Below are positions 1 through 64,000 of a stretch of 64,000 nucleotides of DNA, one piece after another (position 1 is the stretch's first letter; every line of letters begins with the position of its first letter). The stretch comes from Ensifer sp. Root278. GTDB taxonomy: Bacteria > Pseudomonadota > Alphaproteobacteria > Rhizobiales > Rhizobiaceae. The translations under genes were made by a program, and so were the position numbers. The notes beneath the pieces were generated by a model, which worked only from the letters and a program-made list of their open reading frames with translations, was not told the DNA's origin and did no database searches. Location of the stretch: positions 440,565 through 504,564 of the forward strand of contig NZ_LMJJ01000001.1 in the NCBI RefSeq assembly GCF_001429285.1, written 5' to 3'.

Positions 1-1063
1 CCGCTGGATGCTGGTCTTCGTTCTTCTTGCCGGCGTTTACTTTTTCCACGGTTTCCTCGTCCCGGTTCTGGCCGCCGTCGTCATCGGCTTTGCCAGCTGG
101 CCGATCTATCGCCGGCTGCTTGCCGCCGTGAACGGCAACCGCACGCTTGCGGCCACCATCGCCATCGTCTGCGTCATCTCCTTCATCGTCGTGCCGATTT
201 CTCTTGCTGCCGTCTATGCGGTGGACGAAGTGCGCGACTGGGTCGTCTGGGCCGTCGAGACCAATGCCAACGGTGCCGTGGTTCCCGCCTGGCTGACCAG
301 CATTCCGATTGCCGGCGTTTGGCTTGGCGAACAATGGGTCAAGCATGTCGGTCATCCGGGTGCGCTCGGGGAACTGGTCCAGTTGGTCAGCGGCTCCAAC
401 ATCGGCAACATCTACCGCGGCGTCCTCGTCGTCGGCGCGTCGACCTTTCACGCCTTCCTGACGCTGCTCTTCATGCTGATCACGCTGTTCTTCGTCTATC
501 GTGATGGCCAGTCCTTCTCCGGCCAGCTCGACCGTCTCGGCGAACGCATCTTCCCGATGCGCTGGGAGCGCTTGTCGCGCGTCGTGCCAATGACGATCAG
601 CTCCACAGTCACCGGCATGGGCATCATCGCCATCGGAGAAGGCATAGTTCTCGGCGTCGCCTACTGGCTCGCCGGCGTTCCGTCGCCGGTCACGCTCGGC
701 ATCATCACCGGCCTGATGGCGCTTGTTCCTGGTGGTGCGCCGCTGTGCTTCTCGCTGGTCTCGGTCTATCTCGTCGCCAGCGGTTCGCCGGTTCACGGCA
801 TCGCGCTGTTTGCCTGGGGCACGACCGAACTCTTCATCGTCGACAAGACGCTGCGTCCGCGCCTCGTCGGCGGGCCGATCAAGCTTCCCTTCCTGCCGAC
901 CTTCTTCGGCCTCGTCGGCGGCGTGAAGACCATGGGTTTCCTCGGCCTCTTCGTCGGCCCGGTGCTGATGGCGCTGCTGGTTGCCATCTGGCGCGAGTGG
1001 ATGCGTGAAGTCACCACCCCCACCCCCACCGACACGACCGTCAACCACATCATCAAGGGCTGA
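1..1063 (+). CDS. AI-2E family transporter (5' end outside window)
   Basis: Polytopic inner-membrane protein of the AI-2E/YdiK exporter family (PF01594). Several long hydrophobic stretches are visible, including an N-terminal pair right at the window edge and a C-terminal block rich in Gly and Pro. The first in-frame ATG is at position 8, but the frame stays open to base 2 and the protein opens directly in a membrane segment, so the true start probably lies upstream of the window. About 350 residues are present, close to the family's usual 350-380. The substrate is unknown; members have been linked to autoinducer or ion export. It is separated from the kdp operon by 232 bp and is not obviously co-transcribed with it. 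Confidence 0.85.
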   Translation, partial: RWMLVFVLLAGVYFFHGFLVPVLAAVVIGFASWPIYRRLLAAVNGNRTLAATIAIVCVISFIVVPISLAAVYAVDEVRDWVVWAVETNANGAVVPAWLTSIPIAGVWLGEQWVKHVGHPGALGELVQLVSGSNIGNIYRGVLVVGASTFHAFLTLLFMLITLFFVYRDGQSFSGQLDRLGERIFPMRWERLSRVVPMTISSTVTGMGIIAIGEGIVLGVAYWLAGVPSPVTLGIITGLMALVPGGAPLCFSLVSVYLVASGSPVHGIALFAWGTTELFIVDKTLRPRLVGGPIKLPFLPTFFGLVGGVKTMGFLGLFVGPVLMALLVAIWREWMREVTTPTPTDTTVNHIIKG

Positions 1064-1198
1064 GTCACCAATGGCTGAGCCGCCGGTTGCCTGGGCGCGG
1101 CCGGTGAGACCGTCTCCCTGTTTCATTGGAAACGCGAGATGATCCGATGCCTCGTATCTGCGCTTTCCGCCTCTCTCGGAATGTCGTCGGCGGGCGTC

Positions 1199-1243
1199 TT
1201 TATCTTTTCCTTACACCCCCTCCCAACCATCGCAATCGATAAT
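1199..1243 (+). promoter_or_regulatory. Putative KdpE-binding site and kdp promoter
   Basis: Bases 1199-1220 read TTTATC-TTTTC-CTTACA followed by a C run. Two TTTAYM-like half-sites are spaced 11 bp apart, closely matching the layout of the E. coli KdpE site (TTTATA, 5 bp, TTTACA, then CCCC). A GATAAT hexamer at 1238-1243 could be the -10 element with no good -35, as expected for an activator-dependent promoter. The match to E. coli is from memory; the promoter assignment is inference. Confidence 0.6.
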
Positions 1244-1264
1244 TGACCCTGAGCGGACGCAAGA

Positions 1265-1285
1265 TCCGGACTTCAATAGTCCGGA
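1265..1285 (+). promoter_or_regulatory. Hairpin covering the RBS of the kdp leader ORF
   Basis: Perfect inverted repeat TCCGGACT / AGTCCGGA with a 5-nt loop. Its 3' arm contains the GGA of the GGAG Shine-Dalgarno sequence (1283-1286) of the ORF at 1296. In RNA the stem would hide that ribosome-binding site. It could equally be a DNA operator dyad. The function is inferred. Confidence 0.5.
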
Positions 1286-1295
1286 GTATTTTTGC

Positions 1296-1379
1296 ATGTC
1301 CGATGTTCTTTTCCTTGCCGCCGGCATCGGCGGCTTTGTCGTGTTTGCGCTTTATGCGCGCGCGCTGAGCCGTCTTTGA
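1296..1379 (+). CDS. 27-residue single-span membrane peptide upstream of kdpF
   Basis: A 28-codon ORF begins at an ATG preceded by GGAG and ends in TGA at 1377-1379. The product is one hydrophobic helix (about residues 4-20) followed by a short basic tail (AR..SR). The next gene, kdpF, starts 11 bp later with its own AGGAG overlapping this stop, so the two small ORFs look translationally coupled. It resembles KdpF in size and topology but lacks the RPERF-type ending. It may be a second small Kdp subunit or a regulatory leader peptide. No described function is known to me. Confidence 0.55.
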   Translation: MSDVLFLAAGIGGFVVFALYARALSRL

Positions 1380-1389
1380 GGAGGGCGTC

Positions 1390-1476
1390 ATGTTCGAAGC
1401 CCTGATTGGTCTCGCAGTCGCCGTCGCCCTTGCGGCCTATCTCGTCGTCACCCTCGTTCGCCCCGAACGATTCTGA
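1390..1476 (+). CDS. kdpF: Potassium-transporting ATPase subunit KdpF
   Basis: A 28-residue single-span peptide with the family's characteristic ending (TLVRPERF, compare INAERF in E. coli). KdpF is a small lipid-like stabiliser of the KdpFABC potassium pump in the inner membrane. It lies 21 bp before kdpA and has AGGAG seven bases upstream of its ATG. Length and position are both standard for the family. Confidence 0.9.
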   Translation: MFEALIGLAVAVALAAYLVVTLVRPERF

Positions 1477-1497
1477 CGCCCTTCGCGGAGAAATCTC

Positions 1498-3207
1498 ATG
1501 TCTATCATCGGGTGGCTGCAGATCAGCCTCCTCTTCATCGCCGTCCTGATCGTCATCAAGCCGCTGGGGCTTTACATGGCGCGGGTCTTCTCCGGTGAAC
1601 GCAACGTCTTTTCACCTGTCCTCGGTCCTGTCGAGCGCGGTCTTTATCTCGCCGCCGGCGTCGATCCGAACAAGGAGCAGGGCTGGCTCGCCTACGCGAT
1701 GTCGATGCTCGCCTTCAGCCTTGCAGGCTTCGTTTCTCTCTATGCGATTCTGCGGCTGCAGGCTTACCTGCCGATGAACCCGCAGGGTTTTGCCGGCATG
1801 CCATCCGATCTCGCCTTCAACACGGCTGTCAGCTTCGTCACCAACACCAACTGGCAGAACTACGGCGGCGAAACCACGCTCAGCCATTTCAGCCAGATGG
1901 CGGGGCTGACGGTGCATAACTTCGTGTCGGCGGCGACCGGCATCGCCATGGCGCTCGCCGTGACCCGCGCCTTTGCCCGCTCGAACGCCTCAACCGTCGG
2001 CAATTTCTGGGTCGATCTCACCCGTTCGACCCTCTACGTGCTGTTGCCGATCGCCGTCGTCATGGCGCTTGCCATGGTCTGGACCGGCCTGCCGCAGACC
2101 TTCCACGCGGACCTCACCGCAACGACGCTCGAAGGCGCCAAGCAGACGATCTCGCTCGGCCCGGTCGCGAGCCAGGAGGCGATCAAGCAGCTCGGCACCA
2201 ATGGTGGCGGCTTCTTCAACGTCAACGCCGCCCACCCGTTCGAAAACCCGACGGCCCTCTCCAATTACCTCAACATCTTCGCGATGCTGTCGATCTCGGC
2301 CGCCCTCGTCTACACCTTCGGCCAGATGGTCGGTAACCGTCGCCAGGGCTGGGCCTTCATCGCCGTTACCGGCATCCTTTTGATATCGGGCGTCGCGGTG
2401 GTCTACTGGGCGGAAGCGCAGGGCAACCCGATCCTGACGACACTCGGTCTCGATGCTGCCCAGGGCAACATGGAAGGCAAGGAAGTCCGTTTCGGCCAGG
2501 CGATGACGGCGCTCTATGCCGCGGTCACCACCGGCCTGTCGGATGGCGGCGTCAACGGGATGCACGGCTCGCTCACCGGTATCGGCGGTCTTGTACCGAT
2601 GTTCCTGATGCAGCTCGGCGAAGTTCTGCCTGGTGGCGTTGGGTCCGGTCTCTACGGCATGGTCGTCTTTGCCATCCTCGCCGTCTTCGTCGCCGGCCTG
2701 ATGGTTGGCCGCACGCCGGAACTGCTCGGCAAGAAGATCGAATCTCGCGAGATGAAATACGCGATGTTCGCGGTCCTCATCCTGCCGGTGACGATCCTCG
2801 GCTTTGCCGCCGTCTCCGCCATGCTGCCTTTTGCCGTCGCAAGCATCGGTACCGCAGGCCCGCACGGCCTGTCGGAAATCCTCTATGCCTTCACTTCGGC
2901 TGCCGGCAACAACGGCTCGGCCTTTGGTGGCCTTACCGGCAATACGCCCTGGTACAACACCACGCTTGGTCTCGCCATGCTGCTCGGTCGCTTTGCCTAT
3001 GCGGTGCCCGTCATGGCGATCGCCGGCTCGATCGCGGTCAAGACCCGTGTACCGGCCTCCAAGGGCACCTTCCCGACCGACACGCCGCTCTTCGTCGGCC
3101 TGCTCGTTGGCATCATCCTCATTCTCGGCGGGCTGCAGTTCTTCCCGGCGCTCGCTCTCGGTCCCATCGTCGAGCATTTTTCCATGCTTGCCGGCCAGAC
3201 CTTCTAA
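1498..3207 (+). CDS. kdpA: Potassium-transporting ATPase subunit KdpA
   Basis: The potassium-binding, channel-like subunit of the KdpFABC pump; 569 residues, normal length. It shows the four degenerate selectivity-filter regions of the superfamily of K+ transporters: [10 protein letters not shown] around residue 115, GTNGGGFFN around 233, SDGGVNG in the middle and NNGSAFGG near the end, between many membrane helices. The start at 1498 has GGAG six bases upstream. The kdpB ATG follows 13 bp after the stop, so kdpFABC is one transcript. It acts in the inner membrane under potassium limitation. Confidence 0.97.
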
Positions 3208-3220
3208 AGGAATTCGACAC

Positions 3221-5338
3221 ATGTCTTCCAAACCAGTTGCTCCAAGTCTGCTGGATCCGGCAATCCTCCTGCCGGCTGTCAAGGCGGCCTTCGTCAAGCT
3301 CGATCCACGCCAACTCGTGCGCAACCCGGTGATTTTCGTCACCGAAGTGGTTGCGGCCGTGGTCACTGGCCTCTTTGTCCGCGATCTTATGACCGGCACC
3401 GGAAGCCCGCTCTTCTCCGGGCAGATCGCCGCCTGGCTGTGGTTCACCGTGCTCTTCGCCACCTTTGCCGAGGCTGTCGCAGAAGGCCGCGGCAAGGCTC
3501 AGGCCGACAGTCTGCGGCGCACCAAATCCGAACTGACGGCACGCAAGCTCGTATCGGCCGAGGGTCGCGAAACCCAGACGATCCCGGCGACCTCGCTGAA
3601 GGTCGGCGACGTCGTGCTGGTCGAAGCCGGGGAACTGATCCCCGGTGACGGCGACGTCGTCGAGGGTGTCGCTTCCGTCAACGAAAGCGCGATTACCGGT
3701 GAATCGGCTCCTGTCATTCGTGAATCCGGCGGCGACCGTTCGGCCGTCACCGGCGGCACGCAGGTGCTTTCCGACTGGATCAAGGTCCGTATCGGCGTTG
3801 CGCCCGGCAATACCTTCGTCGACCGCATGATTGCGCTGATCGAGGGTGCACAGCGCCAGAAGACCCCGAACGAGATCGCGCTGTCGATCCTGCTCTCGGG
3901 CCTGACGCTGATCTTCCTCGTGGCCGTCGTCACACTCTGGGGGCTCGCCGGCTATTCCGGCACTCTGCTGTCGGTTACCGTGCTGTCTGCGCTGCTCGTC
4001 ACGCTGATCCCGACCACCATCGGTGGGCTGCTCTCGGCGATCGGCATCGCCGGCATGGACCGTCTGGTCCGCTTCAACGTCATCGCCACCTCTGGCCGTG
4101 CAGTTGAAGCCGCCGGCGACGTCGATACGCTGCTGCTCGACAAGACGGGTACGATCACCTTTGGCAACCGCATGGCCGCCGACTTCATGCCGGTGCCGGG
4201 TGTCACCGAGGCAGAGCTTGCCGACGCAGCGCTGCTTGCGAGCCTTGCGGACGAAACGCCCGAGGGGCGTTCGATTGCAGCGCTTGCGACGGGTGAATTC
4301 GGCCGCCAGGCGCCTGCCGTTTCGCTTCCCGCGTCCGGAAAGGGTGAAGTCGTCGCGCTTGCCGTTGGCGGTGGCACAAGCCCGGCTGGTGCGACCCGGA
4401 TCGACGCTGTCATTCCCTTTGCCGCGGAAACGAGGCTCTCGGGCGTCGACTTTGGCGGCCGCCGGCTGCGCAAGGGCGCCGTCGACTCGATCCTGAAGTT
4501 CACCGGCATCCGCGACGAAAACGTGCCGAACGAATTCCGCCGCGCCGTCGACCAGGTGGCGCGCACCGGCGGCACGCCGCTTGCCGTTGCCGACGGTCCG
4601 CGCCTGCTCGGCGTCATCCATCTGAAGGACGTCGTCAAGCCGGGCATCAAGGAGCGTTTCGCCGCCCTTCGTGCCATGGGCATCCGCACCGTCATGGTGA
4701 CCGGCGACAACCCGGTGACCGCCGCGGCGATCGCCTCCGAAGCCGGTGTTGACGACTTCCTCGCCGAAGCAACGCCAGAGGACAAGCTTGCTTATATCCG
4801 CAAGGAACAGCACGGCGGCCGCCTCATCGCGATGTGCGGTGACGGCACCAACGACGCGCCGGCGCTTGCCCAGGCCGACGTCGGCGTTGCCATGCAGACC
4901 GGCACGCAGGCCGCTCGCGAGGCCGCCAACATGGTGGACCTCGATTCCAGCCCGACGAAGCTCATCGAGATCGTCGAAATCGGCAAGCAGCTCCTGATGA
5001 CCCGCGGTTCGCTGACGACCTTTTCGATCGCCAACGACGTGGCGAAGTACTTCGCCATCATCCCGGCGCTGTTCATCACCACCTATCCGGCGCTCGCCGC
5101 ACTCAACGTCATGAACCTCGGCTCGCCGCAATCGGCGATACTCTCGGCGGTCATCTTCAACGCGCTGATCATCGTCGCGCTGATCCCGCTAGCGCTGAAG
5201 GGTGTCAAGTATCGGCCAGTCGGTGCCGCAGCGCTCTTGCGCCGCAACCTCCTCGTCTACGGTCTCGGCGGCATCCTGTTGCCCTTCGCAGGTATCAAGC
5301 TCGTCGATCTCGCCGTCAACGCACTCAATCTGGTGTAA
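3221..5338 (+). CDS. kdpB: Potassium-transporting P-type ATPase subunit KdpB
   Basis: The catalytic P-type ATPase subunit; 705 residues. The phosphorylated Asp is D307 in DKTGT, the actuator TGES loop is at residues 159-162, and the hinge GDGTND is at 540-545. Membrane segments flank these domains as in other KdpB proteins. The frame is open far upstream inside kdpA, but the ATG at 3221 with AAAGGA upstream gives the standard N-terminus (MSSKPV). It couples ATP hydrolysis to potassium transfer through KdpA. Confidence 0.97.
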
Positions 5339-5340
5339 CC

Positions 5341-5931
5341 ATGCTGAACCAACTTCGCCCTGCCATCGTGATGACATTGCTCCTGACGCTCATCACCGGG
5401 CTTGCCTATCCCTTCGCCATCACCGGCATGTCGCAGGTGCTGATGCCGGCACAGGCAAACGGCAGCCTCATCGAGAAGGACGGTGCCCTGATCGGTTCCG
5501 AGCTGATCGGTCAGAACTTCACTTCCGACAAGTATTTCTGGCCGCGCCCATCGGCGACCGGACCGGAAGCCTACAATGCCGGCGCCTCGAGTGGCTCCAA
5601 CCTTGGCACGACCTCGGTCAAGCTGAAGGATCGCGTCGCCGCCGACGTCGAGCGACTGAAGACCGCCGGCCTTGCCGGCGAAATTCCCGCCGACGCGGTG
5701 ACGACGTCAGGCTCCGGCCTCGATCCGCATATCACGCCGGCTTTTGCCCAGGCGCAGGTGGCCCGCATTGCCAAGGCGCGCGGTCTCACCGAAGCCGATG
5801 TTACCGCGCTGGTTGACAAGGCAACGGAAGGCCGTCTGCTCGGGGTCGTAGGCGAGCCGCGCGTCAATGTGCTAGAACTCAATCTGGCCCTTGATGCGCC
5901 CGAACCTGATATCTCACGCCTGAGACGATGA
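5341..5931 (+). CDS. kdpC: Potassium-transporting ATPase subunit KdpC
   Basis: The 196-residue accessory subunit, with one N-terminal membrane helix (about residues 10-32) and a periplasmic domain. The conserved segment [14 protein letters not shown] near residue 60 and a [10 protein letters not shown] motif near 120 identify KdpC. It starts 2 bp after kdpB. Its TGA is directly followed by the kdpD ATG, so translation of the transporter and sensor genes is coupled. Confidence 0.96.
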
Positions 5932-8628
5932 ATGCCCGACAGTGAACGCGACGCCAAAAGTCGCCCGGACCCAGACGCACTGCTTGCCCTTGCCGCGCAG
6001 GATCGCCGAGGAAAGCTGACAGTTTTCCTCGGCGCAGCCCCCGGCGTCGGCAAAACCTATGCGATGCTGACGCGGGCCCGCCGGCTCAAGCAGGACGGCG
6101 TCGATATCGTCATCGGGCTTGTCGAAACCCATGGGCGCAGCGAGACCGCCGCGCTCATTGAGGATCTGGAAATCTTGCCGCGCCGCGATGTGAACCATCG
6201 CGGCCGCGTGCTGTCCGAGTTCGACCTGGATGCGGCCCTTGCCCGACGTCCCAAGATCATCGTCGTTGACGAACTCGCTCACAGCAACCCGGCTGAATGC
6301 CGGCATCCGAAGCGCTATCAGGACATCGAGGAACTGATCGCTGCGGGCATCGATGTCTGGACGGCGCTCAATATCCAGCACCTCGAAAGCCTTTCGGACA
6401 TCGTCGCGCAGATCGCCGGGGTACCGGTGCGCGAGCGGGTGCCGGATACGGTGCTGAAGCGCGCCGACGAGGTGCTGCTCGTCGATCTGCCGCCGGCCGA
6501 ACTGATCGAGCGGCTAAAGGAAGGCAAGGTCTATCTGCCCGACAGCGCCAAGCGTGCTGTCAATCGCTTCTTTCGCCTCGGCAACTTGACGGCACTGCGC
6601 GAACTGGCGCTCAGGCGCACGGCCGACCGGGTCGACGACCAGATGGTCGACTACCTCAAGCAGAATGCGATCGAAGGCGTTTGGGCGAGCGGCGAGCGCC
6701 TGCTCGTCTGCATCGGGTCCGATGCGCTTTCCGAGAAGGTGGTCCGCACCGCAAGCCGGCTGGCAGAGGGATTGAACGCTCCCTGGATTGTCGTCTTCAT
6801 TGAGCGCGCCGACCGTGAGAGCGGCGATGGTGAGGATGTGCGCCGGCTCGACGAGACCTTTCGTCTTGCCGAACAGCTTGGCGCCGAGACGCGCCGCATC
6901 ATCGGCAACGACTTCGTCGAGGAGATCTTGAAGCTTGCGCGTCGCGAACATGCGACGCAGATCGTCATCGGCGCGCGCCGCCAGTCCTTTCCGATGCGGC
7001 TGTTCCGCCAGTCGCTTCCCGACGCCTTGGCCGAGCGCGTGTCCGGCGTCGGCATTCATCTCGTCACCGATCGTGAGACGGTGCCAACCAAGCGACGGTC
7101 CGCTGCGAAGAGGACGCTGCCGCCCGGAACCGCGCGCGCCGTTGGCATCGCCGCCGGGTCAGTGGCTGTGTCGACGGCAGTCGGCCTTTTGCTCGGCCAC
7201 TTCGTCGTCCTGCCCAACATTTCGCTGCTTTATCTGCTAGCAGTGCTCGCTTCGGCGACCTATGCCGGCCACATCTCGGCGATCGCCGCCTCGCTGTTTT
7301 CGGTGCTCGCCTACAACTTCTTCTTCATCAAGCCCACCGGTACCTTCACCATTGCCGAGCCGCACGAGGTTTTTGCACTGGTCATCTTCCTGGTCGCCGC
7401 TGCCCTTGCCGGCAGCCTCGCATCGCGGGTGCGCGAACAGGCGAAGACCGCCCGCCGGCGCGCCGCAGCGACCCAGGCGCTCTACGATTTCTCCCGCAAG
7501 CTTTCCGGCACCGCCAAGGCCGACGACGTGCTTTGGGCGGCGGTGACGCAGATGCAGACCACACTCAGGCGCAGCTCGGCGCTGTTGCTGCCGGAGGAGG
7601 GCGACCTGCAATTGAAGGCTGCCTGGCCGCCGGATACCGAGCTCGATGTCACCGATATCATGGCGGCGCGCTGGGCGATGGACAAAAGGGAGCCGGCCGG
7701 CAATGGTACGGGCACCCTGCCCAACAGCCCGTTTCATTTCCGCCCTCTGACCAGCCCGCACGGTGTCGTCGGCGTCTGCGGCTTCGTTCAGGCGGATAAG
7801 CCGCTTGAAATCAACGAGGAGCGCGCGCTGGCGGCGATCCTCGACCAGACCGCGATCGCTGTCGACCGGGCGCGTCTGTCGCGCGAAAGCCTGGACCAGG
7901 CGGCGAAGCTCGAAGGCGAGCGCTTTCGTGCGGCCCTCCTGTCGTCGATCTCCCATGACCTCCGGACGCCGCTTGCGACCATCACCGGCGCGGTCACCAG
8001 CCTGCGCCAACTCGGCGACCGCATGCCGCCGGAAAGCCGCGATGACCTGCTGCAGTCGATCGAGGAGGAGGGAGCGCGCCTGACGCGCTTCGTTGCCAAC
8101 CTGCTCGACATGACCCGCATCGAAGCGGGCACCGTCAACGCCAAGCGCGACTGGGTCGACGTCGCCGACGCAGTGCGGGCGTCCGTCGATCGTGCCCGCA
8201 AGTACTTTCCCGAGCGCGAGATCGAAACCAGCATCGCGCCGGACCTGCCTTTGATGCGCGGCGACAGCGTGCTTCTCGGGCAGGTGCTTTTCAACCTGCT
8301 CGACAACGCCAACAAATACGGCGGCGACGAGCCGATCAGCATCTATGCCCGCTCGGACGGCAACGAGATCGTGCTGTCGGTGACCGACCTCGGCAGGGGC
8401 ATTGCGCCGAAGGATCTCGAGCAGGTCTTCGAGAAATTCTTCCGCCGCGGCAAGGCGGATGGCCGTACGCCAGGGACAGGCCTTGGGCTGTCGATCGCCA
8501 AGGGCTTCGTCGAGGCCATGGGCGGGCAGATCAAAGCGGAAAGCCCGGCGCTTCGCCGCCGCGGCACGCGCATTTCCATGCGCTTTCCTGCCGCCAAGGC
8601 CGAAATCTCCGAAAAGGACAGTGCATGA
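5932..8628 (+). CDS. kdpD: Osmosensitive potassium sensor kinase KdpD
   Basis: An 898-residue inner-membrane histidine kinase. Order of domains: KdpD N-terminal domain with Walker A GAAPGVGKT (residues 34-42), a USP-like domain (about 245-370), four closely spaced membrane helices of the DUF4118 type (about 398-500), a GAF-like region (about 520-650), HisKA with phospho-acceptor H675 in SSISHDLRTPL, and an HATPase domain with LLDNANKYG. It senses low potassium or turgor and phosphorylates KdpE. It starts on the base after the kdpC stop and overlaps kdpE by 4 bp. Confidence 0.97.
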   Translation: MPDSERDAKSRPDPDALLALAAQDRRGKLTVFLGAAPGVGKTYAMLTRARRLKQDGVDIVIGLVETHGRSETAALIEDLEILPRRDVNHRGRVLSEFDLDAALARRPKIIVVDELAHSNPAECRHPKRYQDIEELIAAGIDVWTALNIQHLESLSDIVAQIAGVPVRERVPDTVLKRADEVLLVDLPPAELIERLKEGKVYLPDSAKRAVNRFFRLGNLTALRELALRRTADRVDDQMVDYLKQNAIEGVWASGERLLVCIGSDALSEKVVRTASRLAEGLNAPWIVVFIERADRESGDGEDVRRLDETFRLAEQLGAETRRIIGNDFVEEILKLARREHATQIVIGARRQSFPMRLFRQSLPDALAERVSGVGIHLVTDRETVPTKRRSAAKRTLPPGTARAVGIAAGSVAVSTAVGLLLGHFVVLPNISLLYLLAVLASATYAGHISAIAASLFSVLAYNFFFIKPTGTFTIAEPHEVFALVIFLVAAALAGSLASRVREQAKTARRRAAATQALYDFSRKLSGTAKADDVLWAAVTQMQTTLRRSSALLLPEEGDLQLKAAWPPDTELDVTDIMAARWAMDKREPAGNGTGTLPNSPFHFRPLTSPHGVVGVCGFVQADKPLEINEERALAAILDQTAIAVDRARLSRESLDQAAKLEGERFRAALLSSISHDLRTPLATITGAVTSLRQLGDRMPPESRDDLLQSIEEEGARLTRFVANLLDMTRIEAGTVNAKRDWVDVADAVRASVDRARKYFPEREIETSIAPDLPLMRGDSVLLGQVLFNLLDNANKYGGDEPISIYARSDGNEIVLSVTDLGRGIAPKDLEQVFEKFFRRGKADGRTPGTGLGLSIAKGFVEAMGGQIKAESPALRRRGTRISMRFPAAKAEISEKDSA

Positions 8629-9317
8629 GCGTGGAGCGTATCCTCGTTGTCGACGACGAACCGCAGATCCAGCGTTTCCTGAAGCCCGCATTGAGCGCTG
8701 CCGGCTATGACGTGCTGGAGGCCATGACCGGTGCCGAGGCATTGAAGGCGGCCGCAACGACGGCGCCGGACCTCGTCATCCTCGATCTCGGCCTGCCCGA
8801 TATGGACGGCAAGGAGGTCATCGCAAACCTGCGTGGCTGGTCCCAGGTGCCGATCATCATCCTGTCAGCCCGCGACCGTGAAAGCGAAAAGATCGCCGCG
8901 CTCGACCTTGGCGCCGACGATTACATTGAAAAACCCTTCGGCATCGGCGAGCTGACCGCCCGCATCCGCACGGCACTGCGTCACCGCATCCAGATGGAGG
9001 GCGGCCAGACGCAGCTTTCTGCCGATGGCGTATCGATCGACACCATCAAGCGCGTGGTGACGAAGGATGGCGAGCCGGTGCGGCTGACGCCGAAGGAATA
9101 TGATCTCTTGGTGATGCTGGCGCACCATGCCGGCCGTGTCGTCACCCACAAGACGCTGCTGACCTCGGTCTGGGGCGTCGCGCATGGCGAGGACCTGCAC
9201 TATCTCAGAGTCTTCATCGGTCAGTTGCGCGGCAAGATCGAGCGTGACCCGGCCGACCCGAAGATCATCCGCACGGAGCCGGGCGTCGGCTACCGCTTCG
9301 TCGGCGACGACGGTTGA
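8625..9317 (+). CDS. kdpE: Response regulator KdpE
   Basis: A 230-residue OmpR/PhoB-type regulator. The receiver domain (1-120) has the acidic pair in VVDDEP, phospho-acceptor D54 in ILDLGLPDMDG and the conserved Lys in EKPF. The C-terminal winged helix covers about 130-228. The ATG overlaps the end of kdpD (ATGA-type), so kinase and regulator are translationally coupled. It presumably activates the kdp promoter near 1199-1243. It is the last gene of the operon, followed by a GC-rich hairpin. Confidence 0.96.
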   Translation: MSVERILVVDDEPQIQRFLKPALSAAGYDVLEAMTGAEALKAAATTAPDLVILDLGLPDMDGKEVIANLRGWSQVPIIILSARDRESEKIAALDLGADDYIEKPFGIGELTARIRTALRHRIQMEGGQTQLSADGVSIDTIKRVVTKDGEPVRLTPKEYDLLVMLAHHAGRVVTHKTLLTSVWGVAHGEDLHYLRVFIGQLRGKIERDPADPKIIRTEPGVGYRFVGDDG

Positions 9318-9322
9318 TGGCG

Positions 9323-9346
9323 GGCTGCCGTCAAAGAGCGGCAGCC
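9323..9346. terminator. Bidirectional hairpin between kdpE and the convergent lipoprotein gene
   Basis: Perfect 8-bp stem GGCTGCCG / CGGCAGCC with an 8-nt loop in the 38-bp space between two convergent genes. There is no clear U-tract, so termination is inferred from position. Confidence 0.5.
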
Positions 9347-9355
9347 GCTGATCCG

Positions 9356-10645
9356 TCACTTGATCTTCACGGGCTGCGGCGTGTCGCTTGACAGCGTATC
9401 TCCGACGACCACCCTCTTCTTCTTCGTCGGCTGCGGATTTTCGAGGATCGATACCGGCGCCGAGACGGTGACCGCAGCGACATTGCCGACATTTCTCGCC
9501 GTGCCGGCAACAACCGCGGCAATGCCGGTTCCGACCGAGATGTCGGAGTCGGTGAGCGTCTGCCCCGTGGCAAGCCGCGTGCCGATGAGCTGAACGATCT
9601 GCGGGCTTTCTGCGAACTTGCCGTGATGCAGGCCGTCCTCCGTCTTGACCTTGGTCAGGTCGATGGCGGTGATGCCGGCCCTTTCCAGCTGGGTACGGTA
9701 GGGCTCCGCCGATGGGTCGATCGCGCCAAGGCGAGATACGTCACCGGAAATGAAACTCGAAAGTGCCAGCGCACGATCGTCCTGCGAAACGAAGATCGTG
9801 AACTTCGGCCGCTTCTTGCCCATCTCGACGAATTGCTTGGCAAAGACGTCGAGATCGATATCCGGCGAGGCGAGAATGACGTTCTCGATCTTCGACGGCA
9901 CGTTGCCGTCGCGGATGGCCATCTGCCGGAGCGATTCCATCGTCAGCCAGGTCCCCATCGAATGGGCGAGGATGGTGATGTCCTTCACCTTCGGCGCGTC
10001 CGAGAGCTTTTTCAGAATGTCTTCGAGTGCCGTGCGCGAATAGTTCGTGCTTTCCTTGTCGTAATTGTAGTCGAACACATTGGCACGGGACGGCCAGGTA
10101 AACAGGACTGGCGTTGCCTGGACCTCCGAGTCGTGGACGATCTGGGCAAGGCGGTAGACGGAATCCTCGTAGCGGTTGTTGAAGCCGTGGACGAAGACGA
10201 AGGCGTGGCCGCCGACGTCGTGTTGTAGAAACCAGGACTTGGCTTCATCGAGTGTCTGGAGCTCACGCACACGCGTGACGGCGAATTCCTTGGCGGGATC
10301 CGGGGGCAGCTTGCGCGGCCATTGCACGGTGCCAGATTTCCGCACCGTGTCCGGCGGGATCGAGACCGCGACGTCGGTGAGGAAGGTATTGGCGTCTCGC
10401 TCGCCGGAAAACAGCGTCGCCGGATCGCCGGACGGTTGGCGCGTGGTTGCGACAAGCATGTCTACGGTCGATGTACCGGGGGTGGGAGCGGTGACCGCGA
10501 CAGGTGCCATCACGCCCTTGGCATGACCACCGCATCCGGCAAGCAATGCCAAAGCCGCCAGGACGAAGGTTGTCCGCCCTCCTCTTGCACATCCGTGCTG
10601 CAGCGAACCCTGAAACCCCACCCGCTCGAACATCGGCATCCCCAT
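9356..10645 (-). CDS. Alpha/beta-hydrolase lipoprotein (DUF900 family)
   Basis: A lipoprotein-type signal (hydrophobic stretch ending in LLAGCGG) is followed by a DUF900 (PF05990) alpha/beta-hydrolase domain. The nucleophile elbow is AHSMG, preceded by a VFVHGFNNRY oxyanion segment. Activity is presumably esterase- or lipase-like; the substrate is unknown. The frame extends to 10702, but a cluster of ATGs at 10645, 10639 and 10633 sits just before the signal peptide. An AGG lies ahead of the first and a GGGG ahead of the last, so I use 10645; the choice is uncertain by a few codons. The C-terminus ends in a Pro/Lys-rich tail. It is monocistronic and convergent with kdp. Confidence 0.8.
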   Translation of the reverse strand: MGMPMFERVGFQGSLQHGCARGGRTTFVLAALALLAGCGGHAKGVMAPVAVTAPTPGTSTVDMLVATTRQPSGDPATLFSGERDANTFLTDVAVSIPPDTVRKSGTVQWPRKLPPDPAKEFAVTRVRELQTLDEAKSWFLQHDVGGHAFVFVHGFNNRYEDSVYRLAQIVHDSEVQATPVLFTWPSRANVFDYNYDKESTNYSRTALEDILKKLSDAPKVKDITILAHSMGTWLTMESLRQMAIRDGNVPSKIENVILASPDIDLDVFAKQFVEMGKKRPKFTIFVSQDDRALALSSFISGDVSRLGAIDPSAEPYRTQLERAGITAIDLTKVKTEDGLHHGKFAESPQIVQLIGTRLATGQTLTDSDISVGTGIAAVVAGTARNVGNVAAVTVSAPVSILENPQPTKKKRVVVGDTLSSDTPQPVKIK

Positions 10646-10771
10646 ATACGCCTGAACTTGGCCGCATCTGATCGCGCTTTCGCGAAACGAAGATGACAAC
10701 ACTCGGCGCTAATGTGCAAGCGGCTGGGGATTGCGGTTTCGCCGTTGGGTTGTTGATGAGCGCAGGTTCTC

Positions 10772-10797
10772 CCGTGCTGCGGGCTGCCGCAACACGG
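10772..10797 (-). terminator. Hairpin downstream of the beta-lactamase gene
   Basis: 11-bp stem with one mismatch, CCGTGCTGCGG / CCGCAACACGG, and a 4-nt loop. It lies about 30 bp past the stop of the minus-strand beta-lactamase gene. There is no strong U-tract, so this is a probable terminator only. Confidence 0.4.
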
Positions 10798-10827
10798 GGA
10801 GGGTGCCTTTGATGGACGCTTGGCCGC

Positions 10828-12000
10828 CTATTCCGCCGCAGTTGCCAGCGTCTTCAGAATTGCATGCACTGCCTTGATGCGCTCCGGATTCGGGAAGTTC
10901 CGGTTCGCCAGCATGACGACACCGATCTTCTTTTCCGGAACGAAGGCGACATAGCCGCCGAAGCCGCTGGTGGATCCGGTCTTGTTGTAAAGCGTCGCGC
11001 CATCGGGCCGCTTCGGAGGGTTCAATGCCGTAGCCGGATTGGCTTCCATGGCCATCGTCCCGGAGTTGCCGTCGAGCAGCCGCTCCAGCGAAACCGGGTA
11101 GGGATACTGCTCCCAGCCGAGGCTCTGGATCATCTTGCCGGTATCGAAGTAGCCGATATGCGTTCCCTCTAGGGCCTTGCGAACGGGGCCGTCGAACTGC
11201 TCCGGCTGGATATTGGCTTCGACGAAGCGGATCATGTCTGCCGCGGAGGATTTCACGCCGTAGGCCTCGGCGTCGAACATGCCCGGGTTGACCCGGATCG
11301 GCTTGTCTGCCTTGCCGTAGCCCCAGGCGTAGCTGCCCATCGCGCTTCTGGGCACGGTGACATAGCTGTGCTTGAGGCCGAGCTTCGGAAACAACTCGGT
11401 CTCGAGCGCCGTGGCGAAATTGCTGCCCATCGCCAGGCCCGCGGCATGGCCGAAGAGGCCGATGCTCGGGTTGGAGTAGCGACGCTCCTTGCCTGGTTCG
11501 GCGCCCGGTTTCCAGTTGCTGAAGTAAGTCAGCATGTCAGCGTTGCTCTTGACCTCGTCGGGGAACTGCAACGGCAGGCCGCCGGCGGTATAGGTGGCGA
11601 GATTGAGCAGGGTCGCCTTGTCGATCGCGCTGCCGCTGAGATCTGGCATGTATTTGCCGGGATGGTCGTCGAAGGACAGCTTGCCGAGCACCTGCGCATA
11701 GGATGCGAGCGTGCCGGCAAAGGTCTTGCTGATCGAGCCCAGCTCGAACAGTGTGTTTTCGGTGACGGGCGCCTTCGTTTCCTTGGAGGCGACGCCGTAG
11801 TTGACGAAGTAGTGCTGGCCGTCAACGGTGACCGCGATCGCCATGCCCGGCACCTTGTATTCGCCCATGATCGGTCGGATTGCCTTGTCCACGGTGGCGG
11901 CAATTCGGGCCTGCTCGCCGTCCGCGGCAAAGACGGTCGCGGTGAGTGAAAAGAGGATTGCAGTAGTAAGCCCTAATTTGATTGTCGTCATTCTATCCAT
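10828..12000 (-). CDS. ampC: Class C (AmpC-type) serine beta-lactamase
   Basis: A periplasmic serine hydrolase of about 390 residues with a signal peptide ending at VFA|AD. All three class C motifs are present: S89-I-S-K92 (SxxK), YSN in the middle and KTGS near the end, so it is likely an active cephalosporinase. The start was chosen at 12000 (MDRMTTIKL) because an AAAGAG lies about 9 bases upstream; 11991 is also possible, and the open frame reaches 12036. No ampR regulator gene is adjacent, so the expression is probably constitutive or controlled from elsewhere. Class C enzymes are known in several rhizobia. Confidence 0.9.
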   Translation of the reverse strand: MDRMTTIKLGLTTAILFSLTATVFAADGEQARIAATVDKAIRPIMGEYKVPGMAIAVTVDGQHYFVNYGVASKETKAPVTENTLFELGSISKTFAGTLASYAQVLGKLSFDDHPGKYMPDLSGSAIDKATLLNLATYTAGGLPLQFPDEVKSNADMLTYFSNWKPGAEPGKERRYSNPSIGLFGHAAGLAMGSNFATALETELFPKLGLKHSYVTVPRSAMGSYAWGYGKADKPIRVNPGMFDAEAYGVKSSAADMIRFVEANIQPEQFDGPVRKALEGTHIGYFDTGKMIQSLGWEQYPYPVSLERLLDGNSGTMAMEANPATALNPPKRPDGATLYNKTGSTSGFGGYVAFVPEKKIGVVMLANRNFPNPERIKAVHAILKTLATAAE

Positions 12001-12526
12001 TCGGTCTGCTCTTTCTTGCAAGGCGGGGATGCCCATGGTTTGGCCGGATCGGGCATCTGCCCGAAACAGCAGCGGATAATCGGGTCGGTTCCGCTGAATG
12101 TGCGTTTCGTCCGTGCGGTGGATACGCGAGGTGAAAGCAAGAGGCCCGTGCCGGGCAAGCCAGACCTAGCCCGCTCGCCGCTAGGCCACAAACGATGATA
12201 TCTCGCGGGAGACCCAAATAAATCTAGGGCGAGGGGATTTTTCGTCCGTCGGCGCACGTCCCTGGCCAAGGCTGTGGGTTATTGCGGCGGGAAAGCTAAT
12301 ACTACGCGGAACATTGTCATTGCCGGCGGCAAAGGGTAGTATTCGCCCGTCAAGTTTGGGGCCCTTGTCTCCGGACTATGTGTTTTATTGGTGAGCTGCT
12401 TCAGAAAAAACAGAAGAGCCTCCCTTATCCTGGGAGCATACTCGGAAGCTTATTTACATCCGACGCCACTCAATGGCGCCTCCGCCCGATCTCTATTCCA
12501 AACAGACGGCCATATTGGAGGATAAA
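12001..12526. other. 526-bp non-coding region between ampC and the lipoprotein gene
   Basis: No convincing gene is visible. It must hold both divergent promoters. The one notable structure is an inverted repeat AATACTAC (12298-12305) / GTAGTATT (12336-12343), with dyad halves 38 bp apart centre to centre, which could be a regulator site. Base composition is more AT-rich from about 12360 to 12520. Confidence 0.4.
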
Positions 12527-12778
12527 ATGAGCAAACAGACCGTAACTATCATTCTTGCCGGCGCCCTAGCCTTGTCCGGGTGCCAATCTGCCTACGTGTC
12601 GAAGAGCGGCCCGACGGGCAACGAATTCGGCTGCATTGCCGGAACGGTGGGTGGCGCAATCGTCGGCGGCCTGATCGGCTCGACGATCGGCTCTGGTACT
12701 GGTCAGCTCTGGGCGGTTGGCGGTGGTGCGACACTTGGCGCTGCAGCCGGCAATGCGCTGACGTGCCGCTACTATTGA
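12527..12778 (+). CDS. Glycine-zipper lipoprotein
   Basis: 83 residues. The ATG at 12527 has GGAGG upstream; an earlier in-frame ATG at 12473 would spoil the signal sequence. The signal peptide ends in the lipobox LSGC, giving a lipidated Cys near residue 18. A run of Gly-rich repeats (GGAIVGGLIGSTIGSG, then GGGATLGAAAG) forms a glycine-zipper of the OsmB/17-kDa antigen type. It probably sits in the outer membrane. The EF-hand gene follows 17 bp later and is probably co-transcribed. Confidence 0.85.
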   Translation: MSKQTVTIILAGALALSGCQSAYVSKSGPTGNEFGCIAGTVGGAIVGGLIGSTIGSGTGQLWAVGGGATLGAAAGNALTCRYY

Positions 12779-12795
12779 TCGCGGAAGGTTGAGGG

Positions 12796-13146
12796 ATGAG
12801 AAAGCTCGTTCTTTTCAGCGTCCTTGTGTTCTACCCGGCTGGTCTCGCTGTCGCGCAGCAGGCTGCAACGATGAACCAGGGCCAGATGAGTGCGCTCGAC
12901 AGCAACAAGGACGGCGCGGTCGAACGTTCCGAATACGAGAGCTTCATGACGGCCGCCTTTGCCAACCTCGACAAGAACAAGGACGGAAGTCTCAGCCCCG
13001 ACGAGACGAAGCAGGCGCTGAACGCTCAGCAGTTTGCTGCCACCGACGCCAACAGCGACGGCAAGGTCACCCAGAAGGAGTTTCTGGACAGGGTGATGGC
13101 CGACTTCAAGACTGCGGATCGCAGTGGCGACGGCAACCTGAAGTGA
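12796..13146 (+). CDS. Exported EF-hand calcium-binding protein
   Basis: 116 residues with an N-terminal signal peptide (cleavage near AVA|QQ). Three full EF-hand loops are present (DSNKDGAVERSE, DKNKDGSLSPDE, DANSDGKVTQKE), plus a fourth cut short after DRSGDGN at the C-terminus. A periplasmic calcium sensor or buffer is likely. It lies 17 bp downstream of the glycine-zipper lipoprotein gene. The truncated last loop is a natural end of the frame rather than a visible frameshift. Confidence 0.85.
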   Translation: MRKLVLFSVLVFYPAGLAVAQQAATMNQGQMSALDSNKDGAVERSEYESFMTAAFANLDKNKDGSLSPDETKQALNAQQFAATDANSDGKVTQKEFLDRVMADFKTADRSGDGNLK

Positions 13147-13229
13147 CGGCTGAAACGGCAGGTTGGTCTGGGTTTGATGTCCCGTTGTGAATGTAGCGGC
13201 CGGCTGAAATGCCGGCCGCCACCTCGCAT

Positions 13230-13904
13230 TCACCGCAGAAGCTTCAGCAATTCCTTGGCGCCGGAGGTCGAGGACGCCGGATTCTGTCCGGTGACGAGAC
13301 GGCCATCGACGACCGTGAAATCCGCCCAATCGGCTGCCTTCTCGAAGCGACCGCCGAGACGCTTCAATTCGTCTTCGACGAGGAAGGGGACGACATCCGT
13401 CAGTTGCACGGCTTCCTCCTCCGAGTTGGTGAAGCCGGTGACGCGCTTTCCCTTGACGATAGGCTCACCCTGATAGGTTACCTTGCGGAGCACCCCCGGC
13501 CCATGGCAGACGGCAGCGACCGGCTTGCCGGCATTGTAGAAGCTCTCGATCAGCGCGATCGAGTTCACGTCGTTGGCGAGGTCCCACATCGGTCCGTGAC
13601 CGCCCGGATAGAACACCGCGTCGAAATCATCGGCCTTGACGTCGGCAAGCCGGTGGGTGTTGGCGAGGACCCGTTGCGCGGCGGGATCGTCCTTGAAGCG
13701 GGCCATCGCTTCGGTCTGGTTGCCCGGATCGTCGCTTTTCGGGTCGATCGGCGGCTGCCCACCCTTGGGCGAGGCCAGGGTAATGTCGACGCCCGCATCC
13801 CGGAAAACGTAATAGGGCGCAGCGAATTCCTCGAGCCAGAAACCGGTCGGTTTGCCGGTATTGCCAAGCTGGTCATGTGAGGTCAGAACCATCAGTATCT
13901 TCAT
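13230..13904 (-). CDS. DJ-1/PfpI family protein (Hsp31-like glyoxalase/deglycase type)
   Basis: 224 residues, type-1 glutamine-amidotransferase fold. The nucleophile elbow is AAVCHGPG with C133-H134, and the acidic partner is in WLEEF (E25/E26), the usual DJ-1/PfpI arrangement. These proteins act as chaperones or as glutathione-independent glyoxalases on methylglyoxal. AGGGAG lies seven bases before the ATG at 13904; the frame opens further to 13958 but without a better start. It lies directly downstream of the broken enoyl-CoA hydratase gene on the same strand. Confidence 0.9.
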   Translation of the reverse strand: MKILMVLTSHDQLGNTGKPTGFWLEEFAAPYYVFRDAGVDITLASPKGGQPPIDPKSDDPGNQTEAMARFKDDPAAQRVLANTHRLADVKADDFDAVFYPGGHGPMWDLANDVNSIALIESFYNAGKPVAAVCHGPGVLRKVTYQGEPIVKGKRVTGFTNSEEEAVQLTDVVPFLVEDELKRLGGRFEKAADWADFTVVDGRLVTGQNPASSTSGAKELLKLLR

Positions 13905-13961
13905 CTTTCGCTCCCTTTGACGCGGCGGCTCCCGTTGAGCCGCCGATTGGCATGGCACCGG

Positions 13962-14568
13962 CTACTCGCGGTACTTCGCGGTGTAGTGGCCGAGGTTCCT
14001 TTCAATGTCGCCGGGTTGCTGCAGTCCCTGCTCGACCAAAGCCTTGACGCGGGATTGCGCCGCTGGGCGCTGGACCGAAGTGATGAACGCATCCCACCCG
14101 GGTTGCATTTCCGCCTGCGGTGGCAGGCTGGCGCTGTCAATCAGCTTCTTGGTCTCGACAATGGCATATTGATCGAACGGGGCGATGCGTTTCGCCAGGG
14201 CATCGACAAAGGCATCAGTTCCGCGTCCGGTAGTGCTCTGTTCACGTAGCCGTAGCGTTCGGCCAGTTCACCGTTGAAATCATCCGCGCCGATCAGAATT
14301 TCGATCGCTCGGCCGCGGCCGACGAGGCGAGGCAGGTAGGCCATCGGCCCGCCGCCCGGGACGCAGCCGGCACCGACTTCGAACTGCGATAGTACCGCTT
14401 TCTCGCGGCTGGCGAAACGCATGTCGGCCGCAAGCGCCAGTTCGCTGCCGATGCCGCTTGCCCGCCCGCGAATGGAAACGATCGTCACGGCCTGCAGGCG
14501 GCTGAGGCGCGTCATGAAATCGGGCACGGGATGCATGCCCGTCGGCCCGGGAGGCATGCCGGTGGAAG
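13962..14568 (-). pseudogene. Enoyl-CoA hydratase/isomerase remnant: 5'-truncated and frameshifted
   Basis: Recognisable crotonase-family sequence starts near 14566 (TGMPPGPTGMHP) and runs through GIGSELALAADMRFASREKA and the GGGPMAYLPRL substrate-loop region to RALPDAEL near 14215. There the frame breaks; reading continues one frame over as DAFVDALAKRIAPFDQ to a TAG at 13962-13964. Joined, the two pieces make about 200 residues of a protein usually near 280. The first 80 or so residues are missing, and with them the start codon. The gene is therefore dead unless the shift is a sequencing error, which would still leave the 5' truncation. Confidence 0.8.
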
Positions 14569-14781
14569 ATGGCCGGCATTTGCACGGGCGGCGCAATCCT
14601 AAATCTCCTTGCTGGCGCTCTTGCCATCGGGCTGCGCCAGGAGAATCTCTTCTGGTTTTTCGGTGGTGCCATAGTCTCGCTCATTGGATCACTTGTCGCA
14701 TTCCTGTTTGAATTGCTGATCGCGGGACGAAACCTGTTGCGGCAGATACGAATGGACCGAGTTCCCATGGAGCAAGACTGA
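14569..14781 (+). pseudogene. C-terminal fragment of a small membrane protein (DUF2721-like)
   Basis: An ATG-initiated 70-codon frame encodes two adjacent hydrophobic helices followed by a basic tail, resembling the C-terminal half of DUF2721-type membrane proteins. There is no good ribosome-binding site, and upstream codons do not continue the family. It begins at the point where the enoyl-CoA hydratase remnant on the other strand also loses its N-terminus, so both probably lost their 5' ends in one deletion. The family assignment is tentative; it might instead be a short intact ORF. Confidence 0.45.
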
Positions 14782-14803
14782 CCAAATACTTCTCACCTTG
14801 GCA

Positions 14804-14825
14804 GCCGTTCACGCTGCTGAACGGC
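14804..14825. terminator. Hairpin between converging reading frames
   Basis: Perfect 8-bp stem GCCGTTCA / TGAACGGC with a 6-nt loop, just beyond the stop of the minus-strand AraC-type gene. There is no U-tract. Confidence 0.45.
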
Positions 14826-14839
14826 CAACGGCCGTACCT

Positions 14840-15850
14840 TCAAGGCGAGATATTCGAGCGAAATTCCCGCGGTCCGTTGCCGGTTGCCTTTCGGAATGCC
14901 CGGGCAAAATTGGCTGGGGACGAATACCCTAACTCCGCCGAGACGCGCGTGATCGAGCCGTTCGTATGCAGCAGCAGCTCAATGGCTCGCTGAACCCTTG
15001 CGGCGCCCGCCAACCCGCGAAAATCGGTGCCAGCCCGATTCAGTTCACGTTGCAGCGTCCGGACGCTGGTGTCCAATGTTTGCGCGGCGCTATCGATCGA
15101 CACGCTGCCGGTGAGAACTTGGACCCGCACCTGCTCCACGATGACCTCGAGCAGATCCCGTGGAGCGCCGCCTTGCCGGTCTCGCGCCACATCCTCGATG
15201 GTGACAATTGGCCACGAAGCGGCCCTTGGAGCAGCGGAAAGATGATGGCGATCCATGACGATGCTTGTCGCGGGTGCGTTGAAGAGAACCGGACACTGGA
15301 AGACGTCTTCAAAAATGCCCGTCTGGCGCGGTCTGTCGGTGTCAAGCTCGACGCGCAGCGGTCGCCAGTCAGAGGGCAGATAAGGCTTGAAGAGGCTGAG
15401 CAGGACGCCCGCGGCGGCACAGACAATACTGGCATATCCAGAGTGGCCGGCCAAAGCGAACGCATAGCTGTACCGTACCTCGTCGCCAACCACTGCGACT
15501 GACATCCTATCAACCGTACTGTGAAAACGAAGGCCAGCAATGCTGCGCTCGATGGCCTGCCCCAAGGAGTCGGCGCCAAGCACGTAGTGTCCGAAGCTGC
15601 CATAGTTGGCGATGTTCATCATCGGCGTGATCAGAATTCCGAAGTTGGCCTCACCGGCTGTCCGCGCGGCCGCCTCGACGAAGCCGATTACCGCCGCGTG
15701 CGGGATGAAGCAGTTCTCTCCCTCGGTCAGTTCGAGATCGAACCCGATAGCACGATTGGCCTGCAGCAGCGCCTTTTGCCCCATTTCACGGCGTATGAAG
15801 GCCGGCATACCAGACAGGATGCGGTTGGAGATGACCGGGATCTCAGCCAT
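14840..15850 (-). CDS. AraC-family transcriptional regulator
   Basis: 336 residues. The N-terminal two thirds resemble the arabinose-binding-like domain of the OruR/ArgR-type AraC subfamily (PF12625). The C-terminal HTH_18 domain (about 240-332) ends with the conserved ELGYSSPANFARAFRKATGNGPREFR segment. It is divergent from the exported-protein gene at 15991, separated by 140 bp, and probably controls that gene and the DUF1254 gene after it (inference from orientation). The inducer is unknown. Confidence 0.9.
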   Translation of the reverse strand: MAEIPVISNRILSGMPAFIRREMGQKALLQANRAIGFDLELTEGENCFIPHAAVIGFVEAAARTAGEANFGILITPMMNIANYGSFGHYVLGADSLGQAIERSIAGLRFHSTVDRMSVAVVGDEVRYSYAFALAGHSGYASIVCAAAGVLLSLFKPYLPSDWRPLRVELDTDRPRQTGIFEDVFQCPVLFNAPATSIVMDRHHLSAAPRAASWPIVTIEDVARDRQGGAPRDLLEVIVEQVRVQVLTGSVSIDSAAQTLDTSVRTLQRELNRAGTDFRGLAGAARVQRAIELLLHTNGSITRVSAELGYSSPANFARAFRKATGNGPREFRSNISP

Positions 15851-15990
15851 GCGTGCAACACTCCAGAAATAAGACAGCCGTGGCGCAAAATGAGTGGTTT
15901 TGTATTGCGAATACTGTTTAGTGCCGTAAAACGTGTGAGTAGCACAAGTAGAGATCTGAACGTCTTGCGACCTATGGGAGGGGTACGACT

Positions 15991-16515
15991 ATGACAACCA
16001 GACGGAACCTACTGCTAGCAGCCACAGCTGTCGCGGCGACGACAGTGCCGTTCATGCCGCGACTGGCGCAGGCGACCGATGAAGCGGCCGACTTCCTGTT
16101 CGTTCAAACCGCAAGCGCTATGAAATTCGACAAGGCGACGAGCAAGCTGACGCTCGAAGGTATTGGCGGCGCCACGTTGTTTTTCTCTGACCGTCCGGAG
16201 CGCATTGCCGGGAACATGGCCACGACCGCTTTCTTGCCGTTCTGGAGCAAGGGCAAGGACAGCTTCCTTTCCGATCCGCCGAATGCCGACCTGTCGATCC
16301 TCGAAGGGAACAAGCTCCGACAGGTTGTCGTCGTCCTGGAGAATCCGGAGCTGAACGACAATAACTTGACTTACACGGTCAAGGTGGTTGGTGGCGAAAT
16401 GCCGGAGAAGGGCTCCGAGGTCTCTGTGTTCATCGACATCATCGGCATGCCGTTGACGCCGCTCTCTTATGCAGGCGTGGCCAGGCGCGGCTACCGGCGG
16501 GCATTTCTGTATTAG
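15991..16515 (+). CDS. Tat-exported protein of unknown function
   Basis: 174 residues. The N-terminus has a twin-arginine motif (TTRRNLLL) followed by a hydrophobic stretch and an Ala-rich cleavage region near residue 28. The mature part contains FLFVQTASAMKFD, LFFSDRPERIAGN and a near-terminal FIDIIGMPLTPLSYAGVARR. I recognise this as a conserved pattern in bacterial exported proteins but know no function. GGGAGGGG lies about 8 bases before the ATG. It is divergent from the AraC-type regulator and 165 bp upstream of the DUF1254 gene. Confidence 0.75.
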   Translation: MTTRRNLLLAATAVAATTVPFMPRLAQATDEAADFLFVQTASAMKFDKATSKLTLEGIGGATLFFSDRPERIAGNMATTAFLPFWSKGKDSFLSDPPNADLSILEGNKLRQVVVVLENPELNDNNLTYTVKVVGGEMPEKGSEVSVFIDIIGMPLTPLSYAGVARRGYRRAFLY

Positions 16516-16680
16516 CACCCGCCGGATTGCGCGTCGGTGCGATCCCGACTGCAGCCTGCACAGCTCTCGCGAATACCTCACCAACAGCCAACGAACTGCA
16601 CAATTGCGTCCAGGGTTCCTGAGCTGCCCCACAGCTCTCGTCGTTTCGATAACTCATCGAATAATGGAGGAGTACGGTAA

Positions 16681-18114
16681 ATGTTGACGAAGAGAGATCT
16701 ACTTCGATCCACCGCGGTGATCGCCGCTAGCGCTGCGATTGCGAGGCCAAGCCTGCTGATGGCGCAGAGCTATCCCGGCATCATCGAGGCCAAGGACATT
16801 GCCGAGGAAGGCTTCATCTATGGCCTGCCGCTCGTGATGAACTATGCGGTCATGCAGGAGTATGCCGTAGACCGAAACTCGGGGCAGTTCAAGGCACCGT
16901 TCAACGAAATTTACAACATGCACCATGTCGCCACCCCGGCGGACACGGCAATCATCACGCCGAACAGCGACACTCCTTACTCGATTCTCTGGCTGGATTT
17001 GCGCGCCGAACCGATGGTCATCTCTGTGCCGACGGTCGAAAAGGACCGCTACTACTCGGTCCAACTGATCGACGGCAACACCTACAATTTCGGCTACATC
17101 GGCACGCGCGCCACGGGGACTGAGCCGGGCAACTATCTGGTGGTCGGCCCCGACTGGAAAGGGGAAACGCCCCCCGGAATCAAGCAGGTCTTCCGATCGA
17201 CGACGCCGTTCACGTTCGCGGCTTTCCGTACCCAGCTCTTCCACCCTGACGACATGCCGAACGTCGAGAAAATTCAGGCCGGCTACAAGGCGCAGCCGCT
17301 TTCCGCTTTCCTTCGACAACCCGCCCCGCTTGCCGCGCCCAAGATCGAGTTCCTTCCTGCCACCACTGCCGGGATCAAGGATAACTTCTTCCAGTATCTC
17401 GACGCGGCCCTGCAGTTCGTCCCTGAGACGGCAAGGGACAAGGAGGTTCGTGCGAAACTTGCCAAGATTGGCATCGGTCCCGGCAAGACCTTCGAGTTCA
17501 AGGATCTATCGCTCGAACATAGAGCCGAATTCCTGGTGGCCATGAAGCAAGGAAATGACAAAGTCGACAAATGGCTGGCCAGCGGAAACAAGGACATCAA
17601 CGGCTGGAACATCGGCTCGTTCTTTGGCGACGAGGCCTTCTACAACGGCGATTGGTTGATGCGGGCAGGCGCCGCCAAGGGCGGCCTCTATGGCAACGAT
17701 GCCGTAGAAGCCATGTACCCCTATACCCGAACGGACGCTACCGGTGAGCCGCTCGACGCCAGCAAGCATAACTACACGATCACCTTCGCACCCGATCAGT
17801 TGCCGCCAGTGAATGCGTTTTGGTCCGTTACGATGTACGACGGCAAGAGCCAGCTCTTGGTCAAGAATCCGATCAATCGCTACCTCATCAACTCTCCGAT
17901 GTTGCCGGCGATGAAAAAGGGGGCGGACGGCTCGCTGACGCTGTACATCCAAAAAGACAGCCCCGGTGCGGACAAGGAGTCCAATTGGCTTCCGGCGCCG
18001 GACGACAAAATCTATCTCGTGATGCGCCTATATTGGCCGAAGCCTACGCCACCTTCGATCTTGCCGGCGGGCCAGGGCACCTGGCAGCCGCCGGGCGTCA
18101 AAGTGGCGCAATAA
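16681..18114 (+). CDS. Exported DUF1254/DUF1214 protein
   Basis: 477 residues. The signal sequence begins LTKRDLLR, a Tat-like motif with KR in place of RR, and is followed by an Ala-rich hydrophobic stretch. The DUF1254 domain spans about residues 55-190 (NSDTPYSILWLDLRAEP, DRYYSVQLIDGNTYNFGYIGTRATG). DUF1214 covers about 350-470 (AFWSVTMYDGKSQLLVKNPINRYLI). Its biochemical role is not established. GGAGGAG precedes the start. Together with the preceding exported protein it may form a periplasmic module controlled by the AraC-type regulator. Confidence 0.88.
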   Translation: MLTKRDLLRSTAVIAASAAIARPSLLMAQSYPGIIEAKDIAEEGFIYGLPLVMNYAVMQEYAVDRNSGQFKAPFNEIYNMHHVATPADTAIITPNSDTPYSILWLDLRAEPMVISVPTVEKDRYYSVQLIDGNTYNFGYIGTRATGTEPGNYLVVGPDWKGETPPGIKQVFRSTTPFTFAAFRTQLFHPDDMPNVEKIQAGYKAQPLSAFLRQPAPLAAPKIEFLPATTAGIKDNFFQYLDAALQFVPETARDKEVRAKLAKIGIGPGKTFEFKDLSLEHRAEFLVAMKQGNDKVDKWLASGNKDINGWNIGSFFGDEAFYNGDWLMRAGAAKGGLYGNDAVEAMYPYTRTDATGEPLDASKHNYTITFAPDQLPPVNAFWSVTMYDGKSQLLVKNPINRYLINSPMLPAMKKGADGSLTLYIQKDSPGADKESNWLPAPDDKIYLVMRLYWPKPTPPSILPAGQGTWQPPGVKVAQ

Positions 18115-18240
18115 TCCCGACCAAGCTGATGCGCGGCCGGTGCCAGTGCCCCTCGCGGCCATCGTGCCCGGAGGACAGTTGGCGACGGCCGGCATTTGCG
18201 CACACGGCGCCGGCAGCGGTGAATTGGTATCGCGAGCTTC

Positions 18241-18271
18241 TTGACCTCAACTTATGTTGAGGTCGTAACAA
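18241..18271 (+). promoter_or_regulatory. SoxR/MerR-type operator-promoter
   Basis: Perfect dyad GACCTCAAC-TTAT-GTTGAGGTC (18243-18264). A -35 hexamer TTGACC is at 18241-18246, and a hexamer TAACAA at 18266-18271 would be the -10. The spacer is 19 bp, the overlong spacing typical of MerR-family activators. The CCTCAA..TTGAGG core matches the SoxR box. It drives the VOC-protein gene 40 bp downstream. No merR or soxR gene is in the window. Confidence 0.7.
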
Positions 18272-18311
18272 GGAGCTCGAAAAGCTAATTGCGTCGTCGG
18301 GATCGGATTTC

Positions 18312-18983
18312 ATGCGCATAAATAAACTGACACTCCCTGCATCGGATGTCTCGAAGAGCGTAGCCTTCTTTCGCGATGTGCTGAAACTGCCGACAGCCGG
18401 GAATTCCATCCAAGTGGGATGGAGCGAAATCCGGCTGGTCTCGGCCGTTGGAGATGCACCACACGGCGTGCACCTGGCTTTCAATGTGCCCTATGATCGG
18501 TTCGATGCCGCAATAGAATGGCTGAAGGAACGTACGCCTCTCCAACGGGAACCGGATAGCGGAGAGTGCTTCGTTCTTGAGGGGCATTGGCAGTCAAAAT
18601 CCATCTACTTCGATGGTCCCGATAGCTCGGTGCTGGAATTGATCGGCCGCCGGAGGCTAATCCGCCCGACTGGAAAGCGGCCGTTCAGCGGCGCTGATTT
18701 ATCCTGCCTCAGCGAGGTCGGACTTCCGACCGAAGACGTCGGGAGTGTCGTTGCCGAGGCCGCCCGGACGTTCGGGGTCGCAACGCTCGGACCGGCCTCT
18801 CCCGGCTTTGCCGCCATAGGGAATGATGAAGGGGTGCTTATTGCCGTGGATACAAAGCGGCCATGGTTCCCGGAAAAGCGCCAATTGCCGAGCGCCAAGG
18901 GTTTGGAAATTTGGTTGGGCGGCGTGTGTGCGCCTGGAGCCATGTCGGACCTGGCTAATGGTTGGAAGATCCACGCGGCATAG
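18312..18983 (+). CDS. VOC-superfamily (glyoxalase/bleomycin-resistance-like) protein
   Basis: 223 residues. The N-terminal half has the vicinal-oxygen-chelate pattern (NKLTLPASDVSKSVAFFRDVLKL, later YFDGPDSSVLELIGR), and a second, weaker module fills the C-terminal half. Metal ligands are not all obvious, so enzymatic activity is uncertain. It stands alone behind a SoxR-type promoter, which suggests a role under redox-cycling or electrophile stress (inference). The block around it is visibly less GC-rich than the core genes, suggesting acquisition. Confidence 0.75.
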   Translation: MRINKLTLPASDVSKSVAFFRDVLKLPTAGNSIQVGWSEIRLVSAVGDAPHGVHLAFNVPYDRFDAAIEWLKERTPLQREPDSGECFVLEGHWQSKSIYFDGPDSSVLELIGRRRLIRPTGKRPFSGADLSCLSEVGLPTEDVGSVVAEAARTFGVATLGPASPGFAAIGNDEGVLIAVDTKRPWFPEKRQLPSAKGLEIWLGGVCAPGAMSDLANGWKIHAA

Positions 18984-19105
18984 CGCCGTTCTCCGTCGCG
19001 ACCTGCAAACGGTCGCCTTGCCGCAAGCGAAAGCGCCGAAACGCAGACTTGGGAGCCACCGCACCAGGCTGCTGAATGGAGTTCGATTTGATTTCCGGAG
19101 AAGAA

Positions 19106-19181
19106 TGGTGCCGCTTACGTGACTCGAACACGTGACCCCATCATTACGAATGATGTGCTCTACCGACTGAGCTAAAGCGGC
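19106..19181 (-). tRNA. tRNA-Thr (anticodon CGT)
   Basis: 76 nt on the minus strand with encoded CCA. The acceptor stem is GCCGCTT / AAGCGGC, the D-arm contains AGCTCAGTCGGTAGAGC, the anticodon loop is TTCGTAA flanked by a CATCA/TGATG stem, and the T-arm is CACGTGTTCGAGTCACGTG-like. The CGT anticodon reads ACG. Its 3' end faces the accessory block at 14-19 kb. Confidence 0.97.
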
Positions 19182-19191
19182 CCGGAGGCGG

Positions 19192-19211
19192 TTCCGCGGA
19201 AGACCGCGGAA
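19192..19211 (-). terminator. Hairpin between the nitronate monooxygenase gene and tRNA-Thr
   Basis: Perfect 8-bp stem TTCCGCGG / CCGCGGAA with a 4-nt loop, about 10 bp upstream of the tRNA 5' end and downstream of the minus-strand oxidoreductase gene. It may end that transcript or guide tRNA processing. It has no U-tract. Confidence 0.4.
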
Positions 19212-19257
19212 CGAATGTGAGGCGCTGATAAACGCAAAGCGCCAAGATTTCAAGCCA

Positions 19258-20268
19258 TCAGTTTCGAGAACTTGAAAATTCCTTGTTGGTGGCCGCGACG
19301 GGCATGGCGTTCAGGCCAAGGCGGGTACGTGCCGCATCGTATTCGCGCTCGAGCCGGTCGACGAGACGGGCGACGGAGGTCACTTCCCTGACCGCGCCGA
19401 TGCCCTGGCCGCAGCCCCAGATGTCCTTCCAGGCCTTGGCGCTGTCGGTTGCGGCGCCAAAGTCCATCTTCGACGGATCTGCTTCCGGCAGATTGTCCGG
19501 ATCCATGCCGGCAGCAGCGATCGAGGGCTTCAGGTAGTTGCCGTGAATGCCGGTGAAATAATTGGAATAGACGATGTCGGCAGCGTTGCTGTCGACGATC
19601 ATCTGCTTGTAGGCGTCGGTGGCGCGCGCCTCTTCCGTCGCGATGAACGGCGAGCCGATATAGGCCATGTCGGCACCCATCGCCTGGGCGGCCAGGATGG
19701 CGCCGCCGGTGGCGATCGCGCCGGAAAGAAGCAGCGGGCCATCGAACCAGGAGCGGATTTCCTGGATGAGCGCAAACGGCGAAAGCGTGCCGGCATGACC
19801 GCCAGCGCCGGCAGCAACGGCGATCAGGCCATCGGCGCCCTTGCGGATCGCCGAATTGGCGTGGCGGTTGTTGATGATGTCATGCAGCACGATGCCGCCG
19901 TAGGAATGGATCGCGGCGTTGACCTCGGGCACGGCGCCAAGCGAGGAAATGACCACCGGAACCTTGTATTTGATGCAGAGCATCAGGTCCTGTTCGAGGC
20001 GCGCGTTGGACTTGTGCACGATCTGGTTGACGGCGAAGGGCGCGGCGCGCCGGCCCGGGTTCTTGGCGTCGTGATCGGCGAGCGTCTCGGTGATCTCGGC
20101 AAGCCATTCGTCGAGCTGCGAATGCGGACGAGCATTGAGTGCTGGGAAGGCGCCGATCACGCCGGCCTTGCACTGTGCAATCGTCAACTGGGGATTGGAG
20201 ATGATGAACAGGGGCGCGCCGACGACCGGCAGTCTCGTCGTTCCGGAAAGAATTGGCGGAAGCGGCAT
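19258..20268 (-). CDS. NAD(P)H-dependent flavin oxidoreductase / nitronate monooxygenase family
   Basis: 336 residues, FMN-binding TIM barrel of the 2-nitropropane dioxygenase family (PF03060). The N-terminus RLPVVGAPLFIISNPQLTIAQCKAGVIGAFPALN and the glycine-rich GAGGHAGTLSPFALI phosphate-binding segment are diagnostic. The ATG at 20268 has GGAG six bases upstream; a further ATG at 20280 lacks spacing. The frame is open to 20484, but that region carries a 24-bp palindrome better read as an operator. Members oxidise alkyl nitronates or reduce quinones. Shared control with the beta-oxidation operon hints at an acyl-CoA-related role (inference). Confidence 0.88.
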   Translation of the reverse strand: MPLPPILSGTTRLPVVGAPLFIISNPQLTIAQCKAGVIGAFPALNARPHSQLDEWLAEITETLADHDAKNPGRRAAPFAVNQIVHKSNARLEQDLMLCIKYKVPVVISSLGAVPEVNAAIHSYGGIVLHDIINNRHANSAIRKGADGLIAVAAGAGGHAGTLSPFALIQEIRSWFDGPLLLSGAIATGGAILAAQAMGADMAYIGSPFIATEEARATDAYKQMIVDSNAADIVYSNYFTGIHGNYLKPSIAAAGMDPDNLPEADPSKMDFGAATDSAKAWKDIWGCGQGIGAVREVTSVARLVDRLEREYDAARTRLGLNAMPVAATNKEFSSSRN

Positions 20269-20301
20269 CGGTTTCTCCATCCCTCGATTGGCGCATTGAA
20301 C

Positions 20302-20325
20302 TTTGACGTTTGCGTAAACGTCAAA
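20302..20325. promoter_or_regulatory. 24-bp palindromic operator, copy 1
   Basis: 10-bp arms TTTGACGTTT and AAACGTCAAA around a GCGT centre, 34 bp upstream of the oxidoreductase start codon. The identical 24 bp recurs at 53560-53583 upstream of the acyl-CoA dehydrogenase gene. The pattern resembles LiuR-type (MerR family) sites known from proteobacterial branched-chain and fatty-acid degradation regulons; that assignment is from memory and is inference. Confidence 0.75.
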
Positions 20326-20609
20326 ACAGATAGCAGCAAGTTCATCGCTTGCAAAGAGGTGGTTTTCGCGCCGGCGACGCCGGCTTATCCTGCATTGTGC
20401 CTGCGAAGTTGTCGCGTTTTCCCCGGGCTTGGCCGGTCGACCGGGCCGCCGGACTTGCGGATTCCGAAAGCAGCGGTTACGCAATTGTTAACAAAACCAA
20501 CGGCGTGCCTCCAGATTTAACCGTTAGGCCCTTGGAGAAAGATCGAGGGGTACCGATCAGCTAGAGCGCGCCGGCAGGCCCAAAGCCCTGCCTACACAGA
20601 GGACTTGAT
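20326..20609. other. Non-coding region between divergent genes
   Basis: 284 bp between the palindromic operator and the GTG start at 20610. It contains AT-rich TTAA-bearing sequence around 20480-20525 (GTTAAC, TTTAACC) that might bind CtrA-like factors, but the half-sites do not show the N7 spacing. Nothing else is recognisable. Confidence 0.3.
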
Positions 20610-21821
20610 GTGAGCGGACTTGAGACTGCGATCAGAAATGCGCTTGAGCGCTCCGACCGCGCCAGCGCGGAAACGCGCGCGCGCATCTACCAGTCGGCCC
20701 GCCAGGCGCTGGAAGCCGGGCTGCAGAAACAGGGAATTGAGGACGGCAACGTCATCGCCCAGCAGCGCCATCGGCTGGAGGCGGTGATCCATGCGATCGA
20801 AACGGAGGAGCGTGCCGCCCTCAGGGCGCGGCAACCGGCGCCTCCAGTTGCCACACCTCCCGTCGTCAGTGTCGATGATAACGTCCGCGCACGTGGCCCT
20901 GAGCAGGCGCGTATCGAGCCGCAATCCCAAGCGCAATCCCGGCCTCAGGCCCAAGCGCAGTCGCCGGCGGCGGACCGCCGCGAGCCTGGCTTTGCTGCCG
21001 ATGCGTCCCGTCCCGCGGCGAATGACGGCGGTCTCGGCGGCCTTCGTGCCGACCGTGTTGGCCCGGTCGTCTCGACGCGTGCGGCAGCGGATACTGCTGC
21101 AAAGAGCGCGGAAGCCGCCGCCGCGCCCGAGGTTCGTGGAGATACCGATCGAAAGCGCCGCCGCAAGCGCAGCCGCTTCCTGTCCTTCACCATGGTGGTC
21201 GTCACCCTTGCCGCAGCCGCAGGTGCTGCCGCCTGGTGGGTGCAGACCAATGATCTTCTGAAATCCGCGGCCGAACGCGACACCAACGTCGCCAACCCGC
21301 CGGCATCGGTGGCATCGGAAGATTTCGACGGCGCTGCCGGTCTGCAAACGCTCGGCGCCCAGCAGGGCTTCACCGGTGACTGGGTGGAAGTCTTTGCGCC
21401 TGAAAACACTGCCGCGGTCGTGGCGGGCTCACGCGCCAAGGCCGAGCCGGTGGATGACGACGGTGGCAAGCGCATCCAGTTGACTTCCTCGGTTGCCGAA
21501 ACGGAAGGCGACATCACCATCGAAATCCCGGCAACGGTCCTGGCGCAGCTGTCCGGCAAAACCTCGACCATGGCGCTGACGGTGCAGGCCCAGCCAGGCA
21601 AGACGACCGAGTTTGCCGTCGAGTGCAATTTCTCCTCGCTTGGCGAATGCGGCCGTCATCGCTTCACGGTGCATGACGAACGGCTCGACATGCTGTTCAA
21701 GGTCACCTTCGATCGCAGCCTTGCACCGAACTCCGCCGGCCGGATCGTGATCAACAGCGATATCAGCGGCGAGGGCAAGGGCCTCACCCTCTACGCCATA
21801 CGCGTCCTTCCGGGCCAATAA
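20610..21821 (+). CDS. Conserved membrane protein of unknown function
   Basis: 403 residues from a GTG start with GAGG seven bases upstream (the adjacent ATG at 20607 is followed at once by TGA). The N-terminal 75 residues are helical and charged; a Pro/Ala/Gln-rich low-complexity linker follows (about 75-175). A strongly basic RKRRRKRSRF stop-transfer motif precedes one membrane helix (about 190-212). The C-terminal 190 residues form a beta-rich, presumably periplasmic domain with a pair of Cys (CNFSSLGEC). The topology suggests cytoplasmic N-terminus and periplasmic C-terminus. I know no function. Confidence 0.75.
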   Translation: MSGLETAIRNALERSDRASAETRARIYQSARQALEAGLQKQGIEDGNVIAQQRHRLEAVIHAIETEERAALRARQPAPPVATPPVVSVDDNVRARGPEQARIEPQSQAQSRPQAQAQSPAADRREPGFAADASRPAANDGGLGGLRADRVGPVVSTRAAADTAAKSAEAAAAPEVRGDTDRKRRRKRSRFLSFTMVVVTLAAAAGAAAWWVQTNDLLKSAAERDTNVANPPASVASEDFDGAAGLQTLGAQQGFTGDWVEVFAPENTAAVVAGSRAKAEPVDDDGGKRIQLTSSVAETEGDITIEIPATVLAQLSGKTSTMALTVQAQPGKTTEFAVECNFSSLGECGRHRFTVHDERLDMLFKVTFDRSLAPNSAGRIVINSDISGEGKGLTLYAIRVLPGQ

Positions 21822-21922
21822 GTCCCGCACGAGGCCTCTTCGTCCTCGAGCCTCTGACCCCAATTGACCGCGTTGGCCGCCCTCTGGCGGGGCCGTCGCC
21901 TTCGGCCGCTGTCGTATGGGCG

Positions 21923-22819
21923 CTACTTCAGAAAGCCCGGGCCGGACCCGACAATCTTGTCGTCGACCTCACCGATCGCGCCCTTGTCCTTGCCGTCATA
22001 GTCGAGCGTGGAGAGCATGTGGCGGATGAGATTGAGGCGCGCGCGTCGCTTGTCGTTGCCGCGCACCACGGTCCAGGGTGCGTGGTCCGTGTGTGTTGCC
22101 TTCAGCATCTCGTTGCGCTTTGCCGTGTAGTCGTCCCACTTGTTGAGGGCGGCGATGTCCATCGGCGACAGCTTCCAGATCTTCAGCGGATCGTGGCAGC
22201 GATCGTGGAAGCGCTTGAGCTGCATCTCGCGGCCGATGTTGATCCAGAATTTGAAGAACTGGATATCCTCGTGCACGATCATCTTTTCGAAGCGAGGCGT
22301 CTGCTTCAGGAACTGCTTGTGCTGCTCGGGCGTGCAGAAGCCCATGACCGGCTCGACGCCGGCGCGGTTGTACCAGGAGCGGTCGAACAGCACGAATTCC
22401 CCAGCCGTCGGCATGGTCGCGACATAGCGCTGAAAATACCATTGCCCGCGCTCAGTCTCTGTCGGCTTCGTCAGCGCCACGATGCGGGCCCAGCGTGGGT
22501 TCAGGTTGCCCATGGTCGCATGGATCGCGCCGCCCTTGCCGGCGGCGTCGCGGCCCTCGAACAGCGCGATGATGCGTTTTCCGGTTTTCTGCTGCCAGAG
22601 CTGAACCTTGACGAGCTCGATCTGAAGCTTCTCCAGCGTCTCGAGATATTCTTCCTCGTCGAGCTTCTTCTTGTAGGGATAGTCATCGGACGCAAACGCT
22701 GCGTCGTCGATCCACTTCGGCAACTCGGGATTGTCGATGTCGAAGACGCGGCTCTTGCCGTCGATCTGCAGCTCCACTGCGCGGCTTTCCGCCTTTTCCG
22801 CCGTCTCCGCTAACGCCAT
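21923..22819 (-). CDS. ppk2: Polyphosphate kinase 2
   Basis: 298 residues of the PPK2 family, which transfers phosphate between polyphosphate and nucleoside diphosphates. The Walker A-like loop [11 protein letters not shown], the lid segment and [17 protein letters not shown] (Walker B region) are intact. AGGGG lies eight bases before the ATG at 22819; the open frame reaches 22894. It is divergent from phoR with about 230 bp between starts, placing polyphosphate metabolism next to the phosphate regulon. Confidence 0.95.
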
Positions 22820-23051
22820 ATGCTCGCCCCTTCGGCTTGGCGCACGGGCCCGAAAACCGGCTTCGATCATCGGCAGGATCATGCGCGTTTTCAAACTTCT
22901 GCAGCTCCAAGCAGCGCCGAAAAGTCGCGGTGCTCAAGGCCCGATTTCCTTGGAGGAGGCCACAATTGCATTGCGGATTCAAGCCGGTCGTGAAAATCAT
23001 GTCATGAAGGATCGCTATTCCTCGATCATTTTGGTCCGGGAGGAAGACAAA

Positions 23052-24320
23052 GTGATTCATGAGGATGTCGAGGTGGACGGTTCGAAAGCGTTCTGGCGGG
23101 ACCTGGTGCCGCGGCTGAAGGCTGAGCGCTGGCTGCTGGGCCTCACCCTGCTTTTGGCGATCCTTGCGACCTTTGCCGGCATCCATTTCCTTATCGTGCT
23201 TCCCTTCTGGATCGTTCTGGTTGCGGCGCTGCTCAACCGCAGTGCGCCGGCCTCGGTGATCTTGAGCCCGGCCAAGGCTGTGGCCGTCGATGGCCCGACC
23301 AGCGATCCGCTGGTGCCGGCGCTGAATGCGCTCGACATGCCGGTGTTGGTCGTCGCCGCCGATGAGACGGTGGTTTTCCAGAACATCGCCGCGGAGAAAG
23401 CCTTCGGCACCATTCCGCCGAACACTTACCTGGCCGCCCGGGTGCGTTCGCCCGGTGTTCTCGACATGATCCGCGAGACGATGGCGACCGGCAAGGCCAA
23501 CCAGATCGAGCATACCGAGCGGCTGCCGTCGGATGCCGTCTATGTCGTGCGCGTGGCACCCGCCGAAATCGGCGGCGAGGGGCGGACGCCCCGCATCTTC
23601 CTGATCACCTTTCGCGATATCTCGCAGGCGCGCCGCATCGACCGCATGCGGTCGGATTTCGTGGCCAATGCCAGCCATGAGCTGCGCACGCCGCTGGCAT
23701 CGCTTCGCGGTTTCATCGAGACCCTCCAGGGCCCCGCGCGCAACGACTTGAAGGCGCAGGAAAAATTCTTCGGCATCATGCATGAGCAGGTGACGCGCAT
23801 GAGCCGCCTCGTCGACGACCTCCTGTCGCTCTCGCGACTGGAGCTGCGCTCGCATATCGCGCCGGACGATCCGGTGGACCTTGCGCCCTTGCTCGGCCAT
23901 GTCCGCGACAGCCTCCTGCCGCTGGCGAAGGACCTGAACGTCACGGTCTCTCTCGTGGTGCCGGACAAGCCCGTCATCGTACAGGGCGATCGCGACGAGC
24001 TCATCGAAGTCTTCGAGAACCTGATCGAGAATGCCTGCAAGTACGGCCAGGAGGGCAAGAAGGTCGACATAACCTTGCGTGGCGGCGAAGAAGGCACGCA
24101 GGCCGAGGTGATCGTGAAGGACTATGGGCCGGGCATCCCCGCCGAGCATGTCCCGCGCATTACCGAGCGTTTTTATCGGGTCAATGTCGAGGCGAGCCGC
24201 TCGAAAAAGGGCACTGGATTGGGCCTTGCCATCGTCAAGCACATCCTCACCCGGCACCGTGCCCGGCTGCTGATCCATTCTGAGATCGGCAAAGGTACGA
24301 CTTTTACGGTCCGGTTCTGA
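23052..24320 (+). CDS. phoR: Phosphate regulon sensor histidine kinase PhoR
   Basis: 422 residues if started at GTG 23052, which has a near-perfect GGAGG eight bases upstream; ATGs at 23004 and 22881 are alternatives with poor sites. Two adjacent membrane helices (about 25-65), a PAS-like region (about 85-190), HisKA with phospho-acceptor H209 in NASHELRTPL, and an HATPase with ENACKYG, DYGPGIP and GTGLGLAI follow. It senses phosphate state through PstSCAB-PhoU and phosphorylates PhoB. It lies upstream of pstS, separated by 195 bp and a Pho box. Confidence 0.93.
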   Translation: MIHEDVEVDGSKAFWRDLVPRLKAERWLLGLTLLLAILATFAGIHFLIVLPFWIVLVAALLNRSAPASVILSPAKAVAVDGPTSDPLVPALNALDMPVLVVAADETVVFQNIAAEKAFGTIPPNTYLAARVRSPGVLDMIRETMATGKANQIEHTERLPSDAVYVVRVAPAEIGGEGRTPRIFLITFRDISQARRIDRMRSDFVANASHELRTPLASLRGFIETLQGPARNDLKAQEKFFGIMHEQVTRMSRLVDDLLSLSRLELRSHIAPDDPVDLAPLLGHVRDSLLPLAKDLNVTVSLVVPDKPVIVQGDRDELIEVFENLIENACKYGQEGKKVDITLRGGEEGTQAEVIVKDYGPGIPAEHVPRITERFYRVNVEASRSKKGTGLGLAIVKHILTRHRARLLIHSEIGKGTTFTVRF

Positions 24321-24381
24321 CATATTGGCGCGGGAAAACCCGGGACCGTTCATTTTCCCTTAGCATTTTCAATGACATGAG

Positions 24382-24410
24382 CTGTCATAAATGTTTCGTC
24401 AAACTGACAT
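24382..24410 (+). promoter_or_regulatory. Pho box upstream of pstS
   Basis: Three 7-mers in 11-bp phase: CTGTCAT (24382-24388), GTTTCGT (24393-24399) and CTGACAT (24404-24410), separated by A-rich 4-mers. This is the PhoB-binding layout; the first repeat matches consensus exactly, the middle one is weak. It should drive pstSCAB-phoU-phoB under phosphate starvation. Confidence 0.85.
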
Positions 24411-24515
24411 AAAAGGTGTGGCCATCGGCAGCTAACTAGGGGCAGCCGATAAGACGGCGAAGAGCGCTGCAACGCTTGGCGCACACCAACACAAGCCCAT
24501 TCCGGGAGAACTTTT

Positions 24516-25550
24516 ATGAAAGCTCTTAAACTCACTGTCGCGGCGCTGGTAGCGTCTGCCGCATTTGCCGGCGCAGCCGCCGCCCGTGACCAGGTTCAGG
24601 TCGCTGGCTCCTCGACCGTTCTTCCCTACGCCAAGATCGTAGCCGAGACGTTCGGCGAGACCTTCCCCGACTTCAAGACCCCGGTCGTTGAATCTGGCGG
24701 CTCCTCGGCCGGCCTGAAGGAATTCTGCAAGGGCGTCGGCCCGGACACCATCGACGTCGCGAACTCCTCGCGCAAGATCAAGGACAGCGAAGTCGAGGCC
24801 TGCAAGGCCGCTGGCGTGACCGAAATCCAGGAAGTCAAGATCGGCTATGACGGTATCGTCTTCGCGACCGACGCCGGCAATGCCGACCTCGCCCTGAAGC
24901 CGGAAGACCTCTACAAGGCTCTCGCTGCTGAAGTCGTCGTCGACGGCAAGCTCGTTGCCAACCCTTACAAGAAGTGGTCGGAAGTCAACTCCGCCCTTCC
25001 GGAAGTTGAAATCGCCGCCTTCATCCCGGGCGAAAAGCACGGCACCCGCGAAGTCTTCGAAGAGAAGATCCTGGCTGCAGGCTGCAAGAACGCCGGCGCC
25101 GTTGACGTCATCAAGGCTGCCGTTACCGATGAAAAGCAGCAGCACAGCAAGTGCGTCGCGGTCCGCAAGGACGGCATGGCTGTCGACATCGACGGCGACT
25201 ACACCGAGACGCTCGCCCGTATCGCTGCCAACAAGAACGGCATCGGTGTCTTCGGCCTGTCCTTCTACGAAAACAACGCCGACAAGCTGAAGGTCGCGAC
25301 CGTCAACGGCATCGTACCGTCGACCGAAACGATCGCTTCCGGCGAGTATCCGGTTTCCCGCCCGCTGTTCTTCTACGTCAAGAAGGCACACCTTGGCGTT
25401 ATCCCGGGCCTCAAGGAATATGTTGAGTTCTTCATCAACGACCAGATGATCGGCCCGGACAGCCCGCTCGCCGAGTACGGCCTGGTTGCTGCTCCGGACG
25501 CCGAGCGCGAAGAAATCCGCAAGGCTTTCGCAGCCGGCAACATGCTCTGA
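24516..25550 (+). CDS. pstS: Phosphate ABC transporter substrate-binding protein PstS
   Basis: 344 residues with a signal peptide ending near AAA|RD. The mature protein opens with QVQVAGSSTVLPYAKI and contains ESGGSSAGLKEFC, both contributing phosphate-binding loops of the PstS fold. GGGAG precedes the start. It is the periplasmic phosphate receptor for PstCAB. A strong hairpin directly after the gene probably limits read-through or protects the pstS message, giving more PstS than permease. Confidence 0.95.
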   Translation: MKALKLTVAALVASAAFAGAAAARDQVQVAGSSTVLPYAKIVAETFGETFPDFKTPVVESGGSSAGLKEFCKGVGPDTIDVANSSRKIKDSEVEACKAAGVTEIQEVKIGYDGIVFATDAGNADLALKPEDLYKALAAEVVVDGKLVANPYKKWSEVNSALPEVEIAAFIPGEKHGTREVFEEKILAAGCKNAGAVDVIKAAVTDEKQQHSKCVAVRKDGMAVDIDGDYTETLARIAANKNGIGVFGLSFYENNADKLKVATVNGIVPSTETIASGEYPVSRPLFFYVKKAHLGVIPGLKEYVEFFINDQMIGPDSPLAEYGLVAAPDAEREEIRKAFAAGNML

Positions 25551-25560
25551 TAACGACAAG

Positions 25561-25588
25561 CCCCGGCGCGATATCCTTCGCGCCGGGG
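25561..25588 (+). terminator. Intercistronic hairpin between pstS and pstC
   Basis: Perfect 11-bp stem CCCCGGCGCGA / TCGCGCCGGGG with a 6-nt loop, 11 bp after the pstS stop. There is no U-tract, so it is likely a stabilising or partial-termination element. Confidence 0.7.
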
Positions 25589-25646
25589 CATGCCTTCATT
25601 CGATTTGCCGGCGGCCCATGGCGGGCGATACCGGGGAGACGTGCGG

Positions 25647-27131
25647 ATGAGTACCTCGCTCCTTCTTTTGCTAATTATTGTTATTGGTTTCATTGCCTAT
25701 TTTGCCGGTCGCGCACGTTCGCTGGCGCAGGCTGGCGGCAAGCTCTCCAACCTTCATTCCTTGCCGGGCTATCACGGCAGCTACGTCGCTATCTGGGCGA
25801 TGCTGCCGGCGGCGCTCGTTCTCGGCACCTGGCTGATTGCCGCTCCTATCTATATTGACGGGAGCACGCGCGCGGCCCTGCCGGACACCGTCCAGAGCCA
25901 GGGGACCGCCGCGGTTCAGCTCGCGCTCGGCCAGGTCAAGTCCGTTGCCGGTGGTCTGCTGCGCCTGAGCGGCGAGGAGGTTGCGGCACTTCAAAGCGGT
26001 GCCGCCAATCTCCGCTCGACGCTCGCAGCCAAGGGCGTCGCCCTGGCCGGCGAAGGCGAGCCCTACATGGTCACCGTCGCCCAGCATTTCAACGCGATGG
26101 CCGCCGCCAACCGCTGGCTGATGACCGCGGCCGTACTGTTGATCGCGATTGCCGGCGGCATCTACGCCATCCGCAACATCGCGACCCGCTTCCGTGCACG
26201 CAACCAGGTCGAGCGGGTCATTCTCGGCTCGCTGATCGTCGCGTCTTCCATCGCCATCCTGACGACGGTCGGCATCGTCGCCTCGATGCTGTCGGAAGCC
26301 GGCCGCTTCTTCACCATGGTCTCGCCGTTCGAATTCTTCTTCGGCACGGTCTGGGATCCGCGCTTCGCTGCTGCCGGCAGCGGTGGCGCCTCCGGTCAGT
26401 TCGGCCTGGTCCCGCTTCTCACCGGCACGCTCTACATCGCCTTCGTCGCGATGCTCTTTGCGGTGCCGATCGGCCTCTTCGCAGCCATCTACATGGCGGA
26501 GTATGCAAGCCCGCGCTTGCGTTCGACCGCAAAGCCGCTGCTCGAAGTGCTCGCCGGCATCCCGACCATCGTCTACGGTTTCTTCGCTCTCGTGACCGTT
26601 GGTCCGTTCCTGCGTGATATCTCGGCGCAGCTGAACGGCCTTGCCACCGGCAATTACCAGAACTTCATCCAGGCGCAGAGCGTGGTCACCGCAGGCATCG
26701 TCATGGGCATCATGCTGATCCCGTTCGTGTCGTCGCTCTCGGACGACATCATCACCCAGGTGCCGCGCGCATTGCGTGACGGCTCGCTCGGTCTCGGTGC
26801 CACCCGCTCGGAAACGGTCAAGAAGGTTATTCTCCCGGCAGCACTTCCCGGCATTGTCGGCGCGCTGCTTCTGACCGCATCGCGTGCCGTCGGCGAGACG
26901 ATGATCGTCGTGCTGGCAGCCGGTGTCGCGGCCCGCATGCAGATCAATCCCTTCGAGCCGATGACGACGGTGACCGTGAAGATCGTCAACCAGTTGACGG
27001 GCGACCTCGAGTTCACCTCGCCGCAGACGCTGGTGGCCTTCGCGCTGGGCATCACGCTCTTTGTCATCACGCTCGGCCTCAACATTTACGCGCTCTACAT
27101 CGTGCGCAAATACCGGGAACAGTACGAATGA
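25647..27131 (+). CDS. pstC: Phosphate ABC transporter permease PstC
   Basis: 494 residues, longer than the roughly 320 of E. coli because of an N-terminal membrane segment and a large periplasmic insertion (about residues 60-150); this long form is usual in rhizobia. The C-terminal half is a normal PstC permease domain with the EAA-type loop ALRDGSLGLGATRSETVKKVILPAALPGIVGA. The ATG at 25647 is used; the frame opens at 25590 in the hairpin region. It overlaps pstA by 4 bp. Confidence 0.95.
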   Translation: MSTSLLLLLIIVIGFIAYFAGRARSLAQAGGKLSNLHSLPGYHGSYVAIWAMLPAALVLGTWLIAAPIYIDGSTRAALPDTVQSQGTAAVQLALGQVKSVAGGLLRLSGEEVAALQSGAANLRSTLAAKGVALAGEGEPYMVTVAQHFNAMAAANRWLMTAAVLLIAIAGGIYAIRNIATRFRARNQVERVILGSLIVASSIAILTTVGIVASMLSEAGRFFTMVSPFEFFFGTVWDPRFAAAGSGGASGQFGLVPLLTGTLYIAFVAMLFAVPIGLFAAIYMAEYASPRLRSTAKPLLEVLAGIPTIVYGFFALVTVGPFLRDISAQLNGLATGNYQNFIQAQSVVTAGIVMGIMLIPFVSSLSDDIITQVPRALRDGSLGLGATRSETVKKVILPAALPGIVGALLLTASRAVGETMIVVLAAGVAARMQINPFEPMTTVTVKIVNQLTGDLEFTSPQTLVAFALGITLFVITLGLNIYALYIVRKYREQYE

Positions 27132-28450
27132 CCGACATCGCTTCCCCGACCGTCCGGATCTCCGCCCGTCCTGAATCCGCAAAGCGCGATATCGGCATCA
27201 AGCGTCGCTATGCCGCCGAGCGCCGGTTCCGCGCCTACGGCATTGCGGCAATCAGCACCGGTCTCTTCTTCCTGGCGCTGCTGCTGTGGACCGTCATTTC
27301 CAACGGCTACACCGCGTTCCAGCAGACGACGATCACGCTGCCGATCGAATTCACCGAAAAGGTCATCGACCCCAACGGCGAACGCACGACCGACAGCAAG
27401 GTACTGATGACCGCCAACTATCCGCTGCTGGTGCGTGATGCGCTCGTCAAGCAGCTCGGCATCGATGCGACCAAACGGCCGCTGGTCAAGCAGGCGACCG
27501 ACATGGTTTCTGCGAGCTCCCGTACGCTCTTGCGCGACATGGTCGTGGCGGATCCGTCCATCGTCGGCAAGACCATTCCGGTCACGCTGTTGGCCGAAGC
27601 CAACATCGACTCCGCCAACAAGGGCCAGATCGACCTCAAGGTCGAAGAGAGCAAGCGCAAGGTCAAGGACCAGCAGGTCACCTGGATGAACGAGCTCGCA
27701 AGCGCCGGCGTCCTGAAGAAGAGCTTCAACACCGGCATCTTCACCTTCGGCGCCTCCAGCCGTCCTGAAGCGGCGGGCGTCGGCGTTGCCGCCCTTGGCT
27801 CGTTCTACATGATGCTGATCGTGCTCGTGCTGTCGTTGCCGATCGGCGTTGCCGCCTCGATCTATCTCGAAGAGTTCGCTCCGAAGAACCGGCTCACCGA
27901 CCTGATCGAGGTCAACATCAACAACCTCGCGGCCGTTCCGTCGATCGTCTACGGTTTGTTGGGTCTCGCCGTCTTCATCAACTTTGCCGGCATGCCGCGT
28001 TCGGCAGCGGTCGTCGGCGGTTTCGTGCTGACGCTGATGACCCTGCCGACGATCATCATCGCCACCCGCGCGGCCTTGAAGGCGGTCCCGCCGTCCATCC
28101 GCTCGGCGGCGCTCGGTCTCGGTGCCTCGAAGATGCAGACCATCTTCCACCACGTTCTGCCGCTGGCCATGCCGGGCATTCTGACCGGTACGATCATCGG
28201 CCTGGCCCACGCGCTTGGCGAAACCGCGCCGTTGCTGTTGATCGGCATGGTCGCCTTCGTCGTCGACTATCCCGGTTCGCCGATGGAGCCGTCGACAGCG
28301 CTGCCGGTGCAGATCTACATGTGGGCCAACGAGGCGGAACGCGCCTTCGTCGAGCGCACCTCCGGCGCGATCATCATTCTTCTCATCTTCCTCGTCGTCA
28401 TGAACCTTGGCGCCATTCTGTTGCGACGTCGCTTTGAGCGCCGTTGGTAG
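27128..28450 (+). CDS. pstA: Phosphate ABC transporter permease PstA
   Basis: 440 residues, again an extended rhizobial form with an N-terminal helix (about 35-58) and a roughly 150-residue periplasmic insertion before the conserved permease core. The EAA-like loop is [28 protein letters not shown]. Its ATG overlaps the pstC stop (ATGA). It pairs with PstC to form the membrane channel of the high-affinity phosphate importer. Confidence 0.95.
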
Positions 28451-28463
28451 TGAGGTAATTACT

Positions 28464-29279
28464 ATGAACATCATGTCAGAAGCAGCGGTCGAGAAAGCCT
28501 TGGATCAGAAAATGAACACGGTTCCCTTCAAGATGATCGGCAAGGATGTGTCGGTCTACTACGGCGAGAAGCGGGCGCTTTTCGACGTCAACCTCAACAT
28601 CCGCGAGAACACGGTAACGGCGCTGATCGGTCCGTCGGGCTGCGGCAAGTCGACCTTCCTGCGCACGCTGAACCGCATGAACGACACCATCGAGAACTGC
28701 CGCGTCACCGGCAAGATCACGCTCGATGAGGACGACATCTACGACCCGACCATTGACGTGGTCGAGCTGCGCGCCCGCGTCGGCATGGTGTTCCAGAAGC
28801 CGAACCCGTTCCCGAAGTCGATCTACGACAACGTCGCCTACGGTCCGCGCATCCACGGGCTTGCCCGCACCAAGGCGGATTTTGACGAGGTCGTCGAAAC
28901 CAGCCTGCAGAAGGCAGGTTTGTGGAACGAGGTGAAGGACCGCCTGCAGGAGCCGGGCACCGGCCTCTCCGGTGGTCAGCAGCAGCGCCTTTGCATCGCA
29001 CGCGCTGTTGCCGTCAGCCCGGAAGTCATCCTCATGGACGAGCCCTGCTCGGCACTCGACCCGATCGCGACCGCCAAGGTCGAGGAACTCATCCATGAAC
29101 TGCGCACGAACTTCACGATCGTCATCGTGACCCACTCGATGCAGCAGGCCGCCCGCGTGTCGCAGCGCACCGCCATGTTCCACCTCGGCAATCTCGTCGA
29201 GGAGAACGACACCGACAAGATGTTCACCAATCCGGATGACCAGCGCACCCAGGATTACATCATGGGCCGCTTCGGCTGA
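28464..29279 (+). CDS. pstB: Phosphate ABC transporter ATP-binding protein PstB
   Basis: 271 residues. Walker A is GPSGCGKST, the signature LSGGQQQR, Walker B VILMDEP and the switch His is in [12 protein letters not shown]. The ATG at 28464 has GAGG eight bases upstream; the frame extends back into pstA. It energises PstCA and also takes part in PhoR signalling with PhoU. Confidence 0.97.
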
Positions 29280-29332
29280 GGCCAATCACGGCTGCAACAG
29301 TCACTGGAAAGCGCCCGTAAGGATCGACGATC

Positions 29333-30043
29333 ATGTCCATGCATATCATGTCCGCCTATGACGAAGAACTGAAGTACCTGACGCGCCGCATCTCGGAAAT
29401 GGGCGGTCTCGCCGAGCAGATGGTCGCCGAATCCGTCCGCGCTCTGGTCAATTCCGACCTGGCGCTGGCGCAAAAGGTAATCTCGGACGACACTGTTCTC
29501 GATGATGCCGAGCGTCAGATCGGCGAGAAGGCGATCGTCACGATCGCCAAGCGCCAGCCGGTCGCCGCCGACCTTCGCGAGATCATGGGGTCGATCCGCA
29601 TCGCCTCCGACCTGGAGCGTGTCGGCGACCTCGGCAAGAACACTGCCAAACGCGTGATCGCGGTTGCCGGTTCGGGCATCCCGCGCAAGCTCGCCCGCGG
29701 TCTCGAGCACCTCGCCGAGCTCGCTCTGGTGCAGCTCAAGGAAGTGCTCGACGTCTATGCGTCGCGTTCGCCGGAAAAGGCCAACAGCATTCGTGAGCGC
29801 GACGAGGAGATCGACGCGATCTACACCTCGCTGTTCCGCGAGTTGCTCACCTACATGATGGAAGATCCGCGCAACATCACGCCCTGCACGCATCTTCTGT
29901 TCTGTGCCAAGAACATCGAGCGTATCGGCGACCACGCGACCAACATCGCCGAGACGATCTATTACATGGCGACGGGTGCCCAGCCGGAGGGCGAGCGCCC
30001 GAAGGATGACAACACGTCGACGTTGGGCTCGGTCAACGACTAG
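29333..30043 (+). CDS. phoU: Phosphate transport system regulator PhoU
   Basis: 236 residues with two PhoU helical-bundle repeats, each with the metal-binding ExxxD-type motif (DDAERQIGEKAI, RDEEIDAIYTSLFRELL). PhoU links PstB to PhoR and keeps the regulon off in high phosphate. It lies 53 bp after pstB. A rhizobial-type palindromic element follows before phoB. Confidence 0.96.
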   Translation: MSMHIMSAYDEELKYLTRRISEMGGLAEQMVAESVRALVNSDLALAQKVISDDTVLDDAERQIGEKAIVTIAKRQPVAADLREIMGSIRIASDLERVGDLGKNTAKRVIAVAGSGIPRKLARGLEHLAELALVQLKEVLDVYASRSPEKANSIRERDEEIDAIYTSLFRELLTYMMEDPRNITPCTHLLFCAKNIERIGDHATNIAETIYYMATGAQPEGERPKDDNTSTLGSVND

Positions 30044-30050
30044 AAGGTTG

Positions 30051-30097
30051 GAGCGGGATGCGGGGGACAACCGCATACACTTTTCCTCATCCCGCTC
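30051..30097. repeat. Palindromic intergenic element A
   Basis: Perfect 10-bp arms GAGCGGGATG / CATCCCGCTC around a 27-nt loop, in the phoU-phoB gap. GAGCGGGATG...TTTTCCTCATCCCGCTC is a pattern I know as highly repeated between genes in rhizobial genomes. In the transcript it would form a long hairpin that might reduce phoB expression. Confidence 0.65.
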
Positions 30098-30301
30098 TGG
30101 CGTTAAACGCGCCGTTCGCAATGCATGCCCCATGAATATCATCCGGTCGCGGCTTCGGTCGCGGCCCCGAATTCCTGTATCTGAAGCATGCGGTTTTCGC
30201 CCCGCCTTTGAAAACGGCGGATGTGCTCCAGATTTAGAGTGTCTGAGTGCCGGCCGGTCCGCTGGACCCGCGCGGCGCTCGCGGTAAGGAGACGTTACCT
30301 G

Positions 30302-30985
30302 ATGTTGCCAAAAATCGCCGTGGTCGAAGACGAAGAGGCGCTGAGCGTCCTGCTGCGTTACAATCTGGAAGCTGAAGGCTTCGACGTCGATACGATCCTC
30401 AGGGGTGACGAGGCGGAGATCCGGCTACAGGAACGCCTGCCCGACCTTCTGATCCTCGACTGGATGTTGCCTGGCGTCTCCGGCATCGAGCTTTGCCGTA
30501 GGTTGCGCCAGCGCCCGGAGACGGAGCGGCTGCCGATTATCATGCTGACGGCGCGCGGCGAGGAAAGCGAGCGCGTTCGCGGTCTGGCGACCGGTGCCGA
30601 CGACTATGTGGTCAAGCCCTTCTCCACGCCGGAGCTGATGGCCCGCGTCAAGGCGATGCTCCGCCGGGCGAAGCCCGAAGTTCTCTCGACGCTGCTGCGC
30701 TGCGGCGACATCGAGCTCGACCGGGAAACCCATCGCGTCCATCGCCGCAGCCGCGAAGTTCGCCTGGGGCCGACAGAGTTCCGCCTGCTGGAGTTCCTGA
30801 TGTCCTCTCCGGGCCGTGTCTTCTCGCGCTCGCAGTTGCTGGACGGCGTCTGGGGCCACGACATCTATGTCGACGAGCGGACCGTCGACGTGCATGTCGG
30901 CCGCCTGCGCAAGGCGCTGAACTTCTCGACCATGCCTGATGTCATCCGCACCGTGCGCGGCGCCGGCTACTCGCTCGAAAGCTGA
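30302..30985 (+). CDS. phoB: Phosphate regulon response regulator PhoB
   Basis: 227 residues. The receiver domain has the acidic pocket in VVEDEEA, phospho-acceptor D53 in LILDWMLPG and Lys in VVKPFS; a winged helix follows (about 130-226, ending TVRGAGYSLES). GGAG lies nine bases before the ATG at 30302. It is separated from phoU by 258 bp containing a palindromic element, so it may have its own promoter as well as read-through from pst. Confidence 0.96.
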   Translation: MLPKIAVVEDEEALSVLLRYNLEAEGFDVDTILRGDEAEIRLQERLPDLLILDWMLPGVSGIELCRRLRQRPETERLPIIMLTARGEESERVRGLATGADDYVVKPFSTPELMARVKAMLRRAKPEVLSTLLRCGDIELDRETHRVHRRSREVRLGPTEFRLLEFLMSSPGRVFSRSQLLDGVWGHDIYVDERTVDVHVGRLRKALNFSTMPDVIRTVRGAGYSLES

Positions 30986-31010
30986 GAAGGGCAAACAGAA
31001 GTCAATAAAA

Positions 31011-31030
31011 AAGGGGCCGATCGGCCCCTT
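31011..31030. terminator. Bidirectional terminator between phoB and gcrA
   Basis: Self-complementary 20 bp: 8-bp stem GGGGCCGA-type arms, AAGGGGCC / GGCCCCTT, around GATC. It is preceded by A6 and followed by TTCGTTTT, giving U-rich tails in both directions. It lies between convergent genes. Confidence 0.88.
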
Positions 31031-31053
31031 TCGTTTTGGTCCTGTGCGGATCC

Positions 31054-31575
31054 TTAGCGCATCCGACGGCGCTCGGCGGACGGCTGGTAGGCAAGCCGCG
31101 CATGAAAGCTGCAATAGGGCGAAGCTTCCGGGGAATCGTTGCCGCAGAAGTGGAACTCTTCCTTCAGCGGGTCGCCGATCGGCCACTTGCAGGTGCGTTC
31201 CGTGAGCTGGGTTAGCTCGAGGCGGCGCGACATCGGCACGACCACGTCGGTCTGGATGCTGAAATCCTGCTCGGCAACGAGATCGACTTCGATCTCTTCC
31301 TTGAGAACGGTGGCGCCGGACGGACGGGCAACGGTGCGGGTCGAAACGCGCGAGGCGTAGTTCGGAGCGCGCGGCGCCGAGGTCGGCCGCTTCGGGCGGG
31401 CCGCCGCAGTGGTGCTGCCGCCGGCTTTGGCACGGCCTGGAAGGCTCAGGCGATGAACCTTGCCGATGACAGCGTTACGGCTGACGCCGCCGAGCTGTGC
31501 CGCGATCTGGCTTGCGCTCAGGCCCTCGGACCAAAGCTTCTTCAGTTTCTCCACCCGCTCGTCAGTCCAGTTCAT
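31054..31575 (-). CDS. gcrA: GcrA cell-cycle regulator
   Basis: 173 residues. The N-terminus MNWTDERVEKLKKLWSEG and SASQIAAQLGGVSRNAVIGK form the GcrA DNA-binding domain; a basic Ala/Pro-rich linker and the C-terminal sigma70-interacting domain (CKWPIGDP...FHFCGN...PYCSFHARLAY) follow. In alphaproteobacteria GcrA activates transcription at promoters carrying CcrM-methylated GANTC. Its own upstream region here has six GANTC sites. Confidence 0.96.
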   Translation of the reverse strand: MNWTDERVEKLKKLWSEGLSASQIAAQLGGVSRNAVIGKVHRLSLPGRAKAGGSTTAAARPKRPTSAPRAPNYASRVSTRTVARPSGATVLKEEIEVDLVAEQDFSIQTDVVVPMSRRLELTQLTERTCKWPIGDPLKEEFHFCGNDSPEASPYCSFHARLAYQPSAERRRMR

Positions 31576-31610
31576 TTCTGCACTCTCCGTTCTCAGCGTT
31601 GGGGATGGCA

Positions 31611-31759
31611 GAATCCCTCACCGCACCCCGGTTGAATCCCGAGGTTGCAAACGCGATAACTCTTTTGGTGACTAGGTCCGCCGCATGCGTCTAGTAATTG
31701 AATGTTAACGTACTGACCGTCGGACTCCGTGGCAAGAGTCCCGGGATTCACGCCGAATC
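31611..31759. promoter_or_regulatory. Cluster of six GANTC (CcrM) sites upstream of gcrA
   Basis: GANTC occurs at 31611, 31634, 31723, 31736, 31745 and 31755: six in 149 bp, against roughly one per 256 bp by chance. They lie in the gcrA-argD intergenic region. This suggests methylation-dependent control of gcrA, possibly by GcrA itself. Confidence 0.7.
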
Positions 31760-31995
31760 GATTTCGTAGTTTTCCCCAACTTGCTCGGCTGGCGTTGCAT
31801 TTTTGCAAGCCCTTCCGGGCGATTTTTTCGCCGCCGGGAAACGGGCTTCTCTGTTGCACTGCAAGGCTTGGTTTTATTGACATTGCGGCGCGAAATAGGA
31901 ATAGTGCCTGCGCCGCCGAAAGGCGGCATTTTTGATTTTTATCGGGCCGCATGAAGCAGCGGGACCGATGCCGACTGGAGTAAGGAGAGCCTCGC
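31760..31995 (+). promoter_or_regulatory. argD upstream region with candidate promoter
   Basis: The rest of the 420-bp gcrA-argD gap. TTGACA at 31877-31882, a 17-bp spacer and AATAGT at 31900-31905 give a plausible sigma70 promoter for argD. A long imperfect hairpin lies at about 31808-31850. TAAGGAG precedes argD. Confidence 0.45.
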
Positions 31996-33195
31996 ATGAC
32001 TGCAACCACGCCGCTTTACGATACCTACATGCGCGCGCCGTTGCGTTTCGAGCGAGGAGAGGGCGTCTGGCTGATCGCCGAAGACGGCTCGCGCTATCTC
32101 GACTTCGCCGCCGGCGTTGCCGTGAACTCGCTCGGCCACGCGCATCCGCATCTCGTCGAGGCGCTGAAGGCGCAGGCCGAGAAGGTCTGGCACCTTTCCA
32201 ACCTTTACGAAGTTCCCGGTCAGGAAAGTCTTGGACGCCGCTTGGCGGCCGTCACCTTTGCCGATCGGGTCTTCTTCACCAATTCCGGTGCGGAAGCGCT
32301 GGAATGCGCGATCAAGACGGCGCGGCGGTACCACTTCGCCAAAGGCCAGCCGGAGAAGTTTCACATCATCACCTTCGAGGGCGCGTTCCACGGTCGCACG
32401 ATCGCGACGATCGCCGCCGGTGGTCAGCAAAAGTACATTGAAGGTTTCGGGCCAAAGGCCCCAGGGTTCTACCAGGTTCCGTTCGGCGACATCGCGGCCG
32501 TCAAGAATGCGATCACCGAGGAGACCGCCGCGATCCTGATCGAGCCGATCCAGGGCGAGGGCGGCATCCGTCCCGCGACCAAGGAATTCATGCAGGAACT
32601 GCGCGCCCTCTGCGACGAATTCGGCCTGCTCCTGATCCTCGACGAGGTTCAGACCGGCGTCGGCCGCACCGGCAAGCTTTTTGCCCATGAGTGGACGGGC
32701 ATCCGCCCGGATATCATGGCCGTTGCCAAGGGTATCGGTGGCGGCTTCCCGCTCGGCGCTTGCCTGGCGACGGAAGAGGCGGCCGCCGGCATGGTGGCGG
32801 GCACGCATGGCTCGACCTATGGCGGCAATCCGCTGGCGATGGCCGTCGGCAACGCCGTGCTCGACGTCATCCTCGCTGATGGCTTCCTCGCCCATGTGCG
32901 CGACGTCGCGCTCGTCTTCCGCCAGGGCCTTGCTTCGCTGAAGGATCGCTATCCCGATGTCATCGAGGATATCCGCGGCGATGGCCTGATGCTGGGCATC
33001 AAGGTGAAGGGCCCCTCGGCCGATCTCCTGAAGGAGATCCGCGCCGAGAAGCTCCTGGCCGTGCCGGCCGGCGACAACGTGTTGCGCCTGCTGCCGCCGT
33101 TGACTGTGACGGCGGAGGAAGCACGCGAGGGCCTCGTACGCATCGAGCGCGCCGCCGAAGCAGTGACGAAGGCAAGTGGTAACGCTGCGGCCTGA
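31996..33195 (+). CDS. argD: Acetylornithine aminotransferase
   Basis: 399 residues of class-III PLP aminotransferase type. [17 protein letters not shown], the cofactor Asp in [14 protein letters not shown] and the Schiff-base Lys in [14 protein letters not shown] are intact. It converts N-acetylglutamate semialdehyde to N-acetylornithine in arginine synthesis, and often doubles as the succinyldiaminopimelate aminotransferase. AAGGAG precedes the ATG. argF follows 100 bp later on the same strand. Confidence 0.95.
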
Positions 33196-33295
33196 CCGAT
33201 AGGGCCAAGACTGACCCAGGATGGTAGAATGACCTTCGTGCGTTCACGCCGCTGCGTGGCGCACATAGGTTCGATTTTTTGAGGAACCGAGTACG

Positions 33296-34213
33296 ATGGC
33301 AGGCACCAGACACTTTCTCGATCTTTCGGCCATGACGGCCGCCGATCTTCGGACGATCATCGATGATGCCCGCGTCCGAAAGGCGACGACCAAGGCCGGA
33401 ACCGCCGAGAAGCCGCTCGCCGGCAAGATGCTGGCGATGATCTTCGAAAAGCCGTCCACCCGCACCCGTGTGTCCTTCGATGTCGGCATGCGCCAGCTCG
33501 GCGGCGAAACCCTGTTCCTTTCGGGCACGGAGATGCAGCTCGGTCGCGCCGAGACGATCGGCGATACGGCGAAGGTCCTGTCGCGCTATGTCGACGCGAT
33601 CATGATCCGCACCACCGACCATCGCCGCCTGCTGGAATTGGCAGAACACGCGACGGTACCCGTCATCAACGGCCTGACCGATGACACCCATCCGTGCCAG
33701 ATCATGGCCGACATCATGACCTTCGAGGAGCATCGCGGACCGGTGAAGGGCAAGACGATCGCCTGGACCGGCGACGGCAACAACGTGCTGCACTCGCTGA
33801 TCGAAGGCTCCGCCCGCTTCGGCTATCGCATGAACATGGCCGTGCCGCTCGGCTCCGAGCCGCAGGACAAGATCCTGAACTGGGCCCGCAACAACGGCGG
33901 CGAGATCCTGCTGTGTCACGATGCCGAGCAGGCGGTCGCCAACGCCAATTGCGTTGTCACCGACACCTGGGTGTCGATGAACCAGGAGCATCGTGCCCGC
34001 GGCCACAACGTCTTCCAGCCCTATCAGGTCAACGAGGCGCTGATGAAGCAAGCGGCATCCGATGCGCTGTTCATGCATTGCCTGCCGGCGCACCGTGGAG
34101 AGGAGGTGACCGACGAGGTGATCGACGGTCCGCAGTCGGTGGTCTTCGACGAGGCCGAAAACCGCCTGCATGCGCAGAAGTCGATCATCGCCTGGTGCAT
34201 GGGGCTCGTCTAG
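33296..34213 (+). CDS. argF: Ornithine carbamoyltransferase (anabolic)
   Basis: 305 residues. The carbamoyl-phosphate motif [10 protein letters not shown], the HPCQ motif in DDTHPCQIM, the ornithine-binding SMN in DTWVSMNQE and the catalytic HCLP loop are all present. It makes citrulline from ornithine and carbamoyl phosphate. The argD-argF pairing is usual in Rhizobiales. GAGGAA lies about 8 bases before the ATG. Confidence 0.96.
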
Positions 34214-34431
34214 GCCCTTGCGAGCGCCGCGGTGAGCGCGATGGCGCAGCGCTTCGGCGGCTGTGAGGCTGGCTATTGACATTGCCGCCGTGCGACACGA
34301 TCTAGGCGGCTGCAGGGCGCTCCTGGCAACAGTGAAGCGCCGACTGCCACGGGTGGTGCGCGGCGCAATGGCTGATGGCACATATCCGGTGGACAATCCG
34401 TTTATCGCGGGATCGATTGGGACAGCGGGCA

Positions 34432-34468
34432 CGTTGCGCCGGGGGACAGGAATGTCCCCGGCGCAACG
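34432..34468 (+). promoter_or_regulatory. Strong hairpin in the hslO leader
   Basis: Arms CGTTGCGCCGGGGGACA and TGTCCCCGGCGCAACG pair over 16 bp with one bulged G and a GGAA tetraloop. It ends 25 bp before the hslO ATG and leaves the AAGGAG free. It may end the argF transcript or shape the hslO leader. There is no U-tract. The rest of the argF-hslO gap shows only a weak TTGACA-N17-GATCTA at 34276-34304. Confidence 0.6.
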
Positions 34469-34493
34469 CAGTTGCTGAGGCAAGGAGCAAGAC

Positions 34494-35483
34494 ATGACTG
34501 ACATGACGCCAGGGCTTGGTGAATTCGACTTCGCCGGTGACGATCACGTCGTGCCTTTCCAGGTGGAAGGCCTCGACGTGCGCGGCCGCGCCGTGCAGCT
34601 CGGCCCGATGCTCGACGCAATTCTGGAGCGCCACAACTATCCGCTTCCGGTCGCGCGGCTCGTTGCCGAAACCGTCGTGCTGACGGTTCTGCTCGGCACT
34701 TCGCTGAAGTTCGAAGGCAAGCTGATCGTCCAGACGAAAGGCGATGGTCCGGTCGATCTCGTCGTCGCAGACTTCTCGACGCCGGATCGCGTGCGCGCCT
34801 ATGCCCGCTACGATGCAGATGCGCTTGCCGACGCCGAGAAGGATGGCCGCACCCTTTCGCATGAACTGCTTGGCAAGGGCGTACTCGCCTTCACCATCGA
34901 CCAGGGCGCTCATACTCAGCGCTATCAGGGCATCGTTGCGCTGGACGGCGCCACGCTGGAAGAAATCGCTGGCGTCTATTTCCGCCAGTCAGAGCAGATC
35001 CCGACCAAGGTCAGGCTCGGCGTTGCCGAGCTGCTCGACCGCGATGAAAGCGGCAAGCCGCGCCATCGCTGGCGTGCCGGCGGCATGGTCGCGCAGTTCC
35101 TGCCGGAAGCGCCGGAGCGCATGCGCCAGCCTGATCTTTCCGGTGGCGATGGCGATGACGGGGAAGGCGTCTTCGAGGATGACGATCTCTGGGCGGAAGC
35201 CAAGGTGATGGTCGAGACGATCGACACCGACGAGCTGACCGACCCGATGGTCGGAACCGAACGCTTGCTCTACCGGCTGTTTCACGAGCGCGGCGTTCGC
35301 GTCTATGAGCCGCAGGCGGTTTATGACCGTTGCAGCTGCTCGCGCGAGAAGCTGCACTCGGTGCTCGCCAATCTGGACGCTGATGATATCGAAAGCACCA
35401 TCGAGGATGGGGCCGTGAAGGTCACCTGCGAATTCTGCTCGACGACCTATCGTTTCGAGGCAAGCGAAGTGCGTCCACAGTAG
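34494..35483 (+). CDS. hslO: Redox-regulated chaperone Hsp33
   Basis: 329 residues. The N-terminal substrate-binding domain is followed by a linker and the zinc redox switch with four Cys, C280-S-C282 and C312-E-F-C315. An acidic insertion (SGGDGDDGEGVFEDDDLW, about residues 216-233) precedes the switch, a feature seen in rhizobial homologues. Oxidation releases zinc and activates the holdase in the cytoplasm. The gene lies downstream of argF, a standard rhizobial arrangement. Confidence 0.95.
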   Translation: MTDMTPGLGEFDFAGDDHVVPFQVEGLDVRGRAVQLGPMLDAILERHNYPLPVARLVAETVVLTVLLGTSLKFEGKLIVQTKGDGPVDLVVADFSTPDRVRAYARYDADALADAEKDGRTLSHELLGKGVLAFTIDQGAHTQRYQGIVALDGATLEEIAGVYFRQSEQIPTKVRLGVAELLDRDESGKPRHRWRAGGMVAQFLPEAPERMRQPDLSGGDGDDGEGVFEDDDLWAEAKVMVETIDTDELTDPMVGTERLLYRLFHERGVRVYEPQAVYDRCSCSREKLHSVLANLDADDIESTIEDGAVKVTCEFCSTTYRFEASEVRPQ

Positions 35484-35504
35484 CCGGCGCCACTCCGGAT
35501 CAAG

Positions 35505-35897
35505 CTAGTTCAGGGTACGCACGAGCCCGGGTGAATCGAGCGAGAAGGCGGGGATGGCCACGTTGAAGGTCTCTCCGCCTTCCGCTTCCATACTGTAATG
35601 GCCGAACATCACGCCCGACGGCGTATCCAGCGGGCAGCCGGACGAATACTCATAGGTGTCGCCGGGATTGAGCAGCGGCTGTTCGCCGATCACGCCGGGA
35701 CCGCTGACCTCATCGACCTGCCCATTCTCATCGGTGATATGCCAGTAGCGGGTCATCAACCGCACGGCTGCGTCCGAATGGTTTGAGATGACAATGCGAT
35801 AGCCCCAGACATAGCGGCCGTCATCGGGGTCCGACTGCTCTTCGAGATAGTACGGCTCCACCGTAACTTCTATGTCGCGGGTCAAAGCGCGATACAT
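35505..35897 (-). CDS. apaG: ApaG (CorD) protein
   Basis: 130 residues; the whole length is the ApaG fibronectin-like domain (PF04379), with [25 protein letters not shown] and [16 protein letters not shown]. The start at 35897 (MYRALTRDI) has AAGG eight bases upstream. ApaG is associated with divalent-cation and phosphate-ligand binding, but its role in rhizobia is not settled. It is convergent with hslO with only 21 bp between stops. Confidence 0.95.
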
Positions 35898-36095
35898 GGG
35901 CAACACCTTGCTTCGGTCTTTCAGGGTATTCTACAGCAAGATGGTTTCGTCAAGAATAACGGCAAGATTGTGCATACCCATTCTGGGGCAAGGGCTTGCG
36001 GGTATCCGGATCGGCTGTTCGAACCCGCTCGATCCCGCTGGTGAGGCCATATTGGATGGCGGGGCGCCCGCTGCATGAGCGCCACGAGGGATCGA

Positions 36096-36120
36096 CGGCC
36101 GCCGTCTGTTGTGGCGGCCG
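36096..36120. terminator. Hairpin downstream of metZ
   Basis: Perfect 8-bp stem CGGCCGCC / GGCGGCCG with a 9-nt loop, 15 bp beyond the metZ stop. TATCTTTT follows on the plus-strand side; on the metZ side the tail is not U-rich. Confidence 0.55.
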
Positions 36121-36135
36121 TATCTTTTCGTTGCC

Positions 36136-37320
36136 TCAGGCTTTGACGGCCTCAAGCGCGCGGGCGAAATCCTCGACGACATCCTCGCTGTCTTCGATGC
36201 CGGCCGAGAAACGCACCGTGCCGGCGGAAATGCCCAGCTCTTCGCGGGCCTCGTCGGTCAGGTTCTTGTGCGTCGTCGTTGCCGGATGGGTGATCAGGCT
36301 CTTGCTGTCGCCGAGATTGTTGGAGATGCGCACGATCTCGAGCGCATTCTGCAGCGCGAATGCCGCATCCTTGCCGCCCTTCAGTTCAAAGGCGACGAGG
36401 GTGGAGCCGCCGGTCATCTGCTTGGCGATGATGTCGGCCTGCGGGTGATCCTTGCGGCCGGGATAGATGACCTTCGCCACCTGCGGCTGCTCAGCCAGGA
36501 AGTCGGCGACGCGGCGTGCGGTTTCCGTCTGCTGGCGCACGCGCAACGGCAAGGTTTCGATGCCCTTCAGCAGCGTCCAGGCATTGAACGGCGACATGGC
36601 CGGGCCGGTATGACGGAAGTAGTCGTGCAGGTTCTCGTTGATCCATTCCTTGTCAGCAAGCACGACGCCGCCGAGGCAGCGGCCCTGGCCATCGATATGC
36701 TTGGTGGCGGAATAGACGACGATATGGGCGCCGAGTTCCAGCGGCTTCTGGAAGAGTGGCGTCGCAAAAACGTTGTCGACGACGACCTTGGCGCCGATCT
36801 GGTTGGCGAGCTTGGCCACACCGGCAATGTCGATGACTTCGAGCGTCGGGTTGGTCGGGCTTTCCAGGAAGAAGACCTTGGTGTTCTTCTGGATCGCCTT
36901 TTCCCAGTTGGCGAGATCGCGTCCATCGACCAGCGTGCATTCGATGCCGTATTTCGGCGCCAGCGTCTCGACCACCCAGCGGCAGGAACCGAACAGCGCA
37001 CGGGCGGCAACGATATGATCGCCGGCCTTCAGCTGGCAGAGGATTGCCGCGGAAACGGCAGCCATGCCCGAAGCCGTGGCGCGCGCGTCTTCGGCGCCTT
37101 CCAGCATGCACATGCGCTTTTCGAACATGTCGTTGGTCGGGCTGCCGTAGCGGGCATAGATGAAGCCTTCGGTCTCGCCCTTGAAACGCGCTTCTGCCGC
37201 CTCGGATGTCTCGTAGACGAAGCCCTGGGTGAGGAAGATCGCCTCGGACGTCTCGCCGTGCTGGGAGCGGGTGGTTCCGCCGTGGACGAGTTGTGTTGCC
37301 GGGCGCCAGTTTTTGCTCAT
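36136..37320 (-). CDS. metZ: O-succinylhomoserine sulfhydrylase
   Basis: 394 residues of the Cys/Met-metabolism PLP family. FIYARYGSPTNDMFE, SGMAAVSAAI, the PLP Lys in YSATKHIDGQGR and the C-terminal RFSAGIEDSEDVVED segment identify it. It makes homocysteine directly from O-succinylhomoserine and sulfide. The ATG at 37320 was chosen because the SAM-II riboswitch and a terminator hairpin occupy the sequence just upstream. Expression should fall when S-adenosylmethionine is plentiful. Confidence 0.95.
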   Translation of the reverse strand: MSKNWRPATQLVHGGTTRSQHGETSEAIFLTQGFVYETSEAAEARFKGETEGFIYARYGSPTNDMFEKRMCMLEGAEDARATASGMAAVSAAILCQLKAGDHIVAARALFGSCRWVVETLAPKYGIECTLVDGRDLANWEKAIQKNTKVFFLESPTNPTLEVIDIAGVAKLANQIGAKVVVDNVFATPLFQKPLELGAHIVVYSATKHIDGQGRCLGGVVLADKEWINENLHDYFRHTGPAMSPFNAWTLLKGIETLPLRVRQQTETARRVADFLAEQPQVAKVIYPGRKDHPQADIIAKQMTGGSTLVAFELKGGKDAAFALQNALEIVRISNNLGDSKSLITHPATTTHKNLTDEAREELGISAGTVRFSAGIEDSEDVVEDFARALEAVKA

Positions 37321-37341
37321 GTGACGATCACCTTCAAAAAC

Positions 37342-37372
37342 AAAAAAAACCGGCCGCAAAAATGGGCCGGTT
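37342..37372 (-). terminator. Intrinsic terminator in the metZ leader (attenuator)
   Basis: On the minus strand, AACCGGCC pairs with GGCCGGTT around a 9-nt loop and is followed by eight T. It lies between the SAM-II aptamer and the metZ ATG. A competing hairpin, GGCCGG (complement of 37379-37384) with the CCGGCC of the terminator's 5' arm, would be the antiterminator. Confidence 0.88.
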
Positions 37373-37386
37373 TGACACCCGGCCTT

Positions 37387-37440
37387 TTTAGCTACTTGTT
37401 TAACGTGGCTGCAAGCCGACCGGCCAAATCACCACGGGAT
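37387..37440 (-). ncRNA. SAM-II riboswitch
   Basis: Reading the minus strand, the leader contains CGTGGTGATTTG, then CGGTCGGCTTGCAGCC, ACGTTAAACAAG and GCTAAA in the order and spacing of the SAM-II (metA-type) pseudoknot aptamer of alphaproteobacteria. It is followed by a terminator and metZ, the expected context. Confidence 0.95.
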
Positions 37441-37519
37441 AAAGCTTCAATACTGCTAGGGTGCGCTTGCGTCAATTCCCGGAGTTTGGTTTTGTCTCGC
37501 AACTGGAAAGAGGACTGCA

Positions 37520-38617
37520 ATGGCCCGCGATACTGGGATTTTGGCCGACCGCGCGATCGCCGCGCTGCTCGAAACGGGGCGCCTGAAGAGCGAGAGGCCG
37601 CTGGATGACGATCAGATCCAGCCGGCAAGCCTCGACCTGCGCCTTGGCGCCAAGGCTTTCCGCGTCCGCGCGAGCTTCATGCCCGGCCCGTCCCACCTCG
37701 TCGCCGACAAGCTCGACCGGCTGAAGCTGCATGTCGTCGATCTCACCGACGGTGCCGTGCTTGAAACCGGCTGCGTGTACATCGTGCCGTTGATGGAGAG
37801 CCTGGCGCTGCCTGCGGGCATGTCGGCCTCGGCCAATCCGAAAAGCTCGACCGGCCGCCTCGACATCTTCACCCGCGTGATCACCGACCGCGCCCAGGAG
37901 TTCGACAAGATTCCTGCCGGCTATAGCGGTCCGCTCTATCTCGAAATCAGTCCGCGCACCTTCCCGATCGTCGTGCGCCGTGGTTCGCGCCTGTCGCAGA
38001 TCCGCTTCCGCATGGGCCAGTCGCTGCTCTCCGAACAGGAGCTGCTGGCGCTGCATGAAAGCGACGTGCTGGTGGCGAGCGAACGCCCGAATGTCAGCGG
38101 CGGCGGCATTGCGCTGTCGATCGACCTCAAGGGCACCGGTCCGGAGGGTCTGATCGGCTACCGTGGCAAACACCACACCGCGGTCATCGACGTCGACAAG
38201 AAGGCGCAGCACAAGATCTTCGATTTCTGGGAGCCGCTCTACAGCCGCGGACGCGACGAGCTGATCCTCGATCCGGACGAGTTCTACATCCTCGTCTCGC
38301 GCGAAGCGGTGCATGTGCCGCCGCTTTACGCGGCCGAGATGACGCCGTTCGATCCGCTGGTGGGCGAGTTTCGCGTGCACTATGCCGGCTTCTTCGATCC
38401 CGGCTTCGGCCATGCCTCTGCCGGTGGCAGCGGTAGCCGCGCCGTTCTGGAAGTGCGCAGCCACGAGGTGCCGTTCATCCTCGAACATGGCCAGATCGTC
38501 GGCCGCCTGATCTATGAACACATGTTGGAGCGTCCTGACGGTCTCTACGGCCTCGGCGTCGGCTCCAACTACCAGGCCCAGGGCCTGAAGCTTTCGAAAC
38601 ATTTCCGCGCCGAGTAG
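37520..38617 (+). CDS. dcd: 2'-deoxycytidine 5'-triphosphate deaminase, double-length form
   Basis: 365 residues, about twice a normal Dcd (around 190). The N-terminal half carries the dCTP deaminase/dUTPase pattern (QIQPASLDLRLG, ANPKSSTGRLDIFTR, GPLYLEISPRTFPIVVRRGSRLSQIRF). The second half is a diverged repeat (GFFDPGFGH, AVLEVRSHEVPFILEHGQIVGRLIYEHM). Such fused proteins are annotated as dCTP deaminases in Rhizobiales; the reaction makes dUTP for thymidylate synthesis. It is divergent from metZ, so the 200-bp gap serves both genes. GAGGA precedes the ATG by about 9 bases. Confidence 0.88.
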   Translation: MARDTGILADRAIAALLETGRLKSERPLDDDQIQPASLDLRLGAKAFRVRASFMPGPSHLVADKLDRLKLHVVDLTDGAVLETGCVYIVPLMESLALPAGMSASANPKSSTGRLDIFTRVITDRAQEFDKIPAGYSGPLYLEISPRTFPIVVRRGSRLSQIRFRMGQSLLSEQELLALHESDVLVASERPNVSGGGIALSIDLKGTGPEGLIGYRGKHHTAVIDVDKKAQHKIFDFWEPLYSRGRDELILDPDEFYILVSREAVHVPPLYAAEMTPFDPLVGEFRVHYAGFFDPGFGHASAGGSGSRAVLEVRSHEVPFILEHGQIVGRLIYEHMLERPDGLYGLGVGSNYQAQGLKLSKHFRAE

Positions 38618-38629
38618 GGATTTTGCACG

Positions 38630-38659
38630 GGACCCTCGTGCGATACCGCGCAAGGGTCC
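38630..38659 (+). terminator. Hairpin downstream of dcd
   Basis: Perfect 7-bp stem GGACCCT / AGGGTCC enclosing 16 nt, 13 bp after the dcd stop and immediately before the tRNA-Gly promoter. It has no U-tract. Confidence 0.4.
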
Positions 38660-38688
38660 TTGACAGATCGTCCCGGTTCGGGAAATTT
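38660..38688 (+). promoter_or_regulatory. Promoter of tRNA-Gly
   Basis: TTGACA at 38660-38665, a 17-bp spacer and AAATTT at 38683-38688, placed about 10 bp before the tRNA 5' end. The -35 is perfect and the -10 weak. Confidence 0.6.
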
Positions 38689-38698
38689 CGCAGGCATC

Positions 38699-38773
38699 GC
38701 GGGTGTAGTTCAGTGGTAGAACGCCAGCTTCCCAAGCTTGATGTCGTCGGTTCGATCCCGATCACCCGCTCCA
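38699..38773 (+). tRNA. tRNA-Gly (anticodon CCC)
   Basis: 75 nt with encoded CCA. The acceptor stem GCGGGTG pairs with CACCCGC, the D-loop has AGTTCAGTGGTAGAAC, and the anticodon loop is TTCCCAA giving CCC, as in E. coli glyU. The T-arm contains GGTTCGATCCC. Confidence 0.96.
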
Positions 38774-38914
38774 ATCCTTCCTGAAGCCTCTTTTGCCTCG
38801 TTCGAGCGAGACCTATGGCCAGTTGCCTTGCGGACGGTTACTTTACCGCTCGATGAATCATCCCGCGGTTCCAAGCGCCGCCCCTGAGACAAGAACCGTG
38901 CCGGCCCGCTGCCC

Positions 38915-39748
38915 ATGAGATTTCTTTCCCTGTTCGCTCTCTGCGCGTCCCTGATCGCAACGCCGCTTGCGGCCCAGCCCAGGGACCTGCCCATTCTGTT
39001 CGATGCGCGCGAACGCATCGCCAAGCCCGATCTCACGGGCCTTGCGCGCTTGCGCTTCCTGACGACGGTCGACTTTCCGCCGTTCAACTTCATCGATCAG
39101 TCCGGCAAGCTCTCCGGTTTTCACGTCGATCTCGTGCGCGAGATCTGCCGCGAGCTCGACATCGAAGCCAAATGCCAGATCCAGGCAGTGACCTATGCGG
39201 AACTGCTGCCGGCGCTGGAGCAGGGGCAGGGCGAAGCGGTTGCCGCCGGTATCGCCGTCGGCCCGGAACTGCGCCAGCGCTTCGGCTTCTCGCGCGCCTT
39301 CATGCGGCTTCCGGCCCGCTTGGCCATCAACACCAAGGCGGCCGGCGCCGTGACGGGTCCGAAGGACCTCAGGAAAAAAACGGTCGGTGTCGTGGCGGGC
39401 ACCACCCATGAGGCCATGTTCAAGGCGTTCTTCCCGAGTATCGGGGCCAAGGTCTTCCCAGATCGCGATGCCATGCTCACGGCACTGCAGAAGGGTGAGG
39501 TGCCGGCGGTCTTTTCCGACGGTTTGCAGCTTTCCTTCTGGATCTCAGGCACGACTGCCGGGGGCTGCTGCGCACTCGTCGATGGTGCCTATTTCTCGCA
39601 ACGCTTTCTCGGTGAAGGCCTGACGATCATGAACCGCAAATCCGAACCGGCGCTGACCCAGGCGATCGACCACGCGCTGCTGGCGCTTTCGCGCAGCGGC
39701 CGGCTCGAGGAAATCTACCTGCGCTACTTCCCCAACGGCATCTATTGA
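38915..39748 (+). CDS. Extracellular solute-binding protein, family 3, orphan
   Basis: 277 residues with a signal peptide (cleavage near LAA|QP). The fold is the SBP_bac_3 type: LRFLTTVDFPPFNFIDQSGKLSGFHVDLVREIC, then the GVVAGTTHEAMF hinge and the ending LEEIYLRYFPNGIY. Such proteins bind amino acids or related small molecules in the periplasm. No permease or ATPase gene is adjacent, so it may serve a transporter encoded elsewhere or act as a sensor or lytic-enzyme-like protein. The preferred start is the ATG at 38915. Confidence 0.88.
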   Translation: MRFLSLFALCASLIATPLAAQPRDLPILFDARERIAKPDLTGLARLRFLTTVDFPPFNFIDQSGKLSGFHVDLVREICRELDIEAKCQIQAVTYAELLPALEQGQGEAVAAGIAVGPELRQRFGFSRAFMRLPARLAINTKAAGAVTGPKDLRKKTVGVVAGTTHEAMFKAFFPSIGAKVFPDRDAMLTALQKGEVPAVFSDGLQLSFWISGTTAGGCCALVDGAYFSQRFLGEGLTIMNRKSEPALTQAIDHALLALSRSGRLEEIYLRYFPNGIY

Positions 39749-39755
39749 GCGCCCA

Positions 39756-39858
39756 CTGCATGTTTCCTTTAATCGTACCCGGTCAAAGGTCAAAAACATG
39801 CAGCAATTCAAAGTGCTACAGCGACCTTTGCGCGTCTGATAAGACGCGCAGCGCTGTA
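39756..39858. repeat. Palindromic intergenic element B (two hairpins)
   Basis: Hairpin 1 has 10-bp arms CTGCATGTTT (39756-39765) and AAACATGCAG (39794-39803). Hairpin 2 has outer arms TACAGCG / CGCTGTA and inner arms GCGCGTCT / AGACGCGC around GAT (39817-39858). I recognise this as a common intergenic repeat of rhizobial chromosomes. A decayed relative is at 57794-57840. It lies between two convergent genes. Confidence 0.75.
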
Positions 39859-39891
39859 GACAGCTTGGCGTGAACGCCAGGAAATGATGAG

Positions 39892-40302
39892 CTACCGGCG
39901 GAAGCGGGCAAGCGCCCCTCGTTCGATGGCGGCGCAGGTGAGCTTGTCGAGACCGAGGCGGTCGCGCAGCAACTGCAACAGCCGGATCTCTTCGTTGCGA
40001 ATGCGCTGGTCCGCGGCGGCGATCTCGACGGCAAGTGCGTAGGCCGTCTCATGGAACTTTTCCGGAAGCGCCTCGCGCACGATTTCCAGAGCGATGTCCA
40101 ACCCCTCGGGGGCCGCGAGCTGGGCGGAGCATTCGTGGCCGATATGGACGAGCTGATCCTCGTTGAACCCCTCGAAGACCGGCAGGAACTGCACCAGCCG
40201 GCCGATGCGGGTGAATTCGTCGTCGCTCATCTCGCGGTCGACCGCCGACATCATCACCATGACATAGATGAGCGCTTCGTGGTGGCTGAGGCTTGGCAGC
40301 AT
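39892..40302 (-). CDS. TerB-family protein
   Basis: 136 residues, all-helical, matching the tellurite-resistance TerB family (PF05099). EALIYVMVMMSAVDREMSDDEFTRI and VEIAAADQRIRNEEIRLLQLLRDRLGL are the two acidic metal-binding repeats. Despite the name, most members outside ter clusters have no proven link to tellurite. It stands alone between two families of palindromic elements. Confidence 0.85.
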   Translation of the reverse strand: MLPSLSHHEALIYVMVMMSAVDREMSDDEFTRIGRLVQFLPVFEGFNEDQLVHIGHECSAQLAAPEGLDIALEIVREALPEKFHETAYALAVEIAAADQRIRNEEIRLLQLLRDRLGLDKLTCAAIERGALARFRR

Positions 40303-40321
40303 GGGTCTTTCCAGCGGTAGC

Positions 40322-40414
40322 GCAATTCCGGGAACGGCGTGAAGCGGTTTTTCATCCGGAATTGCATAGTTTCAAAGAGTTGGATCATCTCACTGTCTCA
40401 ACGATCAGATGATC
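40322..40414. repeat. Palindromic intergenic element C (two hairpins)
   Basis: Hairpin 1 has 10-bp arms GCAATTCCGG (40322-40331) and CCGGAATTGC (40356-40365). Hairpin 2 has 8-bp arms GATCATCT (40383-40390) and AGATGATC (40407-40414). The pattern is a recurrent rhizobial intergenic element, distinct from elements A and B. Confidence 0.7.
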
Positions 40415-40448
40415 TGGACGGTTGAGAGCTGGGAATTGCCGCGGCTGT

Positions 40449-41303
40449 TTACAAGTCCGGCTGCGGCTCGTCCATCCCGGTGCCGAGCGTTGGGTCGTCA
40501 AACGTCATCGGCGTGTGACTGAGGTCGCGCGGATCTTCGCCATAGAAGCCGAGCTTCGCCTGGTGCGCGGCGTCGGCCCGCTTCTTCAGCGGCGAGCCGG
40601 GTACCGGCGTCGCCCAGCCGTTGTCGACGAGCCAGGTTGCGAGATCCTGTCCACCGAGAGAGCAGGAAGCAGTGGCCGATGCGCCGGCGCTTCCCTCGGG
40701 CATGTCGCAGCTGACCGCACGTGCGCGCAGGAAGTTTCTGAAGGCCGTCCGTGCGACGATGCCGCAGGGCCAACTCTTCCCCCCGGTTTCGCAGGTTCTC
40801 TCTGCCTGCTCGGGCTCGATGCCATCGATCTGCAGCGTGAGCTTGTCGAACTGGATCACACCGGCGGCGATCGCCACGGGGCGATAGAGGATGGTCGGCC
40901 CGGCGGTCGCCTTCGCTTGCTTCTCCGGCTCTGACAGCGGGGCACGCGGCTCCGCGCGTTCGAGCGGCGCGCCGGTGACGGTGTCGGGCAGACCGAATTG
41001 TTGCGGCTCGATGGCGCGTGCGGCGTTTTCCGTCGTCGACGTCTGCGGTTGATCGCCGGTCGTAACCGCACCGGGCTGCGCGGTGCCGTCGGTCGGTGTT
41101 CCCAAGTCGAGCGGTACGTTATCATCCGTTTCGGCGTCATCCGGCGCCGGCTCGATTTCCGTCATGTCGGGCGTTTCGAGGACGAAGTCCGGCGTGGCGG
41201 CACTCTCGCGGTCGCGAATGGCGGCTGCACCCGCGTAGAGGATGCCGGTGAAAAGCGCGATCGCGGCGATGCCGCCGGCAAGGGAGTATAAATGCTGCCG
41301 CAT
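40449..41303 (-). CDS. Membrane-anchored SNase-like protein lacking catalytic residues
   Basis: 284 residues: an N-terminal membrane anchor (about 8-30), an acidic Pro/Thr-rich linker (35-140), and a C-terminal thermonuclease-like (PF00565) domain with ERTCETGGKSWPCGIVART and GGQDLATWLVDNGWATP. The DGDT motif, the RLxGIDAPE Arg and the DxYGR Arg of active nucleases are replaced here (QFDK, LQIDGIEPE, SAGASATA), so nuclease activity is unlikely. It lies 13 bp downstream of the XRE/S24 regulator gene, probably in one transcript. Confidence 0.8.
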   Translation of the reverse strand: MRQHLYSLAGGIAAIALFTGILYAGAAAIRDRESAATPDFVLETPDMTEIEPAPDDAETDDNVPLDLGTPTDGTAQPGAVTTGDQPQTSTTENAARAIEPQQFGLPDTVTGAPLERAEPRAPLSEPEKQAKATAGPTILYRPVAIAAGVIQFDKLTLQIDGIEPEQAERTCETGGKSWPCGIVARTAFRNFLRARAVSCDMPEGSAGASATASCSLGGQDLATWLVDNGWATPVPGSPLKKRADAAHQAKLGFYGEDPRDLSHTPMTFDDPTLGTGMDEPQPDL

Positions 41304-41316
41304 CAGGAAGAACGTC

Positions 41317-41967
41317 CTATTGGCTGGCCCAGATGATCCGGGCGATCCATTCGATCTGGCTGATCTCGAAGCCCCGGTTCGGGTGCTCCGGGTTGAGGGA
41401 AAGGAGTTCGATCGTGCGCGGCGTCTGGCGTGTCAGGACCTTCGCCATGACCTCGCCTTCGCGTGTCTTGACCACGACGCGGTCGCCGCGCCGAACCTGC
41501 GCCCCCGGATCGACGATCAGGGTGTCGCCGTCGCGGTACAGTGGCAGCATGCTATCGCCCTGCACCTCAAGCGCGTAGATGCCCGTCCGGCGTTCCGCCA
41601 CTGTTGGAAAGTCGATCACGTCCCAGCCCTGGCCGGCCGGAAAACCGCCGTCGTCGAAGAAGCCGCCGGCACCCGCCTGGGCGAAGCCGATCAGCGGGAT
41701 CGCGGCACTTGCAGTCGCCGGGGTGGCCTGAGTGTCATTCGGGCTCAACAGGCTGGTGAACTGGTCCATCGTGGCGCCGGTCGCCTCGAGCACCTTGGCG
41801 ATCGATTCCGTCGAAGGCCAGCGTTCCCGCCCGTCGGCAGAGTGGCGCTTGGACTTGTTGAAGGAGGTGGGGTCGAGCCCGGCGCGGCGGGCGAGACCGG
41901 AAGGCGAGAGCTGATTGCGCTCGGCCAATGCATCGATGGCGTGCCAGATCGTGCCGTGAGACAACAT
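41317..41967 (-). CDS. XRE/S24-family (LexA-like) transcriptional regulator
   Basis: 216 residues. The N-terminal helix-turn-helix (about 1-70: LSPSGLARRAGLDPTSFNKSKR) is joined to a C-terminal S24 peptidase-like domain with Ser in QGDSMLPLY and the partner Lys in EGEVMAK. That layout suggests a repressor able to cleave itself or derived from such a protein. The start MLSHGTIWHAIDALAERN at 41967 matches the family; the open frame reaches a GTG at 41997. The target genes are unknown; it is divergent from the antiporter gene. Confidence 0.88.
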   Translation of the reverse strand: MLSHGTIWHAIDALAERNQLSPSGLARRAGLDPTSFNKSKRHSADGRERWPSTESIAKVLEATGATMDQFTSLLSPNDTQATPATASAAIPLIGFAQAGAGGFFDDGGFPAGQGWDVIDFPTVAERRTGIYALEVQGDSMLPLYRDGDTLIVDPGAQVRRGDRVVVKTREGEVMAKVLTRQTPRTIELLSLNPEHPNRGFEISQIEWIARIIWASQ

Positions 41968-42151
41968 GCGAAAGGTCCGGGCCGAACAGGCGGCCACTTG
42001 CTGGGTTTGTTCGACACCACACTATCGAAACGCGAAGTACCGGTAAAGAATCCGAAGGAAAATAGTCCTTTCTCCGTCATTTGCTTTGGGGGCGGCGGCC
42101 CCTATAGTTCGCGTGACGGGCAGGACAGGCTTTCATCGGAGGGAACGTTTG

Positions 42152-43237
42152 TTGGCGCGCATGAGATCGGAGCGTCTGCTGTTCGTGGCCCTCGCTGCGG
42201 CGATTGCCGGGATCGCGCTGGAGCATGAGCTTCTCGAAATGGGGCGCCTGGCAACGCTTCTCGGTGCCGCCGGTCTCGTGGTGGCGATCGTGCTCGCCTC
42301 GCTGCGCGTGTCGCACCATGCCGAGGTGCTGGCGTCCAAGGTCGGCGATCCCTATGGCACGATGATCCTGACGCTCTCGGCGGTCTTGGTCGAGGTCGTC
42401 GTGCTGGCGATCATGATGACCAGCGAGACCTCGCCGACGCTCGTGCGCGACACGATCTATGCGGCCGTCATGCTCGATATCAACGGCATCCTGGGCCTCG
42501 CCGCCCTGCTTGGTGGCCTGAAACATGGAGAGCAGCCCTATAACGACGATTCCGCCCGCACCTACAGCGTCATGATTCTGACGGCGATGGGCATCTCGAT
42601 GGTCGTTCCGGAGTTCGTGCCGGCGGCGAGATGGCATCTCTATTCGGCCTTCACCATCGGCGCGATGATCACCCTCTATGCCCTGTTCCTGCGCATGCAG
42701 GTGGGGGTGCACAGCTACTTCTTCAGCTACAGCTATCCGAAGGCGAAGGGCGAGGGGAGCGCGATACAGGGTGGGCCGGATCAGCCGGTGCTGCCGTCGA
42801 TCGTGATACTGATCCTTGGCATCGTGTTGATCGGCGTGCTGGCGGAAGTGATGTCGTCGCTGCTGACCTCGGGCCTGAAGGGGAGCGGCGCCCCGCCGGC
42901 GGTGACCGCCATCGTCGTTGCCGTGATCTCTGCCTCGCCGGAAGTCATGACCGCGATGCGGGCGGCACTCGCCAACCGCATGCAGGCGGTCGTCAACATC
43001 GCGCTCGGGGCATCGCTTTCGACGGTCATCCTGACGGTGCCGGTCATGGAGGCGATCGCGCTCTATACCGGCCAGCCCTTCCTGATGGCCATGTCGCCGG
43101 TGCAGACGGTGATGGTGGCGGTCACTTTGATCGTGGCCGCGATCAACCTCAACGACGGCCAGACCAACGCCATTGAGGGCATGACTCATTTCGTGCTGTT
43201 CGCGACCTTCGTCATGCTGTCTGTGATCGGGCTCTGA
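42152..43237 (+). CDS. Calcium/proton antiporter of the CaCA family (y4hA/ChaA-like)
   Basis: 361 residues with about 11 membrane helices. The CaCA repeats are visible as TLSAVLVEVVVLAIMM in the first half and ISASPEVMTAMRAALANRMQAVVN in the second. The start is inferred as TTG 42152 because GGAGGG lies eight bases upstream; the ATG at 42161 is three codons in with a poorly placed site. It resembles the rhizobial y4hA ion transporter family; the substrate is probably Ca2+ or another cation. Confidence 0.88.
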   Translation: MARMRSERLLFVALAAAIAGIALEHELLEMGRLATLLGAAGLVVAIVLASLRVSHHAEVLASKVGDPYGTMILTLSAVLVEVVVLAIMMTSETSPTLVRDTIYAAVMLDINGILGLAALLGGLKHGEQPYNDDSARTYSVMILTAMGISMVVPEFVPAARWHLYSAFTIGAMITLYALFLRMQVGVHSYFFSYSYPKAKGEGSAIQGGPDQPVLPSIVILILGIVLIGVLAEVMSSLLTSGLKGSGAPPAVTAIVVAVISASPEVMTAMRAALANRMQAVVNIALGASLSTVILTVPVMEAIALYTGQPFLMAMSPVQTVMVAVTLIVAAINLNDGQTNAIEGMTHFVLFATFVMLSVIGL

Positions 43238-43264
43238 GCGGATGAAGTGCCTGTTCGTATAGCC

Positions 43265-43774
43265 TCAGGCCGTCGCCTTTTCGCGTGCCTTTCTTGCCAC
43301 CACCTCTTCATAGGCTGCCTGCAGTGTAGCGCGCACCCGCGGCGGACCATCGAGCAGCGCGCCGAGATGATCGTGTCGCAACTCGTCCATGAAGCGGTCC
43401 CAGAGTTCCGGACCGCCGTTTTCCATCTGCTCGGCGCGAATACTGAGCTCTTCGCTGACCGGCAGATAGCGCCGCCCCCAGGCGCCGAGCTGGGCCATGA
43501 TCGGCACCAGCGCGATCGTCATCTCCGTGAGACTGTAGATCGCCTTCTGCTTGTGCGTGGGGTCGTCCGCCTTGGTCAGCATGCCCTGCTCGACCAGCAT
43601 CTTCAGCCGATCCGCCAGGATGTTGGACGAGATGCCCTCCTGGGAACGCAGCAATTCCCGGAAGTGCCGTTTACCGCCGAAGATCATGTCGCGAATGATC
43701 AGCAGGCTCCATTTGTCGCCGAACACTTCGAGCGAAAGATTGATCGGGCAACCCGAGCGAATGTCGTCCTTCAT
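43265..43774 (-). CDS. HxlR-family transcriptional regulator
   Basis: 169 residues with the HxlR/DUF24 winged helix: the conserved Cys in SGCPINLSLEVFGDKWSLLIIRDMIFGGKRHFRELL, then SSNILADRLKMLVEQGML. The ATG at 43774 has AGAGG upstream; a GTG two codons earlier is possible. It is divergent from the SRPBCC gene, with 135 bp between starts, and is likely its regulator. Confidence 0.9.
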   Translation of the reverse strand: MKDDIRSGCPINLSLEVFGDKWSLLIIRDMIFGGKRHFRELLRSQEGISSNILADRLKMLVEQGMLTKADDPTHKQKAIYSLTEMTIALVPIMAQLGAWGRRYLPVSEELSIRAEQMENGGPELWDRFMDELRHDHLGALLDGPPRVRATLQAAYEEVVARKAREKATA

Positions 43775-43909
43775 TGGCACCTCTTCAAAACCGCTTGCAT
43801 TATCGCATCAGTGAGGCTATCGTGCAACTGCTTTCAAAATTAGAGCAGTTTTTAAATGAAACCAGTTAGGCAAAGGCCAGCGGTATTCGAACATCAGAGG
43901 AGAGAGAAC

Positions 43910-44383
43910 ATGACCGACAGATCCGTGGAACATGCGAGCTTCACCATCGAGCGCAGCTTCAAGGCGACGCCGGGACAGGTGTTCAGGGCTTTCTCCGAGC
44001 CGGCTGCGAAGGAACGCTGGTTCGTCAGTGCTGACGGGCCGGTGGCCGAATTCAGCCATGACTTCCGCGTCGGCGGTCGCGAGAGCGGTCGCTTCAGCCA
44101 GGACGGCGAAACGATCTATCATGACGACACCATCTATCTCGACATCGTCGAGAACCGCCGGATCATCTTTGCTTACACGATGGCTGAGAACGACAAGAGG
44201 ATCTCGGCGTCCGTCGCGACCGTCGACATTCAGCCGGAAGGCAACGGTACGCGCCTCGTCTTCACCGAACAGGTTGCCTTCCTCGACGGGCTCGACAAGC
44301 TCGAATACCGGCGCGACGGTTGGCAACAATTGATCGGTGTGGCACTGGCAGAGGAACTCGGCGAAGCGGCTGTTGCTGCGTGA
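43910..44383 (+). CDS. SRPBCC (AHSA1-like) protein
   Basis: 157 residues of the START/AHSA1 hydrophobic-cavity fold: FTIERSFKATPGQVFRAFSEPAAKERWF, then DFRVGGRESGRF and the C-terminal DGWQQLIGVALAEEL helix. Such proteins bind hydrophobic ligands; genes of this type are often paired with ArsR- or HxlR-type regulators. GAGGAGAGAG precedes the ATG. Confidence 0.88.
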   Translation: MTDRSVEHASFTIERSFKATPGQVFRAFSEPAAKERWFVSADGPVAEFSHDFRVGGRESGRFSQDGETIYHDDTIYLDIVENRRIIFAYTMAENDKRISASVATVDIQPEGNGTRLVFTEQVAFLDGLDKLEYRRDGWQQLIGVALAEELGEAAVAA

Positions 44384-44414
44384 CGCAGCAATCGGTCTCG
44401 TGAGCGCATTGAAC

Positions 44415-44441
44415 CCCCGAGACCTTTCTGTCTCCGGGGGG
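44415..44441. terminator. Bidirectional terminator between SRPBCC and LysE genes
   Basis: Arms CCCCCGAGAC and GTCTCCGGGGG pair with one bulge around a CTTTCT loop, between convergent genes. The U-tract is weak. Confidence 0.65.
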
Positions 44442-44443
44442 TC

Positions 44444-45025
44444 TCAGTGCATGGCCGCGATCGCGCTGCCGGCGATGCCCACCGAAAAAAGGGTGAGACA
44501 AACGGCAGCAATCCGTCGCGGCAGATGCGAGGCCGACAAGCCCTTCGACATCTGCACCAGCATGGCGCCGGCGCCGATCCAGGTCGATCCGGCGGCGACG
44601 ACCAGCAGCGAGAAGCCGGCGATCCAGGGCCAGACGGCGGCCAGTCCAGTCTGTGGCAAGAGCACCAGGGCGACGATCAGCGCCTTCGGATTGAGCAGCG
44701 TCGTAACGAAGACCTGGCGGATGGAGATGACGACACCTTCGCTGCGCTCGGCATCGGTGGTCCAGAGCGCATAGGCGAGGTAGAGAACCCAGCAGGCGGC
44801 GACGAGCCTGAGCGCAAGGCCGAGCTGCGGATGGGCGGCAAGGAATGGCGCCAATAGTGCTACGGCCGGGATGATGACGGCGAGATAACCGCCGAGCTCG
44901 CCGGTGAGCAACGGCAGCGAACGGCGGAAACCGGCAGAGGCGCCGGACAGCCAGAGCAGCGTGTTTGTCGGCCCCGGCGTTGCGAGCAGGATCAGGGCGG
45001 CGAGGGCGAAGGTGAGCGGCTGCAT
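44444..45025 (-). CDS. LysE-family translocator
   Basis: 193 residues, about six membrane helices. The N-terminus ALAALILLATPGPTNTLLW carries the family's TPGP motif, and LNPKALIVALVLLPQ is the second conserved loop. Members export amino acids or homoserine lactones; the substrate is not predictable here. Confidence 0.9.
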   Translation of the reverse strand: MQPLTFALAALILLATPGPTNTLLWLSGASAGFRRSLPLLTGELGGYLAVIIPAVALLAPFLAAHPQLGLALRLVAACWVLYLAYALWTTDAERSEGVVISIRQVFVTTLLNPKALIVALVLLPQTGLAAVWPWIAGFSLLVVAAGSTWIGAGAMLVQMSKGLSASHLPRRIAAVCLTLFSVGIAGSAIAAMH

Positions 45026-45244
45026 GTCGTTGAACCTGGTTTTGTGGCCGTTATCGCCGTCTTCTACCAGCCGCGCAAGCGTCCGCTCTTGATCTCCATC
45101 AAGCGTGGCGCCCGATAGTACCGGAATCTACCCGCAAGAAATCGCCACACGTGTCCGTGGGAATGCCTCTTCCGCGTGTGTCGCGGCCGCGCTATCAGAC
45201 GGGACGCTGCCGCTTCTCTCCCGCCGGCGCGATCGAGGCCTCCC

Positions 45245-46129
45245 ATGAACAAGACCGTACTGTCAGGCATCGTCATGACGACGTTTTCCTATTTCCTGTT
45301 CTCGTTGCAGGATGCGTCGGTCAAATGGCTCGTCGTCGGCTATTCGGTCTGGCAGATCCTGTTTACCCGCAGCATCACCATTCTCGTGCTTTGCCTCGTC
45401 ATCGGCCGCGGCAAGCTGGTGCGCAGCGCCATCTCATCTCCGGTGATCAAGCCGCTCTTCGTGCGCAACCTGCTGCTGCTCGCGGCCTGGCTTTCCTATT
45501 TCAACGCGGCGCGCGATCTTGGCCTCGCGGAGATGACGACGCTCTACTATGCAGCGCCGATCATCGTGACGCTGCTTGCCGTGCCGATCCTGAAGGAAGA
45601 TGTGCCGCCGATCCGCTGGTTCGCCGTTTTCATCGGCTTCGTCGGCGTGCTCATCGCCTGTGACCCGCTCGGCACCGGCATGAAGCTGTCGCTGCCGGTG
45701 TTCCTGGCGCTCACCGCCGCCGTCTTCTGGGCGATCGGCACCGTCATGCTGCGCAAGACCGCGCTGCAGGAAACGACCCTGGTGCAGATGACCATCTCCA
45801 ACGTCTTCTTCATCGCCATGACCGGGCTTGCGGTCGGCTTCTTCTGGACGCCGCCGGCGCTCTTCGACGTGGCACTGATGGCCGGCACGGGCGTCATTGC
45901 CGGCGCGGGGCAGTATGCGCTGTTCGAGGGCATGCGCCGAGCACCGATCTCCGTCATCGCGCCTTTCGAATACACCTCGCTCGTCTGGGCCTTCGGCCTC
46001 GGTTTCCTGATCTGGGGCGACGTGCCGGCCATGAATGTCTTTGCAGGCGCCGGCCTGATCTTCGCGGCCGGTCTGCTGATCATCGTCGGCGAACGCCTGG
46101 CGCACCGTCGCGCCGGTGCTGCCGCTTAG
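45245..46129 (+). CDS. DMT-superfamily (EamA) transporter
   Basis: 294 residues with ten membrane helices in two EamA repeats (about 10-140 and 150-285). The start MNKTVLSGIVM at 45245 is preceded by GAGG. The second repeat contains EYTSLVWAFGLGFLIWGDVP, typical of the RhaT/EamA group. It is probably a metabolite exporter. Confidence 0.9.
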   Translation: MNKTVLSGIVMTTFSYFLFSLQDASVKWLVVGYSVWQILFTRSITILVLCLVIGRGKLVRSAISSPVIKPLFVRNLLLLAAWLSYFNAARDLGLAEMTTLYYAAPIIVTLLAVPILKEDVPPIRWFAVFIGFVGVLIACDPLGTGMKLSLPVFLALTAAVFWAIGTVMLRKTALQETTLVQMTISNVFFIAMTGLAVGFFWTPPALFDVALMAGTGVIAGAGQYALFEGMRRAPISVIAPFEYTSLVWAFGLGFLIWGDVPAMNVFAGAGLIFAAGLLIIVGERLAHRRAGAAA

Positions 46130-46167
46130 AGGATATCGAAGCGGTACGGCCCCGATGGAACGCCGCT

Positions 46168-47001
46168 TCAGGCCTTGATGACGAGGGCTTCAGGCACGCG
46201 GCCGGTCAGCCGGAAGAACAGATGGGACGTGACAAGCACGTTCGGGTCGGCCAGGTGGCGGTCGAGTGCGGCGAGATCGTCGTCCAGTTGGGCCTTGTCG
46301 ATGAAACCCTCGGCGACAAGACCGTCTCGGACATTGTTGATGAAATCCTTAAAGATCGGCCGGCGGTCGTGGCCAGGCGGGTAGACATGTGCGACGGCGT
46401 CGACGGAAATTGCCTCGACACCCGCTTCCCGGAACAGCCGATGCAGGCGGCGGCCGATATGGAGGTCGATGCCTCTGGCCGCCGAATAGGCGATATAGGC
46501 GGCAAGCAGCCGGTCCCAGGCGGCAAGCGGCGGGTCGCAGACATGCGCCAGGAAATCGGCCTCGAAGCTCGCGATCCAGCCGCCGGGTTTTACCAGCGAC
46601 ACCATTTCGAGCACGATGAGCTCCGGCCGCGGCACGTTGACGAGCACCAGCCGCATATGGGCACCGTCGAAGGAGCGGCGCGGCAGGCCGGTCGCATAGG
46701 CGTCGCCCTCGCGCACCTCCACCTGGGGCAGGGCGTGGCTGGCGACGAAACGGCGCGCAAGTTCGACGAAGTGCGGGTCGCGCTCGATACCGAGCACGGA
46801 GCCCGTGGGCCCCACGCGTTTGCCAAGCAGGTGCAGCACACCACCGGGACCGCAACCGAGATCGATGACGTGTTCGCCTGGCTGGATGCCGACCCGTTCG
46901 AACTGCTGGTCGGAATCTGGGGCGAGATTGGCGATCTGTCGCTTCAGGCGTTCTTCCTCGGGCCCGGCGCGCCCAAGCAGATAGAGATCAGGCTCGCTCA
47001 T
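46168..47001 (-). CDS. Class I SAM-dependent methyltransferase
   Basis: 277 residues. The AdoMet motif I is HVIDLGCGPGG near residue 47, with motif II ending in LGIERDP and a DGAHMRLVLVNVP region. GAGGGG lies about 8 bases before the ATG at 47001; the open frame upstream reaches 47421 but crosses the GNAT gene. The target is unknown. A GNAT gene lies just upstream on the same strand. Confidence 0.87.
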   Translation of the reverse strand: MSEPDLYLLGRAGPEEERLKRQIANLAPDSDQQFERVGIQPGEHVIDLGCGPGGVLHLLGKRVGPTGSVLGIERDPHFVELARRFVASHALPQVEVREGDAYATGLPRRSFDGAHMRLVLVNVPRPELIVLEMVSLVKPGGWIASFEADFLAHVCDPPLAAWDRLLAAYIAYSAARGIDLHIGRRLHRLFREAGVEAISVDAVAHVYPPGHDRRPIFKDFINNVRDGLVAEGFIDKAQLDDDLAALDRHLADPNVLVTSHLFFRLTGRVPEALVIKA

Positions 47002-47074
47002 GGCGTGTCCCCCTCTGATCCCGGCGAGCATGCGCCCGCGCAGGGAGGCCGTCAATCGGGAGGTGCAAGTAGCC

Positions 47075-47503
47075 TTAACGCACCTGCGACGACATGAAGC
47101 GCCGTTCTGCGGTCTCCTCGTAGATGCTGAGACCTTCGCGTCGGTAGAAGGCGACGGCGGGGTTGGTGGCCAGGACGCTGAGGCGCAAGGGCAGGCCAAC
47201 CGCCCTTGCTTCGCCGAGCACCTGCCTGAGCGCGATCGCGCCATTGCCGCGTTTCTGATGGCCGGGCGCCACATAGAGCTTGTTGACCCAGACATGGTCG
47301 TTGCGCACGGTGACCGAGACGCAGCCGACATCCTCGCCGTTCGCAACGATGATGCGATGTTCGTCAAGGATAAGCGCATCCGCCGGACGCGGCCGCCAGT
47401 TGCCCCAGAGCGCCATGGCATAGTCGCGCATGCAGGCCTCTTCCAGCCAGTGCAGATAGGGTTCGTCGCCGGCGATCGCGGGGCGGAGCAGGACTTTGTT
47501 CAT
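47075..47503 (-). CDS. GNAT-family N-acetyltransferase
   Basis: 142 residues. The acetyl-CoA-binding region VWVNKLYVAPGHQKRGNGAIALRQVL and the C-terminal LSVLATNPAVAFYRREGLSIYEE are typical GNAT motifs. The substrate is unknown. It lies 73 bp upstream of the methyltransferase gene, likely co-transcribed. Confidence 0.88.
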   Translation of the reverse strand: MNKVLLRPAIAGDEPYLHWLEEACMRDYAMALWGNWRPRPADALILDEHRIIVANGEDVGCVSVTVRNDHVWVNKLYVAPGHQKRGNGAIALRQVLGEARAVGLPLRLSVLATNPAVAFYRREGLSIYEETAERRFMSSQVR

Positions 47504-47622
47504 GGCTTCATCACTTGCGCGGCTTCAACCCGAATAGGTCTAACATCGCAACCATAACAACTTGATGGTCACGCGAATGCGGGCGCTGCGTTAGGCCATG
47601 AGCCTTGGACGAGCCGTCGCCC

Positions 47623-47649
47623 AAACGAAAACAGGCCCCGAGGGGCCTG
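47623..47649 (-). terminator. Terminator of the fatty-acid oxidation operon
   Basis: On the minus strand, perfect 8-bp arms CAGGCCCC / GGGGCCTG with a 2-nt loop, followed by TTTTCGTTT, 23 bp after the fadJ stop. Confidence 0.88.
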
Positions 47650-47671
47650 CTTCCAATTCGATGCGCGGAAC

Positions 47672-49888
47672 TTACGCCGCCTGCTTCTTCTCGCCGTAGG
47701 GGTTGAAGCGACCGTAGAAGGTCTCGCCGCGCTCGGCCATTTCCTGCAAGAGCGCCGTCGGCTTGAAGTGGCTGCCGTAGTCCTTGGCAAGCTTGTCGCA
47801 CATCTTGACAAAGGCCTTTACGCCCATGCCGTCGATGTAGGAGAGCGTGCCGCCCGTGTAGGGGGCAAAGCCGAAGCCGAGGATCGAGCCGACATCCGCC
47901 TCACGCGGATCGGTGACGATGCCCTCTTCCATGGTGCGGGCGGCTTCAAGCGCGATCGTCGCCAGGAACCGCTGCTTCAGCACTTCGATGTCGATTTTGT
48001 CGGCGTTCTTTTGCGGGTAGAGCGTCTTCAGCTCCGGCCACAGATACTTCTTGGCGGGCTTCGCCGGATACTCGTAGAAGCCCTTGCCGTTCTTGCGGCC
48101 GCGGCGGTCGAGGTCGTCGACCATCTTGTTGATCAGCGCCATGTGCTTGGGATCGACGGCCTTTTCGCCGAGGTCGGCGACGGTGGCCTTGAGGATCTTC
48201 TGGCTGAGGTCGATCGCCACTTCGTCGTTGAGCGACAGCGGTCCAACAGGCATGCCGGCCATCTTGGCGGCATTCTCGATCATCGCCGGCGGCACGCCTT
48301 CGATCAGCATGTCATAGGCTTCGTGGATGTAGCGGAAGACGCAGCGGTTGACATAGAAACCGCGGGTGTCGTTGACGACGATCGGCGTCTTCTTGATCGC
48401 GGCGACGTAGTCGAGTGCCGTAGCGAGCGCCTTGTCGCCGCTCTCCTTGCCGAGGATCACTTCGGTCAGCATCATCTTTTCGACCGGCGAGAAGAAGTGG
48501 ATGCCGATGAACTGGCCGGGGCGTTTCGAGTTCTTGGCAAGGCCGGTGATCGGTAGTGTCGAGGTGTTGGAGGCGAAGATCGTGTCTTCGCCGATCACCG
48601 CCTCCACCTTCTCGATGACATCCTTCTTGACCTGGCGGTCTTCAAAGACGGCTTCGACCACGAGGCCGACTTCCTTCAGGTCGTTGTAATCGGCCGAAGG
48701 CGTGATGCGGGCGAGCAGCGCTTCGCCTTCTTCCTTGGTCAGGCGACCCTTGCCGACCGAATCCTTGACCAGGCCTTCCGAGTGGGCCTTGCCCTTCTCG
48801 GCCGCTTCCATGTCGCGGTCGATCAGCGTGACGGCAATGCCGGCGGCAGCCGTCACATAGGCGATCGAGGCGCCCATGAAGCCGGCGCCGACGACGCCCA
48901 CATGCTTGAACTCCGACTTCGGCACGCCGGCCGGGCGGCGGGCGCCCTTGCCGAGCTCCTGCATCGAGACGAACAGCGAGCGGATCATCGAGAAGGCTTC
49001 GGTCGTCTGAAGGATCTCGGTGAAGTAGCGCTGCTCGATCTTGAGCGCCGTGTCGAACGGCACCTGCAGGCCTTCATAGACGCATTTCAGGATGGCAACG
49101 GCGCCCGGATAGTTGCCGTAGGTCTCGCGGCGCAGGATCCCGGAAGCGGCCGGCCAGAGCTGGGCCGAGGCCGGCGTCCAGATGCCGCCGCCCGGTACCT
49201 TGTAACCCTTCTCGTCCCAGGGCTGCACCGGCTTCAGGCCGTTCTTGATCATCGCCTTGGCGGCGTCGACCAGCTTGTCCGCATCGACGACTTCGTGCAC
49301 GAGGCCGAGCGCCTTGGCGCGAGCCGACGTCAGCGACGAGCCCGTCGTCATCATCTGCAGCGCGTCCTGCGCATTGGTGAGCCGCGGCACGCGCTGGGTG
49401 CCGCCGGCGCCCGGGAAGATGCCGACCTTGACTTCCGGCAGGGCGATCTTCACCGACTTGGAATTGGACGCGACGCGGCCATGGCAGGCGAGCGACAGCT
49501 CGAAAGCGCCGCCCATGCAGGTGCCGTTGATCGCCGAGACCCAGGGCTTGCCCGAGGTTTCGAGCTTGCGGAAGAGCCCGGTCATGCGGCCGACGAGGTC
49601 GAAGAGCTTCTGGGCGGCGTTATCCGGATCCTTCTTCTTCTCTTCCTGCTGGAAGGTGAACATCGACTTGATCATCGACAGATCAGCGCCGCCGGAGAAG
49701 GTCGACTTGCCGGAGGTGAAGACGACGCCCTTGACCGCTGCGTCGGCAGTCGTTGCGTCGACGATGGCGTTGAGTTCCTCCATCACCTCCTGGGTGAAGA
49801 CGTTCATCGACTTCTCAGGCATGTCCCAGGTGACGAGTGCGATGCCGTCGGCGTCGGTCTCGATCTTGAAATTGGTGTAATTCGTCAT
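47672..49888 (-). CDS. fadJ: Multifunctional enoyl-CoA hydratase / 3-hydroxyacyl-CoA dehydrogenase (FadJ type)
   Basis: 738 residues. The crotonase domain (1-190) has the oxyanion elements [15 protein letters not shown] and [18 protein letters not shown]. The NAD-binding 3HCDH domain begins at [21 protein letters not shown] (about 332) with the catalytic His in [14 protein letters not shown], and C-terminal 3HCDH domains follow to about 720. It hydrates and oxidises acyl-CoA intermediates. It is the last gene of a four-gene operon starting at 53383. Confidence 0.95.
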
Positions 49889-49899
49889 GGTTCTCCCCC

Positions 49900-50310
49900 T
49901 CAGTAGAGAATGGGTTCGATGCGCAGCGAGATATTCGATCCGCCGCTGTAACGTTGTTTGCTGGTATTGGTGGCGATCAGCCGGTCGTCGCGCTCGACGC
50001 GGATGGTGAAGCCCGCATCGGTGGCCTTATTGAGTTCAGGCTTCGGCACCTGCAGCACGAAGGGCACGCGGGTGGCCTTGCCATCGCTGACGACGGACGT
50101 TTCCGCGATCAGCTTGGCAGCGACGTCCATCACGCCTTGCTCTTCGAGCCTGATGGTGACGGTGCCGGCCGGAACCGGGCCGCTCGCGACATTGGTGATC
50201 GCACCGGTGAGCGTGAAGCTGTCGCTGCCTTCCTCGTCGGAGACGCAGCCAGCGGCTGCAAGCAGCCCCAGGCCCATCAGCGCGAGAAGAGAGCGGCGCA
50301 TCACGTCCAT
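49900..50310 (-). CDS. YbaY/YscW-like lipoprotein
   Basis: 136 residues with a lipoprotein signal (LLAAAGCVS, lipidated Cys near 22). The mature domain resembles the YbaY/YscW family (PF09619): [33 protein letters not shown], then a strand-rich end. These form small beta-barrels in the outer membrane or periplasm. It sits between the thiolase and fadJ genes with gaps of 2 and 11 bp, so it is part of the operon although its link to beta-oxidation is not obvious. Confidence 0.8.
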
Positions 50311-50312
50311 CG

Positions 50313-51521
50313 TCAGACCCTTTCGATGATCGTGGCCGTGCCCATGCCGGCGCCGATGCAGAGCGTGACGAGCGCGGTGTTGAGATCGCGGCGCTCCAGC
50401 TCGTCGAGCACGGTGCCGAGGATCATCGCACCGGTGGCGCCGAGCGGATGGCCCATGGCGATCGCGCCACCGTTGACGTTGATCTTGTCGTGCGGGATGT
50501 CGAAGGCCTGCATGTAGCGCAGCACGACGGCGGCGAAGGCTTCGTTGAGTTCGAAGAGATCGATGTCCGACAGCTTCATGTCGGCGCGCTTCAGAAGCTT
50601 TTCGGTGACGTCGACCGGGCCGGTCAGCATCAGCGCCGGATCGGAGCCGATATTGGCGAAGGCGCGGATGCGGGCGCGGGGTTTCAGGCCCATGCTCTCG
50701 CCGCCGGCCTTGGAGCCGAGCAGCACGGCTGCGGCGCCGTCGACGATGCCCGACGAGTTGCCGGCATGGTGCACGTAGTTGATCTTTTCGATTTCCGGAT
50801 GCGCCTGGATGCCGACGGCTTCAAAGCCGCCCATTTCGCCTGGCATTTGGAAGGACGGGTTGAGCGAGGCGAGCGCCTGCATGTCGGTGCCGGGACGCAT
50901 GTGCTCGTCACGGTCGAGGATGGTCAGACCGTTCCCGTCCTTGACCGGCACGACGGACTTCTTGAAGTAACCCTTCTCCCAGGAATGCGCCGCGCGCTTC
51001 TGGCTTTCCACCGCATAGGCGTCGACGTCGTCGCGGCTGAAACCGTATTTCGTGGCGATGAGATCGGCCGAAACGCCCTGCGGCATGAAGAAGGCCGGCA
51101 GGTTGACCGAGGGGTCCATGAACCAGGAACCGCCGGACATGCCGAGGCCGACGCGCGACATGCTCTCGACGCCGCCGGCAATGACGATGTCGTCTGCACC
51201 CTGGGCGATCTTGGCCGCGCCGAAGTTGATGGCGTCGAGACCGGAGGCGCAGAAGCGCGAGATCTGCATGCCCGGCGCGCGGGTGGAATAGCCGGCTTCG
51301 AAGGCGGCCGCCTTCGGAATCACCGCACCGGCGTCCATGACCGGATCGACGCAGCCCATGATGATGTCGTCGACGGTCGAAGTATCGAGGTCGTTGCGGT
51401 CACGCACCGCCTCCAGCATCTTGGCGGCGAGGCGAACGGACGGCACTTCGTGCAGCGATCCGTCCTTCTTGCCACGGCCGCGCGGCGTGCGCACGTGGTC
51501 GTAAACGAAGACTTTCGTCAT
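50313..51521 (-). CDS. Acetyl-CoA C-acyltransferase (thiolase)
   Basis: 402 residues. The acyl-carrying Cys is in [13 protein letters not shown], the catalytic His in [14 protein letters not shown] and the second Cys in LCIGAGMG. It cleaves 3-ketoacyl-CoA with CoA (FadA/FadI role). It lies between acyl-CoA dehydrogenase (65 bp upstream) and the YbaY-like gene. Confidence 0.94.
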
Positions 51522-51586
51522 GTCTCATCTCCCTTTCGGCAGCACCGCCAGGTGCTGCCCGTCAAAACATTTTGAAATCGAACGGC

Positions 51587-53383
51587 TCAGAACGCGGCCG
51601 CGTCGAGCGCCATCAGCGTGTCGGCGCCGGTCTCGATGCGGGCCTTGCGCAGGGCCGTTTCCGGCAGGATCCTTTCCATGAAGAAGGTCGCGGTGATCAG
51701 CTTGTTCTTCAGATAGTCTGCGCGCGTCGTTTCGCCAGAGGCAAGTTTTTCCTCAGCCGTCTTGGCAATTTTTGCCCACATGTAGCCAAGCACGACAAGG
51801 CCGAAGAGGTGCATGTAGTCGGTCGAGCCGGCGCCGGCATTATCGGGCTTGGCCATCGCGTTCTGCATGAACCACATGGTGGCGGCCTGCAGGTCGTTGA
51901 GGCCCTTCTTCAGCGCCTTGGTATAGGCGGAGAGTTTCTCGTTGCTGCGGTTTTCCTCGCAGAAATCGCCGATTTCCTTGAACAGCGCCATGACGGCGCG
52001 GCCACCATTGAGGCCGAGCTTGCGGCCGACGAGGTCGAGCGCCTGGATGCCGTTGGCGCCTTCGTAGATCATCGCAATGCGGGCATCGCGGACGTACTGG
52101 CTCATCCCATGTTCTTCGATATAGCCGTGGCCGCCGAACATCTGCTGCGCCATGACGGCGTGGTCGAAGCCCTTGTCGGTGAGCACGCCTTTCAGGATCG
52201 GCGTCATCAGGCCGAGAATGTCGTCGGCCGTCTGGCGGTCCGCCTCATTGTCGGAGCGGTGGGCGATATCGGATTTGAGCGCTGTCCAGAGCGTGAAGGC
52301 GCGGCCGGCTTCGTTGAAGGCCCGGATCGTCATCAGCGTGCGGCGCACGTCCGGATGCACGATGATCGGGTCGGCCTTCTTGTCCGGCGCCTTCGGGCCG
52401 GAGAGCGAACGACCCTGGATGCGGTCGCGGGCATAGTTGGCGGCGTTCTGATAGGCGATCTCGGCGATCGACAGGCCCTGCAGGCCGACGCCGAGGCGGG
52501 CTTCGTTCATCATCACGAACATGGCGTTGAGGCCCTTGTTCTCCGTGCCGATGAGGTAGCCCTCGGCCTCGTCATAGTTCATGACGCAGGTGGAGTTGCC
52601 GTGGATGCCCATCTTGTGTTCGATCGCGCCGCAGGAAACGCCATTGCGTTCGCCCGGCTCGCCGTCGGCATCGAGCTTGAACTTCGGCACGATGAACAGC
52701 GAGATGCCCTTCACGCCCTCCGGTGCGCCCTCGATGCGGGCAAGCACCAGATGGATGATGTTGTCCGACATGTCGTGTTCGCCGGCGGAGATGAAGATCT
52801 TCTGGCCGGAAATCTTGTAGGAGCCGTTGCCATCAGGAACGGCCTTGGTGCGCAGCAGCCCGAGGTCCGTACCGCAATGCGGTTCGGTCAGGTTCATCGT
52901 GCCGGTCCAGGTGCCGGCAACCATCTTCGGCAGATAGGCCTGCTTCTGTTCGTCCGTACCGTGAACGAGGATTGCCGCGATCGCGCCCTGGGTGAGGCCG
53001 GGATACATGGTCAGCGCCATGTTGGCCGAGGACATGTACTCGCCGACGGCGGTATGCAGCGTATAGGGCAAGCCTTGGCCGCCGAATTCCTCCGGAACGG
53101 CGAGGCCGAGCCAGCCGCCTTCGCGGTAGAGGTCGAAGGCTTCCTTGAAGCCCTTGGGCACGCTGACCGAGCCGTCGTCGCGGCGCTTGCAGCCTTCCTG
53201 ATCGCCGGAGAGATTGACGGGGAACAGGGCCTCCTCGGCAAGCTTGGCAGCCTCGCCGACGATCGCTTCGATCATGTCCGGCGTCGCATCAGCAAAACCG
53301 GGCAGGTTGTTGTAGCGCTCGATGCCGAGCACGTCGTTCAGGATGAAGAGGGTATCGTCGACCGGGGCCTTGTAGATGGGCAT
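51587..53383 (-). CDS. Acyl-CoA dehydrogenase (long form with C-terminal extension)
   Basis: 598 residues: N-terminal helical, middle beta and C-terminal helical acyl-CoA dehydrogenase domains, followed by an extra C-terminal domain (PF12806 type) found in 590-600-residue bacterial members. [16 protein letters not shown] and [19 protein letters not shown] are flavin/substrate loops. It performs the first FAD-dependent step of beta-oxidation. It is the first gene of the operon, with a palindromic operator 177 bp upstream. Confidence 0.94.
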
Positions 53384-53868
53384 GCTTTCCTCGCCTTTTG
53401 GTGCTTCGGGCGCCGTACCTCGTCGTCGACGCCCGGTTGCAGGATGCCGGATGCGCCGCCATCGTCTTTGATTCTAGAGCATCTTTCCCTTCCAGTGATT
53501 CCACAGGAAAGCGGCCTGCTCCAGGGCGGTCTCGCATCGTTGGCCGGATGCTACAAAATTTTGACGTTTGCGTAAACGTCAAAAATTGCGGGCTGCGAAG
53601 TTTCGTCGCGGCACCAGGGGAGCCGAAAGGGGCGCCGGCAACCCGCGCTCACGGTACGATCCTGCCAAATCGTTAAAAATCCTGGGCAGATTAACGGCTT
53701 ATTTACCACGTTTCGTGAAAGGTGCGTGTTGAGATGGTCAAAGCTGCAACCGGTCCTGGCGTCGTGTCGTTGTAGCTTTGCCCACGTCGGAAGCGCCACA
53801 GGGGTGAGGAAAGCTGTTTTCTTCCGTGACGACTTTCGGGATGGCCGACGACAGGGGCGAAGAACACC
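53384..53868. other. Non-coding region between acyl-CoA dehydrogenase and podJ
   Basis: 485 bp between divergent genes. It contains the 24-bp operator (53560-53583), a decayed palindromic sequence at about 53473-53528, and two TTAA half-sites at 53673 and 53691 that are 14 bp apart, so not a canonical CtrA site. Two GANTC sites lie at 53470 and 53497. No gene is evident. Confidence 0.45.
53560..53583. promoter_or_regulatory. 24-bp palindromic operator, copy 2
   Basis: Identical over 24 bp to the palindrome at 20302-20325 (arms TTTGACGTTT / AAACGTCAAA, centre GCGT). Here it lies 177 bp upstream of the acyl-CoA dehydrogenase ATG, suggesting control of the beta-oxidation operon by the same MerR-type regulator. 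Confidence 0.78.
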
Positions 53869-56800
53869 ATGAATGGATCGCGATCAAATCCTCAGCGCGC
53901 AGGCAGCCAGTCCTATAGCGAGCGGCCGTCGCTCGACGCTTTGAACCGCACCATCGAAGGACTTGAGGCGCGGATCGAAGGCCTGATGAGCGGCGCTGCC
54001 CGCGACGTGGCGCCAAGGCCTGCCGAGCGTCTTCCGGCCCGCGAACCAGCCAGAGAACCCGCAACGCCCCGTGACGCCGTCGCCGAAATCATGCAGCGCC
54101 AGCGCAGCCTCAGCGCTTCGCGCGAGCGCCCGCCGCTTCGCGACCGAATGTCGGCGCGCGAACCGGAACGCTATGTTCCCGAACGTCCGGCCTCTGACCG
54201 TCTTACCGAAGAGCCCCGCCTGCAACCGTTGCACAGCCAGCCGCAGCGCCCGTCTTTGGCCGTCAACGATATCGCCGAGGCGCTCGTCGGTCTGCGCCAG
54301 GACCTGAAGCGCGACATCACCGATGGCCTCACGCGCGAGATGAATTCGCTCAGGTCCGAGATTCGCGGCATCAAGGCTCAGGCGCAGGATCACAGCTTCG
54401 CCGAAGACGTGCGCGGCGACATGCAGCGTCTTGCCGACAGCATCCAGCAGCTCGGCCGCCAGGCCTCGCCCGCCCAGGCCGACGCGCTGCGTGGCGACTT
54501 CGACGAACTGCGTGCGATGATCGACGGCCTTGCGCGTGAAGACAGCATGCGCCGCATGGAAAACCGCTGGACCGGCGTCGAGGATCGGCTGATCGCGTTT
54601 GATCAGAACCGCGACGACGAGCTGGTGGCGCTGGCCTATCGCCTGGACGAGATCAAGTCGCAGATCGGCTCGCTGAAGGGCAGCTCGGCCGTCGACGCGC
54701 TTGAGGACAAACTGATCGCCGTCGCCCAGGCCATCGAAATGCTGGGCCGCCAGATCCAACCCGATGACCGCCGTCTCGTTTCGCAGTTTGCGGATCTCGA
54801 CGGTCGGCTCGATGAAATCAGCCGCGCGATCGCTGCCAACAGTCGCACGGCGACGGGTCTCGACGGTAGCTTCGTCAACCGGCTGGAAAGCCGGCTTGGC
54901 GACCTGTCCCGTCAGATCGACAGCCTGTCGCGCCCGAACGATTCCGGCCTCGGCGCCCGCCTGGAAGCCTTGACCGCCCGGGTCGAAGATCTCGCCGGCG
55001 AAAAGGCGGCCGCCCGTCTCGAAGAGCGTCTCGACCAGCTTTCGCTGGTGATGGAGCGCAGCAACAGGACCGCGCAGTCGGATCTCAACGATTATCTGTC
55101 GGATATTTCGCGCAAGATCGAGGCCCTGGACCAGGGCAGCGTCAACGACACACTGGCCGAGCGGCTCGACTATCTGGCACGCCGGATCGACGAACTCGAC
55201 GCCCATGGCGTTCAACCGGCCTCCGATCCGCGCTTCGACCGGCTGGAAGATCGCCTTGTCGGCATCGCGCAGCGTCTGGAAGAGACCCACGCTGCGCCGT
55301 TCGATGATCGTGTCGCCCTGCAGAACCTCGAAGCGCAGATCGCCAATCTGTCGACGCTGGTCAGCCAGCCGCGCGCGGACGTCGCTGCGAGCGCGGTGCC
55401 CGTCGATTTCGAAAACCGCATGAGCGCGCTCGAGGACTACCTCTCGACCAGCGACGAATACATCGTCGAGGCCGCTCGCCAGGCGGCCGAAGCGGTGATG
55501 GAAGCCTATGCCAAGAACGGCTCTCCGCGGGGTTCCGGCGGAGATCTGGCCGCAATCTCGGCGCTTGCCGAAGACCTTCGCACGCTCGAGGACCTCAGCC
55601 GCTCCAGCGAGGAGCGCACGGCGCGCACCTTCGAGGCTTTGCACGAGACCCTCGTGCATATCGCCGACAAGCTGGAGCGCATCGAAAATCGCGAGCCGGC
55701 AATGCTGGCACGGGCTGAAACGCCGGTGCTGCGCGAACCCGCGCAGATGCCGAGGGCCGCGCAGCCGGAACTCGCTCCCTTCGGCGACAACGATCTCGAT
55801 GACCGCTACGAGGATCTGCAGCGCAACGTCCGCGCGCTGCAGGCCGAAGATCAGGCTGTGGTCACCCAGACCGCCGAGCCGGCAACGACCTTTGCCGATG
55901 ACCGGCAGGTCTCGACCGTTGAAGTCGAAAATGTGCGCGAACCGGCCGCTGCAGCCCGCACCGGCCTGCTCGCCGGCCTGACCCGGCGCTTCTCCGGCAA
56001 GCGGTCCGAGCCGGTGCACGAGCAGGAGCAGTCCCGACAGGTCGTCGAGCCGACTCCGTCGATCGATCCCTCCGAAATGCTTGCGCCCGAGGAAGCCAAC
56101 CAGCTGCTGGAGCCGGGTTCCGGCGTTCCCGATGTCAAGAAGATCCTGGAACGCGTGCGCGCCGGGCAGATGAACAAGGCAGGTATTCAGCCTGGCGATG
56201 GCGACAAGTCGGACTTCATCGCTGCCGCCCGCCGTGCTGCCCAGCTCGCCGTTGAAGAGGCCGACACCCTGAACAAGGTTGGTCAAAGCGGAAAGACCTC
56301 CGGCATCGGCGGCGCTTTTGCCCGTCACCGCCGGCCGATCCTCATGGCCGTCGGCGCGGTCCTGCTGGCGATCATGTCCTATCCGCTGGTCAGCAATATG
56401 CTGAAGAAGCAAGAGACCGCACCGGTGGAGCCGGCCGCGATCATCGAGCAGCAGGCGGTGCCGGAATCGCGCGAAAACAAGATCGTCGAAGGCCTTCTGC
56501 CGCAGACCGCGGCCGTAGCCCCGGCTGAAACGCCGGTCACGGCATCCGAAATCGCAGTCGCAGCACCGGTCGATTCCGTTGAAGCCCCGGCGAAGGTATC
56601 CGAAGCTTCGATCTCGGTACCGGCGACGGCCGTGCCGACGACCACCATTGCGACACCGGCCGAAGAGAAGGCACCGATGCTCGCGCCGGTCGCAGAAACG
56701 AAAACCGCTTCGGCGGCCTCCGAGTTCCAGGCGACGCCCGCTGGCAACGCACCCGCCAGTGGTGCGGCCCTTATCAGTTCTCCGGCCGAGGGCGCGGCAA

Positions 56801-57690
56801 CGACCGCGCTGGCGCCGGTGGCCGCACCGAGCGAGATCGTGCTGCCGGAAGGCTTCGGCCCGGCAGCCCTGGTGACGGCCGCCAAGGGCGGCGACCCGCT
56901 TGCCTTCTACGAAATCGGCGCCCGCTTTAGCGAAGGCCGCAGCGTTCCTGAAAACATGGCGGAAGCCGCCAAGTGGTATCAGCGCGCCGCCGACGCCGGC
57001 GTCGTTCCGGCGCAGTATCGCCTCGCGAGCATGTATGAAAAAGGCATGGGCCTAACGCGTGACGCCTCCAAGGCGAAGGCGCTCTATCTCGCCGCCGCCG
57101 GCCAGGGCAATGCCAGCGCCATGCACAACCTCGCGGTCATGCTGGCGAGTGGCCGCGATGCTTCGCCTGACTTTGCCGAGGCAACGAAGTGGTTCGCGAA
57201 GGCTGCCGAACTCGGCATTCGCGATAGCCAGTTCAACCTCGCCGTCCTCTATGCGCGTGGCAACGGCGTGCCGCAGGACCTGACCGAATCCTACAAATGG
57301 TTCTCCGCCGCCGCCCGCGAAGGCGACATGGATGCCGCCGCCAAGCGTGACGAAGTTGCCAAGGCGATGAAGCCTGAGCAGCTCGAAAGCGCCAAGGCGA
57401 AGGCCGATGCCTGGAAGGTGCAGCCGGTCGACGCCAAGGCGAACACGGTCGACGTTCCGGATGCCTGGGTCGGCCCGGCCAACAAGACCGCCAGCGTCGA
57501 CATGACCAAGGCGGTCCGCAATATCCAGGCGATCCTGAACAACAACGGCTTCGACGCCGGCAAGCCCGACGGCCAGATGGGCAAGAAGACCGTGGCTGCC
57601 ATCAAGGCCTTCCAGAAGTCGGTCGGCCAGGAGCCGACGGGCGAAATCACCGAGCAGTTGGTCAAGGAATTGCTGAAGCGCAATTCCTGA
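53869..57690 (+). CDS. podJ: Polar organelle development protein PodJ
   Basis: 1273 residues. The cytoplasmic N-terminal part (1-620) is largely coiled coil with repeated LEDRL/LSRQID heptads; a Pro/Glu-rich segment follows. One membrane helix is at about 822-845 (RPILMAVGAVLLAIMSYPLV). The periplasmic part has an Ala/Pro linker, four Sel1-like repeats (about 1000-1170) and a C-terminal peptidoglycan-binding domain (about 1210-1272). This is the PodJ architecture of Caulobacter and rhizobia, which places polarity factors at the new pole. It is divergent from the acyl-CoA dehydrogenase gene, as in Sinorhizobium meliloti. Confidence 0.93.
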   Translation: MNGSRSNPQRAGSQSYSERPSLDALNRTIEGLEARIEGLMSGAARDVAPRPAERLPAREPAREPATPRDAVAEIMQRQRSLSASRERPPLRDRMSAREPERYVPERPASDRLTEEPRLQPLHSQPQRPSLAVNDIAEALVGLRQDLKRDITDGLTREMNSLRSEIRGIKAQAQDHSFAEDVRGDMQRLADSIQQLGRQASPAQADALRGDFDELRAMIDGLAREDSMRRMENRWTGVEDRLIAFDQNRDDELVALAYRLDEIKSQIGSLKGSSAVDALEDKLIAVAQAIEMLGRQIQPDDRRLVSQFADLDGRLDEISRAIAANSRTATGLDGSFVNRLESRLGDLSRQIDSLSRPNDSGLGARLEALTARVEDLAGEKAAARLEERLDQLSLVMERSNRTAQSDLNDYLSDISRKIEALDQGSVNDTLAERLDYLARRIDELDAHGVQPASDPRFDRLEDRLVGIAQRLEETHAAPFDDRVALQNLEAQIANLSTLVSQPRADVAASAVPVDFENRMSALEDYLSTSDEYIVEAARQAAEAVMEAYAKNGSPRGSGGDLAAISALAEDLRTLEDLSRSSEERTARTFEALHETLVHIADKLERIENREPAMLARAETPVLREPAQMPRAAQPELAPFGDNDLDDRYEDLQRNVRALQAEDQAVVTQTAEPATTFADDRQVSTVEVENVREPAAAARTGLLAGLTRRFSGKRSEPVHEQEQSRQVVEPTPSIDPSEMLAPEEANQLLEPGSGVPDVKKILERVRAGQMNKAGIQPGDGDKSDFIAAARRAAQLAVEEADTLNKVGQSGKTSGIGGAFARHRRPILMAVGAVLLAIMSYPLVSNMLKKQETAPVEPAAIIEQQAVPESRENKIVEGLLPQTAAVAPAETPVTASEIAVAAPVDSVEAPAKVSEASISVPATAVPTTTIATPAEEKAPMLAPVAETKTASAASEFQATPAGNAPASGAALISSPAEGAATTALAPVAAPSEIVLPEGFGPAALVTAAKGGDPLAFYEIGARFSEGRSVPENMAEAAKWYQRAADAGVVPAQYRLASMYEKGMGLTRDASKAKALYLAAAGQGNASAMHNLAVMLASGRDASPDFAEATKWFAKAAELGIRDSQFNLAVLYARGNGVPQDLTESYKWFSAAAREGDMDAAAKRDEVAKAMKPEQLESAKAKADAWKVQPVDAKANTVDVPDAWVGPANKTASVDMTKAVRNIQAILNNNGFDAGKPDGQMGKKTVAAIKAFQKSVGQEPTGEITEQLVKELLKRNS

Positions 57691-58029
57691 CCCTTGGGCT
57701 TGCGCCGTAATAAAGCCGCAGAGCCGGGCGACACGGGTTGCGGGTGGCGAAGCCGTCTGCCATGTGGCTGAAAAGGTTGAAATGTCGGGCCTGCTGCATA
57801 ATTCCTTAATCGGAATCAGGCTAGGGAAGAACTGATGCAGCAATCAAGGTCCGGTTGTGACCTTGGCATGTCCTGGCGGAAGCGCAACGCTGCAGGAGTG
57901 CATGACGGAAGCCGCCTCGCCCTCGGGAGAGGTGCCGGCCTTTCGAATAATCCCTCATTCGTGGTGAATTGCTTGCCACACTAACCGGTTTGCCCGCATT
58001 GCGGGCCGTTGGCATATCGAGGACCCGGC
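57691..58029. other. Non-coding region with a decayed element-B copy
   Basis: 339 bp without a gene. At 57794-57840 a degenerate copy of intergenic element B is seen: outer arms CTGCAT / ATGCAG, inner ATTCC / GGAAT, and the shared words CCTTAATCG and ATGCAGCAAT. The remainder has no clear structure apart from GAGGA before the next start. Confidence 0.5.
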
Positions 58030-58956
58030 GTGACGATCTATCTGCCCATCGCAGAGTTGTCGGTGAACATACTCATCATTCTCGGTATGGGCGCGGCCGT
58101 CGGCTTTCTTTCCGGCATGTTCGGCGTTGGCGGTGGTTTCCTGATCACGCCGCTCCTGATCTTCTACAATATTCCGCCTGTCGTGGCGGTGGCGACCGGC
58201 GCCAACCAGGTGGTTGCCTCGTCGATATCCGGCGCGATCACGCATTTTCGGCGCGGCACCATCGATATCAAGCTCGGCACGGTGTTGCTCTGCGGTGGCC
58301 TCGTGGGCGCGACGGTCGGCGTCTGGCTGTTTTCGCTGCTGCGCCGCCTCGGCCAGCTCGATCTGGTGATCTCGCTGCTCTACGTCGTGCTGCTCGGCAC
58401 TGTCGGCGGTCTGATGCTTTGGGAAAGCATCGTCGCCATGCGCAAGGCCGCCAAGAACGAGGCGACGACCCTGCGTCGCCCCGGCCAGCACAATTGGGTG
58501 CACGGCCTGCCGTTGAAGATGCGTTTCAAGAAGTCGAAGATCTATCTCAGCGTCATTCCGGTTGCCTTCCTCGGCTTCTGCATCGGTATCCTGACCTCGA
58601 TCATGGGCGTCGGCGGCGGCTTCATCATGGTGCCGGCAATGATCTATCTCCTGCGCATCCCGACCAACGTCGTCGTCGGCACGTCGCTGTTCCAGATCGT
58701 CTTCGTCTCGGCCTATACGGTCATCGTCCAGGCGTCGACCAACTATACCGTCGATATCGTACTCGCCTTCGTCCTGATGATCGCCGGCGTCATCGGCGCG
58801 CAATACGGCGTGCGCGTCGGCCAGAAGCTGCGCGGCGAACAATTGCGAGCGCTCTTGGCGTTGCTCGTCCTTGCCGTCGGCATTCGTCTGGCGATCGAGC
58901 TCGTCATTCCGCCGAAGGATATCTATTCGGTCGTATCAGCGGGGCTCGGCTTCTGA
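58030..58956 (+). CDS. TauE/SafE (TSUP) family permease
   Basis: 308 residues from GTG 58030, which has GAGG seven bases upstream and gives the family N-terminus (TIYLPIAELSVN). Eight or so helices; the two internal repeats each carry GVGGGF (GMFGVGGGFLITP, then GVGGGFIMVP). TSUP proteins move sulfite, sulfoacetate or similar anions. Its TGA overlaps the next ATG, so it is coupled to the TIGR02186 gene. Confidence 0.92.
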   Translation: MTIYLPIAELSVNILIILGMGAAVGFLSGMFGVGGGFLITPLLIFYNIPPVVAVATGANQVVASSISGAITHFRRGTIDIKLGTVLLCGGLVGATVGVWLFSLLRRLGQLDLVISLLYVVLLGTVGGLMLWESIVAMRKAAKNEATTLRRPGQHNWVHGLPLKMRFKKSKIYLSVIPVAFLGFCIGILTSIMGVGGGFIMVPAMIYLLRIPTNVVVGTSLFQIVFVSAYTVIVQASTNYTVDIVLAFVLMIAGVIGAQYGVRVGQKLRGEQLRALLALLVLAVGIRLAIELVIPPKDIYSVVSAGLGF

Positions 58957-59756
58957 TGATCCGGTTCGCGCGCACAGCTCTCGCCCTTCTGGCACTCGCC
59001 GTCGCCGCTCCGACCCATGCGGCACTGCAGGACGAGAACGCCGATTTCACCGAGAAGCTGGAGATCGGCATCTCCACCGACGAGATTGCCATCACCTCGG
59101 ATTTCCGCGGCGCGGATCTGACGATCTTCGGCGCCGTCGATGGTTTCGACCAGGGACTGCTGGCCCAGGGCAGGTACAACATCATCGTGTCCCTCGAAGG
59201 CCCCAAGGACAATGCGACGGTGCGCAAGAAGGAGCGCGTCTTCGGCATCTGGGTAAACACGCGGTCGATGACCTTCGAGCTGGTGCCGGAATCCTATTCG
59301 CTGTCAAGCACGCGCGACATCGAAACGATCGCGCCGCCCGGCGAGATGGGCAATATGGGCATCGGCGTCGACCACATGCGGCTGGTGCCGCTCGGCTTCG
59401 TCGGCGACGGCAGCAATCTCGGCGAGTTCCGCAACGCCTTTCGCCGCATCCGCGAAACGAGCGGCGTCTACGAGCGCGATCCGGGCGGCGTGCAGTTTAT
59501 CAGCGCGAGCCTGTTCAAGGCGTCGGTGCGCCTGCCGGCGAACGTGCCGAACGGCGTCCACGTGGTGCGCGCCTACCTCTTTCGCGACGGCGTCTTCGTC
59601 GCCGCCAAGGCGCTGCCGTTGCGTGTCGTCAAGACTGGCCTGGAACAGTTCATTACCCAGGCAGCGCATCAGCAACCGCTCTTCTACGGTCTCGTCGCCG
59701 TGCTGCTCGCAGTCATCACCGGCTGGGGTGCCAGCGTGATCTTCCGCAAGGAATAG
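58956..59756 (+). CDS. TIGR02186-family membrane protein
   Basis: 266 residues with a signal peptide (cleavage near THA|AL), a beta-rich periplasmic domain and one C-terminal membrane helix (about 240-260) ending in a short basic tail. This is the Alph_Pro_TM family (PF09608), found almost always next to a TauE-type permease, as here with a 1-bp overlap. It is presumably an accessory subunit of that transporter; no activity is known. Confidence 0.9.
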   Translation: MIRFARTALALLALAVAAPTHAALQDENADFTEKLEIGISTDEIAITSDFRGADLTIFGAVDGFDQGLLAQGRYNIIVSLEGPKDNATVRKKERVFGIWVNTRSMTFELVPESYSLSSTRDIETIAPPGEMGNMGIGVDHMRLVPLGFVGDGSNLGEFRNAFRRIRETSGVYERDPGGVQFISASLFKASVRLPANVPNGVHVVRAYLFRDGVFVAAKALPLRVVKTGLEQFITQAAHQQPLFYGLVAVLLAVITGWGASVIFRKE

Positions 59757-59956
59757 TTGGGCCAGGAGCTTACCCTGCGTTTTCTTTTGCCCGGCGTGCG
59801 TTTAAAGAAAGGGCAGCAGGATGCTGTAGGGATAAAATACCCAGGCATCTCGAACATGTTGATCTGAACACGCCGCGCCGAACGCGCGCTGAAGTTCGAG
59901 AAGGCGATGCTTGCGCTAGTAGCGGCAAGCGACGCCACACAGACAGAGGAAGCTCG

Positions 59957-60193
59957 ATGAAACCGATTTTTGTCCAGTTGCAGTGCGCTCCCGGCAAGAC
60001 CTACGAGGTCGCTGACGAGATCTACCGCAAGGAAATCGTTTCGGAAATGTACTCGACCAGCGGCGACTACGACCTGATCATCAAGGTCTACATCGAGGAA
60101 GGCCAGGACATCGGCAAGTTCATCAACGACAACATTGCCACGGTGCCGGGTATCTCGCGCTCGTTGACGACGCTGACCTTCAACGCGTTCTGA
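59957..60193 (+). CDS. Stand-alone Lrp/AsnC ligand-binding (RAM) domain protein
   Basis: 78 residues with no DNA-binding part. FVQLQCAPGKTYEVADEI and STSGDYDLIIKVYIEEGQDIGKFINDNIATVPGISRSLTTLTF match the amino-acid-sensing domain of Lrp. GAGGAAG precedes the ATG. Such stand-alone domains may modulate full-length Lrp proteins or bind amino acids on their own. It is a single gene. Confidence 0.92.
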   Translation: MKPIFVQLQCAPGKTYEVADEIYRKEIVSEMYSTSGDYDLIIKVYIEEGQDIGKFINDNIATVPGISRSLTTLTFNAF

Positions 60194-60241
60194 TCACGGG
60201 GTCGGCGGTGTGCGGACGGAACCGCACGCCTTCCCCAAGCG

Positions 60242-60967
60242 TCAGGCAATCAGATTGGCAAACCGGACCGAATAGATCCGGTCGCGACCGAGCATGTGGG
60301 CGACCAGCCTGCTGCGGTCGAAGAGGCCGGTCATGGCCCGGTGTCGCAGATCTAGCCCGCCGGTCGTGACCCCGAAGGCGGGCATCAACATGCGCGTGCC
60401 ATCCGTCGCAAAGCAGGCGCGGCGCACGGCCCTTTCGCGTCTCACCACCGTTGCCGCCGGATGCAGATGCCCGGCGATCTCGCCAACGGCATCGCCGCGC
60501 TTGGGCTCGTGCCGGAAGGCAAGACCCGCATGGTTGAGCTCGTCCATCGAGGCGCCCGGGAGCCCGAAGGCGCCATCCGGATCGTGATTGCCGTTGATCC
60601 AGACCCACTCGCGCCCGAGCGCCATCGCCGCGATCATGTGCCGGAAGGCGTCCGGCATCACGGCCGAACCGACACGATCGTGAAAATTGTCGCCGAGGCT
60701 GATGACGAGTTTCGGGTCGTGGCGCACGATCGCCGCCTCCAGCACGCGCAGCGTCGCAAGCGTGTCATAGGGCGGCAAAAGCATGCCGCGGCGGGCGAAC
60801 GCCGAACCCTTTTCCAGATGCAGGTCGGAAACCACGAGCGTGCCGGTCTCGGGCAGGTAGAGACTGCCGAGCGGATCGCAGATCGCGACGACGCCGTTCA
60901 CGATCGTCTGGGCGTGGAGGAGGGGGGCAGTCGTCTGAGCTGATAGGGCGTGGGCGAGGCGGTGCAT
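60242..60967 (-). CDS. pdeM: Ligase-associated DNA damage response endonuclease PdeM
   Basis: 241 residues of calcineurin-like metallophosphatase type. Metal ligands are in VVSDLHLEKG, SLGDNFHD, NGNHD and GHLHP. PdeM belongs to a conserved set with a DEXH helicase, an ATP-dependent DNA ligase and an exonuclease. Here it lies 88 bp downstream of the helicase gene on the same strand; ligase and exonuclease are not in the window. The ATG at 60967 was preferred over the longer frame to 61018. Confidence 0.92.
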   Translation of the reverse strand: MHRLAHALSAQTTAPLLHAQTIVNGVVAICDPLGSLYLPETGTLVVSDLHLEKGSAFARRGMLLPPYDTLATLRVLEAAIVRHDPKLVISLGDNFHDRVGSAVMPDAFRHMIAAMALGREWVWINGNHDPDGAFGLPGASMDELNHAGLAFRHEPKRGDAVGEIAGHLHPAATVVRRERAVRRACFATDGTRMLMPAFGVTTGGLDLRHRAMTGLFDRSRLVAHMLGRDRIYSVRFANLIA

Positions 60968-61054
60968 GGTCACGATCCCGCACGCGACTGACTGTCGAGA
61001 CGGAAGTGACCGGCCCAATTCGTTAGACTGCTCGTTCTCAAAGCCATTTTCCTA

Positions 61055-63658
61055 TCAATCCACATCCAGACCGCCCATCGCCTCGTGGATCAAGTCGTCG
61101 GCGGCCTCCGAAAGCAGGAAGTCCTGCGCTTCGCCCTGGATCATTTCCTTGCCGATCTCCAGCATCACAGGCACCGCCAGCGGCGAGATCCGGTCGAGAC
61201 GCCTGTGGGTGATGTGGCCCTTGATTCGCTTCAGCATATCCCCGAGCCGAGCGATGTCCAAAAGCCCCGTTGCCGCATCGTTGCGGGTCGCTTCGAGCAG
61301 CAGGTGATCCGGCTCGTGCGCGTGCAATACGTCGTATATGAGGTCGGCCGAGACCGTCACCTGCCGACCGGTCTTCTCCTTGCCGGGGTGACGCTGGTCG
61401 ATGAGGCCGGCGATGACGGCGCAGTTGCGGAAGGTGCGTTTCAGAAGAAAGGACTCGTTCAGCCAGGCTTCGAGGTCATCGCCGAGCATGTCTTCGTCGA
61501 ACAGCTCGGCAAGCGCGCCGCGCTTGAGCTTGAAGGTGGCGCCGAGGTCGTCGAGCGCCCAGACCGCCAGCGAGTAATCCGTCGCGACGAAGCCGAGCGG
61601 CTTCAAGCCGGCGCGGTCGAGCCTGCGGGTGAGCAGCATGCCGAGCGTCTGGTGCGCCAGTCGTCCCTCGAAGGCATAGATGACCATGTAGTGGCGGCTG
61701 CCGCGCGGGAAGGTCTCGATCAGAAGCTCGTCCTCGCGCGGCAACATCGAGACGTCTTTCTGTAGCGAGAGCCAGTCGCGCACCTGTTCCGGTAGTGCCG
61801 CCCTGCGCGCCGGATCGGCGAGCATCCTGCGAACCTGCTGTGCCAGATAGGTCGAGAGCGGAAACTTGCCGCCGGCATAGCTCGGCACCTTCGGGTCAAA
61901 GGTAAAGGCCTGGCTGACGAGGCATTCGTTCTCGCGAATGCCCTCGAAGCGCAGCACCTTGCCGGAGAACATGAAGGTGTCGCCCTGGGACAGCATTTCG
62001 AGGAAATACTCCTCGACCTTGCCGAGTGACATGCCGCCGCGACCGAGCGAGCCGCGCTGGTTGCGTTTGACCATGCGCACGTTCAGCATCGGCGACTCGA
62101 CGATGGTGCCGACATTCAGGCGGTATTGTTGCGCCACCAGCGGATTGGAGACGCGGTAGAGCCCGTCCTTGGTCTTGCGGATCCGGGCGTAGCGCTCATA
62201 GGTCTTCAGCGCATAACCGCCGGTCGCGACGAAATCGATCACCCGCTCGAAGGTCTCCCAGGCGAGCGTCCTATAGGGCGAGGCACTGGTGATCTCGTCG
62301 TAAAGCGACAGCGGGTCGAAAGGCGCGGCACAGGCCATGCCGAGCACGTGCTGGGCGAGCACGTCGAGCGCGCCCTTGCCGACCGGCGGCGTGTCCTGCG
62401 CGCCGATATAGTTGGCGTCGAGCGCCGCCTGGCATTCCATCACCTCGAAGCGGTTGGCCGGCACAAGGATCGCCTTCGAGGGTTCATCCATGCGGTGGTT
62501 GGCGCGGCCGATGCGCTGGGCGAGGCGGCTCGCGCCTTTCGGCGCACCGACATGCACGACGAGATCGACGTCGCCCCAGTCGATGCCGAGGTCGAGCGTC
62601 GAGGTGGCGACGACGGCGCGCAGCCGGTTCTCGGCCATCGCCGCCTCGACCTTGCGGCGCTGGGTGACATCGAGCGAACCGTGATGCAGCGCGATCGGCA
62701 GATTGTCGTCGTTGATCGTCCAGAGTTCTTGGAAGAGCAGCTCCGCCTGGCTGCGGGTGTTGACGAAGAGCAGGGTGGTGCCGTGCTCCTTGATCGCGGC
62801 GTAGACATCGGCAATGGCGTAGCGCGCCGAGTGCCCGGCCCAGGGCACGTGCTCTTCCGTCTTGAGGATGGAGATCTGCGGGTTGGCGCCGCCTTCGACA
62901 AGCACGAGCCCTGCATGGTTGTTCATGTCCGGCTCCTGTGGCGCCAGCCAGCGCTGCAGGTCCATGGGATCGGAAACCGTTGCCGAAAGCCCGATCGTCT
63001 GCACGCTCGGCGCCAGCCGGCGAAGCCGCGCCAGACCGAGGGAGAGGAGATGGCCGCGCTTCGAGGTGACGAGCGAATGCAGCTCGTCGAAGACGACGTA
63101 GCGCAGGTCTTTGAAGAAGCGGGTCGCCTCGCCATTGGCAAGCAGCAGCGCCAGCTGTTCCGGCGTCGTCAGCAATATGTCGGGTGGATTGAGCTTCTGC
63201 CGCTGCCGCTTGGCGGTGGGCGTGTCGCCGGTGCGGTTTTCGATGCGAACCGGCAGGCCCATTTCGCCGACCGGTTTCATCAGGTTGCGCTCGATATCGA
63301 CGGCGAGCGCCTTCAAAGGCGAGATGTAGAGCGTATGGATGCCGACGAAGGCAGAGCCGGGCGGGATCCTGCCGCGGCGAGTGAGATCGACCAGCGACGG
63401 CAGGAAGCCGGCAAGCGTCTTGCCGGCACCGGTCGGTGCGATCAGCAGCGTGCTGTTCCCGGCTTCGGCGCGTGCCAGGAGCTCGAGCTGGTGGGCGCGC
63501 GGCCGCCAGCCCTTCTCGCCGAACCAGCGCAGAAAGGGGGCGGGCAAGGTCAGGGCATCGCCCTGCGGTTCTCTGGAATCGATCCTGTTCACGGAGAACA
63601 AAGGTAGATCAAATCCGTCAAAAGAGAAGCCCGGAAGACTTGCCGCCGGGCGGCACAT
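61055..63658 (-). CDS. Ligase-associated DNA damage response DEXH-box helicase
   Basis: 867 residues from ATG 63658; GTG 63592 is an alternative and the frame is open to 63820. Walker A is APTGAGKT, the DEXH box is FDELHSL and motif III LSATVSDP; the second RecA domain has STLDLGIDWGDVDLVVHVGAPKGASRLAQRIGRANH. The C-terminal half is the Lhr-type extension. It pairs with PdeM in a DNA-end-processing system. The AGGAG before 63658 is only 3 nt from the ATG, so the start is uncertain. Confidence 0.9.
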   Translation of the reverse strand: MCRPAASLPGFSFDGFDLPLFSVNRIDSREPQGDALTLPAPFLRWFGEKGWRPRAHQLELLARAEAGNSTLLIAPTGAGKTLAGFLPSLVDLTRRGRIPPGSAFVGIHTLYISPLKALAVDIERNLMKPVGEMGLPVRIENRTGDTPTAKRQRQKLNPPDILLTTPEQLALLLANGEATRFFKDLRYVVFDELHSLVTSKRGHLLSLGLARLRRLAPSVQTIGLSATVSDPMDLQRWLAPQEPDMNNHAGLVLVEGGANPQISILKTEEHVPWAGHSARYAIADVYAAIKEHGTTLLFVNTRSQAELLFQELWTINDDNLPIALHHGSLDVTQRRKVEAAMAENRLRAVVATSTLDLGIDWGDVDLVVHVGAPKGASRLAQRIGRANHRMDEPSKAILVPANRFEVMECQAALDANYIGAQDTPPVGKGALDVLAQHVLGMACAAPFDPLSLYDEITSASPYRTLAWETFERVIDFVATGGYALKTYERYARIRKTKDGLYRVSNPLVAQQYRLNVGTIVESPMLNVRMVKRNQRGSLGRGGMSLGKVEEYFLEMLSQGDTFMFSGKVLRFEGIRENECLVSQAFTFDPKVPSYAGGKFPLSTYLAQQVRRMLADPARRAALPEQVRDWLSLQKDVSMLPREDELLIETFPRGSRHYMVIYAFEGRLAHQTLGMLLTRRLDRAGLKPLGFVATDYSLAVWALDDLGATFKLKRGALAELFDEDMLGDDLEAWLNESFLLKRTFRNCAVIAGLIDQRHPGKEKTGRQVTVSADLIYDVLHAHEPDHLLLEATRNDAATGLLDIARLGDMLKRIKGHITHRRLDRISPLAVPVMLEIGKEMIQGEAQDFLLSEAADDLIHEAMGGLDVD

Positions 63659-63776
63659 TGACTCCTGTTCGGAACCGGATCGCCGGCGGCTTCCGCTCCC
63701 CGCATCCGGTCGACGCACCGGCAAAGGGTCGCCTGAGACAGCCGAGCAATCGTTTTCGCGTGACGACTGGACTGAT

Positions 63777-64000
63777 CTAGAGTGCGATGTAGCGATCGGC
63801 GCGGTGGTTGATGGCCACAAACAGGTTGAGCACGACCGCGCCGAGCACCGACCAGGCGACCACCGTGGGCGTCGTCACCCCAAAGGCGATAACGAGCACG
63901 ACCATGTCGATCGCAAGCTGCACGAGGCCGGCGCGAATGCCGAAGCGCTCCTGCAGGTAGATGCCGAGAATGCCGACGCCGCCAAGGCTCGCGCGGTGGC
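63777..64000 (-). CDS. YitT-family membrane protein, C-terminal part
   Basis: 74 codons before a TAG at 63777-63779; the 5' part is outside the window. The visible end reads LGGVGILGIYLQERFGIRAGLVQLAIDMVV and VVAWSVLGAVVLNLFVAINHRADRYIAL, matching the C-terminus of YitT/DUF161-type inner-membrane proteins. It is on the same strand as the helicase and about 120 bp upstream of it. Confidence 0.75.
   Translation of the reverse strand, partial: HRASLGGVGILGIYLQERFGIRAGLVQLAIDMVVLVIAFGVTTPTVVAWSVLGAVVLNLFVAINHRADRYIAL

Follow-up and report, generated by a model that had tools for sequence, protein, structure and literature searches.

A near-perfect palindrome of 24 bases, TTTGACGTTTGCGTAAACGTCAAA, is found at two places in the 64,000-nucleotide stretch of Ensifer sp. 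Root278 DNA analysed here (the window), once in front of a gene for a flavin enzyme and once in front of a fatty-acid breakdown operon. What do these two loci have in common, and which protein would act on both? The comparisons described below make it very probable that both palindromes serve as operators for a LiuR-like regulator of the MerR family, which would link the flavin enzyme to fatty-acid breakdown.

Two identical palindromes in the window

The 24-mer is present in exact form at positions 20302-20325 and 53560-53583 (separation 33,258 bp). The single position pair at which perfect symmetry is broken, 11/14, is the same in both copies, as the original prediction had stated. With up to 3 mismatches allowed, the 24-mer is confined to these two places both in the window (either strand) and in the whole genome (7,095,460 bases in 44 contigs); at the same threshold, shuffling the window 100 times with dinucleotides preserved produced no match, and the reversed control of the whole-genome scan gave none either. 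The assertion that chance identity is negligible is borne out by these figures.

Neither palindrome is assigned a strand. Palindrome 1 (20302..20325) lies upstream of a minus-strand gene (19258..20268) encoding a 336-aa NMO/FabK-type FMN oxidoreductase (Pfam NMO, 72.1 bits against a gathering cut-off of 28), with 34 bp between the end of the core and the ATG (20268). Palindrome 2 (53560..53583) precedes by 177 bp the ATG, at 53383, of acdA (51587..53383, minus strand), which encodes an acyl-CoA dehydrogenase with a C-terminal Acyl-CoA_dh_C domain (Pfam) and heads a tight row of four minus-strand genes (65, 2 and 11 bp apart). Behind acdA come genes for a thiolase (acetyl-CoA C-acetyltransferase; 50313..51521; NCBIfam PRK08242, 723.8 bits, cut-off 514), a small YscW-like lipoprotein (49900..50310; Pfam YscW, 26.9 bits, cut-off 22.6) and a fadB/fadJ-type enoyl-CoA hydratase/3-hydroxyacyl-CoA dehydrogenase (47672..49888; Pfam 3HCDH_N, 3HCDH and ECH_1). 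The sites thus stand where they had been placed, upstream of a nitronate monooxygenase-type gene and of a beta-oxidation operon. Both lie between divergent genes, and the target of each pair is inferred from distance and conservation.

That a lipoprotein gene should lie within a beta-oxidation operon, with 2 bp separating it from the thiolase gene and 11 bp from fadB, is an observation in its own right; a lipobox-like sequence, LLAAAGC, was found by eye in its product. This 136-aa gene had been considered as an in-operon MerR regulator and was rejected on account of its YscW-like product. Divergent from the operon is a plus-strand gene (53869-57690) whose product, 1273 aa long, contains Sel1 repeats and a PG_binding_1 domain (Pfam); we take this protein to be PodJ-like.

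Conservation in the genus and the family

A 22-bp core of the 24-mer was the query for the conservation counts and the wider scans. Both cores are exact in all 16 genus genomes read, a count that, like those that follow, is confounded by kinship. When acdA was searched for in 61 genomes of the family, 49 matches were obtained at E 1e-200 or better. In each of the best 30 of these 49 loci (29 genera besides the window's own), an operator is found 52-235 bp before the start; 23 of the 30 operators are exact and all are within 2 mismatches.

The search for NMO orthologues gave 39 matches in 37 of the 61 genomes. A site is present at up to 4 mismatches in 26 of the 39 loci and at 5-7 mismatches in 4, and in the best 30 of the 39 the best match invariably falls 10-43 bp before the start. 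As background, none of 2897 random 460-base stretches of the window scored below 6 mismatches, and of 3000 shuffled upstream regions 3 had a match at 5 mismatches and none lower. The nine lowest-scoring of the 39 loci (six from other families, one divergent own-family copy and two second copies) are without a site, their best matches having 8-10 mismatches, and the NMO link is therefore confined to the window's own family among these genomes. As judged from these sequence counts, it is narrower than the acdA link.

A near-perfect inverted repeat common to two places might also be a repeat or a structural DNA element instead of an operator. Many unrelated or intragenic copies, the outcome that would have spoken for such an element, were looked for and not seen: the 7.1 Mb of the genome hold just two exact copies, each of them in front of a gene, and across many genera the palindrome keeps its place ahead of orthologous genes while the flanks diverge. 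On copy number and placement this explanation is hardly credible and was rejected. The sites, their positions and their conservation can be read directly from the sequence; that they are operators is how we interpret them.

Wider distribution of the motif

The exact core was found in at least 120 stretches among genome contigs at large, and 80 loci were read, their labels being assigned by BLAST against the genes of the window genome and by hand. Among these 80 listed loci, 29 are by acdA, 5 by an NMO-type gene and 46 by other genes, the sphingomonad loci L120 and L140, which have an acdA-like gene, being counted as "other". Among the named records listed, those whose acdA is nearest to that of the window (84-86% identity) are Rhizobium, Shinella, Ciceribacter and Endobacterium. 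Many of the 46 belong to Burkholderiales and some lie by MerR genes. Genes resembling IVD are found at six of the listed loci (L068, L085, L087, L099, L125 and L138), and a LiuR-like MerR protein (BLAST E 1e-4) is encoded in 34 of the 80; in Burkholderiales records among those listed, the exact core stands beside both IVD-like and LiuR-like MerR genes. It is on such loci, and not on a published LiuR consensus, that the likeness of the motif to LiuR sites rests.

By the same hand labels, and among the loci listed, the central pair varies with target class, being A/C in 26 of the 29 acdA loci, A/A in 4 of the 5 NMO loci and A/T in 45 of the 46 others. The central mismatch had been put forward as an extra argument; it was dropped because the central pair changes between genera and target classes while the arms stay.

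Other sites in the genome

When the 22-bp core was allowed 3 mismatches, five places were found in the window genome, and relaxed arms with 2 mismatches gave seven sites; the control was 0 in both scans. All seven relaxed sites, found in the genome-wide scan that the original prediction had proposed, lie upstream of a gene start. Besides the two in the window, one precedes fadD, for a long-chain acyl-CoA ligase (C1:438836, 1.7 kb left of the window; PRK07059, 1015.2 bits, cut-off 869), with an MFS-type gene divergent; one precedes acad2, a second acyl-CoA dehydrogenase gene (C12:219874), with a CorA-type gene divergent; and others are found before the genes for an ETF-quinone oxidoreductase (ETF-QO; C12:926; named from the G009 orthologue, which matches 2gmh at E 1.4e-74) and for a LiuR-like MerR protein, MerR-A (C44:34728). 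The last is at C12:94530, 24 bp before the start of a small DUF2780-like gene (L294:1614-2006, minus strand), whose domain score of 24.9 bits is below the cut-off of 27.5. Several relaxed sites lie between divergent genes, and the target named is the likelier of the two.

In 13 genus genomes scanned at 3 mismatches, the acad2 site was found in all 13, the merR-A site in 12 (and at 4 mismatches in the thirteenth, G002) and the ETF-QO site in 8 only. The fadD and DUF2780-like sites were recovered by the relaxed scan in all four genus genomes to which it was applied, the window genome included. The reversed control gave 0, 1, 0 and 2 matches in these four genomes, which also contain matches that are not shared, so that a single relaxed match is no proof of a site.

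The targets fadD, acdA/thiolase/fadB, ETF-QO and acad2 form one pathway, which was counted in favour of a fatty-acid-oxidation regulon. Sites at liu/ivd genes, by which a LiuR branched-chain regulon would be known, were not seen in the window genome. Its own gene at L295, which we take to be IVD-like and for which no NCBIfam model scored at or above its cut-off, has no site (best match at 7 mismatches), and 12 of the genome's 14 acyl-CoA dehydrogenase loci lack one at up to 5 mismatches, the other two being acdA and acad2. A branched-chain regulon was rejected because the IVD-like gene is without a site. From these sequence data, the regulon looks like one for fatty-acid oxidation instead of branched-chain amino acid breakdown. 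Kazakov and co-workers (2009) reportedly found fatty-acid genes of alphaproteobacteria to be under the control of LiuR orthologues.

A LiuR-like MerR protein as candidate regulator

A MerR-family gene was to be located according to the original prediction. The window holds no match to MerR_1; the genome has 13, all elsewhere, and among them is the LiuR-like MerR-A on contig C44 (C44:34888-35271, 128 aa; MerR_1, 61.9 bits, cut-off 21.6; MerR-DNA-bind, 46.2 bits, cut-off 25.4). The protein has the N-terminal MerR HTH domain looked for in LiuR-type regulators, and its family can be assigned from the sequence itself.

A tree was built from 68 proteins: 30 MerR-A, 32 from operator loci (29 of the 34 MerR proteins from the listed operator loci were placed in it) and 6 other MerR proteins of the window genome. 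A branch with support 99/95 separates MerR-A and the operator-locus proteins (62 rows) from the 6 other own MerRs; several outgroup branches of this tree are long, and no experimentally studied LiuR is among its rows. The row nearest to MerR-A outside it comes from L087, a locus with an IVD-like gene (93/83). MerR-A accordingly groups with MerR proteins that are encoded near liu-type genes and accompanied by the same operator, and for the LiuR-like MerRs of operator loci the best match in the window genome was L014 in each row listed. The 12 other own MerR proteins were rejected as regulators: their loci have no palindrome at up to 5 mismatches, and the six of them included in the tree fall outside the clade.

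An operator before the regulator's own gene, a further mark of LiuR-type regulators, is likewise found at merR-A; among 30 MerR-A loci, a related palindrome precedes the start at up to 4 mismatches in 24 and is missing from 6. The resemblance to LiuR-type sites proposed at the outset is thus supported by the IVD-like and LiuR-like MerR genes beside the core, by the tree and by the related palindrome of MerR-A itself.

Within the family there are two LiuR-like MerR types, MerR-B, encoded upstream of acdA, and MerR-A, encoded elsewhere. In 20 of the best 30 of the 49 acdA loci, MerR-B is found upstream of acdA on the same strand within 1.5 kb, and in 17 of these 20 within about 330 bp. A MerR-B query was run against 18 genomes, namely 4 positive controls, 4 of the genus and 10 without MerR-B at acdA. 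The four controls gave 58-65% identity; in all 14 other genomes MerR-B was not found, the best match having 33-38% identity apart from short HTH-only matches, and in the nine genomes also covered by the MerR-A search this best match lay at the place of MerR-A. The failure to find MerR-B in 14 of 14 makes MerR-A the likely regulator. A search with MerR-A at E 1e-12 gave one match in each of 16 genus genomes, and the same search found MerR-B in other genera. Of 54 genomes with a LiuR-like MerR, 36 have sites at up to 2 mismatches, against 0 of 7 genomes that lack one (0.001 if genomes were independent, which they are not); in the remaining 18 of the 54 the protein is present and no such site is seen.

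The palindrome of MerR-A itself, which in the genus reads TTGACTTTTACGTCAAGGTCAA, departs from the NMO and acdA operators at fixed positions, so that MerR-A may not bind the latter. This difference, and the lack here of MerR-B, which elsewhere is the neighbour of acdA, would suit a situation in which some regulator other than MerR-A now binds the sites in the genus. We think this improbable, given that the motif stands beside LiuR-like MerR genes in many lineages and that a search at E 1e-12 yields MerR-A and nothing else in each of the 16 genus genomes. By these comparisons MerR-A is most likely the regulator in the window's genus. A distant relative seems to stand in for the missing neighbour regulator gene, and MerR-B would have been lost as against never present.

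Promoter geometry and mode of action

Promoters were read with the rhizobial (S. meliloti) consensus, and all -10 and -35 assignments are weak predictions. Directly upstream of palindrome 1 is a putative -10 sequence of the NMO gene, CTATCT (20328..20333, minus strand), with a putative -35, CTTTGC (20351..20356, minus strand), 17 bp from it. Since CTTTGC-17-CTATCT is placed just upstream of the palindrome, the latter would cover the transcription start. CTATCT is kept in 15 of the 16 genus promoters, the remaining one having CTATTT, and GCTA can be seen by eye at the -10 place in 6 of 14 promoters from other genera. A second reading, TTGACG-18-TTCAAT, in which the palindrome serves as the -35, scores equally in the window genome; TTCAAT is not kept in the NMO promoters of the genus. 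At acdA, acad2, ETF-QO, fadD and merR-A, a -35-like sequence falls on the palindrome's left arm and is followed 16-19 bp on by a weak -10-like one, the readings at fadD and at the DUF2780-like gene being poor. For one protein bound in both arrangements, repression is the simplest role, and it is favoured by the predicted geometry of the NMO promoter.

Classical MerR-type proteins activate by twisting a long promoter spacer, and sites of this kind would agree with the family of the regulator, with the likeness of the left arm to a -35 box at the five genes just named and with the 19-bp spacer that one possible reading gives merR-A (TTGACT-19-TAGTGT). At the NMO gene, however, the putative promoter elements lie upstream of the palindrome, which puts the site over the start and not in the spacer, and LiuR, itself of the MerR family, is called a repressor in Shewanella (PMC3223726). 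Activation is thus an unlikely explanation. If repression is the mode of action, a MerR-A dimer on the palindrome would block RNA polymerase, at most targets by covering the -35 region and at the NMO gene by covering the transcription start, and acyl-CoA made on the arrival of fatty acids would release it. Acyl-CoA is suggested as ligand by the nature of the targets.

The NMO-type enzyme

A profile of 21 orthologues of the NMO-type protein matched FabK best (5gvj, 6.8e-31), ahead of a 2-nitropropane dioxygenase (3bw2, 8.3e-19) and a nitronate monooxygenase (4q4k, 4.1e-12). The protein's score with the FabK NCBIfam equivalog, 68.5 bits, is far under the cut-off of 453.1. An AlphaFold2 model (pLDDT 83.1, pTM 0.85) submitted to Foldseek gave FabK first; the nitroalkane oxidase 3bw2, in fifth place, differed little from it in E-value, and FabX and PfaD followed further down. 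Identity over the first 35 matches was 19-25%. With so little identity and E-values so close, the fold does not decide the activity, and it was discarded as a guide to it.

FabK, IpdC, FabX, PfaD and the nitronate monooxygenases share one fold, and within it the NMO-type protein is nearest to FabK by profile and by Foldseek rank. According to PMC5380842, IpdC is 30% identical to FabK, carries a flavin, acts with IpdF on acyl-CoA and belongs to the KstR2 regulon. By analogy, the NMO-type enzyme might perform a redox or isomerisation step on acyl-CoA. It may also oxidise nitronates: this activity is predicted for a Brucella ovis NMO-family protein (PMC9045290), which leans against the acyl-CoA reading if that protein is an orthologue.

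Discussion

Taken together, the data make it quite likely that the palindromes are operators of a LiuR-like MerR repressor of beta-oxidation, whose targets would be fadD, acdA-thiolase-lipoprotein-fadB, acad2, ETF-QO and the NMO/FabK-type enzyme, with MerR-A as the most likely regulator in the genus. The suggestion that a common regulator brings the flavin oxidoreductase into an acyl-CoA catabolism regulon is supported to this extent, by comparison of sequences only.

The system resembles the LiuR regulon of Proteobacteria in its type of operator, found beside LiuR-like MerR genes, in the side of the tree on which MerR-A falls and in having acyl-CoA catabolic targets; it differs in that these are fatty-acid oxidation genes and in that its own IVD-like gene is without a site. 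LiuR is listed for 103 genomes in 15 taxa (PMC5343134), and PMC7238569 ties it to branched-chain degradation in an alphaproteobacterium, Rhodospirillum rubrum. FadR, PsrA and FadP control the same kind of pathway; they are GntR or TetR proteins (PMC5343134), unlike the MerR-family protein proposed here. In the literature searched, RegPrecise and most subscription papers being outside its scope, no LiuR-type site at a nitronate monooxygenase gene was found.

A more far-reaching reading can be offered tentatively, and we rate its chances at somewhat below even. In the ancestry of this genus and of some allied ones MerR-B would have been lost, while the acdA and NMO operators were kept and came under MerR-A, a distant paralogue with its gene elsewhere. 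The NMO-type enzyme, in this reading, would be an acyl-CoA-active, FabK/IpdC-like flavoenzyme of beta-oxidation, not a nitronate oxidase.

The kind of site and of system is already known; less expected is that the operators persist where the neighbouring regulator is missing and that, within the family, the NMO-type gene is regularly included. For an enzyme group annotated as nitronate monooxygenase, one branch would be placed in a fatty-acid regulon, which provides a testable context. The family also offers what appears to be a clear example from nature of operators that persist although the regulator gene accompanying them in sister genera is gone.
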